A stretch of 64,000 nt of DNA, from NCBI GenBank assembly GCA_012729395.1, contig JAAYDF010000155.1, positions 1-64,000 of the forward strand, given 5' to 3'. Both the position numbers and the translations under genes were made by a program. Numbering within the stretch: position 1 is the first letter of the stretch; each line of letters begins with the position of its first letter. Below the pieces are notes generated by a model. The model was not told the DNA's origin, made no database searches, and saw only the letters and a list, made by a program, of their open reading frames with translations. Shown piece after piece: positions 1-64,000 of the stretch. Origin of the DNA: Phycisphaerae bacterium (GTDB lineage Bacteria; Planctomycetota; Phycisphaerae; UBA1845; PWPN01).

Positions 1-57
1 CCGCCAGCAGCGAATGCGTGAAACTTGCCGCCCCCTCGACTCTCTCCTCTGAAATTT

Positions 58-89
58 GACCATGGCGTGTTACAGACGACGCCATGGTC
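58..89. repeat. Perfect 11-bp inverted repeat (GACCATGGCGT / ACGCCATGGTC), 10-nt loop
   Basis: Direct reading: 58-68 is the exact reverse complement of 79-89. Confidence 0.85.
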
Positions 90-113
90 CCATCGGCGGC
101 GGGGCCGCCGCTC

Positions 114-179
114 CCCGCTTCGGGGCGACGTTCGCTCATGCTCGCCGCGGCATGAAGGCCGCATTGTGAGGGACGCATC
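114..179 (+). mobile_element. Orphan IS 3'-end fragment (copy of 2676-2741)
   Basis: 66 nt matching the 3' end of the transposase remnant at 2676-2741 with about 2 mismatches; no transposase ORF attached. Confidence 0.8.
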
Positions 180-371
180 TAAGTTGCATTAACTGTGATT
201 ATAGTGCGCCTGCGGCGACAGAGACATGACATAACACTCTGCCATAAAAGGTGTTATGGAAGTAGTCGGCTAACGCAGCGTTGAGCGAGGATCGGGGTTC
301 CGCCAAGCGAGCAATCGGCTTCGCCGCCGGGGGGGGGCGGAAGAAGCCTTCAAATCGTCTCATAATGAGGG

Positions 372-399
372 TTGACAAGCCAGATCAACGAGCTAAACT
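372..399 (+). promoter_or_regulatory. Putative sigma70-type promoter TTGACA-N16-TAAACT upstream of the PEP-CTERM gene
   Basis: TTGACA at 372-377, TAAACT at 394-399, 16-nt spacer. Confidence 0.45.
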
Positions 400-464
400 A
401 GGTAGTTGTTTGGCGGACCAGATAAAGGACGACCCGGCGGTGCCGGGGGCTCGTTAGCAAGTGA

Positions 465-515
465 GCCGACGCGATGGAGCGCCTCCCCGTGACTCCTGCG
501 TCGGCTTTTTGTTTT
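465..515 (+). terminator. Terminator-like hairpin inside the PEP-CTERM gene leader (possible attenuator)
   Basis: GCCGACGC (465-472) pairs with GCGTCGGC (498-505), followed by TTTTTGTTTT (506-515); lies between promoter candidate and start codon. Confidence 0.6.
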
Positions 516-568
516 CGATGACGGAGGAGTACGGCGGTTTTCCCGCGTTGGCAGGAGGAGGAAAAGCA

Positions 569-1774
569 ATGAGAGTAATAGGACTTGTAGTATTGGTGCT
601 GGTGGCTGCAAGTACGGCATCTGCATCTACAGTCACGGTTCCGTTGTCCGACTTCGTGATCTTTTCAGGCGGCGGTCTGTCCGCCTCTGGCGGTAACGAG
701 ACCTCAATTGGCGGACACGTCCTCGTCAACGGCAATATCGGCAGCAACCAGGACCTCTTCCAGCAAGGCAATCCGCTGACGGGTTATCCCGCACAGCTCA
801 ACGGCTCGGCCTACGCCGGCGGCGCCTTGACCTTTGGCCAGGATCTCACTGTCGGCAGCTCGTCGGGGCCGCTGCGCGAGGTTGTGGCTAATGGTGCGGC
901 TAGTATCGGGGGGGGGGCAAACATCTACGGCAATCTGTACGGGAATTCCGTCACCTTGGGGCAACTAACGGGCATACGGAAGGCCGGCGGGGTCGGTGGC
1001 AACGTGCAGTACACGACTAGCTACACCCCTTCCACCGCGATTGTCGAGGGGGCGGTGTCGAGTCCCTCAACCAAGACCTTCAACCTCATCACCATGCCGG
1101 CGGCGACGGTCTTCACGGCCGGCGGCGCGAACCAGACCGTCCCTGCTGGCCAAGGCAATTCGCTGACGCTCGCGCCCGGCACGTACGGCGCACTGGAGAC
1201 CTCCTCTCAGAACCAAGCGGTGATCCTGTCGTCGGGCAACTACTACTTTGACTCGATCACCACTCGGGGAGGCTTCGATCTGCAGATTGACCTGACGTCC
1301 GGCAACCTCGTCAACATGTATGTCGTCGGCGACGCGGCCTTTGCTGGGCAACAGACGCTCTTGGTCAAAGGCGCTGGAACGGGCGGCGCCTTCGTGCCCA
1401 TCAACCAGGCGCCGCAGTTGGCCAGCCTTATCTACCTTGAAACGTGCGCACGTTTCACCATGACAGGCGGTGTTGATGCGACACATAATATCTGGGGCGG
1501 CACCGTCTATGCCTCTTTACTCGAAACGACGTCAGCCGAAATAAGCATCGGCCAGTACACCGACTGGTACGGCGCGGCCTACGCCTTCGATTCGTTTGAC
1601 ACCGCCGACCACGGGAGCTGGAACTACGTGCCGCTTGTCCCCGAACCCGCCACGCTGTCGCTGCTGGCTCTGGGCGGGCTGACGTTGATCGGCAGGCGCC
1701 GCAGGCTATCCCTCCGGATTGTGAGATCGTCAGGGCTTCTAAGACGCGCCCCGCAGAATGCCCTGCCACGCTAA
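569..1774 (+). CDS. PEP-CTERM sorting-domain secreted protein
   Basis: Signal peptide MRVIGLVVLVLVAASTASAS; C-terminal VPEPATLSLLALGGLTLIGRRRR; SD GGAGGAGG before ATG at 569 (ORF track starts at 461). Confidence 0.85.
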   Translation: MRVIGLVVLVLVAASTASASTVTVPLSDFVIFSGGGLSASGGNETSIGGHVLVNGNIGSNQDLFQQGNPLTGYPAQLNGSAYAGGALTFGQDLTVGSSSGPLREVVANGAASIGGGANIYGNLYGNSVTLGQLTGIRKAGGVGGNVQYTTSYTPSTAIVEGAVSSPSTKTFNLITMPAATVFTAGGANQTVPAGQGNSLTLAPGTYGALETSSQNQAVILSSGNYYFDSITTRGGFDLQIDLTSGNLVNMYVVGDAAFAGQQTLLVKGAGTGGAFVPINQAPQLASLIYLETCARFTMTGGVDATHNIWGGTVYASLLETTSAEISIGQYTDWYGAAYAFDSFDTADHGSWNYVPLVPEPATLSLLALGGLTLIGRRRRLSLRIVRSSGLLRRAPQNALPR

Positions 1775-1931
1775 GTCGGCCAACAGTCACGCGCAACGCC
1801 TTAAGTAGTAAAGAGTTATACCATTGTTCCCTTGCCTTCCCGTAGGTTCTTTGGTAGAGCTATTATTGTTGTAATACCATGCTGACAAGGAGGCTAGAAA
1901 GAATATACGGTACGCGGTCGATCCCCGACAA

Positions 1932-2717
1932 ATGACCTTGTTCGAGCCCGCCGCGGCGATGTTTTCGCCCATCACCATCAAGTACCTGTCATCGGACTGG
2001 CCGGGCGTGTTTTGGTACCAGATGCTGCACCTGATGCCGGCGGGGGCCTTGGGCAAGCACTTCGATGCCAAGCAGGGTTGCCCGACCAGAGAACTGCACG
2101 GCATGGCGGGAGCGATCTTCCTGAAGGAGTACTTCGACCTGACGATCGATGACTTCGTGGTGGATGAGGATACCCAGACGGTCGAATGCTGCCCCAACGG
2201 GCACGAGCCGGTTTCCTCCGTCCATGATCCGGACAAGGGGCGGACGCGAACGGTCATGGATGCCGCGCATTGCTCAGTGTGTCCCTGTCGGAACTAATGT
2301 CCGGTCAAGCAGGTCCGGGGTGAATACGTGATCGAGCACACCCCCGCCGAGCACCGGCTGGCCTCACGTCGGGCCGAGCAGGCCACGAACGCCTTCCGCG
2401 AGCACTACGCCATTCGCGGCGGCGGCGAATCGGTGAACGCCGGCCTCAAACGGAAAACGGGCATGGGCCGCCTTCGTGTCCGCGGCTCACCGCGCGTTCG
2501 AATGGCGGTCTTGCTTCGGTGTGCGGGGTGGAACCTGTTCCGCGCGCTGGTGGCGATGAAACGACGCGGGATGGCAGGTTTCGGGGCATTTTTCGGCGAT
2601 TGGACGCTCATTCGGGCGCTCGCACGCCGGCTGAGGCGCCGCATCAAAGCTTTCGGCGCCTTCCGACCGCATCAGCCCGCTTCTGGGCGACGTTCGCTCA
2701 TGCTCGCCGCGGCATGA
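1932..2717 (+). pseudogene. Degenerate IS1182-like DDE transposase, internally deleted and split by an in-frame TAA
   Basis: ORFs 1932-2297 and 2328-2717 are in the same frame, separated by TAA at 2295-2297. Conserved blocks: MLHLMPAGALGKHFD, CxxCPCRN*CPV, FREHYAIRGGGESVNAGLKRKTGMGRLRVRG. Confidence 0.75.
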
Positions 2718-2741
2718 AGGCCGCATTGCGAGGGACGCATC
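2676..2741 (+). repeat. IS 3'-end repeat shared with 114-179
   Basis: Direct repeat, about 64/66 identical. Confidence 0.8.
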
Positions 2742-2847
2742 ATTGAAGGGGGCTCAGCCTGCCGCTAACCGCACCAGCGCTTGCCGGATATGCCCCTCCA
2801 GCCCCGCCACCCCCGCCAGGAACGGTTCTACTGGTGTCCAGTCGCCC

Positions 2848-3006
2848 CGAGTCGGCCGATGGCCGACTGGAGCAGGTGAGCGGAAGAACAGGAGAGCAGG
2901 CGAAGGATGAAAGCCTGCCGCCTGTCAAGAGTACACCGGCGGTTCCGCTCACCTGCGGTCTCCTGTTCAACTGATCAACTGATCGCGTCGGCCATCGGCC
3001 GACTCG
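2848..3006. repeat. Complex intergenic inverted repeat, three complementary arm pairs
   Basis: 2848-2867 / 2987-3006 (20 nt exact), 2872-2885 / 2943-2956 (14 nt exact), 2886-2895 / 2959-2968 (10 nt exact). Confidence 0.85.
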
Positions 3007-3123
3007 ACATGCATCGAGAAGAAGCCTCTCGCCGCGAAAGGGGGAGGCTTTGTTCTTGCGCGGGCGAGGGCTACAATCGCCGTCACAAATACTCGGCTCA
3101 AACGCGCCGGGGAGGCGACTGGA

Positions 3124-3885
3124 TTGGCACACCGCTTAACCATATGGAACAGAAAAACCCTCTCGATCGTGATTGCGGCAATCGGCTTGGGTGCCATCGT
3201 GCTTCTCGTGACACCGCTTGGCCGCTATGCCGGGTGGGCTTGGCGACGGTTGGCTGGCGGTGCGACGGTTGCGCAACGGCTGGAGCAGTACGGGCCGGCG
3301 GCACGCGAACGGCTGAAGCCTTTCTTCAGGGCGGCGGGCATCGAGTATCCGCCGGCCAAACTGGTCTTGATCGGGATCAAGCATAGCAGGCAGCTTGAGC
3401 TTTGGGGCGGCAATCCCGACAGCACATTCCGGCACGTGCGGACTTATCCTGTTTTGGCGGCAAGCGGCCGCCTTGGTCCCAAGCTGCGGGAAGGCGACCG
3501 ACAGGTTCCCGAGGGGCTCTACCGGATCGAATCGCTCCATCCCAGCAGCATGTTTCATCTTGCCCTTCGCGTGAACTATCCCAACGAGGATGATCGCATA
3601 CGCGCGAGGGCAGATGGCCGATCGAATCTCGGCGGGGACATCATGATTCACGGCAATGACGTATCGGTTGGATGTCTGGCCATGGGAGATCAGGCTGCGG
3701 AGGATCTTTTCGTATTGGTTGCAGACGTCGGGTTGGCCAACACCGAGTTGATTCTCGCGCCCGTCGATTTCAGGACATGGTTGGGGGATGTGCCCGCGGA
3801 CGCACCTGCTTGGACCGCGCAACTGTATTCGGAGATCCGCGAGCGCATGAGCCATTTTCGTGATGACGTGGAGGGCACCCGCTGA
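3124..3885 (+). CDS. L,D-transpeptidase (YkuD-like) family protein
   Basis: N-terminal TM; LVLIGIKHSRQLELWG, GDRQVPEGLYRIE, GGDIMIHGNDVSVGCLAMGD match the HGxxxSxGCxx catalytic motif. Confidence 0.85.
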   Translation: MAHRLTIWNRKTLSIVIAAIGLGAIVLLVTPLGRYAGWAWRRLAGGATVAQRLEQYGPAARERLKPFFRAAGIEYPPAKLVLIGIKHSRQLELWGGNPDSTFRHVRTYPVLAASGRLGPKLREGDRQVPEGLYRIESLHPSSMFHLALRVNYPNEDDRIRARADGRSNLGGDIMIHGNDVSVGCLAMGDQAAEDLFVLVADVGLANTELILAPVDFRTWLGDVPADAPAWTAQLYSEIRERMSHFRDDVEGTR

Positions 3886-3955
3886 CTTGCGTCAGCGGCT
3901 CGACAACGGACAGCGGCTCGACAACGCACAGTGAGCCGACGACGCGAGTCGTCGG
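3879..3955 (+). terminator. Tandem 8-bp hairpins after the L,D-transpeptidase gene
   Basis: CCGCTGAC-TTGC-GTCAGCGG (3879-3898, overlaps the stop codon) and CCGACGAC-GCGA-GTCGTCGG (3936-3955). Confidence 0.45.
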
Positions 3956-4005
3956 GTTCAGTCCTCAACGACGACCAGGACTACCGCAAACCGATGCGGA
4001 CACGC

Positions 4006-4011
4006 TATAAT
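4006..4011 (+). promoter_or_regulatory. Consensus -10 TATAAT only 8 nt before the DUF1080 gene start
   Basis: GCTATAATGGTCCCCCATG; spacing suggests a leaderless or near-leaderless mRNA. Confidence 0.4.
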
Positions 4012-4019
4012 GGTCCCCC

Positions 4020-5336
4020 ATGAGAACAACAACAACAATCATCATCGGACTTCTTGTCGCGTTCGCTGGTTCCTTCTGCGCCACGGCTTGGGCGGACGAG
4101 CACAATGTGCCGCCGCCGGGCTTCACCGCGTTGTTTAATGGCAAGGATCTCGACGGCTGGCGCGGGCTGGGCCACGTCAACCCCTACGAAATCGCCAAGT
4201 GGAGCAGCGAGGAGCGAACGGCCAAGCAGGAAGCGGCCGACACCGACATGCGCGCCCACTGGCGGGCCGAGGGCGGCGAGATCATCAACGACGGCAGCGG
4301 CGTCTACCTCACCACGGCGAAGGACTACCGCGACTTCGAGCTGCTGCTGGAATGGCGGATGATGAGCCCCAACACCGACAGCGGCATTTACCTTCGCGGC
4401 TGCCCGCAGGTGCAAATCTGGGACCCGGCCAATCCCCGCGACCAGCAAAACGGCTGCGACAAGGGCTCCGGGGCCCTGTGGAACAATCAGAACGAAGCCG
4501 AGGGCAAATGGCCGCTGGTCAAGGCGGACAAGCCCATCGGGCAGTGGAACAGCTTCCGCATCCTCATGCTCGGCGAGCGGGTCACGGTCACGTTCAACGG
4601 GCAGACAATCGTCAAAGACGCGGTCATGGAGAACTTCTGGGACCGTGCCCGGCCCATGCTGCCGGCCGGCCCGATCCAGTTGCAGACCCACGGCGGCGAG
4701 ATGCGCTTCCGCAATGTCTTCATCCGCGAGATCGGGGCGGACGACGCCAACCGCATGCTCCAGAGCCGCAGCCAGGAGGGCTTCAAGACACTGTTCAACG
4801 GCAAGGATCTCGAAGGATGGATCGGGGCCACCGACAGCTATGAGGCTGTCGACGGCGTGCTACGCTTCAAGCAGGGCGGCGGGACGCTGTTCACCGCGGA
4901 TCCCTACAGCGACTTCGCTTTCCGCTTCGAGTTCCGCCTGCCCCCGGGGGGCAACAACGGGTTGGCCATTCGCTCGCCCCTCAAGGGAAACCCCGCCTTC
5001 GCGGGCATGGAGCTCCAGATCCTCGACGACGGGCATCCCAAATACAAGAACCTCAAGGACTGGCAGGTCCACGGGTCGGTCTACGGCGTGGCCGGGGCTC
5101 ACCGCGGCTACCTGAGGCCGACAGGAGAATGGAATTACCAGGAGGTCATCGCCAAAGGCCCGCGCATTCAGGTCGCGGTCAACGGCACGAAAATCCTCGA
5201 CGTTGACCTCAGCAAGATCGAGAAGGCCCCCGACGGAAGCGACCATCCGGGTCGTCACCACACCGAGGGCCACATCGGCTTCATGGGCCACGGCGACCCC
5301 GTGGAGTTCCGCAACATCCGCATCAAAGGCCTGTAG
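4020..5336 (+). CDS. Secreted protein with two tandem DUF1080 (3-keto-disaccharide hydrolase-type) domains
   Basis: Signal peptide; repeated FTALFNGKDLDGWRG and FKTLFNGKDLEGWIG domain starts; FRNVFIREI / FRNIRIKGL domain ends. Confidence 0.9.
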   Translation: MRTTTTIIIGLLVAFAGSFCATAWADEHNVPPPGFTALFNGKDLDGWRGLGHVNPYEIAKWSSEERTAKQEAADTDMRAHWRAEGGEIINDGSGVYLTTAKDYRDFELLLEWRMMSPNTDSGIYLRGCPQVQIWDPANPRDQQNGCDKGSGALWNNQNEAEGKWPLVKADKPIGQWNSFRILMLGERVTVTFNGQTIVKDAVMENFWDRARPMLPAGPIQLQTHGGEMRFRNVFIREIGADDANRMLQSRSQEGFKTLFNGKDLEGWIGATDSYEAVDGVLRFKQGGGTLFTADPYSDFAFRFEFRLPPGGNNGLAIRSPLKGNPAFAGMELQILDDGHPKYKNLKDWQVHGSVYGVAGAHRGYLRPTGEWNYQEVIAKGPRIQVAVNGTKILDVDLSKIEKAPDGSDHPGRHHTEGHIGFMGHGDPVEFRNIRIKGL

Positions 5337-5479
5337 AGAGCCAACCCCACTACAAGAGAAGGCCCATCCAGCACTGTCATACTACCCAAAGGCCTCACGG
5401 ACACAGACCGGAGGCCCGTTCGAGGCACAAACGTGGGCATCGTCGAATCGGCCTGTCGGAAATGGTAAGATGCGGCCGT

Positions 5480-6622
5480 ATGCTGACTTTCGAGATCATT
5501 GAGAGTGAACCGGCGGGCCACGCCCGGCACGGACGGTTGGTCACGCCACACGGCGAGATTCGCACGCCCGCCTTCATGCCCATCGGCACGCGGGCCACGG
5601 TCAAGGGCGTCTGGCCCGATCAGGTCCGCGACAGCGGGGCCGACATCCTGCTCGCCAACACCTATCACCTTGGCCAGCGACCGGGGGCCGAGCTGGTAGC
5701 CGAGCTGGGCGGCCTGCACCGGTTCATGGGCTGGGACCGCCCCATCCTCACCGACAGCGGCGGATACCAGGTCTTCTCCCTGGCGGAGCTGAACCGCATC
5801 ACCGACGAAGGCGTCACCTTCCGCTCGCACCTCGACGGGCAGTACATCCACCTGGACCCGCGATCGTCCATGCGGATCCAGAACCAGCTCGGGGCGGACA
5901 TCATCATGGCCTTCGACCAGTGCCCGCCAGGCCAGTCGGATCGCGCGGTGGCCGGACAAGCCGTCGAGCGAACCGTCCGCTGGGCCGAGCAGTGCCGCCG
6001 GCACCACCAGCGGTCGGATCAGGCCCTGTTCGGAATCGTCCAGGGCGGGGTGTACCACGACCTGCGGCGAACGTGTGCCGAGCGGCTGATCGAGCTGGAC
6101 TTCCCCGGCTACGCGGTGGGTGGCCTGTCGGTGGGTGAGCCCTATGCCCAGATGGTGGCTGTGCTCCGCGAGCTGGTGCCCTCGCTGCCCGCCAACCGGC
6201 CGCGGTACCTCATGGGCGTAGGGAAGCCGTGCGACATCCTCGCCGCCGTCCGGGCCGGCATCGACATGTTCGACTGCGTGCTGCCCACCCGCAACGGCCG
6301 CAACGCCTGCGCGTTCACCGCAACGGGCACCATGAAGCTCCGCAATGAGCGCTATCGCCGACAGGACGAGCCCCTCGAAGGAGGGTGCCCCTGCCCGGCT
6401 TGCCAGAAGTTCAGTAGGGCTTACATTCGACACCTGTTCCTGGCCCACGAGATGCTGGGCCCGATGCTCGTGTCGGTGCACAACTTGTGGTTCTTCCAGC
6501 GGTTTATGCAGCGGCTGCGGGACTTGATTCCGCAAGGAGATTGGGCGACGATGCTGGCCGAGTTCCCGGTAGCCCAGGAACCTTTGGCGAACGAGTCCCT
6601 GACTGGGGAAGCGACCGAATGA
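5480..6622 (+). CDS. tgt: Queuine tRNA-ribosyltransferase
   Basis: GEIRTPAFMPIGTRATVKGV, DILLANTYHL, LTDSGGYQVFSL, ADIIMAFDQC, GVGKPCDILAAVRAGIDMFDCVLPTRNGRN. Confidence 0.98.
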   Translation: MLTFEIIESEPAGHARHGRLVTPHGEIRTPAFMPIGTRATVKGVWPDQVRDSGADILLANTYHLGQRPGAELVAELGGLHRFMGWDRPILTDSGGYQVFSLAELNRITDEGVTFRSHLDGQYIHLDPRSSMRIQNQLGADIIMAFDQCPPGQSDRAVAGQAVERTVRWAEQCRRHHQRSDQALFGIVQGGVYHDLRRTCAERLIELDFPGYAVGGLSVGEPYAQMVAVLRELVPSLPANRPRYLMGVGKPCDILAAVRAGIDMFDCVLPTRNGRNACAFTATGTMKLRNERYRRQDEPLEGGCPCPACQKFSRAYIRHLFLAHEMLGPMLVSVHNLWFFQRFMQRLRDLIPQGDWATMLAEFPVAQEPLANESLTGEATE

Positions 6623-6951
6623 TTGAGATGCCCTTGATGCTTGTGCTTGCGGAGAACGGCGGCGGCGGATCGAGCCTGATGTACGCCATGCTGCTGGCCA
6701 TCGTGGTCTTCTACGTCATCCTGATCAGCGGAAACCGCAAAGACAAGCGTAAGCGGCAGGAAATGCTCGCGGCGATCGGCAAGAATGATCGGGTCATGAC
6801 CATCGGGGGTATCATTGGGTCGGTGGTATCGGTAAGCGACAGCGAGGTGACCTTGAAGGTTGACGAGTCAGCCAACGTGAAGATCACGGTGGTGCGCAGC
6901 GCGATCCAGAAGATCCTCGTGGACGACGAGAAGCCGGGCGAGATCCGGTAG
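6619..6951 (+). CDS. yajC: Preprotein translocase subunit YajC
   Basis: Single TM then ISGNRKDKRKRQEMLAAIGKNDRVMTIGGIIGSVVSV; overlaps the tgt stop; ORF track start 6487 is upstream of the likely ATG. Confidence 0.93.
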   Translation: MIEMPLMLVLAENGGGGSSLMYAMLLAIVVFYVILISGNRKDKRKRQEMLAAIGKNDRVMTIGGIIGSVVSVSDSEVTLKVDESANVKITVVRSAIQKILVDDEKPGEIR

Positions 6952-6995
6952 GTCGCCCTCTTGGGAACGCGCACTCGGGCCGTCAGCCGGTCCGG

Positions 6996-7253
6996 TCAGC
7001 CCTGTCGCCCGGCCTCAAAGGCACGGGCCGGGGGCACGAAGGGCAAGAAGAGATCCCCCTTCGCTCCCTGGACCAGACCATCGTATGCATGGTGCTGGCC
7101 CTCAGTGGTCTTCGGCCCCCCGCAAGCCCAGATCGCCAACTGAAGTTGGACCCAGGGCAGGTAGCTGGAGATCCAAGCGGTGTGGGGACCGCGATCTTGT
7201 GTTCCGAGACAGGACAGCCACAGCGCGGCAGCGCTGGTTTTTTGCGATTTCAT
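6996..7253 (-). CDS. Small hypothetical protein (85 aa)
   Basis: Strong SD on the minus strand (GGAGGAGGTGAGCGATGAAATCG); no recognised domain. Confidence 0.4.
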   Translation of the reverse strand: MKSQKTSAAALWLSCLGTQDRGPHTAWISSYLPWVQLQLAIWACGGPKTTEGQHHAYDGLVQGAKGDLFLPFVPPARAFEAGRQG

Positions 7254-7518
7254 CGCTCACCTCCTCCATGAGGTCGAGCCCCTTGCCAAAGCTTGTTCAT
7301 CGACCCATTGCCGCCTCGTGGTTGAATGCCTTTGGCCGGGCTAGATACCCGAATCCCTCAAGCGATCCTGAGCCGCGGGCAAGATTGACAGGAACCTTGG
7401 TGGCCACGATGATAGGTTGGAGACCTTCTACGGTCGGTGCGAGCGGCGTATTCCTGCGGCGAGGACTGGCCAGGAGCGATACTCCCTGCGGACATAATTG
7501 GTAATGGAGCATGAGGTT

Positions 7519-10500
7519 ATGAGCAGCATTCGTCGGTCGCACCGGGGATGGGCATTGTGGGCCGGCCTCCTGGCCTTGCCGTTGGTACTGGGCCAAGGCT
7601 GTCCGGTTCCAGGCACCACGCCGACCGGGGGGCTTGGGGTCGTTGTGCACAGCCCGTCGGTACCTCAGACTATCACTCTAGGGAATCTGGTGACGGTCAC
7701 CTATGACGCGACCGGCCCGTCGGGCGAAGCGATCATGGTGAGCGCGTTCTACGACCGCGATGGTATCCCCGGCACTGGGGACGAGGTGGTGTACGCCACC
7801 GCTCTGGCCAGCGGCACGAACAAGTTCGTGCAGATGGCGACGGCGAGTCTGTCGGCCGGTACGGTGTATTTGGGCATCACCGCGACGAGCGGATCGGGGA
7901 TAGCGGTCGGGTACGCCCCGGCCCCTGTGGTCCTGGAGCCGCCGCCCTCGATCAGTTGGATCTCTCCTCTGACCGCGGCAAGCGTCGGGTCGGACACGAA
8001 TGTGAGCGTGGCGTTCCAGGCCAATGTCTCGGACTTCGACTACGAGGTGTATTACCAGCGAGCGGGGGGAAGCCAAGTCGCATTCGCGGCGGGGAGCAAA
8101 GCCAACTCGAGTACGCTCCAGGCGACGTTCCAGACCAGCGGTCTGGCGACGGGCACGTACACGATTGGTGCGACGATCACCACCCCGACCGGGGTTGCGA
8201 CCAGTTCCAGCGCACCGGGAACGATTGCCGTGGCGGCCGGGGCTTACCTTCGCGTGCTGGCCCCCGCGGCCAGCGTGCAGTTCGAGCCCGGTCAGTTTGT
8301 GCAGATCACCGTGGCGGCCAACGATCCCACGGTCTCTGCCGCCCAAGTGCGGGTCTTCTACGACTTGGACGAGGTATTCGGGAACGGGAACGAGGTCACC
8401 ATCGCCACTTTTGCACCATCTGATGGGGGCACGAGCTGGGATACGACCGAGCTGGCGGACGGCGAGTACTACGTCGGTGCCGAGTTGCTCAACGACATGA
8501 CCACCCCGCTGGTCGCTTACGGGCCCGGGCCGGTGTTCATCCGTAGCGCAGGCAGCGGGAGCAGTGGAGGCAACGGCGGCAACGGCGGAAGCGGCGGAGC
8601 AAGTGTTCTCCGGGTGACCACGCCGTTGACGGCGACTTCGGTGATTGCGGGCCAGACAGTTCGGGTCAACTGGACGACCAACCTGCGGACCGGCGAAGGC
8701 ACGGTCCGGGTCTTCCGGGTCTTCCGGGCGGGCGATGAGACGGAACCCGATCCCGACGCGGAAGGAATCACGCTGGTAGAGGGCCTGGACGCCTACCGCA
8801 AGTACCACGATTTCGACACGACGGGCCTGCGAGGCACGTTCTTCATGGGCGTCACGGTCACTCCGGCGGAAGGCGACATGGTCACGAGTTACGCCCCCGG
8901 CACGGTGAGCATCGTTCCCAAGACGTTCTGGGTGGGCAATTTGTCGACCAAGGTCGGCTCCGACAACCGGGTCATCGCTCAGAGCGGACCGTTCCAGGGA
9001 GCGGTTTTCCAGGGGGCGAATTTCCGGGACTACCTCGGCAGTGCGATGATCACGGCGGACGACCACGACGGCGACGGTCGCAACGAGATCTTGCTGACGG
9101 CCCAGTATGGCAAGCCGTTCCTGTTCCGCCTGGAGGGCCGCGGGGCGGGCGAGGCTTATCTGATCTACGGTTCACCCAACCGGTACTCCGGCGACTACAA
9201 CGTCAACCGCATCGGCCAGACGACCCTGCCCGGCGTGATCTTCAGCGGCATCATCCCGAACCCCTACCCCGGTGATTACCTGACCGATCCCGACTTGGCC
9301 CGTGCCGGCCGATCCATCCCCTATACCGTGGACGGCTATCCTTGCCCGGCTTATGAAACCGAAGGCATGCGTCTGGTCACCATCATCCCCGACCAGGATG
9401 GCGACGGTATCAGCGAGCTGGTCTTCAGCTTCCCGTTCTGTAACTCGTTCAGTCTGTGGAACCAAGTAACCACCGGTTTGCATCCTTCCCGACTCGTGGG
9501 CCTTGGACGGCTGGAGAACAACGGCCATTTCCTGCGGGGCGGGGTGGTGATTGTATCGAGTCGAAACCCACTGCTGGCGAGCCGTACGGCCCAAAGTCGC
9601 CACTTCGACCGGGTTCTCCAGCTTCAGGAAGTCGGACAGGTGTTCAATCAGATGGCCTTGCGGGTCGGTGATAACTTGCCCACTCGCGTGGCGGTCTGCG
9701 GTGAGGAAAATGACAACTCGGCGGTCTTCCCGTGCGAGGGTTTCTGGCAGAACACCCTTGCGATGATCGACCCGCCTCGGCTGGCGGACGCCATGCCCGC
9801 GTTGGGCCATATGATTCCCAGCGGGACAAATCACCCAGAATATGGCTACTACTGCGGCGAGCAGATCTTCATGACCCAGATTGACCCTCCCGCACCGCCC
9901 ACGACGGAATTGAATGTCGGCGGGCGATGGTTTGTTAACGCGGACTGCGAGCCAAACGTAAACGGCGGAGCGCCCTTCGGCCAGGAACCTGACTTTGGCC
10001 AAATGCGGGTGCTGGGTACGGGCTTCTACGGTCCAGGAACGCGCTGCTCCAACCGCGAGATGGCCCAGGCTCTGCCACCCTACGGATGTCGCATCCTCGG
10101 ACAAACCACGTCACAGTGTTCGACGCCAACCGATTGCACATCGGTAGCCAATCGGTTCGGCGCCAGCGTTTCGGTCTCGGGCGATTTTCTGCTTGTCTCC
10201 GCCCCGCTGCGCACGGTTCGGCGGACTGATGTACCCACTCTGCCCACACTCACTCGTTTTGAGTCCGGCTCGATTTATATGCTTCAACTCAAACGGCCGG
10301 GGGCTCCAGCAAACCAATTCCCCTATCGATTACCCACGGGGGTGGAAGCAGAACTGGGAGGCGAGAACCTCAACATCCCCGCGCCGCACAACTACATTAT
10401 CGAGGATGTTGGTTACTCCCGCTGCTATGGAGCGGAAGATTTCCGAATTGTCATCGGCCCGGGCGACGTGGAGTACGAGATGTCCCGGCCGTTCCACATT

Positions 10501-11505
10501 GTTGGGGCGGGCCCGGGGGACCGGGTGGGCGAGGTTACCGGTTGTTACGATCTGAACAACGACGGTGTGGATGATTTCGCGGTCGGGGCGCCGGGGGCGT
10601 ACCTCTCGCCGATCTCCAGTTCGCCGCGAGGTGCGGTGTATGTGATCTATCGCCGACAACCTGAGATCGAATCCAACTACCTGCTGGAGGACCTGGGGCG
10701 TGATCCTTACACAGACCCGGACCGGCTGGTGGGCGTGACGATCGTCGGGCAGGAAGGTGAGAACATCGGCAGCGTGTTGTACGGCGGCGGCTCGCTGAGC
10801 GACGACTACAACAACGACGGGTTCCCGGATCTGCTGATCGGTTGCGACACGGCCACGACGGCGGGCGGCATTCGCTCGGGCGAGGTCTTCATTCTGTTCG
10901 GTGGTCGGACGACGCTGTTGAGCCCGGCCGGTGGGACGACGCTCAACGAGCTTCGGGATGCCGGGCACGGCATGATGCTGATCGGCGCGAACGCCGGGGA
11001 CATGGCCGGCGCGGCGGTGACCAGCGCCGGCGACTTCAACGGCGACAACATCCCGGACATGTTGGTCTCGGCGCCCAACGCGAGTCCGTCTTTCCGATTC
11101 GTCAGCGGGACCGACGGGGCAGAAGATGCCAACGGGGATGCGGCCGGCCTGGACCTGGACGGGGATGGATACGCCGACGACCTGAACCTGGATGGCCAGC
11201 CGGATGATCTGACCGGGTGCGGGCTGGTCTATGTGGTCTTTGGCGGGTCGCACCTGACGGGGACGATCTCGCTGGACCAGATTGGTACGCCGTACCTGCC
11301 GGGCGTGAGCTTCATTGGCCGTGCGGCGGGGAACGCCCTTGGCGGCGGCGTGACGTTGAGCGGCTTGCAGTCGCGAGGCGTTTCGGCAGCGGGCGATGTG
11401 GACGGCGATGGGCGGGCCGACATCATGATCAGCTCCATTCTCGCCTCTCCCGATGGCAAGACGGAAGCCGGCGAGGTGTACCTGATCTACGGTTTCAAGC
11501 CGTAG
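7519..11505 (+). CDS. Large secreted protein with FG-GAP/integrin-alpha-type repeats
   Basis: N-terminal hydrophobic segment followed by GQGCP; repeated DxNxDGxDDFAVGAP, DYNNDGFPDLLIG, DFNGDNIPDMLVSAP, DVDGDGRADIMI. Exact start uncertain (ORF from 7498). Confidence 0.85.
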   Translation: MSSIRRSHRGWALWAGLLALPLVLGQGCPVPGTTPTGGLGVVVHSPSVPQTITLGNLVTVTYDATGPSGEAIMVSAFYDRDGIPGTGDEVVYATALASGTNKFVQMATASLSAGTVYLGITATSGSGIAVGYAPAPVVLEPPPSISWISPLTAASVGSDTNVSVAFQANVSDFDYEVYYQRAGGSQVAFAAGSKANSSTLQATFQTSGLATGTYTIGATITTPTGVATSSSAPGTIAVAAGAYLRVLAPAASVQFEPGQFVQITVAANDPTVSAAQVRVFYDLDEVFGNGNEVTIATFAPSDGGTSWDTTELADGEYYVGAELLNDMTTPLVAYGPGPVFIRSAGSGSSGGNGGNGGSGGASVLRVTTPLTATSVIAGQTVRVNWTTNLRTGEGTVRVFRVFRAGDETEPDPDAEGITLVEGLDAYRKYHDFDTTGLRGTFFMGVTVTPAEGDMVTSYAPGTVSIVPKTFWVGNLSTKVGSDNRVIAQSGPFQGAVFQGANFRDYLGSAMITADDHDGDGRNEILLTAQYGKPFLFRLEGRGAGEAYLIYGSPNRYSGDYNVNRIGQTTLPGVIFSGIIPNPYPGDYLTDPDLARAGRSIPYTVDGYPCPAYETEGMRLVTIIPDQDGDGISELVFSFPFCNSFSLWNQVTTGLHPSRLVGLGRLENNGHFLRGGVVIVSSRNPLLASRTAQSRHFDRVLQLQEVGQVFNQMALRVGDNLPTRVAVCGEENDNSAVFPCEGFWQNTLAMIDPPRLADAMPALGHMIPSGTNHPEYGYYCGEQIFMTQIDPPAPPTTELNVGGRWFVNADCEPNVNGGAPFGQEPDFGQMRVLGTGFYGPGTRCSNREMAQALPPYGCRILGQTTSQCSTPTDCTSVANRFGASVSVSGDFLLVSAPLRTVRRTDVPTLPTLTRFESGSIYMLQLKRPGAPANQFPYRLPTGVEAELGGENLNIPAPHNYIIEDVGYSRCYGAEDFRIVIGPGDVEYEMSRPFHIVGAGPGDRVGEVTGCYDLNNDGVDDFAVGAPGAYLSPISSSPRGAVYVIYRRQPEIESNYLLEDLGRDPYTDPDRLVGVTIVGQEGENIGSVLYGGGSLSDDYNNDGFPDLLIGCDTATTAGGIRSGEVFILFGGRTTLLSPAGGTTLNELRDAGHGMMLIGANAGDMAGAAVTSAGDFNGDNIPDMLVSAPNASPSFRFVSGTDGAEDANGDAAGLDLDGDGYADDLNLDGQPDDLTGCGLVYVVFGGSHLTGTISLDQIGTPYLPGVSFIGRAAGNALGGGVTLSGLQSRGVSAAGDVDGDGRADIMISSILASPDGKTEAGEVYLIYGFKP

Positions 11506-11617
11506 GGCTCGAACGGGTTCGGATGGTGACACCCTGGCGTCGGGCTGGACATCCGGCATGGGGATACGAGCTGATCCTGGGATGATCGGCGGGGCGCTGT
11601 TGGACAAGGATGAGATA

Positions 11618-14449
11618 ATGCGGCAGGAAATCGTTGGATTGGTGTCCCGGGTTGACAGGTATCTGGCGGTCGGCCTGCGGCTTGCGGTTTGTGCTGTTGC
11701 GGCGATGGTCGCGACGAGCGGGAGCGACGCCCGGGCCGCCGTGTACTACTCCGGCGGGCGGGGCATCGTGATGGAGCGTGTGGCCGGCGAAGTGCTGCTC
11801 GAGCTGGACGGTAGCCGGGCGGAGGACGCCGTGTTGCGCGATCTGGCCGCGGAAGGCTTCACCTCTGTCGAAGTGATCTCCGATCTGTCGAAGCGTTTTC
11901 CATACCGTCGCCTGTTCGTCAACGCCGCCGATCGAGCGACGATGCAACAGGTCCTGGGAGTGGCGGGCGTCGGAACGGCCCGGCCGGTATATCGTCTACC
12001 GGGATCGTCGCTCAGCCTGATTCCGACGGGCCAAGTGATGGCCAAGTTTCCTCCGGGCACATCGGCTTCGGCGGCCCACGCGATGGCGGCCCAATACGGC
12101 GCACGGGTCTCGCAGGCAGTGAACGGCCTACCTCAGGTTTACGTCCTCGAGCCACTCGATGAGACCAGCGCTGACGCGTTCGAGGTGGCGGCGAGTCTCT
12201 ATCAAAGCGGGCGGGTGGTCTACAGCCATCCGACGATCCTCATGAAGGATCTCCTGACGTGGCATCAGAGTCCGATCGAAGACCCGCTGTTCCCGCTGCA
12301 GTGGCATTTGGAGAATACGGGACAGATCCCGGGCGCGGCCGCGGGGGCGGATATCAAAGCCGTCGAGGCTTGGCAGTACACGATGGGCCAGAACGCGATC
12401 GTGGGGATCAATGACACGGCAGTACAGTGGCGACACGATGATCTGATCGACAACTACCTGATCGGCTTTGATTTTGCCGACAATGACGCGGACCCGAGCC
12501 CCGCCTTACCGTACGCCGTCGAGGGGCACGGCACGTCGGTCGCGGGCCTGATCGCCGCCTCGCCGAATACGATTGGGGTGCGCGGCGTAGCCCCACTGAG
12601 CCAGATCACCGCGGCCCGTTGGGGGGCCACCCTGGCAGTGACCGACCTGGACGTGGCCCAGTCTTTCATCTTCCATGAAATCAGCGGGGCGATGATCATC
12701 AACAACAGTTGGGGACTGGGAGGGGTGATACTGCCAACGATTCCCACGGCGGATCTGTTTCTGCCGGACGTGATCAGCGACGCGATCGACCAGGTAGCCA
12801 GGGAAGGTCGCGGCGGCCGTGGGGTGCTGGTGATGTTCTCCGCGGGCAATGAGACGTTGCCGATCAGCTTCGGCAACGTCTACGCCACACTGCCGAGTGT
12901 CATGGCCATCGGAGCCACGTTGCGGAACGACCTGCTGACCTGTTACAGCAACTTCGGTCCGGAGCAATCCGTGGTGGCACCCGGCGGCGGGTTTGGGAAT
13001 CCGCGGAGCATGGGCGGTGGGCTGCCGCTGGACAGTGACTGCTTTGAAGCGGATATGGCGACGGTGGATATCGACGAGAGCCAATTCCCGATCTTTGATC
13101 CGGTCACGGGGCTTCCGCTGCCGCGTCCCAGGGGCTTCAACCCGCCGACGCGAATTGTCGGCGGCGTCGAGGTTCCTGATCCGGAAATCATCGATTTCCC
13201 CGACACCGCGTATACCCGTACATTCAACGGCACGTCGTCGGCGTGCCCGGTGGCCGCCGGTGTGGCCGCCCTGGTCTTCAGCATCAGCAACACCTTCACC
13301 GCCGAGCAGGTTCGCAACATCGTCGAGCACACGGCGGACAAGATCACGGCGCCGAACGAAACCTTTGACCCGGTGACCGGGCACAACGAGCGTTACGGGC
13401 ACGGCCGGGTGAACGCTTTGCGTGCGGTGGAGGCCGCTGCGGCCGGTAAGACTTGGCCCAGTCCGGTGACCGGAGTCCAAGCGGTGAGTTCCGCCTCGAC
13501 GGGCATGCTGATCTGGACCAATCCCGCCAACGATGTAGCCGGGGTGGTGATCGCTCGCAGCTCGACCGGCAGTCTTGACTGGAGCCCGACGGATGAGGTC
13601 GAGTATCAGGTCGGCCAGCAGGTTGCCCCGGGTGTGGTGATCATTACCAACTCGATTGTCGAGCGGCTGGACCAGAATCTTGCCAGTCTGCCGGCCGGGC
13701 AATACGAATACGGGATCTTCGTGCGGAACGCGTACAACTGCTACTCGTGGGGACGCCGGGGCAGCTTCACGACAGCCGGCTCTTCCACCGCCCCTCAGGC
13801 TTCGATCGTGCCTTCAGTAACAGCAGGGACGGCTCCCTTGGCCGTGCACTTTGCCGGCGGGGCGATCAGTACGACTGAGCCGGACGACTTGGCCTACAGT
13901 TGGAGCTTTGGCGACGGCTACGTCTCCTCTGATCGCATCACGGATCACAGCTACGCGACGCCGGGCGAGTACTTCGCCCGACTCACGGTGACCAACAACC
14001 GGGGCGAATCAGGGTACTCCGTGGTTCGCATCGTCGTCACGGCGCCCTACAACCATCCGCCTCAAGTCTCCGTGCAGGCTAACCCGACGAGTGGCCAGGC
14101 GCCCTTGCCTGTTCTGTTCCAGGCAACCGGCACGGACACGGACGGCCAAGTGGTGCGGTATGAGTGGAACTTCGCGGACGGCAGCCCGATCGTCACCGGG
14201 CAAGTCGTCCAGCACGTGTTCCTCGATCCCGGGGTCTACGCGGTCCAAGTGACGGCTGTTGACGACCAAGGCGGGACAGGCAAGAACGGGACCTCGATCA
14301 CGGTAACGGTTCCGAGCACAACCGCGGCCGAAACGGACCCTGAGGATCTGCTGATTGGCTCACCGTTGTGTGCCGCGGGCCTTGGGCCTGCCATCCTGGC
14401 TGCTGCGACCGGCCTGCTGATGCTGCGGCTGGTTCGGCGAAAACGCTGA
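11618..14449 (+). CDS. Subtilisin-like S8 serine peptidase with C-terminal PKD domains and TM tail
   Basis: VGINDTAVQWRHDDL (Asp), VEGHGTSVAGL (His), FNGTSSACPVAAGVAAL (Ser); two PKD-like domains (YSWSFGDG, YEWNFADG); tail AAATGLLMLRLVRRKR. Confidence 0.92.
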   Translation: MRQEIVGLVSRVDRYLAVGLRLAVCAVAAMVATSGSDARAAVYYSGGRGIVMERVAGEVLLELDGSRAEDAVLRDLAAEGFTSVEVISDLSKRFPYRRLFVNAADRATMQQVLGVAGVGTARPVYRLPGSSLSLIPTGQVMAKFPPGTSASAAHAMAAQYGARVSQAVNGLPQVYVLEPLDETSADAFEVAASLYQSGRVVYSHPTILMKDLLTWHQSPIEDPLFPLQWHLENTGQIPGAAAGADIKAVEAWQYTMGQNAIVGINDTAVQWRHDDLIDNYLIGFDFADNDADPSPALPYAVEGHGTSVAGLIAASPNTIGVRGVAPLSQITAARWGATLAVTDLDVAQSFIFHEISGAMIINNSWGLGGVILPTIPTADLFLPDVISDAIDQVAREGRGGRGVLVMFSAGNETLPISFGNVYATLPSVMAIGATLRNDLLTCYSNFGPEQSVVAPGGGFGNPRSMGGGLPLDSDCFEADMATVDIDESQFPIFDPVTGLPLPRPRGFNPPTRIVGGVEVPDPEIIDFPDTAYTRTFNGTSSACPVAAGVAALVFSISNTFTAEQVRNIVEHTADKITAPNETFDPVTGHNERYGHGRVNALRAVEAAAAGKTWPSPVTGVQAVSSASTGMLIWTNPANDVAGVVIARSSTGSLDWSPTDEVEYQVGQQVAPGVVIITNSIVERLDQNLASLPAGQYEYGIFVRNAYNCYSWGRRGSFTTAGSSTAPQASIVPSVTAGTAPLAVHFAGGAISTTEPDDLAYSWSFGDGYVSSDRITDHSYATPGEYFARLTVTNNRGESGYSVVRIVVTAPYNHPPQVSVQANPTSGQAPLPVLFQATGTDTDGQVVRYEWNFADGSPIVTGQVVQHVFLDPGVYAVQVTAVDDQGGTGKNGTSITVTVPSTTAAETDPEDLLIGSPLCAAGLGPAILAAATGLLMLRLVRRKR

Positions 14450-14480
14450 CCGGAACCTGCGTATCACCACGCACAAGACG

Positions 14481-14512
14481 ATCGCCTCCGTCGCCCCAAC
14501 GACGGAGGCGAT
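14481..14512. terminator. Perfect 13-bp hairpin between convergent genes
   Basis: ATCGCCTCCGTCG-CCCCAA-CGACGGAGGCGAT. Confidence 0.75.
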
Positions 14513-14545
14513 TCTGCAAATTCCTCAAGACGAACTGCGATCGGA

Positions 14546-16222
14546 TCAGTCGGGAGCGATTACCTTGCTGGTGAAATCGCCCTCGGCGGTTTGGGTTACG
14601 ACTTGCTGGCCGGGCGCGACTTGGTCCGCGGCGACGATGATGCGCCCGGTGGCGGCGTCGCGAGTCAATGAGAATCCGCGAGCGAGCGTCTTGTGATGGC
14701 TGGTTGCCTCGATCCTCGATTCGAGAGCGTCGAGCCGCGGGCCGGCCAAGGCAAGCCGGTGCAGTACCGTCCGTTGGAGTTGCCGCTCAAGCTGCTCGAC
14801 TTTGCCGCCCTCGATCGCGACTCTGCGGCGCGATGAGACGGCCAGGAAGGCGTGGTCATGCTGCCGGAGCGCATGGCTCGCGGTTCGCATGAGGCCCTGC
14901 ATCGCTCGGTGTAGTCTCGCCGCGATCTCTCGTTGCCGTTCCTGATGCCGACCGAGCAGCGACCGCGGATGACGATCGTGCAGTCGGATCTCATCGGCGT
15001 GCAGCTTCTGGCGGGCGGCATCCAGCAGACGAACGGTTTGCCATCGCAGCCGGGCGGCCAAGTCTTCCACCTGCCGCTGCCGGCGATGCGCCAATGCCCG
15101 CGGCTGCACGCCGGCCAGTCTCAGTTGCAGGTCGTGCAAACGGTGCTTGCGGGAGGCGAGAATCTGCGCGCCAACCAGTTGCAGGCGTGCCGCGGTCTCG
15201 TCGAGTCGCTGAGCCTGCTGTCGAACCAAAGCCAGCGGATCGCGCAGCCAGGGTGAAGCGGCGGCGGCCTGAAGTCGGGCTGACTGCCGATCCACGAGGT
15301 TGCCCGTCGCTCTGCGAAGTCGGGAGGCGGCGGTATTCAGAGTCTCGAGCACTTCGCTAAGCACGGGGACGGCCAGTTCGGCGGCGGCGGTGGGTGTCGG
15401 AGCCCGCAGGTCCGCGACCAGATCGGCGATGGTCACATCCACCTCGTGCCCGACGGCACTGATGACGGGGATACCACTGGCGTAGATGGCCCGAGCGACG
15501 ACCTCCTCGTTGAAGGCCCACAGGTCTTCGAGCGACCCGCCGCCCCGGCCGACGATGAGCAGGTCGATTTTCCCCAGTGCCTTGCTGTGGCGATTCAAGC
15601 GGTTGACCGCTGCGGCGATCTCCTTTGCCGCCCCCTCGCCTTGAACCCGCACCGAGTCGATCAGCACGTCCACGCACGGGTACCGTCGTCGGAGGGTCTG
15701 AAGGATGTCATGGAGCGCGGCACCGGTCGCGCTGGTCACGATCGCAAGCCGGCGAGGAAAACGTGGGATGGGCTTCTTGTGGCCAGGCTCGAACAGTCCT
15801 TCCTTCGCCAAGCGATCGCGGAGTTGCCGGAAGGCCAGCTCGAGCGAGCCCACGCCTCGCGGTTCAATCTTCTGCGCGTAGAACTGCAACTGCCCGCGAG
15901 GCTCGTACACATCGACGAACCCGGTGGCGATGACCTCCTGTCCGTCGTTGAGCTGGAACTTGAGCGTTTGGGCGGCGGACCGCCACATCACGCATCGGAC
16001 TTCGGATCGTTCGTCCTTGAGCGTGAGGTAGACGTGCCCGCTGGCCGGCCGAGCCAGGTTGCTGATCTCGCCGACCAGGTGGATCGTTCCGGGCAGATGA
16101 TCGCCGAGCACCCGCTTAACGAAGGCGTTAAGCTGCGAGGGCGTCAGCGTCTTGGGCAGTGCGGGGGTCGCGGCGCCGCCCTTCATTCGATCGGGATCGA
16201 AGATGGGGCGTGGGCCGGCCAT
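14546..16222 (-). CDS. xseA: Exodeoxyribonuclease VII large subunit
   Basis: LTPSQLNAFVKRVLGDHLPGTIHLVGEISNLARPASGHVYLTLKDERSEVRCVMW; IVGRGGGSLEDLWAFNEE; ISAVGHEVDVTIADLVADLRAPTPTAAAE. Start set at the ATG overlapping the upstream stop. Confidence 0.97.
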   Translation of the reverse strand: MAGPRPIFDPDRMKGGAATPALPKTLTPSQLNAFVKRVLGDHLPGTIHLVGEISNLARPASGHVYLTLKDERSEVRCVMWRSAAQTLKFQLNDGQEVIATGFVDVYEPRGQLQFYAQKIEPRGVGSLELAFRQLRDRLAKEGLFEPGHKKPIPRFPRRLAIVTSATGAALHDILQTLRRRYPCVDVLIDSVRVQGEGAAKEIAAAVNRLNRHSKALGKIDLLIVGRGGGSLEDLWAFNEEVVARAIYASGIPVISAVGHEVDVTIADLVADLRAPTPTAAAELAVPVLSEVLETLNTAASRLRRATGNLVDRQSARLQAAAASPWLRDPLALVRQQAQRLDETAARLQLVGAQILASRKHRLHDLQLRLAGVQPRALAHRRQRQVEDLAARLRWQTVRLLDAARQKLHADEIRLHDRHPRSLLGRHQERQREIAARLHRAMQGLMRTASHALRQHDHAFLAVSSRRRVAIEGGKVEQLERQLQRTVLHRLALAGPRLDALESRIEATSHHKTLARGFSLTRDAATGRIIVAADQVAPGQQVVTQTAEGDFTSKVIAPD

Positions 16223-17049
16223 CAGTCGGGCTCCGTGTCGGGCTCGCTGAGCAGGCCACTGGCGCGATCGACGCATACCCGCTCGATGTGCGTGGCCCGC
16301 CCGCTGGCGGAATCGACGCTGACCAGCACGCCGCACAATCGCGGATCGTCGGTGGCCACGTCGAAGGGGGAGGGCAGGTTGGTGATCATGGTGCGCACGA
16401 CGCGGTCCTTGCGCCGACCGAGCACCGAGTCGTATGGGCCGGTCATGCCCACGTCGGTGATATAGGCTGTGCCGTGCGGCAGGATGCACTCGTCGGCGGT
16501 GGCCACGTGGGTATGCGTTCCGAAGACAACGCTGACTCGGCCGTCGAGGTGCCAGCCCATGGCGATCTTTTCGCTGGTGGCCTCGGCGTGCATGTCCACG
16601 ACGACGATCTTCACGTCCCGGGGGAGCTGGCTAAGCACCTGATCCGCCGCTCGGAAGGGGCAATCGGACATGGTCTTCATGAACAACCGCCCCAGGAGCG
16701 AGACGACCGCCACCTTGGGACCGGGCCGGGTCTCATAGATGGCCACGGTCCGCCCAACGGCTGCGGGCGCCAGATTCGCCGGCCGAACGATGCGGTCCGA
16801 CTTCTCCAGCAGCGGGATGATCTCCTGCCGACGATAGATGTGGTCGCCCATGGTGACCAAATCCACGCCATAGCGCCGCAGTTTGTCATAGAGCTGCGGG
16901 GTCAGACCGGAACCGCCGGCGATGTTCTCCGCGTTGGTGATGACGCAGTGAAGATCGTGCTGCTTGACGAGGTACGGCAGGGCCTGCGAAACCGCGAATC
17001 GCCCGGGCCGCCCGACGACATCTCCGATACAAAGGAGATTGATCTGCAT
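16222..17049 (-). CDS. ymdB: YmdB-family metallophosphoesterase (TIGR00282-type)
   Basis: MQINLLCIGDVVGRPGR, VITNAENIAGGSGLTP, DLVTMGDHIY, GTHTHVATADECILPHGTAYITDVGMTGPYDSVLG. Confidence 0.93.
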   Translation of the reverse strand: MQINLLCIGDVVGRPGRFAVSQALPYLVKQHDLHCVITNAENIAGGSGLTPQLYDKLRRYGVDLVTMGDHIYRRQEIIPLLEKSDRIVRPANLAPAAVGRTVAIYETRPGPKVAVVSLLGRLFMKTMSDCPFRAADQVLSQLPRDVKIVVVDMHAEATSEKIAMGWHLDGRVSVVFGTHTHVATADECILPHGTAYITDVGMTGPYDSVLGRRKDRVVRTMITNLPSPFDVATDDPRLCGVLVSVDSASGRATHIERVCVDRASGLLSEPDTEPD

Positions 17050-17252
17050 ATCGAGGACTTTCTAGCCACGAGGTTGCACTTCGCCCCCATGGACTGTTCA
17101 GCATACCGCGAGCCACCACCAGGGGCAACCGCGGTCGGGGTGGCGCTCAAGCACCGGCCGGGAGGCGTGGCAAAGTCGGCGAGGGCCAGTCCCAAGACCA
17201 AGGCAACTTGTTGCCGTTCGTGCCTGATGTCTGGCTCTTCCATCAACAAGTT

Positions 17253-17327
17253 GACTCGGTCCTCCCGTCAGCAAGCGGACTCGGTCCTCCCATCGACGAT
17301 TCGACTCGGTTCCCACGAATCGGCGGG
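17253..17327. repeat. Three 25-bp tandem units upstream of purD
   Basis: GACTCGGTCCTCCCGTCAGCAAGCG / GACTCGGTCCTCCCATCGACGATTC / GACTCGGTTCCCACGAATCGGCGGG; 25-nt period. Confidence 0.65.
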
Positions 17328-17492
17328 GGTCATCGGTGACCCGCTTTACTCGCTGCGGACATTCGGCCACAATTCGCATCGTGCGGCGCTTTTCCGGCCG
17401 GTTCGCGACGGCACAGGGAATGCGAGCGTGGCCGCTGACGGCATGGCGAAGAGCGGCGCAAACGCGTTCGACGACGGAACGAAGGTGAGCTG

Positions 17493-18770
17493 ATGAAGGT
17501 GTTGGTGGTTGGAAGTGGTGGCCGAGAGCATGCCTTGGTCTGGAAGCTGGCCCGCTCGCCGCGAGTCAACCGGCTCTACTGTGCACCAGGGAACGCGGGC
17601 ACGGCGGGCCTGGCCGAGAATGTGGAGCTCAAGGCCGGCGACGTGCCCGGGCTGGTGCGGTTCGCCAAACAGGAGAAGATCGGTTTGGTGGTCATCGGTC
17701 CGGAGGAACCGCTGTGCCTGGGTTTGACGGACGAGCTGGCCACCGCGGGCATCCGGGCGTTCGGACCGTCAAAGGCGGCAGCCCGGCTCGAGGGCGACAA
17801 AGCCTTCGCCAAACACCTCATGCAGCAGTCATCGGTGCCGACCGCGGACGCTCGCATCTTTGACAAGTTCCGCGACGCCAAGACCTACATCGCCAGCCGC
17901 GAGGCCGGCGTGGTGGTCAAGGCGGCCGGTCTGGCGGCGGGCAAGGGAGTGATCGTCTGCGACGATCCGGCCGACGCCATCATGGCCCTGGAACGGATCA
18001 TGGTGCATCGCGAGTTCGGGCCGGCCGGTGACCGCGTGCTCGTCGAGGAGAAACTGGTCGGCACGGAGGTCAGCGTGCTGGCGTTCGTGGACGAGCACAC
18101 CATCTACCTCATGGAGAATACCCAGGATCACAAGGCGGCCGGCGAAGGCGATACCGGGCCGAACACCGGCGGCATGGGCGCCTACAGTCCCACGCCCGTC
18201 CCGGACGAGCGAACGATCCACCAGATCGAGTCCGAGATCCTCGTACCCATCATCGACGCCCTGCATACCGACGGGGTTTCCTACTGCGGCATTCTGTACG
18301 CCGGTCTGATGCTGACCGCCGGCGGGCCCAAGGTGCTCGAGTTCAACTGCCGCTTCGGCGACCCGGAGACTCAGCCTTTGCTCATGCGTCTGCGGACCGA
18401 CCTGCTGGACGTGATCGAGGCGGTGCAGGCCAACCGTCTCGACCAGATCACGCTGGACTGGGATCCACGGCCGGCCATGTGCGTGGTCATGTCCTCCGGC
18501 GGCTACCCGGGCCCCTACGAGGTCGGCAAGGAGATCACCGGCCTGGAGTCGGCCGCGACCGTCGAGGATACCGTCGTGTTCCATGCCGGCACGCGCCAGG
18601 CGGGCCAACGTATCCTCACCGCCGGCGGGCGCGTGCTCGGCGTCACCGCGATGGGAGACACTCTGCAGGCGGCGAGAGATCGCTGCTACCAGGCCGTGGA
18701 CCGCATTCAATTCGACGGGGCCTATTGCCGCCGCGACATCGGCGCGAAAGCCCTTGCGCCGACGCGTTAA
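17493..18770 (+). CDS. purD: Phosphoribosylamine--glycine ligase
   Basis: MKVLVVGSGGREHALVWKL, VVIGPEEPL, GIRAFGPSKAAARLEGDKAFAKHLM, GMGAYSPTP, LEFNCRFGDPETQ. Confidence 0.98.
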   Translation: MKVLVVGSGGREHALVWKLARSPRVNRLYCAPGNAGTAGLAENVELKAGDVPGLVRFAKQEKIGLVVIGPEEPLCLGLTDELATAGIRAFGPSKAAARLEGDKAFAKHLMQQSSVPTADARIFDKFRDAKTYIASREAGVVVKAAGLAAGKGVIVCDDPADAIMALERIMVHREFGPAGDRVLVEEKLVGTEVSVLAFVDEHTIYLMENTQDHKAAGEGDTGPNTGGMGAYSPTPVPDERTIHQIESEILVPIIDALHTDGVSYCGILYAGLMLTAGGPKVLEFNCRFGDPETQPLLMRLRTDLLDVIEAVQANRLDQITLDWDPRPAMCVVMSSGGYPGPYEVGKEITGLESAATVEDTVVFHAGTRQAGQRILTAGGRVLGVTAMGDTLQAARDRCYQAVDRIQFDGAYCRRDIGAKALAPTR

Positions 18771-18912
18771 CATGACAGCGCTGGATGGGGCCTTCTGGTA
18801 GCGGCTGACGCCTGAGGATCTATCTCCATCCAGCGGCCTCCAGAGGCTGCGGCCGCTACCGCCTGCCCGCCGGCACACATGCGAGCGCGGAACCCACCAA
18901 GACGAGAAGGCA

Positions 18913-20016
18913 TTACGGGATAGTAACGCCCTCGGCCAAGCCCGGCGGCAATGGGGCCGGCCGGTCACAGGGAGCCGTGCTGGCTACACTCTGTCGGCGA
19001 TCCGAGGCCTCGTGAAAGGCGTGCATCGCATCGAGCACGTGAAAGGCCAGCTCGCCGCTTGCCCGATGGGCCCGCCCGTCTCGCAGGCTCCATGCCAAGT
19101 CGGCCAGGCCGACCCCCCGGCTGGGGGCCGCATACCCATGCGTCAGCGACACCTCACGCCAGGCGCTCGCGCCGCGCTCCCACACGCGCACCGGCCCGCC
19201 GAAGGTGTTGGGGTCCGGCACCGCCATGCTGCCCTCCGTGCCGTAGATCTCCAGGCAGGGCATCGCATGGGCCTGCACGTCGAAGCTGGTGACCAGCGTG
19301 CCGAGTGCTCCGCGGGCGAACCGCATCAGCCCGGCAACGTGCGTCGGCACCTCTACCGGAATCTTGGTACCACACAAAGGCTTGCTGGTGACGGTGCGGA
19401 GGTCATGGGCCTTGCCGGTCTGGCCGCAGATGCTGTCGATCGGCCCGAGCAGCGCCACCAGGGCGGTCAGGTAATACGGCCCCATGTCGAACATCGGCCC
19501 GCCGCCGGGCTGGTAGTAAAACGCGGGGTCGGGGTGCCAGCTCTCATGTCCCGGGCACATCATGAACGCGCTGGCCGCCACTGGTCGGCCGATCGCCCCA
19601 TCGTCAAGCAGCTTGCGGCAGGTCTGCAGGCCCGCCCCCAGGAAGGTATCCGGGGCACAGCCGACGCGCAGGCCTCGCGACCCAGCCGCTTCCAGGATCT
19701 TCCTGCCATCCTCGCGGCTGACGGCCAACGGCTTCTCGCTGTAGACATGCTTGCCCGCCGCCAAAGCCGCCAGCGAAACCCCCGCGTGAGCCCGCGGCAC
19801 AGTCAGATTGAGGACCACGTCCAGATCGGCGGCCAGCAGCTCCGCGACCGTACAGGCCCGCGGCAGACCGTGCTGGGCCGCCTTGGCCTTGGCTCGGGCC
19901 AGATCCAGATCCGCGCACGCAACCATGTCGAGGATCTCGTGCTTGGCGCAATGCGTGAAGTACGCATCGCTGATATTCCCGCACCCGATGACACCCACCT
20001 TGACCTTCGCAGCCAT
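18913..20016 (-). CDS. Gfo/Idh/MocA family oxidoreductase
   Basis: [54 protein letters not shown] (canonical EKP). Confidence 0.92.
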
Positions 20017-20350
20017 GATCGACTCCCGTTCGTCGGGACCAAGGCAACTTGTTGCCGTTCGTCGCATATATGTTTGGACATCGCCTACCGGTTGGGCACC
20101 GGCCTGCCCGCCGTGGTGAGCGTCTCGCCGGTGCAATCGCCAAGACGCTGTTCCTCGACCTCGCGTCGATTCCATTCCAAGCTTCGCCGGTTGCCGGTAG
20201 TATGGCCGGTCGTGCAGGGAGCCGTCTATAGCATGACAGCGCTGGATGGCGGTCTCCCGTAGCGGCCGCCGTGGCGGGAAGCAGCGATGTCATGATAAGC
20301 TCCGTAACCTGAGAGAGTTTGTCCAGTTTGACCGCCCGTGAGGTTGGCAT

Positions 20351-21802
20351 ATGCCCAAGGATGTATTCATCACCGAGGACTTCCTGCTGGAGACTGAAGC
20401 GGCCAAGCGACTGTACCATGAGTTCGCCCGCGACCTGCCGATCATCGATTACCACTGCCACCTGCCGCCCGACCAAGTGGCCCGCGACCATCGCTTCCGC
20501 AACCTCGCCGAGATCTGGCTGGGCGGCGACCACTACAAGTGGCGGGCCATGCGCACCAACGGCGTGCCCGAACGCTACTGCACAGGCGACGCTCCGGACT
20601 ACGAGAAGTTCGCCAAATGGGCTGAAACCGTGCCCCGCCTGCTGCGCAACCCGCTCTACCACTGGACGCACCTGGAGCTCAAGCGGCCGTTCGGCATCTC
20701 CGACCGCCTGCTCAACCCGCAGACCGCCCGTAGCATCTGGGACGAATGCAACGCCAAACTCCAGCAGCCCGACTTTTCCGCCCGCGGCATCATGCGGCAA
20801 ATGAACGTCGTCCTGGTCTGCACCACCGACGATCCGACCGACTCGCTCGAACACCACCAGGCCGTCGCCGGAGATGCATCCTTCGGCATCCGCATGTTGC
20901 CCACCTGGCGGCCGGACAAGGGCATGGCCGTCGAGGACGTGCCCGCCTTCAACGCCTGGTTGGACCGGCTGGCCCAGGCCGCCGACGTGGACATCCGCGA
21001 CTTCGCCGGCTACCTCGACGCCCTCCGCCGCCGACACGATTTCTTCCACGCCTGCGGCTGCCGGCTGTCCGACCACGGCCTCGACACCGCCTATGCCGAC
21101 AACTACACCGCTACCGAGATCGACGCCATCTTCAAGAAGCTACGGACCCGCGCCGCCGTCAGTCCGGTCGAGGCCCGTCAGTTCAAGTCCGCGATGCTCT
21201 ACGAATTCGGCATCATGGACCACGCGAAAAACTGGACGCAGCAGTTCCACATCGGGCCCATGCGCAACTGCAACAGCCGTCTCTTCGCCCGCTTGGGCCC
21301 GGACACCGGCTTCGACTCCATCGGCGACCTCGAGATCGCGAGCCCGCTCGCCCGAATGCTCGACCGCCTCGACCGCACCGACCAGCTTGCCCGCACCATC
21401 CTGTACAATCTCAACCCCCGCGACAATGCCGTGCTGGCCACCATGATCGGCAACTTCCAGGACGGCACCCTGCCCGGCAAGCTCCAGTTCGGCAGCGCTT
21501 GGTGGTTCCTCGACCAGCTCGACGGCATGACTCAACAGATCGAGACCCTCTCGCAGATGGGCCTGCTCAGCCGCTTTGTCGGCATGCTCACCGACAGCCG
21601 CTCGTTCCTCAGCTACACCCGCCACGAGTACTTCCGCCGGCTTCTGTGCAACATCCTGGGCGGCGACATGACCCGCGGCCTGGTGCCCCACGACCTCGCC
21701 CTCGTCGGCGGCATGGTCGCCGACATCTGCTACCACAACGCGGCTAGCTACCTCGGCTTCAAGCTCCCTGCCCCGGGCGGCCCGCGCAAACCATTATCAT
21801 GA
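20351..21802 (+). CDS. uxaC: Glucuronate isomerase
   Basis: DFLLETEAAKRLYHEFARDLPIIDYHCHLPPDQVARDHRF, IWLGGDHYKWRAMRTNGV, LTDSRSFLSYTRHEYFRRLLCNILG. Confidence 0.97.
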   Translation: MPKDVFITEDFLLETEAAKRLYHEFARDLPIIDYHCHLPPDQVARDHRFRNLAEIWLGGDHYKWRAMRTNGVPERYCTGDAPDYEKFAKWAETVPRLLRNPLYHWTHLELKRPFGISDRLLNPQTARSIWDECNAKLQQPDFSARGIMRQMNVVLVCTTDDPTDSLEHHQAVAGDASFGIRMLPTWRPDKGMAVEDVPAFNAWLDRLAQAADVDIRDFAGYLDALRRRHDFFHACGCRLSDHGLDTAYADNYTATEIDAIFKKLRTRAAVSPVEARQFKSAMLYEFGIMDHAKNWTQQFHIGPMRNCNSRLFARLGPDTGFDSIGDLEIASPLARMLDRLDRTDQLARTILYNLNPRDNAVLATMIGNFQDGTLPGKLQFGSAWWFLDQLDGMTQQIETLSQMGLLSRFVGMLTDSRSFLSYTRHEYFRRLLCNILGGDMTRGLVPHDLALVGGMVADICYHNAASYLGFKLPAPGGPRKPLS

Positions 21803-21950
21803 ATGAACATACAACGCGAGCCACCCCCTTCCCGCCTCCGCGGCTCCGTGTCCCAACCAACCTGTTGGTATCGGGGCGTGTCTATTGCTAAGGTACGGCA
21901 TGTGCCGTGCACTGGATGCTGTCCGCCGCTCGAATAGAAGGAGCCATGCC

Positions 21951-24011
21951 ATGATGACCCAAGGCAGGCCCTGCCACATGGTGGCCTATCTGTGCGTTAC
22001 AGTGTTACTGATGGCAGCCGCGGACGCCGCGCTGGCCCAGTCACGCGCGCGAAGGTCCTCCGCACGATCGAGTCCTTCACGAAGCGTTGCTTCTTCGCCG
22101 AGGGCTCGCAGCACGCCGAGTCGGTCGAGCGGCTCGCTTTTCGGTCGGTCGAGCGGCTCGCTTTCTAGTAGGTCGAGCGGTTCGCTTTTCAATCGGTCAA
22201 GCGGTTCGCTTTCCAGTAGGTCGAGCGGTTCGCCAAGCCGAATCACCGCACCCAGCCGCGGTTCCACCAGCTCGACCCGATCTTCGCCATCCATCATCAG
22301 TTCGCTGCGGTCGGCGCCCTCGTCATCGATGCGGTCCGCACCGTCGGTATCCTCATCTCGTCCACGGGTTTCACGGCCGTCGCCCTTGCCCAGCGCAACG
22401 AGTCGCTCGATTCCCCAGGCGACACCGTCGCGAACCATCACTCAGTCACCTACGATCAGCCGGCCTCAACCGACCGCGATCCCGAGCCGATCGAGCGCGT
22501 CTACGCGAACTCCCACGACTATCACCCGCGACGCACGGCCCAGTGTCACCCGGCCCACGAGCCCGACCTCGGCCTCACCGACCGCTCGGGTGCAGCCCTC
22601 GCTGCCCAGTCGTTCCACGGTGACTCGCGTTCAACCGACCCCGCGAACCGTTACCCGGCAAGCACAACCTGGCGCCCAGCCATCGGCCGCGTCCCGGACG
22701 CCGGGACGATCCGTGCAGACCGAGGGTCGGCCGAGACAGACGGCGGTATCACCCACCGCCCGGGCGACAACGCCCTACCGTCTGCCTCAAACCGCGGCTC
22801 CGACCGCCCGTTCTTCACCACAACCCTTGAGCACGCAACGACAATCGGGGGGCGACATGCGCGGCCGGCCGGGCAGCTCGATCGTGACGCCCCACTCGGA
22901 GCGGACGGGTGGACGAGGCCTGATGCCTACGACGCTGGGCAGGCCCCCGCTGCGGTTCTTCGGCCCGCCGCCGATCCGACCAACGTTCGTTCGACCCGAT
23001 TGCCCGCCACCCCCGCATTACCGGCACCATTCGCATCACCGGACATCGTTCTCCTTCGGGTTCGGGTTCTACAGCTACTGCGTAGCCCCGCCGCCGGTGT
23101 ATCCGGTTTATTACCCGGTCTACGCGCCACCGATGGTGGTCACCAGTCCGGTCTATGTGCCGCAGCCAGTGGTGGTGGAGACGCCGGTCTACGCGGCCCC
23201 GCAAACGGTCTACTACGATCAACCCGGGTACTATGAGCAGTCAGTGGTGACCGCTCCGCAGCAGCAGTATGCGAGCCCGGACCAGTACGTAGCCCCACCA
23301 CAGGGGGTGACGCTGCCGCAGACTCCGACCCCGGAGGCGCCTCCCATCGCCATGCCGGAGCCGCCGGTGTCTGAGGCGGCACCCGCTCCGACACCGTTAC
23401 TGGAGGCGCCGTTGCCGGAGACACCGCAGGCTCTGCCGGCCGAGGAACCCCAGGCGCCCCGCCTGAGCACAGAGGAGCTTGAACGCTTGGTCGTGGGCGG
23501 CACGACGCAGTTCCGCGAGGGTAAGTACGACGAGGCGGCAACCAACTTCCTCCAGATCATCAACGAGGACGGGAACAACGTCGACGCCCAGCTCGCCTAC
23601 GCGGTTTCGCGATTCGCCACGGGTGATTACCAATCGTCGGCGATGGCCATTCGCCGGGGGGTCACCTTGTTCCCCGAGGTGGTGAACTCGCTGTTCGACC
23701 TGCGAGGCAACTACGGCGAGCAGGAGGACTTCGTCAAGCACCTGCGCTCGCTTGAGCAGTGGCTGGGCGAGCACAACGACGACTCGGACGCCGCGTTGGT
23801 GCTGGCGTTTGTCTACCACTTCACCGGTCAGCGCGAGCCGGCGGCCGAGCTGTTCAAGCAGATCAAGGCCCAGGCCGGCGAGGACGACCAGAAATTGGCG
23901 GAAGTGTTCATTAACGCCAAGTCGATCGAGCAGATTGAGGCCGAGGCCGCCAAGCAAAGCCCGGCCGTTGAGCCCGAATCCGTGCCGACCACACAGCCGG
24001 CCGTGAAGTGA
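21951..24011 (+). CDS. Secreted Ser/Arg- and Pro/Tyr-rich low-complexity protein with C-terminal TPR-like region
   Basis: Signal peptide; (SSGSLxxR)n repeats; VYPVYYPVYAPPMVV tract; C-terminal helical repeats TTQFREGKYDEAATNFLQIINEDGNNVDAQLAYAVSRFATGDY. Confidence 0.8.
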   Translation: MMTQGRPCHMVAYLCVTVLLMAAADAALAQSRARRSSARSSPSRSVASSPRARSTPSRSSGSLFGRSSGSLSSRSSGSLFNRSSGSLSSRSSGSPSRITAPSRGSTSSTRSSPSIISSLRSAPSSSMRSAPSVSSSRPRVSRPSPLPSATSRSIPQATPSRTITQSPTISRPQPTAIPSRSSASTRTPTTITRDARPSVTRPTSPTSASPTARVQPSLPSRSTVTRVQPTPRTVTRQAQPGAQPSAASRTPGRSVQTEGRPRQTAVSPTARATTPYRLPQTAAPTARSSPQPLSTQRQSGGDMRGRPGSSIVTPHSERTGGRGLMPTTLGRPPLRFFGPPPIRPTFVRPDCPPPPHYRHHSHHRTSFSFGFGFYSYCVAPPPVYPVYYPVYAPPMVVTSPVYVPQPVVVETPVYAAPQTVYYDQPGYYEQSVVTAPQQQYASPDQYVAPPQGVTLPQTPTPEAPPIAMPEPPVSEAAPAPTPLLEAPLPETPQALPAEEPQAPRLSTEELERLVVGGTTQFREGKYDEAATNFLQIINEDGNNVDAQLAYAVSRFATGDYQSSAMAIRRGVTLFPEVVNSLFDLRGNYGEQEDFVKHLRSLEQWLGEHNDDSDAALVLAFVYHFTGQREPAAELFKQIKAQAGEDDQKLAEVFINAKSIEQIEAEAAKQSPAVEPESVPTTQPAVK
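22122..22234 (+). repeat. 24-bp tandem coding repeat (SSGSLxxR), alternating as 48-bp higher-order units
   Basis: Units encode FG, SS, FN, SS, P in alternation; direct reading. Confidence 0.85.
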
Positions 24012-24220
24012 GAGTCCTCTCGGTTGCCCGCCGCAACCACGGGGACGTTGGAGAACGACAACGCAAAATGAGAAAGCCGTGCTTCCCATGTGTGTCGGGA
24101 CAGCTCGCCCTGTGGCGAATTGCCGCGACGCGTAGGGGAAGGCGGCTTTTCTCGTTTCCTCGCCCTGCGTCTATGCTTGCCGCATGCCATACAGCAAACA
24201 CACTTTGAAGGAGTCTGAAG

Positions 24221-25636
24221 ATGCCGCAGTGGGCTTGCCGCCGAGAAAATGATGGTTTGCACCGCGGCATGCTTGCCGCCTTGCTGGCCGTCGCCTTTCT
24301 GTTCGCTCCGGTCACGCTGGCCGATGAGACAACCAAACCGGAGGATAGCGGCGCCCCGCCCGCGGTGACGGAAAGCAAGCTGTACAGGCCTACCCGGATG
24401 CCGGACCGCATCGTGCTGACCTGGGAGGATGACCCCACCACGACACAGGCGGTCACTTGGCGTACGTCGACTGAAGTCGAGGCGGGCTTTGCCGAGATCG
24501 CCCCGGCCGCGAAGGGCGGCTACGCGAAGGAGACCAAGCGAATCGGCTTCGACAAGCATCTCCAGAGGATCGCAGCCGAGACGACCTTCTTCAAGACCAA
24601 CCTGCATGACTGCCATATCCACGTCGCGAGATTCACGGGACTGCAGCCGGAGACGCGATACGCCTACCGCGTCGGGGACGGCACGAACTGGAGCGAGTGG
24701 TTCCAGTTCCAAACCGCCAGCACCCGCCCCAGGCGGTTTTCGTTCATCTACTTCGGCGATTCGCAGAACCATCTCCGGCCGATGTGGCCCTGGGTGGTTC
24801 GCGAGGCGATGCGAACCGCCCCGCAGGCGGCCTTCACCCTGCACGGCGGCGATCTCACCAGCGGGCGTGGCAACGACGAGGAATGGGGCGACTGGCATTA
24901 CAGCATGAGCTGGGTCAATGCCATGGTGCCCTTTGTCGGCACGCCGGGAAACCACGATTACATGTCCCGCAAGGAGAGCGACGATACCAAGGTCCGCTTC
25001 CCGGAGCCGCACTGGCGAGCCCAGTTCACGCTGCCGCAAAACGGACCTGAGGGCCTCGAAGAGACCGCGTACTACCTGGACTATCAGGGCACACGGATCA
25101 TCTCGCTTGATTCCAGCGACAAGCTGGAAGCCCAGGTTCCCTGGCTCGAGCGAGTGCTGGCGGAGAACCCGAACGCCTGGACGATCATCACCTTCCATCA
25201 TCCGGTGTTCGCGACCGCACAGGGGCGAAAGAGCGCAACGCGAACGTTATGGAAACCGGTCCTCGATCGGCACAACGTGGACATGGTGCTCACCGGCCAC
25301 GACCACGCCTACAGCCGAACGGGGCTGGTCTCCGGCGAGGATGCCGACGGCGCAAACCGTCGCGGCACCATCTACGTGGTCTCGTTCAGCGGCCCGAAGC
25401 CTTACCGGATCGGCCCTGCCGACGGGGAGCCCCGCGAGCAGTTCGTTCGCCTGGGCGAAGACCTGCAGCTCTTTCAGGTCATCTCGATCGACGGGGCGGT
25501 GCTGCGTTATGAATCGAGAACCGCGGCGGGCGAACTCTACGACATCTTCGAGATCAGGAAGCATCCCGACGGCACCAAGGAACTGCTCGACCCCGGCCGC
25601 GAAATGCCCAACCGCCTGCGTGCGAAAACCAAGTAG
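24221..25636 (+). CDS. Secreted purple-acid-phosphatase-like metallophosphoesterase with N-terminal FN3-like domain
   Basis: YFGDSQNH, HGGDLTSGRGNDEEW, VGTPGNHDY, ITFHHPVF, MVLTGHDHAYSRT. Confidence 0.9.
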   Translation: MPQWACRRENDGLHRGMLAALLAVAFLFAPVTLADETTKPEDSGAPPAVTESKLYRPTRMPDRIVLTWEDDPTTTQAVTWRTSTEVEAGFAEIAPAAKGGYAKETKRIGFDKHLQRIAAETTFFKTNLHDCHIHVARFTGLQPETRYAYRVGDGTNWSEWFQFQTASTRPRRFSFIYFGDSQNHLRPMWPWVVREAMRTAPQAAFTLHGGDLTSGRGNDEEWGDWHYSMSWVNAMVPFVGTPGNHDYMSRKESDDTKVRFPEPHWRAQFTLPQNGPEGLEETAYYLDYQGTRIISLDSSDKLEAQVPWLERVLAENPNAWTIITFHHPVFATAQGRKSATRTLWKPVLDRHNVDMVLTGHDHAYSRTGLVSGEDADGANRRGTIYVVSFSGPKPYRIGPADGEPREQFVRLGEDLQLFQVISIDGAVLRYESRTAAGELYDIFEIRKHPDGTKELLDPGREMPNRLRAKTK

Positions 25637-25646
25637 GGCCACAGTA

Positions 25647-25790
25647 GAGCAGTTCACGCGATAGCGTAGCGGTCGCCGCCTCTAGCGACCGGCGAACTCG
25701 CAAAGAACACGCCGGTCGCCACGGGGGGCGACCGCTACAATGGGTCGCGAAGCGATCTGGAGCAGTTCACGCAGTAGCGTAGCGGTCGCC
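25647..25790. repeat. Intergenic repeat block: two direct 31-nt copies plus an inverted GGCGACCGCTAC
   Basis: 25647-25677 and 25760-25790 (2 mismatches); 25727-25738 is the reverse complement of GTAGCGGTCGCC in both. Confidence 0.75.
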
Positions 25791-25985
25791 CCCTGCCGCG
25801 ACCGGTGCCACGCCATCGTGTCAAATATGCCAACGCCAAGTTCGGCAGACTCCGACAAGATTGGATATGACCTCTCCGCCTATCGCGCGGTCGAGCAGGT
25901 CATGTATGAAGCGGGGAAGGCGTTGGGGTGATCTCTGGAGAACCATCGGCAATGGCAGCCCGCAATGGGCTGGAATGCGGACGGA

Positions 25986-26116
25986 CACGTCGCTGACGCT
26001 CCCCAACCCGGCGCTTGCGCTTCGGGCTCGTTGTCTGGATCCGCAACCCGGCGCTGGCGCCTCGGGCTCGCTATTGCCCTTCGTTCTCCGGCGTTTGCGT
26101 TGAGGCTCGTTGGTGC
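25986..26116. repeat. Intergenic repeat array (CCCGGCGCTTGCGCTTCGGGCTCGTTG-type units)
   Basis: 25986-26032 matches 52662-52708 at about 42/47; second unit follows at about 26043-26069 and a degenerate third. Confidence 0.75.
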
Positions 26117-26174
26117 GCTGCGCCCTGGGCTGGTAGAACGACACCGTTGGGGTCAATCTGCACCGAGGTATCGC

Positions 26175-29100
26175 CTACGGGTACCAGGGGCCGCACTGGG
26201 GGTTGGCGGAGATACCTTGGCCGGTAAGGCACTGGCGAAGGTACCAGAGGTCGTTGGCGTCCACGTCACCGTCGCGATCGAGGTCGGCACCGCGGCAGAG
26301 GGGGTTGTCCGCCGGGGGCGCTATCGAACCGCTCAGGCAAGCCTGGAAAAGGCCGAAGTCGTCAAGATCCACGTCGCCGTCGAGGTCGAAGTCCCCGTAG
26401 ACTAACTCGCAGACATCGGGGATGCCGTCACCGTCGACGTCGGCCTCGCACTCGTCGGGGAAACGGTTGCGGTCGCAGTCGGTGCTCTGGCCGCAGCCCG
26501 GCACATCGCACGGACCGCCGGGCGAGCCGCAATCGACGTCACAGTCGTCCGGCACGCCGTTGTCGTTGCAGTCGGGGTAGTACTCATGAGCTCCGATATC
26601 CACTACGGGCGGCGAGCCCGGGCCGGTATCGGGCACGGCCGGCGCATCCACTACCCGGTAGTGGGATCCGAGGTCGAGGGGCAGAAGCTCGGAGCGATGA
26701 TCGTCGTGATCGATATCCCAGGTGTCCCGAGGCAAGGCTGTGGTCAGGCCGGCGTCAATGGCCGGCGAGCTGCCCAGCAATCGAAGGTCGCCGAGGTCGT
26801 CGTTGCCGCCCGCGCCCCAACCATCGCCGCCGTCGTCGGGTGAACGAATGAATCGCGGCGGAAGGTCGGTGTTGTCCGTGCCGGGCCAGACCCAGCCGTC
26901 GCCGGGCAGTCCGTCCTGAATGCAGGAGTAGCTGACGCGGGGAAGCGATTCGACGTCGGTGATCTGGCCGGCCGGGCCGATGCTGGCAAAGTCGGTATTG
27001 CCCCAGACGATGCAGTTGATTAGCGAGGGCTCGCTGGTGTGGTTGTAGATGCCGCCGCCCGTTTCGGCGTGATTGCCGGCCAAGGTGCAGTTGACCAGTT
27101 CGGCGTTGGCGTGGAGGGAGTTGTGGATCGCACCGCCGGCGACGGCCCGGTTGCCGACGAAGCCGCAATTGGCGAGAGTCGGGCGGGTGTACTCTTCGTG
27201 CATGGCCGCCCCACCGTGACGGCCGGCCGTGTTGAGCTCGAACGCGCAGTTCAGGAAAGCCGGATGGCTGTACTGCGTGGCGTAGACAGCTCCGCCGTCG
27301 AGGGCGGCATGGTTATCGACGAATCGACAGCGGATGAGCACTGGGTTGGCGAAACGGATATGCAGACCCGCGCCGCGATCGTGGGGCGAGGGACCGTCGG
27401 CCCGCCCGCCGGTGATAGTGAAGCCGTCGAGCACGGCGTTGTGGCCCGATGCGATGGCCGTCACCACGTGGAAGCTGTTATCCAGCCAGCGACCTGGGTC
27501 GGCGGTGTGGTCATTGGCGGCCAGGTCGCCGGCGAGGACCGTCGCATGCAGTTGCGGGTTACGTTGCCAAAGCTCGGTCTCACCGCCCGCAAACCCCCCG
27601 TAGATGGATAAGCCTCCTGGCAGCTCGAACGCGGCCACGCGGTCGCCGGTGCCGCGGTCGGGGCGGTAGGTGCCTGCCGCTACCCAGATCGCGGGCACAT
27701 AGCGTTGTCGGGCGGCGTCCAGGGCATCCTGCAGGTCCGCGTGGGCATCCTGCCAGCTTGAGCCGTCGTTGTTTCCGGTTGCGTCGGCATCGACGAAGAC
27801 CGGCGGCGGCGGAGTGCACGCGTCACCGATACCGTCGCCGTTGCTGTTGGCCTGGTCGGGGTTGGGAGTATAAGGGCAGTTGTCGTCGCAGTGGACCGTT
27901 TGACCGCCGGTGCACGGCTTGTTCCAGCGGACACTGTCGCCGTTGCCGTCGTCGAGTATCCCGTCGTCGTCGATATCCAAATCGCACGCGTCGATGGCGC
28001 CGTCCCCGTCGGTATCCGACTCGCAGTGGTCGGGGATGCCGTTTTCGTTGCAGTCTTCGCTCGAACCATCGGCGATCTGGCAGGCATCAGGGATGCCGTT
28101 GCCGTCGCACTCGTTGCGGCCGAGGATCGCCAACCCAACGGGAGCGGCATTGCCGGGCAGGGTGACAAAGACGGGCTGCGGACCGGGCGTGCTCGGGTCG
28201 CGATCCGCGGGCGCGCCGGTCTGTGCGTTGAAGTCGAGAACCTGGCCGGTGCGTTTGCTGAGCACGGCGAGGCTGCCAGTGATGTTGTAGCGAAGTCTGC
28301 CGGGGCCGGATAGCCCCGCGCTGCCGGCGGGGATGAACGGCCCGCGGTACTGCCCCTCTTTGTCAAAGGCCAGGACGGCGTCAGTGTGATAACTGCTGAC
28401 CAGGAGATAGCCGCGTGAATCCATCATCAGCCCGGCGGGGCCGCTGAGGCCGTGCCCCTCGGCGGCGATACCCAACAGCTCGCCGGTCTTGATGTCGTAC
28501 TTGAGCACTTGGTCGGTGTCCCAACTCGCGACGTAGAGCGTATCGTAGGTGGCATACATGGCGACCGGTCCGCTCAGGCCGCCACTGCCCGGCTCCACCA
28601 GTTCACGAAGTATACGACCAGTATCGGCGTCGAGTTCGACAACGCTGTGTCGCGTCCCGCTGGCGACCAACAGCGTGGCGGTATCACGCACCAACAGAGC
28701 GGTTGGATGGTCGATGGCCGGGTCGGCGTACTCGCGGCTCAGGCTGCCCAGCGGGGCCGCGTACCTCAGGACGCGATTGGACCCGACGCACGCCAGGTAG
28801 ACGTTTCGCCGGGAGTCGATGACCATGTCCACCGGCTGCACCACACCCGGCGTGCCCGAGGGCAGGAACTCGCCGATCAACGCGCCGCTGGAAGTATAAG
28901 CCAGCACCTGCGAGCTGTCCTCGCCCGCGATGAACACCCGCGGTTGCCAGACCACCTCGCAGACGTCGAGCACGGCGTTATGGTTGCAGTCGAAATCGGT
29001 GCCGGCCACAATATCGCACCCGTCGGGAAGGCCGTTCATGTTGCAGTCGCGAAAATGGGAGGATTCGTAGGCGCCCAAATCCACGCGGCAATGCCTTATC

Positions 29101-31511
29101 CGGTCCTCACCGGCCAGGTCGCCCAGATCAGGCGGCGGCAGGGGCTCCATGCTCCCCGCGTCGATGCAGGGCGAGCCGGCATTCAGGCGAAGGTCGTCAT
29201 CGGCGGTGCCACCGATGTGGTCGGGGCCAAAGGGATCGACGAACAGCGGGTCCAACCCGTGGTTACCCACGCCTTCCATGGTCGACGTCCATCCGCGAAC
29301 GCAAGAGAAGCTCAGCTCGACCCCGCTGCCGACGATCTGCCGGGAGAGGCTCGCGACACCTTCCACTGGTTCGTCATCCCAAAGGATGCAGTTGGTCAGG
29401 TTGGCGTCTCCTTGTGCGGCAAACGAACGCCCCATCGTGGCGGTATTCCCCCAGAAGGTGCAATTGACCACCCGCGGATACCTGCCGCGACTGTAGAAGG
29501 CACCGCCCGTGGGGACGAGTTCGCAGTTCGTGGTCATGTTGCCTGTGAACAAACAGCTCAGAAACAGAGGGCTTCCGTCCTGGTTGTATACCGCCCCGCC
29601 GATCGGACCGGAGAGGTTGGCGTGAAAGCCGCAGGTGGCGAAGGTCGGGCTGCCGCTGACGATCATCAAGGCTCCGCCCTTGGGGCCGGCGTTGTCCACG
29701 AATCGGCAGCGGGTGACCGTTGGGCTGGCGTTCACGACCGCCATGCCTCCTCCGCCGTCGTAGGTCCAGGACAAGTTGAGGTTGTAACCCGCGGCGATGG
29801 TGAAGCCGTCGAGAACGGCGGTATGATCCACATCCTCTGCCACGACGACATGACCGCTGTTCTCGTAGGGATGACCGCCTGTGTGATCGTTCTGCCACAG
29901 GTCGCCGCTGAGGATGGTCTGGTGAGTCGATGGGTCGCGGTCCTCGCGTTGCGTTTCGCCGCCGACAAACCCGCCATAGACGCCGACGCCGCTGACCAGT
30001 CGGAACGAGGCGAATCGATCGCCGGTCGAGCGATCAGGATGGTACGTGCCTGCGGCGACCCAGACCTCGCTGATACCCCCGGCGGGGTCGGCGGCCTCGG
30101 CCAGGGCGTCCTGGAGATCGACGAATGCGTCAGCCCAGTTTGTGCCGGTGTTATTGCCGGCAGCTTGGGCATCGACGAAGACCACGCCGGCAACCTCTCG
30201 CGTCTGTGGCAACGCGTCGCCTTCGTCAAGAGTCTCCACAGGGATTGTAGACTCCGCTTGCGGGCGCCAGTCGGCGACGGTGCGGGCGGTGGTATTGATC
30301 GTGCGGGCGTTACAGGTTGGCTTAGCCTGATCGAGGGCCGCGCCCGTCGGCTGGCCGTTGTAGAGCACGTCCGGGTTCGAGAAGAAGGGGATCGGGCTGC
30401 CCGGTGAGTAGGCCATGACCGTTCGCCAACTGACGGACACGGGATCACGATAACCGTAGACGTAGCCAAAACCACAGGCGGACGCATGGTCCCGGTCGTG
30501 CAGGCAACCCATGTTGTGGCCCAGCTCGTGCACGAAGCTCGTGGCGTGGGCGCAGTTCCGCCGCACCACGCTGAACGCCGAAGCGGCGAACGCCGGCGAC
30601 TCCTCCGTCATGACGAACGCCAGCCCACACAAGCCGGGCATGGTATCGTTGATCATACAGACCAGGTCCGCCCCGTATTCATCACGCAGCGTGTGGACCT
30701 CGTCCATGTAGCCGTCGGCGGGATCGCGAAGCCGGCCCAGATCCGTGCCGCCGCTGCCTGATTCGAGGTAGTCGACCTCGACGGTGTGCACGAGCCGAAT
30801 GCGGGGAACGATCTCACTGTTGGCGAAGGCCTGATTGCTGTTGGCGACGGCGAGATCGATGAGGACAAGCATGGCCGCGGTTCCGCCGGCCCCCTCACGG
30901 GCCGCGGGCGTGTAGACGACCATGAGATCGAAGAGGGTGCCGTCATCGGTTGCCGGCTGTCGGTCGCCTGTAACCTGCCGGAGCTGAGGAGCGATCCCCT
31001 CCGCGAGTGCGTCATCGGCACCGCATCCGTCGAACCGCTCCTCGTCAAGCTCGTCGAGAACGTGGCCGCCGTCGGGCAGCGGACGCACATAGAGGGCTTT
31101 GTGGTCAGCCTGCCGGATGATCGCGGTACAGATGCCGTCGCGGAGCACAAAGGTGAACCGCCCCCATGCCTCGGTGTCGAGTCGGCCGCTCCAGGTGAGT
31201 TGGTCCTTGCTCGGACGGTCGGCCTTATCGACAATACCCACCACAGAGAGGCCGTCGAACAAATCAAACCGCAGACGGGTACCCTTGCCGCCGGTCCACT
31301 CGGCAAGGCCGGCAACGTCCACGTTCACCGCCTGGCGACGGGCGACTGCGGCGTCGAGCGAGGTCACATGGATCGGCGGTGCGTCGGCGACAACGACATA
31401 GGGATGAAGGTCGGCCGGGCCGGCGGGTGGCACCTCAGCGGCCCAAGCAGCGGACACGACGAGCAGGCACGTCGCCCCGGCTACCATCAGCAATAGGCCG
31501 CAACTGCGCAT
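26175..31511 (-). CDS. Giant secreted metalloprotease: reprolysin-like domain, two beta-helix modules, NHL-like region, thrombospondin-3-type repeats, C-terminal dockerin
   Basis: HELGHNMGCLHDRDHA zinc motif; VFVDAQAAGNNTGTNWADAFVDLQDAL and VFVDADATGNNDGSSWQDAHADLQDAL; DNCPYTPNPDQANSNGDGIGDAC; GDFDLDGDVDLDDFGLFQACLSG...ADLDRDGDVDANDLWYLRQCLTG. Confidence 0.9.
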   Translation of the reverse strand: MRSCGLLLMVAGATCLLVVSAAWAAEVPPAGPADLHPYVVVADAPPIHVTSLDAAVARRQAVNVDVAGLAEWTGGKGTRLRFDLFDGLSVVGIVDKADRPSKDQLTWSGRLDTEAWGRFTFVLRDGICTAIIRQADHKALYVRPLPDGGHVLDELDEERFDGCGADDALAEGIAPQLRQVTGDRQPATDDGTLFDLMVVYTPAAREGAGGTAAMLVLIDLAVANSNQAFANSEIVPRIRLVHTVEVDYLESGSGGTDLGRLRDPADGYMDEVHTLRDEYGADLVCMINDTMPGLCGLAFVMTEESPAFAASAFSVVRRNCAHATSFVHELGHNMGCLHDRDHASACGFGYVYGYRDPVSVSWRTVMAYSPGSPIPFFSNPDVLYNGQPTGAALDQAKPTCNARTINTTARTVADWRPQAESTIPVETLDEGDALPQTREVAGVVFVDAQAAGNNTGTNWADAFVDLQDALAEAADPAGGISEVWVAAGTYHPDRSTGDRFASFRLVSGVGVYGGFVGGETQREDRDPSTHQTILSGDLWQNDHTGGHPYENSGHVVVAEDVDHTAVLDGFTIAAGYNLNLSWTYDGGGGMAVVNASPTVTRCRFVDNAGPKGGALMIVSGSPTFATCGFHANLSGPIGGAVYNQDGSPLFLSCLFTGNMTTNCELVPTGGAFYSRGRYPRVVNCTFWGNTATMGRSFAAQGDANLTNCILWDDEPVEGVASLSRQIVGSGVELSFSCVRGWTSTMEGVGNHGLDPLFVDPFGPDHIGGTADDDLRLNAGSPCIDAGSMEPLPPPDLGDLAGEDRIRHCRVDLGAYESSHFRDCNMNGLPDGCDIVAGTDFDCNHNAVLDVCEVVWQPRVFIAGEDSSQVLAYTSSGALIGEFLPSGTPGVVQPVDMVIDSRRNVYLACVGSNRVLRYAAPLGSLSREYADPAIDHPTALLVRDTATLLVASGTRHSVVELDADTGRILRELVEPGSGGLSGPVAMYATYDTLYVASWDTDQVLKYDIKTGELLGIAAEGHGLSGPAGLMMDSRGYLLVSSYHTDAVLAFDKEGQYRGPFIPAGSAGLSGPGRLRYNITGSLAVLSKRTGQVLDFNAQTGAPADRDPSTPGPQPVFVTLPGNAAPVGLAILGRNECDGNGIPDACQIADGSSEDCNENGIPDHCESDTDGDGAIDACDLDIDDDGILDDGNGDSVRWNKPCTGGQTVHCDDNCPYTPNPDQANSNGDGIGDACTPPPPVFVDADATGNNDGSSWQDAHADLQDALDAARQRYVPAIWVAAGTYRPDRGTGDRVAAFELPGGLSIYGGFAGGETELWQRNPQLHATVLAGDLAANDHTADPGRWLDNSFHVVTAIASGHNAVLDGFTITGGRADGPSPHDRGAGLHIRFANPVLIRCRFVDNHAALDGGAVYATQYSHPAFLNCAFELNTAGRHGGAAMHEEYTRPTLANCGFVGNRAVAGGAIHNSLHANAELVNCTLAGNHAETGGGIYNHTSEPSLINCIVWGNTDFASIGPAGQITDVESLPRVSYSCIQDGLPGDGWVWPGTDNTDLPPRFIRSPDDGGDGWGAGGNDDLGDLRLLGSSPAIDAGLTTALPRDTWDIDHDDHRSELLPLDLGSHYRVVDAPAVPDTGPGSPPVVDIGAHEYYPDCNDNGVPDDCDVDCGSPGGPCDVPGCGQSTDCDRNRFPDECEADVDGDGIPDVCELVYGDFDLDGDVDLDDFGLFQACLSGSIAPPADNPLCRGADLDRDGDVDANDLWYLRQCLTGQGISANPQCGPWYP

Positions 31512-31659
31512 GGAGCACATGCCTCGCACATGCCGATCTGTGTTCCGCAACCCTCAGGCCACCCCGCGTTCCGCCAGTACCATTATACCCTCGGCCAAGT
31601 GTGAATGCAGTATCCCCCCGGCGCGAATGCCCCTCGAAACGCGAATCGACAATCCAAAC

Positions 31660-31704
31660 CATGCTCACGCACGCTCTGCTCACAGAGCAGTGCCACACGA
31701 TCAC
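31660..31704. repeat. 45-nt dispersed repeat with CTGCTC-ACA-GAGCAG hairpin
   Basis: Matches 60090-60134 with 4 mismatches; last 29 nt exact. Confidence 0.8.
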
Positions 31705-31820
31705 ACCACGCGTTGCCACACAATCACACCACTCACACACGATTGCGCGACGCCCTGCTGCCGTTTCCTCCCCTCATTGCCTTGCCGCCTCTTGCTCCTC
31801 TCGCGCGTTCCCCTACCCTA

Positions 31821-33398
31821 CTACCCCTTCCCTTCCGGGAGCTCATCGAAGAGGGTGGGCGGGATAGGCTTGCCGATCGTGCCCTCCAGACCGAGGCGGG
31901 CGTTGACCAACTTGCGGTAGTCGGCCCGGGCGGCGTCCCACCACGGCTTGACCGGCTGATTGGCCAGACGCAAGGCGGCAATCGCGCTGCGGGCGGCAAA
32001 CGCGGCGTCGGCGGCCGCGTCGTCGATGCACAGGGCGGCGGCACTCGCGGCGGCGGCGGCGGCGGCGCGGGCAGCCTCGGCCATCGGAACCGCTTCGCTG
32101 GTGTTCTCGTGCGAGTACGCGGCCTTGAGCGACGCGGTCCGTAATGTGCGAATTCGCGACAGAGCCCGGGAAACCGACGACGATGACGCCTCGTCGCAGG
32201 GCTCGCTCAGCGTCGCCTCGGCCATCGACAGAGCCCGCTCGACGCGCGGGTCCGGGTTCAGAGACTGTACCCGCCGGGCACAGCGGCATGCCCAGCATAC
32301 AATCGCCCGCTGAGGCAGCGCGAGCAGTTGCTTGCGGACGGCGGCAACGTTGACACGCAAGCCCCTGTGCCGCGGCTCCTGCTCGAGCTCGATGTCGGGC
32401 CCGAACGGCGGCTGGCTGAGCAAGGCATCGGCTAAGGTGGCAGCCGAGGGAAAGCGATCCAGCGGGTTCTTCGCCAGGCACCGCAGAATGACGCCCGCCA
32501 GGCCGGCCGAGATGGCCGGCCGCCATATGCTGGGGTCCGGGGCCGGCTCAGAGATGTGCTTGAGCATGATGGCGAACGGGCTGCCTTCCTCGGCCTCGAA
32601 GGGCAATCGCCCGGTCAGTAACTCGAACAGCGATACCCCCAGCGAGTACACGTCGCTGGCCAGCGTGACCCGCTCCCCCTGACATTGCTCGGGGCTCATG
32701 TAGCCCGGCGTGCCGATCTGCTGCCCCACGCCGGTCAACCACGTCGTGCCCTCGACGACCATGATGGTGCCGAAATCCGCAACCTTGATGCCCCCCAGAG
32801 CGTCGAACAGCAGGTTCGACGGCTTGATGTCGCGGTGGATAATCCCGATGCCGTGGGCGGCGGCGACGCCGGAGGCGGCCTGGGCAATGAGGGCGACCGC
32901 CTCTTCGATGGCCATCTCCTGCCGCGCGGTGTGAGCGGCGTTGAGCCGGTCTCGCAAGCTGCCGCCGGGGAGGTACTCCATCACGATCGCGCTGAGCAAG
33001 CCGTCGGTCGTGTAATCCAGGATCCGCACCACGTGCTCGTGATGGATGCGGGCCATGCTGCGGGCCTCACGCTCCAAACGGGCACAGATCCCATGGTCGG
33101 TGCGGTATTGCGGCTTGAGGATCTTGAGGGCGACGCGCTCGTTCGAGTCGGTATCCCGCCCCTCGTAGACGCGGGCCATACCGCCCTCGCCCAGAAGCCG
33201 CTCGACCAGATAGCGGCCGATGCCATGCCCCTCGAGCCGTTCCTCGCATCGCGGGGAGCCGGTGGTCCGCCGCGTCAGCACCACCCGCAGGTCGTCCACC
33301 AGAACCGTCTCTTCGGGATCGAGGTCGCCCGGCGGATCAGCGGACAACGCCGACTCGTTCGGGTCGCCCTGGGCCGGTGTGGAGAAGGACTCGGTCAT
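31821..33398 (-). CDS. Serine/threonine protein kinase with Ala-rich C-terminal region
   Basis: YLVERLLGEGGMARVYEG, VALKIL, IIHRDIKPSNLLFD, VADFG, GTPGYMSPEQ. Start codon uncertain (ORF extends to 33725). Confidence 0.93.
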   Translation of the reverse strand: MTESFSTPAQGDPNESALSADPPGDLDPEETVLVDDLRVVLTRRTTGSPRCEERLEGHGIGRYLVERLLGEGGMARVYEGRDTDSNERVALKILKPQYRTDHGICARLEREARSMARIHHEHVVRILDYTTDGLLSAIVMEYLPGGSLRDRLNAAHTARQEMAIEEAVALIAQAASGVAAAHGIGIIHRDIKPSNLLFDALGGIKVADFGTIMVVEGTTWLTGVGQQIGTPGYMSPEQCQGERVTLASDVYSLGVSLFELLTGRLPFEAEEGSPFAIMLKHISEPAPDPSIWRPAISAGLAGVILRCLAKNPLDRFPSAATLADALLSQPPFGPDIELEQEPRHRGLRVNVAAVRKQLLALPQRAIVCWACRCARRVQSLNPDPRVERALSMAEATLSEPCDEASSSSVSRALSRIRTLRTASLKAAYSHENTSEAVPMAEAARAAAAAAASAAALCIDDAAADAAFAARSAIAALRLANQPVKPWWDAARADYRKLVNARLGLEGTIGKPIPPTLFDELPEGKG

Positions 33399-33753
33399 GG
33401 CATTGGACACTCGATGCCGCGGCGACGACCGTCGCGGGGCACACGTGGCCGGGGAGGACTCCTTGTCCCCGGTCTCAAACACTTCTTCGCCGGCGAAGCA
33501 GCCGTCAAATCCACCCGAGGTGGAATCCGCCATCGCGGAAACGACCGCTACGCCCCCTCGCCTGCATATCCGCTTCTCGACATGGGTATTGTACTCGGCA
33601 TGCCTTGTCCAGCGAATGCGAGCCAACCTTGCCGGTTGAGACCTGTCGCGGACAAGCCCAGCCGGAAATGCGCGCGACACCCCCAACCGTGGAGCCGCCG
33701 AGCTACCACGCCCCTGACTCGCCACACTCCCCTATCAAGCAGCCTCTCCCAGA

Positions 33754-34872
33754 TCAGTGCCACGCTTGCTTGGAACGTGGTGACCAAGTGGTGTCGATCA
33801 GCAACCCGCCCATCCTCGCAATATCGCTCCACGAATAAAGCTTGAAATCCTCACTGGCATTGGGGTTGATCTGATCATTGATCGCCAAGACTCCCTGAGA
33901 AAACTGAGCAACGGTCGGCTGGTTCGTGACCGCAAGTCCGGAGGAGTGATCCAAGGCACCGAAACCCGCCGGCGACGGATCGATGGTCAGCAAAAACCGG
34001 TAGTCCCCGCTACGTTCGTAGACCTTCGTGCAGGTGTAAGCCCCCTTGGAGCCCTGGCTCACGACCAGAAGATACCCACGCCCGTCGGAGGCGCAGTAGA
34101 TGGCCGGGCCTTTGACGTTGGGAACCAGGCCGTTCTCGCCAACTCGGATCACACACTTGCCCTGAGGCTCGGCATCAGGCTCGGCCGGGAATCGCCACAC
34201 TCCCACGTCGTCCTCCGCGACATAGACCACACCATACTCGTCATCGGCGATGCAACTCTTCACTTCTCCGCCCAGAGCGAACTTCCTCACCAGACGAGCG
34301 GAGACTCGTCCTTCCGGCGTCTCGAAAAGCTCGTGCTGCTCGACGGGCCCATCGCGAAGCGTGACGAAGAAATAGTGCTTGCCGGTCTTGAGGCTGTGGT
34401 AAGAGCACAGCCCGACGGGTGCCTGCCCCGCAAACACCTGGATGGCCGGACCAGCCGTCACATCCTCGATCTTGCAGGTCGCGGAGTTGATCCGCCAGAC
34501 ACGCACGCCGGCAAAACCAGGTGCCATGCAACTGGCCAAGACCAGATCCTCGCTCTCACCATCAAGTCGAAACCCATAAATCACATCCACGTAGCAGGGT
34601 TGCACGCCGGCATCGACGTGCTTCAGCAGCAACCCACTCAGGTTGTGCACCTCCATGCCGCGCTTCTCGTTGGTGACGACAAGCAGACTCCTCGCCGGCT
34701 CGGTCGGGTGAATCCAGACCGCGGCATCCTGGACCTCGTTGACCGCCACCGGCTGGCTGACCGCGCGGGCCCGTGGCGCGATGACCATGCCCGACGGCGA
34801 CCGACATCCAGCCAACAGAACGCATCCGACAAGCAAAGCCTCAACACAACCAACACACTTGGCGATTGGCAT
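33754..34872 (-). CDS. Secreted beta-propeller phytase (3-phytase) family protein
   Basis: DAAVWIHPTEPARSLLVVTNEKRGMEVHNLSG, RNVDVIYGFRL-like segment, CIADDEYGVVYVAEDDVGVWRFPAEP, GFGALDHSSGLAVTNQ. Confidence 0.8.
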   Translation of the reverse strand: MPIAKCVGCVEALLVGCVLLAGCRSPSGMVIAPRARAVSQPVAVNEVQDAAVWIHPTEPARSLLVVTNEKRGMEVHNLSGLLLKHVDAGVQPCYVDVIYGFRLDGESEDLVLASCMAPGFAGVRVWRINSATCKIEDVTAGPAIQVFAGQAPVGLCSYHSLKTGKHYFFVTLRDGPVEQHELFETPEGRVSARLVRKFALGGEVKSCIADDEYGVVYVAEDDVGVWRFPAEPDAEPQGKCVIRVGENGLVPNVKGPAIYCASDGRGYLLVVSQGSKGAYTCTKVYERSGDYRFLLTIDPSPAGFGALDHSSGLAVTNQPTVAQFSQGVLAINDQINPNASEDFKLYSWSDIARMGGLLIDTTWSPRSKQAWH

Positions 34873-34905
34873 GCATCATCCTTTCCACCGATCACACGGC
34901 AGCCA

Positions 34906-36162
34906 TCAGCTGCGGCGACGCAGAAGAACCAAGCCTGACAAAGACAACAGAATCAGCGAGCCCGGCTCGGGAAGCACGGCAATACCCCGGAACTCGGTGT
35001 TGAAGCCCGCCTCGATGAACGGAGTCACACCGAAGGTGCTGCTGAAATCGGCGTTGTAACCGGCCGTATCCACAAGGCGATAGATGCCCTGATCTGTCGC
35101 GGCAAACAGCGTCACAGTCGTACCGTCTAAAAACACGTCAAAGGCGTTGATCTCCTGCCCACTGGGCAGTAGCCGGGTGGAGTGCTTGATCCAAGTGTCC
35201 CCGACCAATGACCACTTCTCATAGTCGTCCTTGCCACCGGTCGTGTAGGCGGTGTCCTCGCCCGGAACAAATGGATCCAGATCCAGAAGAACCACGTCAC
35301 TCTTGGGGACAAACTTGCCCTTGGGGTCGACGCCGGTCCCCTCGGTATTGGTGATCACGGGAATCATATTCTGCGGAGTGTCCACGTCCGACACCGGCAA
35401 GGGATCCTCGGTACGATAGGCCCCGCGATTAACGAATGACTCGTAGGCTGGGGTGGTGATGTAGAGCTGCTCATCCACAATCCGGGCACTGCGAATGGAA
35501 TCGGGCCACAAACCCTGCACCTTCCCGGTGTCGTCATAACTGATGGATTGGACATGGCTGAGATTCACCGAGGTCGAGGCCCCGGGGCCTGACACGTAAC
35601 GCAGGCCGCCGGTTGTCGTCGGCGTCTTGAAACCGTTGGCAAAGTCGGAGAGGTTCTCGTATTTGCCGTCCCCGACCGTCCAAAACCGCGAGCCGTCGTC
35701 GGAGACGACCGCGGTGATATCCGTGCGATCATAAGCGTCGCTGAGCGCCGTCGAGGTGTCCACATTCCAGCCGCTGTCCACCCTGCCGATCACCCGGTTG
35801 ACCACGCTGGATGACTGAGGAACCGGGTTAGCCGCTCCCGCATCAGCCCGGTAGCCGCCGAACAGCAAATACTGCCCGTTGGACGACAACGTGAGATGGC
35901 CGTCGTGCTCCCCTCGGCCACTGAGCGTCAAGGCGGCGCCGCCCACCGAGGGAATCGCACAAGAACTCACCCAGTTCCCGGTCACCATGTCGTACTCGTC
36001 AAGAAAAAGCATCTGGGCGGACTCATCGATAGAAGCGCTGCCGTCCGCCAGACGCAATACAGCAATGTTGCTGCTACTGAACGCGGCGTGAGCGGCCGGG
36101 CACAGGGAAAACGGGAACAGGATGGCAAGCAGGCTGATACGTGCGGACAGAATGGTTCTCAT
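34906..36162 (-). CDS. PEP-CTERM sorting-domain protein (propeller-like)
   Basis: Signal peptide; C-terminal VLPEPGSLILLSLSGLVLLRRRS. Confidence 0.85.
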   Translation of the reverse strand: MRTILSARISLLAILFPFSLCPAAHAAFSSSNIAVLRLADGSASIDESAQMLFLDEYDMVTGNWVSSCAIPSVGGAALTLSGRGEHDGHLTLSSNGQYLLFGGYRADAGAANPVPQSSSVVNRVIGRVDSGWNVDTSTALSDAYDRTDITAVVSDDGSRFWTVGDGKYENLSDFANGFKTPTTTGGLRYVSGPGASTSVNLSHVQSISYDDTGKVQGLWPDSIRSARIVDEQLYITTPAYESFVNRGAYRTEDPLPVSDVDTPQNMIPVITNTEGTGVDPKGKFVPKSDVVLLDLDPFVPGEDTAYTTGGKDDYEKWSLVGDTWIKHSTRLLPSGQEINAFDVFLDGTTVTLFAATDQGIYRLVDTAGYNADFSSTFGVTPFIEAGFNTEFRGIAVLPEPGSLILLSLSGLVLLRRRS

Positions 36163-36222
36163 GGTCTCTCTCCCTTTCTCTTTCTCTTTTTCCGCGTTCC
36201 GCCGAGGTCGAGCGACCCCGGT

Positions 36223-37065
36223 CTAATTCGCCACTCCGCCCGGGTTCCAGATCACTTTCCCGGGCTGGTTGTAGTCCTCCGGGGCGTTAGGGGCATCCAG
36301 CAACTCTCGTAGCGTAAAGAATCCTACATGACTGTCAAGGAACAGCAGGAACCCCCCTTGATTGTGCCGCGTGGTGAAGTACCTCCACGAGACGGCAGCC
36401 TGGCCGACGCTCGTGCTGAACGAAGGGACGTGTTCGTCGGGACGCATCAGCTTCTCCGCAAGAATGGGAGTCTCCGCCGGGCGTCGGACCTGCGACAGGC
36501 ACACCCGCTTGTCCGAGTGCCGATCCTCGACGCCAGCGTCCAATTCCGTGTTGTACCCGTAGGACCAGAATGTCTTCCTGCGATCGAGCTGATTCCCGGC
36601 GGCGTTGAGGCCCCAGAGCATGAAATAGCCGTCCTGCACGAGGTCGTCCTTGGGGCCGGCCACGGCCGGAGCCGACTCCGGACAGACAAGGAACGACTGA
36701 TCCCCTTCACGAGGAAGGCGGCTCCCGCCTGCCAGGTCTGCCTGTTGCATTGCGTGGTATGGGGGATAGCCGGCATATGCCAAGCAGGCGTTAAACCACT
36801 GCGACGAATCGTTCCATCGCCCCAGATGACGGATCGGACGATCACCCTCCGCGTAACCTTCCCAGGGCAACACGCCCCTGAAGGCGGCCTCATAGCTGTG
36901 AACCCCGATCGCCAGCGCACGAAGGTTGCTCATGCAGACCACACGCCTGGTCGAACGCCTGGCCGCCGTCAGAGATGGCAACAGGATCGCTATCAACAGC
37001 CCCACAATGGCTATGACAACCAGTAGCTCAACCAGCGTGAAGGCTCGCAAGCGGTCGTATCGCAT
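36223..37065 (-). CDS. Type II secretion-like pseudopilin (prepilin N-terminal methylation motif)
   Basis: RLRAFTLVELLVVIAIVGLLIAILLPSLTAAR. Confidence 0.88.
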   Translation of the reverse strand: MRYDRLRAFTLVELLVVIAIVGLLIAILLPSLTAARRSTRRVVCMSNLRALAIGVHSYEAAFRGVLPWEGYAEGDRPIRHLGRWNDSSQWFNACLAYAGYPPYHAMQQADLAGGSRLPREGDQSFLVCPESAPAVAGPKDDLVQDGYFMLWGLNAAGNQLDRRKTFWSYGYNTELDAGVEDRHSDKRVCLSQVRRPAETPILAEKLMRPDEHVPSFSTSVGQAAVSWRYFTTRHNQGGFLLFLDSHVGFFTLRELLDAPNAPEDYNQPGKVIWNPGGVAN

Positions 37066-37434
37066 GGTGGAACCCCATGGGGCCACGATTGCTCCGCCTC
37101 GGAGAACTCCAGCCACCGCAGCAGCACCTCAAGGTGAAACCCTCCACCACGATTCCCATGGTAGATTCCCTGCCGACAACCTGAGGTACTCAAAGCGAGG
37201 ATACATCACATGCCCTGCTGTGTCCACTTCTTCGCGAACACTGCCGAGACAAGTATCAAGTGGCATACGACGATTGAGCCCCGACCGCGTCTCACGCCGA
37301 TCAGTCACTTGACGGCATGGCGATACCGTCGCATCGGAAAAATTCCAAAGCGACAGAGTACCTGTCCCCCTTCCCAGGAGGCTGAACACGTACGAGGCGG
37401 CGGCTACCAGACGAAGCCGTTCAGCGCTGCCATG

Positions 37435-38700
37435 TCATTCCCCCTGCCGCAGGCACATGCGCCGAAAGCCCCAGCAGCCGGCGACGAAGAACACCGCACT
37501 GAACAGCAGGAGCACCACGCAACAGGCCGCGACGCGACTCATATCCGGCCAGGGCGAGGTAAGAAGCTGATCGTAGGCGATCAGCGACCAAGCGTGAGGA
37601 ATGGCAAGACTGACGGTGCGCATTCCCTCCGGCAACCAGGCTCGGGGCATGAAGCAGCCGCTCAGCCCGCCCAATGTGATAACCAGCAGGTTGGCATAGG
37701 CTGAAACCTGGGCATCGGTGCGCACCAGGGTGGCGACCAGCAGACCCAGCGTCGTCGCCGCCAGTGATGTGCAGGCCACCACGAGCATCAGCATGCCCGG
37801 CGCCGAGCCCCAGGACATGCCAAACAGCAACCGCCCAAACGCGAACAGTGCCACCCCCTGCGCGACCGACAAGAGGTAGTACGGTGCGGTCTTGCCCACC
37901 AGGAGGACGAACGGCCCGATCGGCGCGACCCGGAGGCGGTCAAGCGTGCCCTGACGCCGCTCGGAGAGGAAGGACCGGGCCATGATGTTGATCAGAAAGA
38001 AGGCGAACAGCACCGTGTAGGCCGGGACGATGATCTGATAGGCCATCACTCGAAAATCGCCCGGTGTCACCCAAGTCTGGGGCGGGCACTCCTCGACCAA
38101 GGCCGGCCGCGTCGCCGCCGAGGGTGAAGCATGGGCGAGGTACGCACGGGCAAGCGGATCACGCTCGAGCGTTTCGTTGACAATGAAACGAAGAGCGGTG
38201 GCCCAGACGAGCTGACGGGTCAGGGTTTGGGCGATCGGCTGCGTCCGCTGAGTATGGATGGCCACATCCAGGCCCGCCAGCCCGGCAGCCAGGGCCCCCT
38301 GCTCAGGCTGAAGGGCATCTCGCAATCGCAACCCGCTCACCCGCTCGCGAAACGCCGGCCCGATGAGCAGCGCAGCCGTGCAATTCCCGTCGTCCACCTC
38401 TTTGCGGGCACTCGCGGCATCGCTCGCCACGGCAACGACAAGGCCCTCCCGCCGACGAAGAAGATCGACGAACCGCCCGCTGAATGGGTCGTCCGCCGGG
38501 TGATCGACCATCAGAGTCAGCGAGGTGTTCTCATTCTGCCAGCCGATCAACTGCCCCGTCGAGAACCCCAGAATGGCGATGAAGACCATGGGCATCACCA
38601 GCAACACGGCCAACGCCCGATGATCGCGGGTCAGCACGCGAAGATCCTTGGTGATGATGCTGCGAATACCCATATCCCGCGAGCTCCCGGCCACAGTCAA
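37435..38700 (-). CDS. ABC-2 type transporter permease
   Basis: N-terminal DLRVLTRDHRALAVLLVMPMVFIAILGF; multi-TM C-terminus; 4-nt overlap with the ATPase gene. Confidence 0.88.
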   Translation of the reverse strand: MTVAGSSRDMGIRSIITKDLRVLTRDHRALAVLLVMPMVFIAILGFSTGQLIGWQNENTSLTLMVDHPADDPFSGRFVDLLRRREGLVVAVASDAASARKEVDDGNCTAALLIGPAFRERVSGLRLRDALQPEQGALAAGLAGLDVAIHTQRTQPIAQTLTRQLVWATALRFIVNETLERDPLARAYLAHASPSAATRPALVEECPPQTWVTPGDFRVMAYQIIVPAYTVLFAFFLINIMARSFLSERRQGTLDRLRVAPIGPFVLLVGKTAPYYLLSVAQGVALFAFGRLLFGMSWGSAPGMLMLVVACTSLAATTLGLLVATLVRTDAQVSAYANLLVITLGGLSGCFMPRAWLPEGMRTVSLAIPHAWSLIAYDQLLTSPWPDMSRVAACCVVLLLFSAVFFVAGCWGFRRMCLRQGE

Positions 38701-39644
38701 TCGCGCAGTTCCCGGCCGGTCATACGCAGGAACAACTGTTCCAGATCGGGCCGTTTGGTCGTCACGCTCAGGACCGGCAAGCGAAGTTCGTCCAACACGG
38801 CGAGCAACCGGCTGACGGCCGGCCCGATCCCGCTCGCACCATTGTCGTCCGGTTGCCGCACCGCCAACACCAGCCGATCCCCTCGCTGTTCGACGCGGTC
38901 GGCGGCCTGCGTCAACGCGTCCAACTGCTCGCAGGCGGTCGCGGGGATCTCCACCAGAGTCTCGGCATCGAGGCGATGGAGCAGGTTGCGCAGCGTATCG
39001 GCGACAACGATCCGCCCCTGATCCATGATCGCCACGCGATCGCAGACAACCTGGACCTCCTCCATGTAATGGCTGGCGTAGATGACGCTCACGCCTTGGT
39101 CGCGAAGCGCACGGGTTTGGCCGATGAGGTGCGCCCGCGACTGAGGATCGACGCCGACGGTGGGCTCGTCCAGGATCAACAGGTTCGGCCGATGCAACAG
39201 GGCGATGCCAAAGTTAAGCCTGCGTTTCATGCCGCCGGAGAAAGTGGCAACCCGACTGTGCTGCCGGGGCGCCAGCCCGGTGATCGCGAGAATCTCCGCC
39301 GCTCGTGTTGCCAAGTCCGAACGCTTCAGGCCGTACAGCCTGCCGAAAAATCGCAGATTCTCCAACGCCGTCAGTTCGGGATAGGCGGCGATGTTCTGGG
39401 GTGCAAAGCCCAGAGATCGACGATAGGCCGGAGCGGTCGGGTCCAGCGGTCGCCCCTCACATGAGAGCGTGCCCGCATCGGCCCGCAACAGGCCGGCCAT
39501 GATCATCAACGTCGTCGTCTTGCCGGCACCGTTCGGGCCTAGCAGCCCCAGCACCTCGCCGCCCCCGATGCTGAAGCTGACACCCGCCAGCGCCTGCGTC
39601 GCATCGTACCGCTTGCACAGATTGTTGACTTCGAGAAAAGGCAC
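38697..39644 (-). CDS. ABC transporter ATP-binding protein
   Basis: GLLGPNGAGKTTTLMIM, FSGGMKRRLNFGIALLHRPNLLILDEPTVGVDPQSRAHL. Confidence 0.96.
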   Translation of the reverse strand: MPFLEVNNLCKRYDATQALAGVSFSIGGGEVLGLLGPNGAGKTTTLMIMAGLLRADAGTLSCEGRPLDPTAPAYRRSLGFAPQNIAAYPELTALENLRFFGRLYGLKRSDLATRAAEILAITGLAPRQHSRVATFSGGMKRRLNFGIALLHRPNLLILDEPTVGVDPQSRAHLIGQTRALRDQGVSVIYASHYMEEVQVVCDRVAIMDQGRIVVADTLRNLLHRLDAETLVEIPATACEQLDALTQAADRVEQRGDRLVLAVRQPDDNGASGIGPAVSRLLAVLDELRLPVLSVTTKRPDLEQLFLRMTGRELRD

Positions 39645-39711
39645 GGTTCCCGGGTTCCCCGCGGCCGGACAACGCCCGCCACCTCAACCGAGACGGGCAA
39701 GCGGCACACCC

Positions 39712-40503
39712 TTACACCAGAAGCATACTGGGAACGACCACACCCACAGCCGCCGCCACGCTGATTCGCAAATTGTCATCGATACGCAAGCCCAGCGATT
39801 CCGCCAACCCACCGAGAACCGCCGCACTGGTACCGCAAATCATCGCGACCGAGACCGGCACATGCGGATTCTTCGCTTCACCCCAGTACGCCAGGCTGGC
39901 CATGACGCTGGAGACCGCCACGAAAGCAACCAGCCCGACAAAGGTCTTCTCCGAATTCCAGGGCAGACGCCTCTTGCCCCAGGCCCGCCCCGCCGTCGCC
40001 GCGGCCGTGTCTCCAAATGCCAGCACCGTCAACACCACGGCCGCAAACTCCGCCTGGGCGGGAAACAGACACAACATCACCGTCGGAGGCCCGGCATAGG
40101 TCACACACGTCCGCGTCCAGTTCTCCCCCCGGCCTCGCCGCACGTCACGCGGATACCAGATGCTGATCGCGGTCAGGAGCCCCACCACACCCGCCACCAC
40201 CGCCAGATTCCACATCGGCAGCGGATCCTCGTGGTACACAAACCACATGATGAACGGGATACTGCCGGGCAACAAATGCACAATCTTGCGCCGGGTGTCG
40301 GAGTAGACGAAAGGATCGACCGGCAACCCGTCGCTCAGAAAGCGATGCCCGTCCCTCTCCTGCGGGGAGACCTTCCGTGATACCGTGAGCGGTACCGTGA
40401 TCGTATCGCCACTCTGCTGCAAGACCCGCTCCTTGAGTCCCGGGTTCCCCCCGATGAACGGCTGTGCTTGGTGCATCCTAATGAACAAGAACCTCGCGGA
40501 CAA
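39712..40503 (-). CDS. Diacylglycerol/polyprenol kinase-like membrane protein
   Basis: RRKIVHLLPGSIPF, LAFGDTAAATAGRAWGKRRLPWNSEKTFVGLVAF, GLAESLGLRIDDNLRI. Confidence 0.75.
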   Translation of the reverse strand: MSARFLFIRMHQAQPFIGGNPGLKERVLQQSGDTITVPLTVSRKVSPQERDGHRFLSDGLPVDPFVYSDTRRKIVHLLPGSIPFIMWFVYHEDPLPMWNLAVVAGVVGLLTAISIWYPRDVRRGRGENWTRTCVTYAGPPTVMLCLFPAQAEFAAVVLTVLAFGDTAAATAGRAWGKRRLPWNSEKTFVGLVAFVAVSSVMASLAYWGEAKNPHVPVSVAMICGTSAAVLGGLAESLGLRIDDNLRISVAAAVGVVVPSMLLV

Positions 40504-40569
40504 TCACGGCCAAGACCTCGACAATGAATCTCGCCCACGGCGTCTGGGGGAGATGCCGCCCCCGGCGAA

Positions 40570-41226
40570 TCAAGGCACCTCGAATTGAGCGACCCACCGT
40601 CGAATCGCTTCGAGCACACGGCCCTTGTACACGTACACGCTGGAGGGGGCAATACCAAGCCGCTCGGCAACTTCGCTCACCGGCCGACGCTGAATCGCAT
40701 AGAGCGAGAACGCCTGGAAAACATTCTCTCCAAGCTCCGACTGCACCTGCCGCAAGGCCTCGTCCAGCAACGCGTAGCGCCATTCCTGCCGCCAGATCTC
40801 CTGCACCGTCTCCTCATTGTGGCGGTCTTCTATCTGAGTGAGCAGATCGGCCCCCTCATCGGTGACCATGGACTGGAGACGCGTTCGCCGGCGACGCATC
40901 CGCAAGGCCGCCAGGGTCTGCCGCCGGGCAATCCCGTAGAGAAACATGCGAAACGAGCCCTTCTGCGGATCATAAACCCCATCGTGCAGCGAGCGATGGG
41001 CGATCATGAGAACTTCCTGGGTCACGTCGTCGGCGTCCACATCGGGCAGGCCAAGCCGGCGACTGAAGTGCTCGAGCATCGGGGCATAGATGCGGTAGAA
41101 GCTGCCCCAAGCCTCACGGTTCTGGGTGTCACGAACCGCCCACAGAAGATCAGTCTGTGTGGTCTGCACCGCCGCCCCCACAAATCGCACCACCACCCAA
41201 GCGGACAGAGGCCTTGAGGCCCTCAC
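40570..41226 (-). CDS. ECF-type RNA polymerase sigma factor
   Basis: DADDVTQEVLMIAHRSL, GSFRMFLYGIARRQTLAALR, RRPVSEVAERLGIAPSSVYVYKGRVLEAIRR. Confidence 0.92.
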   Translation of the reverse strand: MRASRPLSAWVVVRFVGAAVQTTQTDLLWAVRDTQNREAWGSFYRIYAPMLEHFSRRLGLPDVDADDVTQEVLMIAHRSLHDGVYDPQKGSFRMFLYGIARRQTLAALRMRRRRTRLQSMVTDEGADLLTQIEDRHNEETVQEIWRQEWRYALLDEALRQVQSELGENVFQAFSLYAIQRRPVSEVAERLGIAPSSVYVYKGRVLEAIRRWVAQFEVP

Positions 41227-41227
41227 C

Positions 41228-41923
41228 TCATTCGCCCTGACGCTGGGCCTTCACCGTCCGTGGCCGACCGCGGGGCCGCATGGTCATCTCCAAACCCAGC
41301 CGAGCGGCAGTCCGTTTCTGCCAGTTCTCCTCACCGAACGGACGCCCACGCAGAATGCAGGTCCGGATGGTCTCCTCTTCCTGTGAAGTCTGCGGCCCAT
41401 TGACGACGGCTGCCCAGTTCGCGGGACGCTCCACCGGCCAGTCGGACAACTCCAGCGGCGGGTTCTCGGCCTGGCCGCCACCTCGTGGCGAGAGACTGCT
41501 CCAAGCCCAGGCCTCCGCCCGATCAACCAGCCCAGCCCGCAACGGATTGCGCTCCACATAGCGGCACAGAATCAGAAAGTGCTCGTCCGTCTGCACCGGG
41601 AACGACTTGAACCGCCCTTGGTACACATGCCCCGCCCCCGTCGTGCCCCGACGGGCATGCCAACGCTGCGTATGCGTGAGCGTCAGCCAGCCGGCAAAAC
41701 GCGACAGATCGCCATCCTCTCGCGGCCGAACCACCAGATGCCAATGGTTGGGCATCACGCAGTAGGCTAGCAAGCGCATCCGCACCCGGTTCACCGCGTC
41801 AGACAGAATACGCAGAAACGCGGCGTAGTCGCCGTGGGTCTCAAACAGGCACATCCCGCTGTTGGCCCGGTTGAGCACGTGATAGACCGCACCGCCCATT
41901 GCCGAACGTAATGCTCTACCCAT
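41228..41923 (-). mobile_element. REP-associated tyrosine transposase (RAYT; Y1/IS200-like)
   Basis: GGAVYHVLNRANSGMCLFE, YCVMPNHWHLVVRP, LTHTQRWHARRGTTGAGHVYQGRFKSFPVQTDEHFL, YVERNPLRAGLVDRAEAWAWSS. Start taken at ATG 41923; track ORF to 42118 runs into fcl. Confidence 0.92.
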
Positions 41924-41958
41924 GATGACGCCGAGATTACTCGTCCGCCCGTGCGGCG

Positions 41959-44399
<2,441 letters not shown>

Positions 44400-44411
44400 A
44401 CGAGAACCTCG

Positions 44412-44500
44412 CCGAAAAAGGTGTCAGGAACCTTTGTTTGCGGGGCGACGAGGTACTGCCTCGCCGCCCCGCAAACAAAGGTTCCTGACACCTTTTTCGG
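44412..44500. repeat. REPIN-like inverted pair of REPs (42-nt arms, 5-nt loop)
   Basis: 44412-44453 and 44459-44500 are complementary at 41/42 positions; core GGTGTCAGGAACC. Confidence 0.88.
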
Positions 44501-44516
44501 CTGTGAAAGCGGGCTT

Positions 44517-46925
44517 CTACGGCCTGCGGACCAACTCGCGAGCGGTGAGATTCTGCGCCTCGATAACGAATCCGGCAGGCACGTCCGCGCGATAGAAGAG
44601 CTTGCCCTCGGCCTTCCACCATCGCACAGTGACCGGCCCCGCCGGCGTGGGGATGCGCCCTTCGCACCATTCGGGGGCCACCTCGCCGAACCGCAACCGC
44701 ACCTTCCGGTTCACCGCGTCAACCTTGGCCACGCCCAGCACATCACGGTACAACACATGGGCCACGTGCGAAGCAAAGCCGTGATTGCAGCTCGCGTAAT
44801 CGCCCACATGTTCCCACAGCGTGCCCGTCCGGTCGGCCATGTACAGGTTGTAGTCCACCGACTCATCAAGCACCTGCTGGCCCCAGCCGTCGCGCGAGAG
44901 CAGTTCCAGCCGCAGCTGGTTCCCGATGAAGTGGTTGGTCACGTGGATCTCCGGGTACACCTTGGCCGTGTCCCGCTTGGGGCCGAACTGCTCACGCAGC
45001 AACGTCCACAGCGGGCCGTGCGTCTCGCGCGTCGCGACGTCAAAGAAGAACGCGTAGTACTGACACACCTCGGTCCGGTTACGGGTCACTTCGAGCTTGT
45101 CGTCCTTGCGCACCGCGTTATCGACGAAGAACTCGCCGTCGAAAGCCTGCTCGCGAATGGTGCCGCGCACGCGCTCGGCGGCGGCGAGCAGACGTTCATC
45201 CGCATAGAGCCGACCGGCAGCGGCCAGCGTGCCCGCGTAGAGCATGTTCGACGGATAATTCACATCCTGCACAAACTGGTTGGCCGCCGACCACTCGACG
45301 AACACCCAGCTCGGCAGCTTCTCCAGTAGCCCGTCGGAGTTCTCGAACCCCTTGAGGTACCCCAGCAGGGCTAACACCCGCGGCTTGAGCGCATTGACCA
45401 TCGCCCGGTCGCCGCTGCGAGCCAGGTACTCCTCGAGCTCGACCACAAACCACATCGCCCAGTTGGGAATGAAAACCCCGTCATAGTGGTCGCTAGGGTA
45501 GCACATCGGCAACATGCCCTCGGGCAGATGGGCAAACCGCGGCGGTAGCAGGTAGTTCTCGATGAAGTTCTTCTCGACCCGCGTGTCGCCGCAGAAATTC
45601 CACGCCGCCCGGGCAGCGAAGAAGCTGTCGCACAGCCAGCCGGCCCGCTCGCGCGAGGGGCAATCCATGAAAACGTCCACCGCGTTCTGCACAAACGTCT
45701 GCCGGGCCGCCGCGAACAGCCGATTCAGCCGTTCGTCACTGGCGGCAAACTGACCGCGCCAACCGTCCGGGTTCACGTACTCCCGCAGGTAAACGTCCTC
45801 AATGTCGCAATCGCCTTCAAGCACCATCGGCTTGAGGTAGCGCAGGGTGTAGGGCTCGAACGACTCGAGCTCGTAGACACCCGGCTCCAGCTCGTACGCG
45901 ACGATGTTCACGCAGGCCAGCCGCTTGAAGCTCACGTCGTCGCCGGCCAGCACCTCGTCAAAGGTCAGGAACAGCCGCGTCTTCTGCCGGCAGGTCACCT
46001 TCGCTCCGAGAAAGCCGGTCAGGTTCGTGCCGAAGTCTACGATGTGGTAGCTGTTGGTGCCCAGACGCAGGCGGGCGTTGGCCGAGATGGCCTGATCCAC
46101 GCTGGTCCGCGTGGCGTTGCCGACGGTCTGCAACTCGAGCGACGGGATGGTCGCCAGCTCGCTTTCCGGGTAGCCCTTGAGCCGCTCGCCGATGCCGGTC
46201 AGACTGCGGTCCTTCCAGGGCTCTTTCACTTCCCGGCCGGTTTCGAGCCGCCCCTCGGCTACATGCCAGACCAGCGGCCGCCGGTCGAAAGTCGGGTAGG
46301 GTACCCGCCGGGGCAGCAGGGCCGGTGATTCAAGGACCGCGCAGGCGACCTTCTCGAACGCCGCCCGCGGATCAAGTCGCCAGCGATCCCACACCGGGGC
46401 GAGGCGGTACACCTCCGAAAACGGCCGCTGGAAGCTGTAACGCTGCACCTTCTGCACGCGCTGCGTGACGATGGCCGCCTCAAACGGCGTACCCTCACCC
46501 GCGGTCGAGGCCAGCACACGGCTGCCAGCCGACACCTCGGCCTGGAGGAACGACGGCACATCCAGTAGGTAGAAGCTGTTGCTGTTGTAGCCGGCCACCT
46601 CGAGGCCGACGACGTTCTCGCCGTCGGCCAGCAGCGGCGTCAGATCCCATTCATCCACGCGGAACCAGCCATGCGGCCCACGAGCGGGGCCATGCCCCAC
46701 GAACCGCCCGTTCACCGTAGCCCGGTACAGGCTCGATGCCGTCAGCCGCAGCGTCACCCGCTCGCCGGCCACCGGCCGCACCACCGCCCGAAACGCGACC
46801 TGGACGTTCATCTCCCGTTCCCGCCCCGCCGGCCAGACCGCCTTGGCCGACCGAAACTCCGCCGTGCCGTCCGTCGCACTCATGCACATCACCACCGCCA
46901 CCGATGCCAATACACTACTCATCAT
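44517..46925 (-). CDS. GH78-like alpha-L-rhamnosidase family protein
   Basis: LYRATVNGRFVGHGPARGPHGWFRVDEWDLTPLL, CPSRERAGWLCDSFFAA, HVLYRDVLGVAKVDAVNRKVRLRF. Confidence 0.8.
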   Translation of the reverse strand: MMSSVLASVAVVMCMSATDGTAEFRSAKAVWPAGREREMNVQVAFRAVVRPVAGERVTLRLTASSLYRATVNGRFVGHGPARGPHGWFRVDEWDLTPLLADGENVVGLEVAGYNSNSFYLLDVPSFLQAEVSAGSRVLASTAGEGTPFEAAIVTQRVQKVQRYSFQRPFSEVYRLAPVWDRWRLDPRAAFEKVACAVLESPALLPRRVPYPTFDRRPLVWHVAEGRLETGREVKEPWKDRSLTGIGERLKGYPESELATIPSLELQTVGNATRTSVDQAISANARLRLGTNSYHIVDFGTNLTGFLGAKVTCRQKTRLFLTFDEVLAGDDVSFKRLACVNIVAYELEPGVYELESFEPYTLRYLKPMVLEGDCDIEDVYLREYVNPDGWRGQFAASDERLNRLFAAARQTFVQNAVDVFMDCPSRERAGWLCDSFFAARAAWNFCGDTRVEKNFIENYLLPPRFAHLPEGMLPMCYPSDHYDGVFIPNWAMWFVVELEEYLARSGDRAMVNALKPRVLALLGYLKGFENSDGLLEKLPSWVFVEWSAANQFVQDVNYPSNMLYAGTLAAAGRLYADERLLAAAERVRGTIREQAFDGEFFVDNAVRKDDKLEVTRNRTEVCQYYAFFFDVATRETHGPLWTLLREQFGPKRDTAKVYPEIHVTNHFIGNQLRLELLSRDGWGQQVLDESVDYNLYMADRTGTLWEHVGDYASCNHGFASHVAHVLYRDVLGVAKVDAVNRKVRLRFGEVAPEWCEGRIPTPAGPVTVRWWKAEGKLFYRADVPAGFVIEAQNLTARELVRRP

Positions 46926-47264
46926 GTCACCCTCACCTTTCTACGGCGAATGATACCCGCCCCGGCAGGGCACGACAAAAGCCAGGGACAAGGCAATACC
47001 CACTGACGAAGGAGCAACGAAGTCCCCATGCCCAGAGCAGGTGGCCATCCCCGCCACACAACGGCGACACCGTATAGCACCGAAGGCGTTGAATAGCATA
47101 CCCAGAGTCGCGCAGCACACCCTCGGCACACAACCGCCCGTCAGGCCCAACCCCGATAAGCTTTCACCCTCCGCACCAGCCAGGTTGCCTTCCCTTGTCG
47201 CGGGCACCACTGGCCGATACCATACCCGTTAACCCCGATCGGAAAAGCGCAAGGAGAACCTCCT

Positions 47265-48473
47265 GTGCCTCAGAATACCGAACAACTCTATGCCGACCGC
47301 CTCAAACGCTATGTCACCGCGATGCGCAACGGCAAACCCGACCGAATCCCCATTCGCCCCTTCGTGGCCGAGTTCGCCGCCCGATACGCCGGTTACACCT
47401 GCCAGGAGGTGACCCACGATTACGAGAAGGCCTTCGCCGCCGCCCGCAAGTGCGCAGCCGACTTCGACTGGGACGCGGTCGTCGGCAACATGGTTTACGT
47501 CTGGACCGGCCTGACCCAGGCGATCGGCCTCAAGTACTACGCCGTGCCCGGCATCGACGTCCCCGCCGACACTGGATTCCAGTATAGGGAACCATCGGAG
47601 GGCGACGCCTTCATGCGGCCCGACGAGTACGACGCCCTCATCGAGGATCCCACAGGATTCCTGTTCAACGTCTGGCTGCCGCGGGTCTCGGCGGACGTGC
47701 AGCCGATCGGGGCTCCCTCGACCTTCCGCAACAACCTCTCGTTCCTCAAGGGCGGCATGGCCATGCTGTCGTACTTCGGCGGGTTCGGAACCCAGGCGGC
47801 CCGGCTGCGGGCCGAGAGCGGAACCGTCTCCGCCATCGCCGGCATCCTCAAGGCCCCGTTCGACATCCTCGCCGACAAGCTCCGCGGATACGTCGGGCTG
47901 AGCATGGACCTCTTCGAGCGGCCCGACAAGGTGCTCGCCGCCTGCGAGGCCCTCATGCCACACCTGCTGCACGTGGCCCTGTCGGGGGCCGATCCCGAGA
48001 AGAACGTGCCCATCACCATCTGGATGCACCGCGGCTGCGTGCCCTTCATCTCCTTCGAGCAGTTCCGCAAGTTCTACTGGGCGACGCTCAAGCCGATCAT
48101 CCAGGAAATCTGGGCCCGCGGGCACCAGGTGCTGTTCTATGCCGAGGGCGACTGGAACCGCCACCTCGACGCCTTCGCCGAGCTGCCCGACGGCAGCATC
48201 ATCTACCACGCCGACAAGGGCGACATCTTCGAGATCCACAAAGCCATCGGCCACAAGTTCTGCCTTAGCGGCGGCATCCCCAATTGGCTGCTGGCCTACC
48301 GCACCCCCGACGACGTGCGGGCCTGCTGCAAAAGAATCATCGACGAGGTCGCCCCAGACGGCGGATACATCATGGACGCCAGCGCCATCATCCAGAACGA
48401 CGCCAAAGTCGAAAACGTGCGGGCTCTGACCGACTTCACCCGCGAGTACGGCGTGTACTCCCGCAGCGCGTGA
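47265..48473 (+). CDS. Uroporphyrinogen decarboxylase (URO-D) family protein
   Basis: RYVTAMRNGKPDRIPIRPFVAEFAARYAGY, HRGCVPFISFEQFRKFYWATLKPIIQEIWARGHQVLFYAEG, GGIPNWLLAYRTPDDVRACCKRIID. Confidence 0.87.
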   Translation: MPQNTEQLYADRLKRYVTAMRNGKPDRIPIRPFVAEFAARYAGYTCQEVTHDYEKAFAAARKCAADFDWDAVVGNMVYVWTGLTQAIGLKYYAVPGIDVPADTGFQYREPSEGDAFMRPDEYDALIEDPTGFLFNVWLPRVSADVQPIGAPSTFRNNLSFLKGGMAMLSYFGGFGTQAARLRAESGTVSAIAGILKAPFDILADKLRGYVGLSMDLFERPDKVLAACEALMPHLLHVALSGADPEKNVPITIWMHRGCVPFISFEQFRKFYWATLKPIIQEIWARGHQVLFYAEGDWNRHLDAFAELPDGSIIYHADKGDIFEIHKAIGHKFCLSGGIPNWLLAYRTPDDVRACCKRIIDEVAPDGGYIMDASAIIQNDAKVENVRALTDFTREYGVYSRSA

Positions 48474-48542
48474 GATGAGGGAAAGTGGAATGGAGAATGT
48501 GAAACGTGGAAGGGTGAATGCCAAACGTGGAATGCAGAATGA

Positions 48543-48562
48543 GGATTTCAAATTTGAAATCC
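48543..48562. repeat. Perfect 20-nt palindrome GGATTTCAAATTTGAAATCC
   Basis: Direct reading. Confidence 0.85.
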
Positions 48563-48581
48563 GCGATTCGAGATCTCAGAT

Positions 48582-48824
48582 TTGAGCTTCATGATTCCGC
48601 CCCCGGAGCAATCAACCATGCCCGACGCAGACACAACCATCCCGCCGAATAGCTCCCTTTGCGTGGACCACCTCGCCCGCAAGCCGGGTGTGTGCATCCC
48701 CTGGGAACGGAAGCTCGATGAACTCCCGCCAATCACCGGCGACCCGCGGCTGGTCCGCAAAGTATGGGAGGACATCGACGGCCTAGGCTACGTCTACATC
48801 TGGCACTGCCTGCTGTCGTTCTGA
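48582..48824 (+). CDS. Possible small or truncated ORF (80 aa) ending in a repeat
   Basis: IPWERKLDELPPITGDPRLVRKVWEDIDGLGYVYIWHCLLSF; last residues encoded by the start of the 29-bp tandem array. Confidence 0.3.
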   Translation: MSFMIPPPEQSTMPDADTTIPPNSSLCVDHLARKPGVCIPWERKLDELPPITGDPRLVRKVWEDIDGLGYVYIWHCLLSF

Positions 48825-48928
48825 TGAGCGATGCTACCCTGCTGTCGCTCTGACGAGCGATGCTGCCCTGCTGTCGTTCCGATGAGCAGTGCTACCCTAT
48901 TCTCGTTCTGATGGGCCATGCTGCGATG
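48813..48928. repeat. Four degenerate 29-bp tandem units
   Basis: GCTGTCGTTCTGATGAGCGATGCTACCCT x4 with substitutions. Confidence 0.8.
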
Positions 48929-48989
48929 TGATACGATGGCGGCGTCTCGCGTCCCCCCTCGCCGCCCCTGCTTCTTCAAGCGCTCACCT

Positions 48990-50015
48990 TCAAGCGCTCG
49001 GCAAGGACACGTCGTGGATGTCGAAGATGGTCGCCAAGCTCTCCGGCTGACCGGTGCGAGCTGATAGATACGCCGCCTCGATCAAGGCCAGCGTCGGCAG
49101 GTGCTGCCGCAGCGTCGAACGCATCCTCCGAGGCGACGATGCCAGCTCGTTGAGGAAATCCTCAATCTGCGGCCGAAACACGTTCTCCGGACGCGATTGC
49201 CGACTTACCTCCGTCTGCCCGGTACGGTCGCCCACCACCACCTCGCGAGCATCGATGTGCACCGCCCCGTCCGCCCCGTGCAGATCGAGCGACTCTTGAG
49301 CCGGGCCCGCCGTCCAGCAGGCACTCAACACCGCCAAACCGCCGTGGGCAAACTGGCATACCAGGCCCGCCGTGTCCTCCGTATCATAGGACGACCGATC
49401 GCCCGCGCGCAAGCCCCCCGACGTCCGGGCATACACCGTGCTCGGCATGCCCATGCCCTGAACCAGGCAATCCACGATCGGATAGGCACGATCCAGCAGC
49501 ACACCCCCGCCCGCGCGCTGCAAGTCGCCGCGCCAGTCGAGGTCTTCATCCCGGCACATCATCACGTTCGCCCGCCCGAAGAAGAACCGCCCGATCCGGT
49601 CCAAACCCAACGCGTCCCACTGCAAGCCAGGCTCAATTCCCCAACTGCGAGACACGACAATCGGGCACCCCGCCGACTCGAAAGGCCGGAGAACCTCCAG
49701 TGCCTCCTGAAACCGCCTCGCCGGCGGCGGGAGCATCCAAACCGGCACACCCCGTTCCGCCGCCAAAGCCAGGTACTTGCTCCGCAGGTACGGCGGGGCC
49801 GCGACAAACAACGCGTCCAACGTGCTCGACACAATCAACAAGCGAAAATCGTTATATGCGGCAATCCCCGGATAGCGACTGGTGAAAAGATCGATGCGCT
49901 CCGGCTTCGAACTGCCCACCGCGACCAACTCGCACCACGAGCTGTGCAGCAGAACCTCCGCGACCCGCTGCCCGCCGCGACCCAGCCCCATCAATCCAAC
50001 TTTCAACGCAGCCAT
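48990..50015 (-). CDS. Gfo/Idh/MocA-like oxidoreductase lacking the canonical EKP motif
   Basis: LKVGLMGLGRGGQRVAEVLL Rossmann start; DALFVAAPPYLRSKYLALAAERGVPVWMLPPPARR where EKP is expected. Confidence 0.8.
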   Translation of the reverse strand: MAALKVGLMGLGRGGQRVAEVLLHSSWCELVAVGSSKPERIDLFTSRYPGIAAYNDFRLLIVSSTLDALFVAAPPYLRSKYLALAAERGVPVWMLPPPARRFQEALEVLRPFESAGCPIVVSRSWGIEPGLQWDALGLDRIGRFFFGRANVMMCRDEDLDWRGDLQRAGGGVLLDRAYPIVDCLVQGMGMPSTVYARTSGGLRAGDRSSYDTEDTAGLVCQFAHGGLAVLSACWTAGPAQESLDLHGADGAVHIDAREVVVGDRTGQTEVSRQSRPENVFRPQIEDFLNELASSPRRMRSTLRQHLPTLALIEAAYLSARTGQPESLATIFDIHDVSLPSA

Positions 50016-50090
50016 GCCGCTGTCCCAAACGCCGGGGTGAATTAGCCTCTGTCGCCTTGCCTCATGCCCCGCACGCCCGGAAACACAGAG

Positions 50091-51569
50091 CTAAAAATCT
50101 CTTCGTTGACGGGCGGATGGGATATGCAGTTGCTGACGATACTTGGCGATGGTCCGGCGGGAAACATCCAGCCCCTCTTTCTTGAGCCGGGCGGCCACCT
50201 CGTCATCGCTCAGCGGGTCCTTCTTGTCCTCGCCCTGGATGATCTCCTTCACCCGCACCTTCACACTGTCCCAACTGGTCACTTCGCCGTTATCCGACTC
50301 CGTCCCACCGGTGAAAAACGAACGCAACGGGTAGATCCCGCGCGGCGTCTGGATGTACTTCTCCGCCACCGTGCGACTGATAGTCGAGGGATCGCACTTG
50401 AGCTTCTCGGCCAGCTCACTCATGCGCAGTACCTTGAGACCGGCCGGACCCATTTCCAGAAAATCCTGCTGCCGCTGGACTACCTCCTCGGCCACCTCCA
50501 GCAATCGACTACGCCGATAGGCGATCGCGTCGATCAACGCACCCGCCGACTCGATGTTCTTGCGCAGAAACTCCTTCGCGTCCTTGTCCTGCCGGGCCTC
50601 GGCCAGCATCCGCCGGTAAGTCTCCGAAATCCGCAACCGCGGCGAATTGCCCCGAGCCAGCCGAACCGTGTACGCCTCGCCATCCTCGGCATAGTCCACA
50701 ATCACATCCGGCGTAATCCGCGGAACCTGCCGCTCCACAACCAGAAGACCCGGGTGCGGATGCAACTTGCCAAGCTGACGAACCGCCTCCTTGAGCACAT
50801 CGATACTCTGTTCCGTCGCCTTCGCGATCGCCGGGTAGCGATTCTTCTCAATGTCCGTCAGGTGGTTCTCCACCAACACACGCTCGAGCTCATGGTTGCC
50901 CTCCAGGGCGTCGATCTGGAGCAACAGACACTCACGCAGTTCCCGCGCCCCAATGCCCGGCGGGTCCAAAGTCTGTACCCAACTGAGGGCCTCAGCCATC
51001 TCCTCGGTCGAAAACGGCGGAACCTGCTGCTCAGCGATCTCCTGCAAAGGCGTGCGCAGATACCCTTCATCGTCGATGTAGCTCAGAATCAGCTCGCCCG
51101 CCTGCCGCGTCCGACCATCCACCTCGACAAACGCCCACTGCCGTTGAAGGTACTCGTTCAGCGACTCCGGCCGGCTGGCGGTGTTGGCCATCGCATCCAT
51201 CTTGGCGTCACGCTCGCCGTCACCCGCGGTCCGCCGGCCGAAGGACTGATCGCTGTCGTCAAAATCATACTCCCGGCTCAGCCGCTCCAACCGGCTAAAC
51301 GCATCCGCCTCATGCTGCTGCTCGGCGGCTGCGGCGGCCGCGGCGTCCGAGAGCGGTTCCTCGATCCGAGCCGGCAACTCCGGCTCCGGCGCAGGACCGT
51401 AGTCGCCATCCTCCTCCAGAGCAGGATTGCGCTCCATCTCCTCGCGCACCTTGGCCTCCAAGGCGAGCAGCGGGAGCTGGAGAATGTTCATCGACTGGAT
51501 GAGCTGCGGCGTGAGCCGTTGCTCCTGTCGAAGCCCCAGCGACAGATGTTGCGACATAAACTGAGACAT
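50091..51569 (-). CDS. rpoN: RNA polymerase sigma-54 factor
   Basis: LRQEQRLTPQLIQSMNILQLP; C-terminal RpoN-box region VSRRTIAKYRQQLHIPSARQRRDF. Confidence 0.97.
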   Translation of the reverse strand: MSQFMSQHLSLGLRQEQRLTPQLIQSMNILQLPLLALEAKVREEMERNPALEEDGDYGPAPEPELPARIEEPLSDAAAAAAAEQQHEADAFSRLERLSREYDFDDSDQSFGRRTAGDGERDAKMDAMANTASRPESLNEYLQRQWAFVEVDGRTRQAGELILSYIDDEGYLRTPLQEIAEQQVPPFSTEEMAEALSWVQTLDPPGIGARELRECLLLQIDALEGNHELERVLVENHLTDIEKNRYPAIAKATEQSIDVLKEAVRQLGKLHPHPGLLVVERQVPRITPDVIVDYAEDGEAYTVRLARGNSPRLRISETYRRMLAEARQDKDAKEFLRKNIESAGALIDAIAYRRSRLLEVAEEVVQRQQDFLEMGPAGLKVLRMSELAEKLKCDPSTISRTVAEKYIQTPRGIYPLRSFFTGGTESDNGEVTSWDSVKVRVKEIIQGEDKKDPLSDDEVAARLKKEGLDVSRRTIAKYRQQLHIPSARQRRDF

Positions 51570-51680
51570 AACACCTCGCCCACATTATACCGCATTTCCA
51601 CCGCCGGCACAGCCTCGGCTCCGCCCGACCGACCACCCTGCGCGAACCGCCTTCCAGCCAGCCACGGGTTACCGTCCAAC

Positions 51681-51789
51681 GAGCCGCGGGCTTCAGTCCG
51701 CGCGGTGCTTGTGCGCAAGAAGGAGCCGCGGTGCTTGTGCGCAAGAAGGAGCCGCGGGCTTCAGCCCGCGCGGCGTTTGTGCGCAAGAG
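51681..51789. repeat. Three tandem GAGCCGCGG...GTGCGCAAGA units, middle one missing 16 nt
   Basis: 51681-51722, 51723-51748, 51749-51789. Confidence 0.75.
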
Positions 51790-51814
51790 AACGTGCGGGA
51801 AGCGACTGGTGCAT

Positions 51815-51882
51815 CAGAGCCGCGACCGTAAGGGAGCGGTTCTTCGGCAGAGCGAAACCGCTCCCTTACGGTCGCGGCTCTG
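51815..51882. repeat. Palindromic intergenic repeat, copy A (perfect 27-bp stem)
   Basis: CAGAGCCGCGACCGTAAGGGAGCGGTT / AACCGCTCCCTTACGGTCGCGGCTCTG, 14-nt loop. Confidence 0.9.
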
Positions 51883-51898
51883 ACGCGGTTGCGGCTCC

Positions 51899-52519
51899 TC
51901 ACCCCATCGGCGTCCGCCCGGTAATGGCTGCCTCAAGCATGGCTCGGGAGGCGTATTCGACCTGCGAACCCACCGCCAGACCACGGGCCAGACGAGTCAC
52001 CTGCACGCCAAGAGGCTTGAGGACCTCACAGATATGCAGCGCGGTGCCATCGCCTTCCAGGTTGGGGTTCGTCGCCAGGACCACTTCGCGAACATCGCCA
52101 CGGCGGACCCGGCCAATGAGGGCATCAATCGTCAGGTCGGCCGGCTCGATGCCCTCGAGCGGCGCAATGTGACCCATGAGCACGTGATACACGCCGCGGA
52201 TCAAGCCCGTCTGCTCGAGCAGCATCACGTCTTTGGGCTGCTCAACCACCACGATTACCCCGTGCTCGCGTCGCGCGTCTCGACAGATGGCGCAGGGATC
52301 CTCGTCCGTGAGGTTGCAGCAAGTACCGCAATGCCGCAGCTTGTCCTTAACCGCGCGGATCGCGTCCGCTAACAGGAGCGCTTCCTCACGCGGCACACGA
52401 AGCAGATGAAAGGCGATACGCTCCGCGCTGCGCGGACCGACGCCCGGCAAGCGGGTCAGCTCGGCCATGAGGCGTGCAAGAGGCTCCGGGATCCCATGAG
52501 CTAACTCGGCCACAATCAC
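51899..52519 (-). CDS. recR: Recombination mediator RecR
   Basis: LTRLPGVGPRSAERIAFHLL, CxxC zinc motif CGTCCNLTDEDPCAIC, Toprim VVVEQPKDVMLLEQTGLIRGVYHVLMGHIAPLEGI. Confidence 0.98.
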   Translation of the reverse strand: MIVAELAHGIPEPLARLMAELTRLPGVGPRSAERIAFHLLRVPREEALLLADAIRAVKDKLRHCGTCCNLTDEDPCAICRDARREHGVIVVVEQPKDVMLLEQTGLIRGVYHVLMGHIAPLEGIEPADLTIDALIGRVRRGDVREVVLATNPNLEGDGTALHICEVLKPLGVQVTRLARGLAVGSQVEYASRAMLEAAITGRTPMG

Positions 52520-52530
52520 CGCCTCCCCAA

Positions 52531-52770
52531 CGAGCCCCCGAGCGCGAGCGAGCGGGCAACGAGCCCCGAGCGCGAGCGAGTGGGCAACGAGCTCCGAGCG
52601 CGAGCGAGCGGGTTACGAGCCCCGAGCGCGAGCGAGCGGGTAACGCGGGGGACACGAGAGTACGTCGCTGACGCTCCACATCCCGTCGCTCGCGCTCCGG
52701 GCTCGTTGCCGCATCCCGTCGCCCGCGCTCCGGGCTCGTTGCGTACTCCGTTGCTTGTCCTCCGAGCTCG
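52531..52770. repeat. Inverted tandem array between ebfC and recR
   Basis: Four CCGAGCGCGAGCGAGCGGG-type units on the left, reverse-complement units (CCCGTCGCTCGCGCTCCGGGCTCGTTG) on the right. Confidence 0.8.
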
Positions 52771-52802
52771 TGATGAAGTTGTCCGAACTCGGCGACCGCC
52801 GA

Positions 52803-53141
52803 TCATCCGCCCTGCCCAAGGAGCTGCGACAACCCGGGAAGATCCATCCCGCCGGTCAGACGGGCCATCTCCGCCTTCATGCCGTCTTGCGCCTTACGGA
52901 CGGCCGCACACACCGCCGCCTTGACCATATCTTCGAGCAACTCGATGTCCCCCACCGCCTGGGGATCGATCCGGATTCCCGCCAACTCGCCCCGGCCGTC
53001 GACCGTGGCCTTCACCATGCCCGCGCCGGCCTCGGCCTCGAACCGCTGCTGGGCGAGAGTCTCTTGCATCTTCTGCATATTCTCTTGCAGCGACTTGGCC
53101 TGCTTCAACATGGCACCCAGGTTGCCCAATCCGCCAAACAT
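52803..53141 (-). CDS. ebfC: YbaB/EbfC family nucleoid-associated protein
   Basis: MFGGLGNLGAMLKQAKSLQENMQKMQETLAQQRFEAEAGAGMVKATVDGRGELAGIRIDP; dnaX-ebfC-recR synteny. Confidence 0.93.
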   Translation of the reverse strand: MFGGLGNLGAMLKQAKSLQENMQKMQETLAQQRFEAEAGAGMVKATVDGRGELAGIRIDPQAVGDIELLEDMVKAAVCAAVRKAQDGMKAEMARLTGGMDLPGLSQLLGQGG

Positions 53142-53187
53142 GCCCGTATCTCCTTGCACTCGCCCGATCTCAACAGACCTGCGAGGC

Positions 53188-54702
53188 TTACCCCTTGTCT
53201 TCCGTATCCGTGCCGTTCGAAACGTCTTCGTCCGCCTCACCGGTCGGCTGATCCGCCCGGGCCTGCCCAACCCGCTCCACGTTGATCAGCGTGCCGCCAA
53301 ACAGGTCCAGGGCCTCGCGGACCACCGGTTCCGATCGGGCATACCGCAGATCCTCCTGGCTGGCGGGCTTGGCCCCGCGTCGAGCGGCGGGCGCGGGAAC
53401 CGATGCAGCCGGCGTTGACCGCGGTGCGGGCTCGGAGGATCCACCCGACGGCTTCGATGCAGCACGCGTCGCGACAGGCGCGGAAGCCGAGCGGACGCTG
53501 GCCTGCGGAGCGCCCGCAGCCGGGCGCCCTGCCGGCACAGCGGCATTGGCCACCGGAGCACCACCCGCACCCCCCAGTTCCTCAAGCAATGATTGAATAG
53601 AGCGGTAACTTACCGCGCTCGCCAGCCGAACCATCGTCGCATCCAGCAACGACCGCCCCAAAGCGCTGAACCGCACGTTCCGGCGAAGCTCCTCCAGAAC
53701 GGCAATCATGTACACGAACGCCTCAGGCTCAAACCGTTTCGCCAGGGCGGCCATCTCCTGCCGCACCGCACCGCCCACGTCGATCAGCTCCGTCTGATCG
53801 CCGCAGATGTGCAACAGCATCAGCATGCGGACCTGCTCCGCCAGCGACTCGGTCAACCGTTCGAGGGTGTAACCCGCGGCCAAGGCCGTGTCCGCAGAGG
53901 TCAGGGCCCCCGCCGCGTCACGATCCGCCCACTGCCCAATCAGCCGCATCAATTGCTCGTCGTGCGGAGTCGGCAGAACATCCTCGATCATCTCCAGCGT
54001 CAGCCGACCGCTGCCCATGGCCAGCAACTGGTCCAGCAACGACAGCCCATCACGCATCGACCCGTTCGCCAGCCGGGCCACTCGCCGCGTGACCGCCGCG
54101 TCCGCCTCGATCCCTTCCTTCTTGAGGATCGCGTCGAAGTGCGCGGCAATCTTGTCTACGCTGATTGTCCGAAAGTCGAACCGCTGCACCCGACTGAGAA
54201 TCGTCGCGGGCACCTTCTGCGGATCCGTCGTCGCCAGGATGAACTTCACGTGCCCGGGCGGCTCTTCCAGCGTCTTGAGCAGCGCGTTGAAGGCCCCCGT
54301 GCTCAGCATGTGCACTTCGTCGATGATGTAAACCTTGAACCGCGAACGGGCCGGCCGAAATACCGTGTTGCTCCGCAATTCGCGGATGTTGTCCACGCCG
54401 GTGTTGCTGGCCGCGTCGATCTCGATCACGTCGACATCCTGGCCCTCGGAGATGCTCGTGCAGGACTCGCACTCGCAACAGGGGCTCACCGTCGGGCCGG
54501 GACTGGCCAGGCAATTCAGCGAGCGAGCCATAATCCGCGCCGCGGAAGTCTTGCCCACCCCGCGTGTTCCGCAGAACAGATACCCATGGGCAATGCGGCC
54601 GCTGGTGATCGCGTTCTTGAGCGTGGTCGCGACCGCTTCCTGGCCGACCAGCTCATCGAACGTCCAACTGCGGTACTTCCTGGCAAGAACGGTGTAAGCC
54701 AT
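53188..54702 (-). CDS. dnaX: DNA polymerase III subunit gamma/tau
   Basis: MAYTVLARKYRSWTFDELVGQEAVATTLKNAI, GYLFCGTRGVGKTSAARIMARSLNC, YIIDEVHMLSTGAFNALLKTLEEPP. Confidence 0.98.
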   Translation of the reverse strand: MAYTVLARKYRSWTFDELVGQEAVATTLKNAITSGRIAHGYLFCGTRGVGKTSAARIMARSLNCLASPGPTVSPCCECESCTSISEGQDVDVIEIDAASNTGVDNIRELRSNTVFRPARSRFKVYIIDEVHMLSTGAFNALLKTLEEPPGHVKFILATTDPQKVPATILSRVQRFDFRTISVDKIAAHFDAILKKEGIEADAAVTRRVARLANGSMRDGLSLLDQLLAMGSGRLTLEMIEDVLPTPHDEQLMRLIGQWADRDAAGALTSADTALAAGYTLERLTESLAEQVRMLMLLHICGDQTELIDVGGAVRQEMAALAKRFEPEAFVYMIAVLEELRRNVRFSALGRSLLDATMVRLASAVSYRSIQSLLEELGGAGGAPVANAAVPAGRPAAGAPQASVRSASAPVATRAASKPSGGSSEPAPRSTPAASVPAPAARRGAKPASQEDLRYARSEPVVREALDLFGGTLINVERVGQARADQPTGEADEDVSNGTDTEDKG

Positions 54703-54729
54703 CGGGGACGCGGTTCCTTCCCACGCTTC

Positions 54730-54859
54730 GGATCAACGGCATTGAGGGCCAGGTTGGCCACGGCACCTGGAACATGCAGGCTGGGCTGCTACCTCTCGGT
54801 CCTGACCCGTTTTCCCGCGGCTCCATTGCATGGGACCCGGCCCCCAATGCCGATGATCC
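54730..54859 (-). ncRNA. ffs: Bacterial small signal recognition particle RNA (4.5S-like)
   Basis: Minus-strand GGGTCAGGACCGAGAGGTAGCAGCCC matches the SRP domain IV core (GGUCAGGnCCGGAAGGnAGCAGCC) with a GNRA-class GAGA loop; flanked by a long closing stem GGATCATCGGCATTG / CAATGCCGTTGATCC (14/15). Ends approximate. Confidence 0.9.
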
Positions 54860-54901
54860 GGGGCCTCGACTCATTGACTTCAGCCGGCCGCCTGCGCCCG
54901 C

Positions 54902-56098
54902 TCAGGGCTCGCCAAACGGATCGGCGGGCTGAGTGGTGGGGTCGGCGGAATCCGCCGCGAGGTCTTCCAGCCTCCGCTCGATGACTGTGGCCGGATCCTC
55001 GCTCGGTCCCGCGTGGGTGACATCGGCCGGTCGGCTACCCGTCGGCTTGGACGGCCGAGGGCCGGTGGGCTCGTGCCCCCACTCCTGGACCGGTACATTC
55101 TCCAGGGTAATGGCCCGAATGTAAACCGGCTGACGAGGTTGATCGTCCGAAGTGGTCGGCACGACGGCGATCCGCCGCAGGGTCTCGAACGATTCGTCCC
55201 CTATGACATACGCGAACGCCGTTTGGTTGCCGTCAAAGGCCGACTGACGTGCGAGGCAAATGAAGAACTGGCAGCTTGCCGAGTCGGGATCACGGGGCGA
55301 CCGAGCCATCCCCACCGTCCCGAACTCGAAGGGAATGCGGCTGAATTCCGCCTTGAGCCGCACGCCGTCCGGCCGGACCCCCCGCCGATCACCACGTGGA
55401 TCACCCCCTTGAATCAGCCCGCCCGGCACCACGCGGTGGAACGTCAGGTTATCGTAGAACTTGGTCTCCGCCAACTGGATGAAATTCGCCACGTGGTTGG
55501 GCGCTTCCTCGTAGTAGAATCGGAGGGTGATCTTGCCGAACTCCGTCAGAATAGCCGCCTGCCGCTCAGCCAGGATCTGGACCGCCAGCGGGGCGGAACT
55601 GACGATCCCATCATAAGGCTGCCATACCAGCGTGTACTTGCCAGGCCGACGGAGCGACTCGTAATACCGCGACACGTCGACCCGCGTGCCAAGACTCGCA
55701 CGCGGCGCAAGCTGCAATTCCGCCACCGGAGCGGGCGGCGGTACCATGACCTGGGCATCATACCGGTCGCCATGCACGTTCTGGATGCTGAGAGCTGAAT
55801 GCTGTGGGCCACTGAACACATGCCCGAGCGGCAACCCGATCTCTCCACATTCTGTGTTCTTCACCGTACCGCCAGGCACGCGCAGCGTGACCGGTTGATC
55901 CGTCAAATTGGTCACTGAGAACTCGACCCAGACCGGTCGGCCGGCTTGAACCACCGCCCGATCCGCCCGAAGCGTCGCGCGAATCAGTGAAGCCGGTTCA
56001 CCCGCTTGCCCAGGTTCACCCACCGGGTTCGCCAACGCAACCCAAGCCCAGCCGGCCCCCACAAAAACCGACCCCGCAATAAGCCATCGCATTCGCAT
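54902..56098 (-). CDS. Peptidyl-prolyl isomerase, cyclophilin type
   Basis: AAILTEFGKITLRFYYEEAPNHVANFIQLAETKFYDNLTFHRVVPGGLIQGGDPRGD, GMARSPRDPDSASCQFFI. Confidence 0.92.
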   Translation of the reverse strand: MRMRWLIAGSVFVGAGWAWVALANPVGEPGQAGEPASLIRATLRADRAVVQAGRPVWVEFSVTNLTDQPVTLRVPGGTVKNTECGEIGLPLGHVFSGPQHSALSIQNVHGDRYDAQVMVPPPAPVAELQLAPRASLGTRVDVSRYYESLRRPGKYTLVWQPYDGIVSSAPLAVQILAERQAAILTEFGKITLRFYYEEAPNHVANFIQLAETKFYDNLTFHRVVPGGLIQGGDPRGDRRGVRPDGVRLKAEFSRIPFEFGTVGMARSPRDPDSASCQFFICLARQSAFDGNQTAFAYVIGDESFETLRRIAVVPTTSDDQPRQPVYIRAITLENVPVQEWGHEPTGPRPSKPTGSRPADVTHAGPSEDPATVIERRLEDLAADSADPTTQPADPFGEP

Positions 56099-56322
56099 CG
56101 AGAATTCTCTCAGAGGTACGACAACCTGCCCGGCAGCAGCCCATTACCGCCTGTCCGCAATCGCCCGGCCTCCAAGACATACGAGGCCAAGCATCGGCGC
56201 ACTGCAACCGCTCAGGGTTTGCCCTCGCCCACCTTATACACCCGCCTCCCCCCTCAGACGCAGGCTCCAACACGACCGATAACTCAATCAGCCCGCGCGG
56301 CGTCCACCTGCTCACGCGACAT

Positions 56323-56895
56323 TCATTGCCCGCTATCCGTTTCTTGCCCCGTGCTCGGAGCCGTAGAGGTCAGCCCGACCCGATCCCGGAACTCCTTGGG
56401 CACGGGCCCCAACCGCCAATGATCTCCTTCTCGAAAAATCATGATCGGCAGGTTCACTTCTTTACGCCCCTTGCGATCCTCCTGCCGCAGCCTGGCTTGG
56501 GCCTCGACCACGTACACCGCTGGTGGGTCTCCCTCACCGGCGTGGATCCGCTGGATCTCGATCTCCTTGACCTGCGGCCAGATGCGTCGGAAATTGGCGA
56601 GACTGGTCGGCTCGTAGATGCTCCCGAAGAGCTGGCGAAACGCGTCGTAATCCCCCATCTGGCACACCTGCAGGACATGCTCGACGAACGCGTTCAGGCT
56701 CGCGTCGCCCCCATGGACTCCGGCGGGGAAGATCACATGGGGACGCGGCGCGTGGGGAGCCTCCTCCACCAGGGTCTGGCGGTCGATCTGGGCGTCGCTG
56801 GCGTCGGAATCATCCCGTGAGCACCGGCAACCGCCCACCACGCAGGACGCCAGAACCATCGCCCAAGAAAACCTAACTATTTTTCTATTAAACAT
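56323..56895 (-). CDS. Hypothetical lipoprotein
   Basis: MFNRKIVRFSWAMVLASCVVGGC lipobox-like; coherent soluble domain. Confidence 0.65.
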   Translation of the reverse strand: MFNRKIVRFSWAMVLASCVVGGCRCSRDDSDASDAQIDRQTLVEEAPHAPRPHVIFPAGVHGGDASLNAFVEHVLQVCQMGDYDAFRQLFGSIYEPTSLANFRRIWPQVKEIEIQRIHAGEGDPPAVYVVEAQARLRQEDRKGRKEVNLPIMIFREGDHWRLGPVPKEFRDRVGLTSTAPSTGQETDSGQ

Positions 56896-56985
56896 TTAGA
56901 AGCACCTCGGGACCGGCCGTCACCAGGACCGGAAGTCATCATAGCCCTCGCCGGGCAAGGCGCCAACCAATGCCCATCGGGCCGG

Positions 56986-57014
56986 CGAAAAAGGTTCCTG
57001 ACACCTTTTTCGGC
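56986..57014. repeat. REP copy (third locus)
   Basis: CGAAAAAGG-TTCCTGACA-CCTTTTTCG; same core as RAYT-adjacent REP. Confidence 0.75.
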
Positions 57015-57023
57015 CGTGGGGTA

Positions 57024-57926
57024 TCAGTGACTTGCGGTCGTGACCGGTCGGCGGAGCATTTCCGGGACGTGATCCTCGGCTGTGTCCAGCCCGGTGATGA
57101 ACTGCAGCTCGGTCATGGTCTGCTCGGTCTGGACCATGCTGGAGACGACCTGGTCCACCTGCCCGGAGATGAAATCGGGCTCGTGGCGGTTGATCGCCAA
57201 CTCGCTGAGTGAGCGGATCTTGTTCTCCAGGCTGTCGAGCTGCAGCAGGACAAGCTCGCAGTTCTGGCGGGCCTTCTGTACGTTCGCCAACCGCGTACGG
57301 GAGGTATCCAGGTTATCCTGCAAGACTGCTTTGAATCGCTGCCGCTGTGTGTCGTCGCCCTTGTCGGCCAGGGCGGCCAGGCGAGCCTCGATCGCCCGGA
57401 TGTCCGCCTGGATGCGCTGCTCGTCGGTTTTCTGGAGGAACTGATCGAGGGAATACTGTGTGAACAGCAGTCGCAGGTAGATCCACAAGAGCCGGTCGAG
57501 GCCTGCCAACTGGAGGGCCTCCAGCGGCGGCGGGTCGCCCAATTGCTGAGGATCGCGCATCTCGATGGCCAGTTGTCGCAACTCGGCGCAGCGGGCCCGC
57601 AAGCTCTCGAACCGCTGCACCGATGCCTTAGGAAGGGATCGGAGGATCTGCTGGACGACTTGGTGGGTGTCGACGGCAAGCTGACGGCCCTGGCGGTCGA
57701 TCTTGGCCTCCTGGGCCTCGACGTAGGCCTGGAAGCGCGGGTGCGTACCGATCAGGCCGAGGTAGGCCAGTTCGGTCGCCAGCACCAGCGGACCGGCTAC
57801 GTCGAATCGCCCGCTGAGCAGGGCGAAACCCATCCCCGCCAGGAACAGCAGCAGGTTCCATCGGTTGATGAACGCGGTCTTGAGATACTTACCCAGTCGC
57901 ACGGGTGATGTTCTTCCCCGGTACAC
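57024..57926 (-). CDS. Hypothetical membrane-associated coiled-coil protein
   Basis: N-terminal NRWNLLLFLAGMGFALLSGRFDVAGPLVLATELAYLGLI; long helical region. Confidence 0.78.
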   Translation of the reverse strand: MYRGRTSPVRLGKYLKTAFINRWNLLLFLAGMGFALLSGRFDVAGPLVLATELAYLGLIGTHPRFQAYVEAQEAKIDRQGRQLAVDTHQVVQQILRSLPKASVQRFESLRARCAELRQLAIEMRDPQQLGDPPPLEALQLAGLDRLLWIYLRLLFTQYSLDQFLQKTDEQRIQADIRAIEARLAALADKGDDTQRQRFKAVLQDNLDTSRTRLANVQKARQNCELVLLQLDSLENKIRSLSELAINRHEPDFISGQVDQVVSSMVQTEQTMTELQFITGLDTAEDHVPEMLRRPVTTASH

Positions 57927-58000
57927 GTTGGAGACACGGTGCTTTCACTTGTCACTTTCTACCTCGGCACTCCTCAGCGAGCGGGCGAGAGACCTTTGCG

Positions 58001-58066
58001 GAGCCGCGACGGTAAGGGAGCGGTTGCTCGCTGTCGAGAAGAACCGCTCCCTTACGGTCGCGGCTC
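58001..58066. repeat. Palindromic intergenic repeat, copy B (24/25-bp stem)
   Basis: GAGCCGCGACGGTAAGGGAGCGGTT / AACCGCTCCCTTACGGTCGCGGCTC. Confidence 0.88.
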
Positions 58067-58115
58067 TGCTCAGCGGTCGCGGCTGTGACACACCACATGC
58101 CGATCACGCATTCAC

Positions 58116-59033
58116 TCATTCAGCCGCGCGGCTCTCTTCGAGCTCGCTGATCAGGTCGCGGATATAGGCGACGGTCTCCTGGAAGCGTGGCTCGCGTTGC
58201 ATCTGCCTGGATGGCCGATTGGCTGGCTCGACCTCCATCTCCCGCAGCAGGGTGCCCGGCGAGTTGCTCATGATGTACACCCGGTCACCTAAGTACACCG
58301 CCTCTTCGATCGAGTGGGTAACGAAGAACACCGTCGCCTCGACCTCCCGCCACAGGGTCACGAGCAGATCCTGCATGTTCATCCGCGTGTGCGGGTCCAG
58401 AGCGCCGAAGGGCTCATCCATGAGAATGATTCGCGGGCGAAGAATCAAGGTCCGGGCGATGGCCACGCGCTGGCGCATGCCGCCGGACAGCTCATGGGGG
58501 TACTTGTATTGATCGACGTCGACGTTGAGGCCGACGCGCTGGATCCACTGGCGGCCGAGGTCGTGGCGGTCTTTCCGGCTGACGCCGCGGCACTCGAGGC
58601 CGAAGGTCACATTGTCCAACACCGTGCGGTGGTCGAAGCTGGTATAGTCCTGGAAGACCATGCCTCGGTCGGCCCCCGCACCGGTGACGGGCCGACCAAG
58701 AACCTGCACCTCGCCCGTGGTGGCCGGGTGCTGCGGTTCGAGCCCGGCGATAAGCCGGAGAACCGTGCTCTTGCCGCACCCGCTGGGGCCGAGGACACAG
58801 ACGAACTCGCCGACATCTTTGATATCCTGAACCACGAAGCTGACGTCGCGGATGGCGGTGTGGGCGTTGGGTCGGCCGGCGTTGTAGGTCTTGGTGACGT
58901 TGCGGAACTCGACCACCGGCGGGCCGGCCAGCTTCGCCGGGATCGGCGGGTGATCGATCACGCGGCTGACGCCGATCGGGCCTGCGTCTGGATCGACGGG
59001 TTGCGGTGTGGGCGTCGGGGTGCCCTGGGTCAT
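58116..59033 (-). CDS. ABC transporter ATP-binding protein (nitrate/sulfonate/taurine-type)
   Basis: FVCVLGPSGCGKSTVLRLIAGLEP, LSGGMRQRVAIARTLILRPRIILMDEPFGALDPHTR, FFVTHSIEEAVYLGDRV. Confidence 0.96.
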   Translation of the reverse strand: MTQGTPTPTPQPVDPDAGPIGVSRVIDHPPIPAKLAGPPVVEFRNVTKTYNAGRPNAHTAIRDVSFVVQDIKDVGEFVCVLGPSGCGKSTVLRLIAGLEPQHPATTGEVQVLGRPVTGAGADRGMVFQDYTSFDHRTVLDNVTFGLECRGVSRKDRHDLGRQWIQRVGLNVDVDQYKYPHELSGGMRQRVAIARTLILRPRIILMDEPFGALDPHTRMNMQDLLVTLWREVEATVFFVTHSIEEAVYLGDRVYIMSNSPGTLLREMEVEPANRPSRQMQREPRFQETVAYIRDLISELEESRAAE

Positions 59034-59977
59034 GAGGCTTTCTCCTGGGAGGGGGTCGGCTGGCGGATCGCGGCCACCGGCGTCGGTTTGACCAGCAGGA
59101 ACTTGAATCGCTCCCAGCCCACGAGAAGCACATGCACCGCCCGGTTGAGGATACCTGAGCCGCCGTACCGATGCGGGAACAGCTCCCGCTGAATCCAGAA
59201 CAGCCCTCGGTCAATCGCCAGGGCGACGATGGGAATGATGATCAGGACGAGCAGGATGTGCTCCTTGGGGCCGCGGCGTTGCGAGGTGATGATGATGTCA
59301 CCCAAGCCGCCGGATTCGCCACCGAACTTGACCAGTTCGGCCAGCATGATGTAGCCGAACGCCAGCCCGAACAGCAGGCGCAGCGAGTTGAAGATGCTCG
59401 GGAAGGCGAGCGGGACGAGTACCTTGAGGATCACCTGTCGCCGGGCCGCCCCGAGGGTGTAGGCGGTATCGATGTAGCGGTCGTGCACCTCGGCGATGGC
59501 CCGGGCGGAATCTGAGAGGATGAACGCCACGCAGGCGATGAAGATGAACATGATCTTCTGCAGCTCGCCGATGCCGAACAGTGAGAAGGTCAGCGGGATC
59601 AGGGCGGCGACGGGGATATTGCGGCCGAAGATCGAAACCGGGGCGAAGAAGGCCCGCAGGAAGGGGAAGCAGCCGCAGAGGATGCCCAGGGGTACGCCTA
59701 CCGCGGTCGCCAGACCGAATCCCAAGGCGACTCGCCGCAGGCTGGCCAGCGTGTTGCGGGTGAGTGCCCGGTCGAACCACAACTCGGGGAAGGTGGCGAA
59801 GGTTTCGTGGGGACTGGGCAGCACGGTGGGACTGAGCAACCGCTGCTCCGGCTCACCATGGGTCGCCAGCCACCAGACCCCGAGAACAGTCAACAGGCAG
59901 CCGAGGGCGAACAGGAGCCCCTGCCACCACGCCACCTCGCGACGCAATCTGAAGAAACCGCTGAACATAAAGGTCAA
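59030..59977 (-). CDS. ABC transporter permease (SsuC/TauC-like)
   Basis: [73 protein letters not shown]; 4-nt overlap with ATPase. Confidence 0.93.
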
Positions 59978-60011
59978 CTCATTGGATCAGAAGGTGTGCG
60001 AGACGCCTTTT

Positions 60012-60075
60012 CAGAGCGACGACTGCAAGGGAACGGTCGCTCGCTGCCGAGAAGAACCGCTCCCTTAGGTCGGGC
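60012..60075. repeat. Palindromic intergenic repeat, copy C (degenerate)
   Basis: CTCGCTGCCGAGAAGAACCGCTCCCTTA matches copy B; left arm diverged. Confidence 0.7.
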
Positions 60076-60089
60076 ATTTGCCAGATGGC

Positions 60090-60134
60090 CATGCACACGC
60101 AGACACTGCTCACAGAGCAGTGCCACACGATCAC
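60090..60134. repeat. Second copy of the 45-nt dispersed repeat (see 31660-31704)
   Basis: 41/45 identical. Confidence 0.8.
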
Positions 60135-60206
60135 GCTACCCGCTCGTCGTTCGTCACTTCTCACGAATGCTGAGCGCCTTCTTCCTTATGCCTTCTTCCT
60201 TATGCC

Positions 60207-60259
60207 CACTGCCTACTGCCTTCTGCCTACTGCCTTCTGCCTACTGCCTTCTGCCTTCT
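60207..60259. repeat. Pyrimidine-rich about 14-bp tandem repeat (CTGCCTACTGCCTT)
   Basis: About three units by direct reading. Confidence 0.75.
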
Positions 60260-60263
60260 CCGC

Positions 60264-61991
60264 TCAACCGGGGCTCTCCGCGGGGTAGATTTTGACCTCG
60301 ACGCGGCGGTTGCGGGTATGGTTTTCGGGGTCGGTGGCGTCGGCGGGCCGATCCCAGCCCATGCCCTCGACGGCGAGTTGGTTGGGGTCCAGGCTGTACT
60401 TGCGCACCAGGGACTCCTTGACCGCGTTGGCCCGGTTGAGCGAGAGCTCCTTGACCAGGCTGGCGGGCACCTGTCCGCGCATCGAAGAATCCGTGTGGCC
60501 CTGGATAATAATCCGGGCGGCCCCGAACTGGCCTGCCAGCTTGGCGATATCTTCGAGCACGAAATCGACGTTCGGGTCGTAGAGCTCCTCGACCTCCTTG
60601 CCATCCACTTTCTTGGTGATCTTCTTGTCCAGCTCCCAACTGTTGGGGAAGAAGTGGATGAACTGCGTGTTGGTGAGGATCTCCTCCTCGGCTCGGATGG
60701 TACCCGCGCTGGCGGGCGTGAATCGCACGGTGTACTCATCCTTCTGCGAGGCGTAGCGTTCCTCCTGTCCGAGCTTCTGGATGACCGAGAAGTCCATGAC
60801 CTGATCGAAGGGCACCGGCTGGTGGCGGATGGCCCCGATGCGTCGATACAGGTAATACGACTGGTTCCAGATCCGCTCGAAGTTGGCGGGGTTGTTGCGG
60901 TTGAGGAGGAACTGGAAGTTCTCCGCCCAGTTGGTGCTGTGGGCGTCGCCGAACATGGCCAGTGTCTCGCTGGCGGGGATGTTGTAGCCGACAGCCATGA
61001 GCTCGGCAGCCTGCTTGCGACGGCTTTCGTCTTTGAGCTCCTCCATGGCGTCGAAGATACCGCGGACCAGCCCCTCGATGATCGCGGGATGGTCGTGGGC
61101 GAAGTCGGCGCGGGCGAACCACACATCGGCGATCAACTTGTTGGCGGTGGCGGTAGTGACCAGCATGCGGTTGCCGCGCACCTTCTCGAGGTTGTAGATA
61201 TCCGGGGCCCAGGAGACGGCGCCGGCGATATCCTTCTGAGCGTTGAACGCCGCGGCGGCTTGGAAGGCGTCCTCGGTGTAGACCATGCTGACTTCGGAGG
61301 GTTGGATGCCGCCGGCCACGAGCATGTTCAGCGCGAAATACTGCGAGGGCGAGTTCTGGGCGAGCACCAGTTTCTGGCCGCGGAGGTCGGTCACGGTCTT
61401 GATGTGGTCGCGAACGACGATACCGTCGCCACCATTGGACCAATCGACCTGCTGGAAGATGCGCGGCATGACCCGGCTATCGCGCGGCTTACCGCTGCTG
61501 TCCACGAAGCCGTCCATGAACAGCGGGACCATATCAAGGGTGGCCCAGCCGATGTGCAGGTCGCCGGCCGCGTAGGCGTCGCGCATGGCCACGGGGTTAT
61601 CAATCAGCACCAGTTCGACCTTGAACTCCTCGCCGCCGGGGGCCTTCCATACTTTGCCCGGGCCGAACCCGTTGTTGGCGAGGATGATGGGTGCCCAGCC
61701 CGCCCAGACATTCAGAGCAAAGCGAACCGTGTTGTCGGTCAACGGCTTGTACGCCGACGTGCCTTTGACCTCCGGCAGCCGTTCAGTGGGCAGGAAGGTG
61801 TACTCCTGGACCGTGGTGATGCCGTCGGTTTGAAGGGGGTCCTCCACCGCCTGAGCGAGTGGCTCGCCCGTGGTTGGCTCGCCCCCCTTGGGCGCGAAGA
61901 TGTCGCTGCGATAGATGGCGAACGCCACCAGCGCGGCCACGACGATGATGAGCACGAAGTAGAACGCGGGTTTCGGTTGTCCTGCTGCCAT
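60264..61991 (-). CDS. ABC substrate-binding domain (NMT1/SsuA-like) fused to a C-terminal OmpA-like peptidoglycan-binding domain
   Basis: [57 protein letters not shown]-terminal [77 protein letters not shown]. Confidence 0.93.
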
Positions 61992-62016
61992 CGGATCATC
62001 CTCCATTGGGAGCCGT

Positions 62017-62856
62017 CTAATCTTCCTTTTCGGCCGGCATGGCCTCCGCCAGAATGCGCTTCTCGTAAATATCCGTCAACCGCTGCTGGAGTTGGGGCGC
62101 GTCGGCGGCCTCGACCGCGAAGCCGTTGACCGCGTTGAGAAAGTCAAAGTAACCCGCCGAGGTATCGAAAGCCACGAAGTGCAACTCGACCTCGCCCGCG
62201 GTCTGAGCGTACAACTGCCGGGCGACCCGATCGGCCGGCGGGCCGGAGGTATTCTGCCCGTCGGTGATGCATACGACGTACTTGCGCACGCACCCGGACT
62301 GGTAGAGCGATTGGAAGGCGACCTGAAGGGCCCTACCAATGGCCGTTCCGCCCGCTGGCCTGGGAAGGCGTTGCAGGGCGTCGGGGACACTCTTCGCGTC
62401 AAACGGCGCCATGGGCAACACCGGGGAGACGGAACTGGAGAAACTGGATACGCCGATTTGCAGCACGCGATCGGGATTGGCCTGCTGCCATTGGCTGGTA
62501 TGCTCGAGAATACGGGCGAGAGCCTCTTTGGCGATATCGCTCTTGGGCCTGGGCCGACCGTCGTGGTCCTGCACGGCGTCCCGCATGCTGCCCGAGGTAT
62601 CGACCAGGATGGCGACGGCGGTGCACAGCCGCTGTTCGGTCTCGGGCAGAGGGATGACCGCGTGGGGTCGTGGGGCGACCGCGACCGGTGCGGGCGTCAC
62701 TCTCGGAGCCGGCGATGAATGCTCTTGCCGGGTCACCGCCCAAATAGCAAGGGCCAGCACGACCACGATACCTGCGAAACCGCCGGGACCGCGTGTGCCA
62801 GCCGATCCTCTGGCCAGGCCGATAGCCCGGAAACCACGGAATTGGCGATGGTGCAT
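62017..62856 (-). CDS. von Willebrand factor type A domain protein
   Basis: [16 protein letters not shown] (MIDAS DxSxS), [26 protein letters not shown]. Confidence 0.92.
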
Positions 62857-63073
62857 GGCGGCATCCTCCTTCAAGCTTGGACTCGCTGGCGACCCGCCAG
62901 GCGGACCTGCAGGCCTGGGAGGTATTGGACCGTATCGTGCGGCGCCGGGCCATTATAATGCCCACGCCATTTTCGAAGCCTTCGACCGCCCGTCGCATTT
63001 GCCGCTGCTACATGAGGTAACGCGAGTTCCCGCTGAGAGGCGATCTTCGCGGTGCGACCGATTGTCGCCTCAG

Positions 63074-63601
63074 TCAACCCTGGAACTCGACCTTGGGCCG
63101 CGCCTCGTGCATGGCGTGCAAGACCTGCATCAGGTCGTAGGCGGTCAGCTCGCAGAGCAGCCTCGTAACCTGGACGTGCAGTCCGTCGTCGAGTTGCGGC
63201 TCGATCTCTTTCATCAGCCGCACCAGTCGATTTTCCTGATCGCGCAGCTCGCCGGCCTCGATCACGCCGTCGGCCATAGCTTCCATAAAAGAGGTAAGCT
63301 GGCGGGCGTACCGCTCGATGACCGGCTTCTGGGCGGCCTCGTCAAGCCAACTCGGTCGGTTGGCGCTGATCTTCGGTGCCGCCGCCCTGGGGGCCGCTTT
63401 GCCCGTGGCAGCCTTGCGAGCGGCCGGTCGCTTCTTGGCGACGGCCTTGGCGGTCCGTGCGCCGGCCGCCTTGGTGCTCGGCTTCTTCTTGGGTGCCTGC
63501 TTCTTGCCGCGCTTCACGGGCTTGGCCTTCGCCGCGACTGCCTTTCGAGCGCCGGCAACCTTTTTCGCACTCGCCTTCTTCCCGGTCTTCTTCTTGGCCA
63601 T
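63074..63601 (-). CDS. Histone-H1-like Lys/Ala-rich N-terminus fused to a globular alpha-helical C-terminal domain
   Basis: MAKKKTGKKASAKKVAGARKAVAAKAKPVKRGKKQAPKKK...; C-term RPSWLDEAAQKPVIERYARQLTSFMEAMADGVIEAGELRDQENRLV. Confidence 0.85.
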   Translation of the reverse strand: MAKKKTGKKASAKKVAGARKAVAAKAKPVKRGKKQAPKKKPSTKAAGARTAKAVAKKRPAARKAATGKAAPRAAAPKISANRPSWLDEAAQKPVIERYARQLTSFMEAMADGVIEAGELRDQENRLVRLMKEIEPQLDDGLHVQVTRLLCELTAYDLMQVLHAMHEARPKVEFQG

Positions 63602-63667
63602 GCTATTGTCCTCGCCCCGTGTCCAACATTCATCGCCCAGAACGTGCATCAAAAGCCAGACCAGCAA

Positions 63668-63738
63668 TCAGAGCCTCGCTCGTGAAGAAGCGGTGGCTCG
63701 GATCGAGAAGAACCGCTTCCTCACGGGCGCGGCTCTGA
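63668..63738. repeat. Palindromic intergenic repeat, copy D (diverged)
   Basis: CAGAGCCTCGCTCGTGAAGAAGCGGTG ... GAGAAGAACCGCTTCCTCACGGGCGCGGCTCTG. Confidence 0.7.
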
Positions 63739-63781
63739 TTGACGTTCTCGCCCTCATCGCTCAGTACTCAGCTCTCAGTAC

Positions 63782-64000
63782 TCATTTCCCTTCCAGCAAT
63801 TGCCGAATCGCCTGCAATCGCTCCTGCAGCATCCCGCGGCCGTTGGGTTGGGTGACTCGGTCTCGCCAGTCGGGCGGCAGGAAGCCGAGCTGCGTGCACT
63901 CCAGGACGGATGCCAGCTCCTGCAGCTCTTTCTCCAACCCCTGAACCGATGGGAGGAACTCGTCGGCCGCTTGCCGGAGGTCATCCGGCTCGACGGTCGC
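63782..64000 (-). CDS. Partial CDS running off the right edge (72 aa of C-terminus visible), hypothetical
   Basis: Reverse-strand reading frame open from 64000: ATVEPDDLRQAADEFLPSVQGLEKELQELASVLECTQLGFLPPDWRDRVTQPNGRGMLQERLQAIRQLLEGK*. Not in the ORF track because it has no start inside the window. Confidence 0.7.
   Translation of the reverse strand, partial: ATVEPDDLRQAADEFLPSVQGLEKELQELASVLECTQLGFLPPDWRDRVTQPNGRGMLQERLQAIRQLLEGK

Follow-up and report, generated by a model that had tools for sequence, protein, structure and literature searches.

A PspA–AAA+ gene cluster with a wall-anchored-looking ABC transporter in planctomycete bacteria

Seven consecutive minus-strand genes occupy the end (57024-64000) of a 64,000-nucleotide stretch of DNA from a Phycisphaerae bacterium (hereafter the window), and they raise the question of whether an ABC transporter with an unusual binding protein belongs to a larger envelope system and what such a system might do. 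All seven open reading frames of the original prediction are present, and Pfam backs the ABC ATPase, permease, substrate-binding, OmpA and vWA domains ascribed to them. The 64-kb window end truncates the locus, with two further genes, the remainder of an AAA+ ATPase and PspA, lying outside; the window holds most of an eight-gene cluster. The full order of transcription is PspA, AAA+, a small helical protein, a vWA protein, a substrate-binding protein fused to an OmpA-like domain (SBP-OmpA), permease, ABC ATPase and a protein predicted to combine two transmembrane (TM) helices with a coiled coil.

Gene content and distribution of the cluster

The cluster is widespread but patchy in planctomycete bacteria. 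Among the 37 loci with enough flanking sequence to be counted, 30 carry the seven-gene core in the same order, and PspA is kept upstream in 34. The co-occurrence check proposed with the original prediction does not refute it: the SBP-OmpA and coiled-coil genes occur in the identical 10 of 61 relatives. In a separate phylum sample of 392 genomes, the SBP-OmpA gene is present in 32, the coiled-coil gene in 39 and both in 27 (Fisher p = 2e-27). Where the locus is split (genomes G015 and G367), both halves are still present in the genome. A cultured carrier, Aquisphaera insulae JC669 (L112), has PspA, SBP-OmpA, the permease, the ABC ATPase and the coiled-coil gene. The proposed multi-gene envelope system is real: gene content, order, co-occurrence and the integrity of domains and motifs are direct observations, and the gene set recurs across the phylum with the same order far beyond chance. 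Occurrence outside Planctomycetota is assigned from MAG labels alone.

The suggestion that the system was undescribed proved too strong. The main text of Ravi et al. 2024 (PMC11237479) devotes one sentence, with the example OGG56892.1, to operons of PspA, AAA+, ABC ATPase, permease and PBPB-OmpA. The present cluster has in common with that class PspA, an AAA+ ATPase, the ABC ATPase, the permease and the solute-binding-OmpA fusion. In the published class, the AAA+ protein carries two AAA domains, of which the N-terminal one is inactive. The small helical protein, the vWA partner, the MotB-like topology and the Planctomycetota distribution go beyond that main text. Our literature searches for vWA/TelA/OmpA combinations returned nothing further, and no functional test of the operon class was found.

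The membrane module and its small partners

The open reading frame at the window edge (63782-64000, minus strand), first taken to be coiled-coil-like, is the C-terminal end of the AAA+ ATPase, comprising the last 72 residues of a 631-aa protein whose complete minus-strand gene extends to contig position 65677 (G000:C122:63782-65677; PF00004, E 4e-23). Its Cdc48/Vps4-type AAA domain (residues 374-499) contains GPVGTGKT as its Walker A motif and VVIIDEAD as its Walker B motif. The N-terminal half, which is undetected by any profile, appears by eye to be degenerate and AAA-like, with no Walker A. The next gene upstream encodes PspA_IM30 (247 aa; C122:65856-66599, outside the window; PF04012, E 3e-11, over the gathering score), which is the single detectable PspA/IM30 copy in the genome. 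These two genes mark the locus as being of a phage-shock/ESCRT-III-like membrane-maintenance type. The earlier reading of the system stands as regards a multi-gene envelope locus and a wall-anchored-looking binding protein, but it missed PspA and AAA+ just beyond the window. In a search for a sigma-54 (PspF-type) promoter upstream of PspA, the best sites were equal to or worse than those of shuffles in 5 of 7 genomes.

PspA is a member of the ESCRT-III superfamily (PMC11746142, PMC10936438), and the pairing of such a protein with an adjoining Cdc48/Vps4-like AAA+ is likewise seen in ESCRT-III/Vps4 systems. In contrast to those systems, Snf7, an MIT domain and an ESCRT-II protein were not found here, and an ABC transporter is attached. 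According to the main text of Ravi et al. (PMC11237479), assembly control in PspA homologues that lack an AAA ATPase is unknown.

At the other end of the cluster lies the membrane coiled-coil protein (57024-57926, minus strand; 300 aa), a core member of the locus that has no named family. An N-terminal hydrophobic hairpin at approximately residues 24-61, of moderate hydropathy, probably forms two TM helices, and is followed by ∼240 aa of helices. The original prediction had pointed to an AlphaFold model and fold search of this protein; these returned an all-helical model and no significant fold match. The AF2 model built from a deep alignment has a pLDDT of 88.6 and a pTM of 0.77 (pLDDT 73.5 for the shallow model). 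For both models, the fold search found nothing significant: the matches were long-helix folds, BAR domains among them, with E values of at least 0.05 and TM scores of ∼0.2. No ESCRT-III structure is among the 50 best matches of the deep model. A relationship to Snf7 or PspA was considered and rejected: Pfam assigns no family to any of 61 members scanned, hhalign with shallow and deep alignments gives no profile match to PspA, and the Snf7 profile PF03357, run over nine genomes, does not match the protein. Because the gene adjoins AAA+ or PspA where nearby ABC genes are not found (loci L138, L141 and L146), we assign it to the membrane module.

Between AAA+ and the transporter genes lie two smaller members. 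The Lys/Ala-rich helical protein (63074-63667, minus strand; true start probably 63601) has a conserved ∼95-aa domain that ends in RPKxxFxG and for which no family was found. The original prediction treated it as a histone H1-like fusion. The basic N-terminal tail that prompted this name is variable, incidental and dispensable: one relative (L041) lacks it, as do many others. An H1-like function was rejected on this ground, and the H1-like NCBIfam model scores 22.9 bits where its cut-off requires 80. The vWA protein (62017-62874, minus strand; VWA_2, E 7e-13) has an intact MIDAS (DxSGS, T, D) with invariant residues, and its N-terminus is a TM helix or a lipoprotein signal. It is an optional or accessory component (5 of the 37 complete loci) that reappears in distant variants.

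The original prediction suggested a comparison with Ter/TelA-vWA stress loci; a link to them is not supported. What the cluster shares with such loci is a vWA protein and, in the small helical protein, a short motif resembling TerB: 1 of 50 members of the small helical family matches TerB (E 0.009), and profile comparison gives 34% over 14 columns, confined to the ADGxxxxxE motif. The AAA+/PspA/ABC core is unrelated to those loci, and a Pfam scan of the locus proteins shows no TelA, TerD or TerC.

The transporter and its possible coupling to the membrane module

The permease (59030-59977, minus strand; PF00528 BPD_transp_1, E 1e-18) is TauC/SsuC-like and the ABC ATPase (58116-59033, minus strand; PF00005 ABC_tran, E 4e-26) is TauB/SsuB/NrtD-like, and their 4-nt overlap is retained in all relatives compared. 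Catalytic and coupling motifs are kept, as judged by reading the sequences: Walker A, signature and Walker B are intact in the ATPase, as is the EAA-like loop of the permease. All three transporter parts belong to the same fold families as those of TauABC/SsuABC/NrtBCD importers. However, all NCBIfam equivalog cut-offs are missed by a wide margin (ATPase, best match TauB-type, 211 versus 357 bits; permease, 116 versus 295; SBP, 69 versus 334), and a TauABC/SsuABC transporter of known substrate was rejected on these grounds. The neighbors also differ from those of such importers in being PspA and AAA+.

The SBP-OmpA fusion (60264-62006, minus strand; 580 aa; NMT1, E 2e-6; OmpA, E 8e-12) has an N-terminal TM helix, an NMT1/TauA/SsuA-like domain at ∼94-340 that aligns with TauA, and an OmpA-like peptidoglycan-binding domain at ∼478-573, whereas TauABC/SsuABC/NrtBCD importers lack both its membrane anchor and its C-terminal domain. 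The TM helix (hydropathy 2.3-3.0) is predicted in 10 of 10 orthologues, the fusion is present in all 10, and no lipobox was found among them, such that the protein is unlike a free periplasmic or lipid-anchored SBP. Diaminopimelate is bound by Asp and Arg residues of OmpA-like domains (PMC5974059); the corresponding residues (GHTD, LSxxRA) are invariant in the orthologues and align to those of A. baumannii OmpA (3td3). The prediction that the importer's binding protein is fixed to the cell wall is thus borne out in appearance, by the N-terminal TM helix and both key peptidoglycan-binding residues. The protein looks MotB-like, with an inner-membrane helix and a peptidoglycan-binding domain, a topology that we infer from sequence. 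MotB/PomB stators likewise combine a single TM helix at the N-terminus with an OmpA-like peptidoglycan-binding domain at the C-terminus, but they lack the intervening substrate-binding domain, and this locus has no MotA-like partner.

The explanation we favor, which has roughly an even chance of being correct, joins two coupled modules in one locus: PspA and AAA+ would maintain the inner membrane, and the ABC genes would form a TauABC-like transporter or sensor tethered to the wall. PspA would assemble on the inner membrane under stress, to be remodeled or recycled by the Cdc48/Vps4-like AAA+. The 2TM/coiled-coil protein might dock this machinery at the membrane, which is a guess for a protein with no family or fold match. 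SBP-OmpA, held by its N-terminal helix in the inner membrane and by its C-terminal domain on peptidoglycan in the manner of MotB, could supply the TauBC-like transporter with a small solute, report the membrane-wall gap, or both. Where present, the vWA protein may act as a metal-dependent periplasmic adaptor. We infer each of these functional steps, and the coupling of the two modules is read solely from gene neighborhood. Pointing to this arrangement are the position of PspA and AAA+ directly upstream, the status of PspA as the sole detected copy, the core order in most loci, the co-occurrence in the phylum sample, the retention of both halves in genomes with split loci, the TM helix and diaminopimelate-binding residues of SBP-OmpA, and the intact ABC motifs. 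Ravi et al. also predict, in their main text, a PspA/AAA+-transporter link from a related operon (PMC11237479). Counting against it are the missed equivalog cut-offs, the hairpin repeats and gaps between the genes, and the search upstream of PspA, which supported no sigma-54 site.

The same components could instead form a mechanical or solute sensor and not an importer. SBP-OmpA would then bridge the space from membrane to wall, and envelope state would be signaled to PspA/AAA+ through ATP hydrolysis by the ABC pair, in analogy to FtsEX and Bce-type ABC modules. Such a role would fit the MotB-like topology with its peptidoglycan-binding residues, the PspA and AAA+ association and our failure to see recurrent metabolic genes adjoining the locus. 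Nonetheless, we consider it unlikely, as permease and ATPase are both uptake-type proteins that keep the EAA-like loop and catalytic motifs.

Those active-looking motifs in a complete transporter, the alignment of the SBP domain with TauA and the existence of split loci would all be expected of a TauABC/SsuABC-like importer, ordinary apart from its wall-anchored SBP, in which PspA/AAA+ merely protect the membrane at high importer expression and are uncoupled from transport. This is rather improbable given the seven-gene order conserved across the phylum, the coiled-coil gene that stays beside AAA+/PspA where ABC genes are not near, and the OmpA domain fused to SBP in aligned orthologues. Finally, a strict bacterial ESCRT-III/Vps4 machine, in which the coiled-coil protein would be the TM-bearing Snf7 homolog that the main text of Ravi et al. 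places in such operons (PMC11237479), draws on the superfamily membership of PspA and the Cdc48/Vps4-related AAA+ but is very improbable, since our protein, unlike theirs, has no detectable Snf7 similarity, no PspA profile match and no ESCRT-III structure among its best 50 fold matches.

A bolder reading, which is doubtful, if conceivable, is that many Planctomycetota possess an ATP-driven ESCRT-like membrane-remodeling machine with a mechanical link to the wall. A new 2TM/coiled-coil family would dock PspA/AAA+, and control would lie with an ABC module that has its binding protein stretched across the membrane-peptidoglycan gap. Were this true, membrane repair would respond either to the distance of the wall or to a particular solute. 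The inner membrane of Planctomycetota is elaborate and invaginated, and a dedicated membrane-wall device is therefore plausible in this phylum. For studying how bacteria recycle PspA-type polymers and how these sense stress, the locus provides a defined gene set: the genome's sole detectable PspA, a Vps4/Cdc48-like ATPase, a candidate membrane anchor and a wall-tethered transporter.

Intergenic repeats

Gaps of up to 295 nt separate genes within the locus in this genome, and several contain hairpin repeats; single-transcript status is uncertain for these reasons. Rfam matches no riboswitch or other RNA in the locus, a distant tRNA being the sole match. The repeats that had been noted are present between the ABC ATPase and coiled-coil genes (57990-58075; fold −58.4 kcal/mol, z −8.9) and between SBP-OmpA and the permease (60000-60075), but a third copy between AAA+ and the small helical gene (63668-63750) had been overlooked. 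A further copy lies in the window at 51815, and about 78 matches, both strands counted, are dispersed through the genome. The hairpins are one dispersed palindromic family and not part of the system.

Gene content and boundaries of the locus

The contig under study (C122) spans 80.7 kb of a 5.7-Mb draft genome, with the window covering its bases 1-64000. The ORFs of the original prediction were all found where it had placed them, with domains as named. The ORF at the window edge, described there as coiled-coil-like, is actually the C-terminal end of an AAA+ ATPase of 631 aa (C122:63782-65677, minus strand; PF00004, E = 4e-23), and the locus runs past the end of the window. Upstream of the AAA+ gene on the same strand lies a gene for a PspA/IM30 protein (C122:65856-66599; PF04012, E = 3e-11), the sole PspA detected genome-wide. 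Located 5' of PspA is an endonuclease/exonuclease/phosphatase-family gene that does not recur beside the locus among the relatives compared, and the genes beyond it are divergent.

Directly downstream of the gene for the coiled-coil protein (window 57024-57926) is a minus-strand gene for a 190-aa lipoprotein-like protein (window 56323-56895) that has no match in Pfam or NCBIfam scans. A 29%-identical homologue is present in one relative, G015 (L044:5930-6436, ~2.4 kb upstream of vWA-SBPOmpA). Among the relatives compared, no other genome carries a homologue beside the locus.

Conservation and class assignment

In a survey of the genome and 60 relatives, close orthologues of SBP-OmpA (72-81% identity) and of the coiled-coil protein (52-66% identity) occur in an identical set of 10 genomes. 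Five relatives retain the full eight-gene set in unchanged order, partial stretches in the remaining carriers are consistent with it, and the 4-nt overlap of the permease and ABC ATPase genes is present in every relative with both genes readable. The SBP-OmpA alignment, used to scan 84,980 species genomes, yielded 172 loci. The best 80 of these, which were retrieved, are nearly all labeled Planctomycetota in their records, with a few labeled Acidobacteria, Gemmatimonadetes or Deltaproteobacteria. Gene order was counted at 37 loci whose flanks reach 6.5 kb or more on both sides of the SBP-OmpA start, a set conditioned on SBP-OmpA: 25 have the order PspA-AAA-small helical-SBPOmpA-permease-ABC-coiled coil, a further five have this set plus vWA, and seven are rearranged or partial. 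An independent phylum-wide sample of 392 genomes, each counted equally with phylogeny unweighted, contains SBP-OmpA in 32, the coiled-coil protein in 39 and both in 27 (odds ratio 157, Fisher p = 1.7e-27). The two genes, for which co-occurrence had been named as the check, thus track together in both samples. The system is patchy, with SBP-OmpA in about 8% of the 392 genomes at the threshold used.

Of five features compared with the PspA/AAA+/ABC/PBPB-OmpA operons of Ravi et al. 2024 (PMC11237479), none is contradicted at the locus and three are clearly shared: PspA/IM30, an ABC ATPase with its permease, and a solute-binding domain fused to OmpA. For the inactive N-terminal AAA domain of that class, the AAA+ protein here has an N-terminal half that looks degenerate by eye and gave no match in a profile scan. 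For the TM-bearing Snf7 protein, there is the TM/coiled-coil protein, for which a Snf7 search and a profile comparison with PspA gave no match. The main text of that paper mentions neither vWA nor Planctomycetes. We are confident in assigning the locus to this class as a genuine conserved system, and this assignment is much firmer than any functional statement on the locus.

Predicted architecture of the proteins

All 10 SBP-OmpA orthologues begin with a single strong hydrophobic helix, and no lipobox was found in any of them. The helix is followed by an NMT1/TauA/SsuA-like domain and then an OmpA-like domain. In A. baumannii OmpA, Asp271 and Arg286 bind diaminopimelate (PMC5974059), and alignment to 3td3 places their equivalents within GHTD and LSxxRA, where both are invariant in SBP-OmpA. 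The helix without a lipobox and the invariant residues therefore predict a tether with one end in the inner membrane and the other on peptidoglycan, a topology resembling that of MotB and agreeing with the original proposal that the binding protein is fixed to the wall. Such a protein could instead belong to a pure sensor rather than an importer, which we consider improbable.

In the vWA protein the MIDAS is intact, and most orthologues carry a TM helix or lipobox. The AAA+ protein, with Walker A/B in its C-terminal half, has Cdc48/AFG2-type ATPases as its closest PDB relatives. The predicted H1-like fusion does carry a Lys/Ala-rich tail, but this is an optional appendage of a ~95-aa conserved helical domain. 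In the coiled-coil protein, a moderate hydrophobic hairpin precedes about 240 helical residues (AF2 model pLDDT 88.6, pTM 0.77); a family search gave no match and a fold search no significant one. The most likely reading, at moderate confidence, is that the locus links a PspA/AAA+ module for membrane maintenance with a transporter or sensor tethered to the wall. An importer lacking any coupling to PspA/AAA+ is about as improbable as the pure sensor. The locus merits experiments.

Rearranged forms and intergenic elements

Deep relatives reuse the same components in shuffled order. Most clades lack the vWA gene and have the small helical gene adjoining SBP-OmpA, mostly within about 200 nt. The vWA gene reappears in distant variants (L139, L142, L143, L145 and L048), and is therefore a genuine optional member. 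Both halves are retained where the locus is split: in G015, vWA-SBPOmpA and permease-ABC-coiled coil lie on separate contigs, and the single-contig genome G367 has permease-SBPOmpA far from ABC-coiled coil. The coiled-coil gene adjoins AAA+ and/or PspA in three stretches showing no ABC genes (L138, L141 and L146), of which L141 and L146 are short contigs that limit this absence. On the long contig of L138 (G121), the coiled-coil, AAA+ and small helical genes are grouped with no SBP-OmpA or ABC gene within 20 kb, which may represent the membrane module in a form that lacks the transporter. The distant variant L048 (5753-17699, minus strand; G053), from a genome of the same order, carries SBP-OmpA, vWA, second SBP-OmpA, further SBP, permease, ABC ATPase and AAA+, with neither PspA nor coiled-coil gene detected. 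Another locus, L140 (10466-14011, minus strand; G175), carries a tandem pair of SBP-OmpA genes, which suggests two binding specificities feeding one transporter.

Repeats had been reported between parts of the locus, leaving single-operon status uncertain. They belong to a family of REP-like palindromic hairpins of about 70 nt (copies at window 51815-51882, 57990-58075, 60000-60075 and 63668-63750; fold -58.4 kcal/mol, z -8.9), three of which, at 58.0, 60.0 and 63.7 kb, lie in intergenic gaps of the locus. The family has about 78 genome matches with both strands counted, and in the relatives compared a clear copy in a locus gap was seen only in L045 (G015). The hairpins are therefore insertions of a dispersed element and not a sign of a split system, but they could influence whether transcripts run continuously in this genome. 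Directly downstream of the coiled-coil gene, a near-palindrome, AAAAAGGTTCCTGACACCTTTTT (window 56985-57015), is possibly another dispersed element or a terminator.
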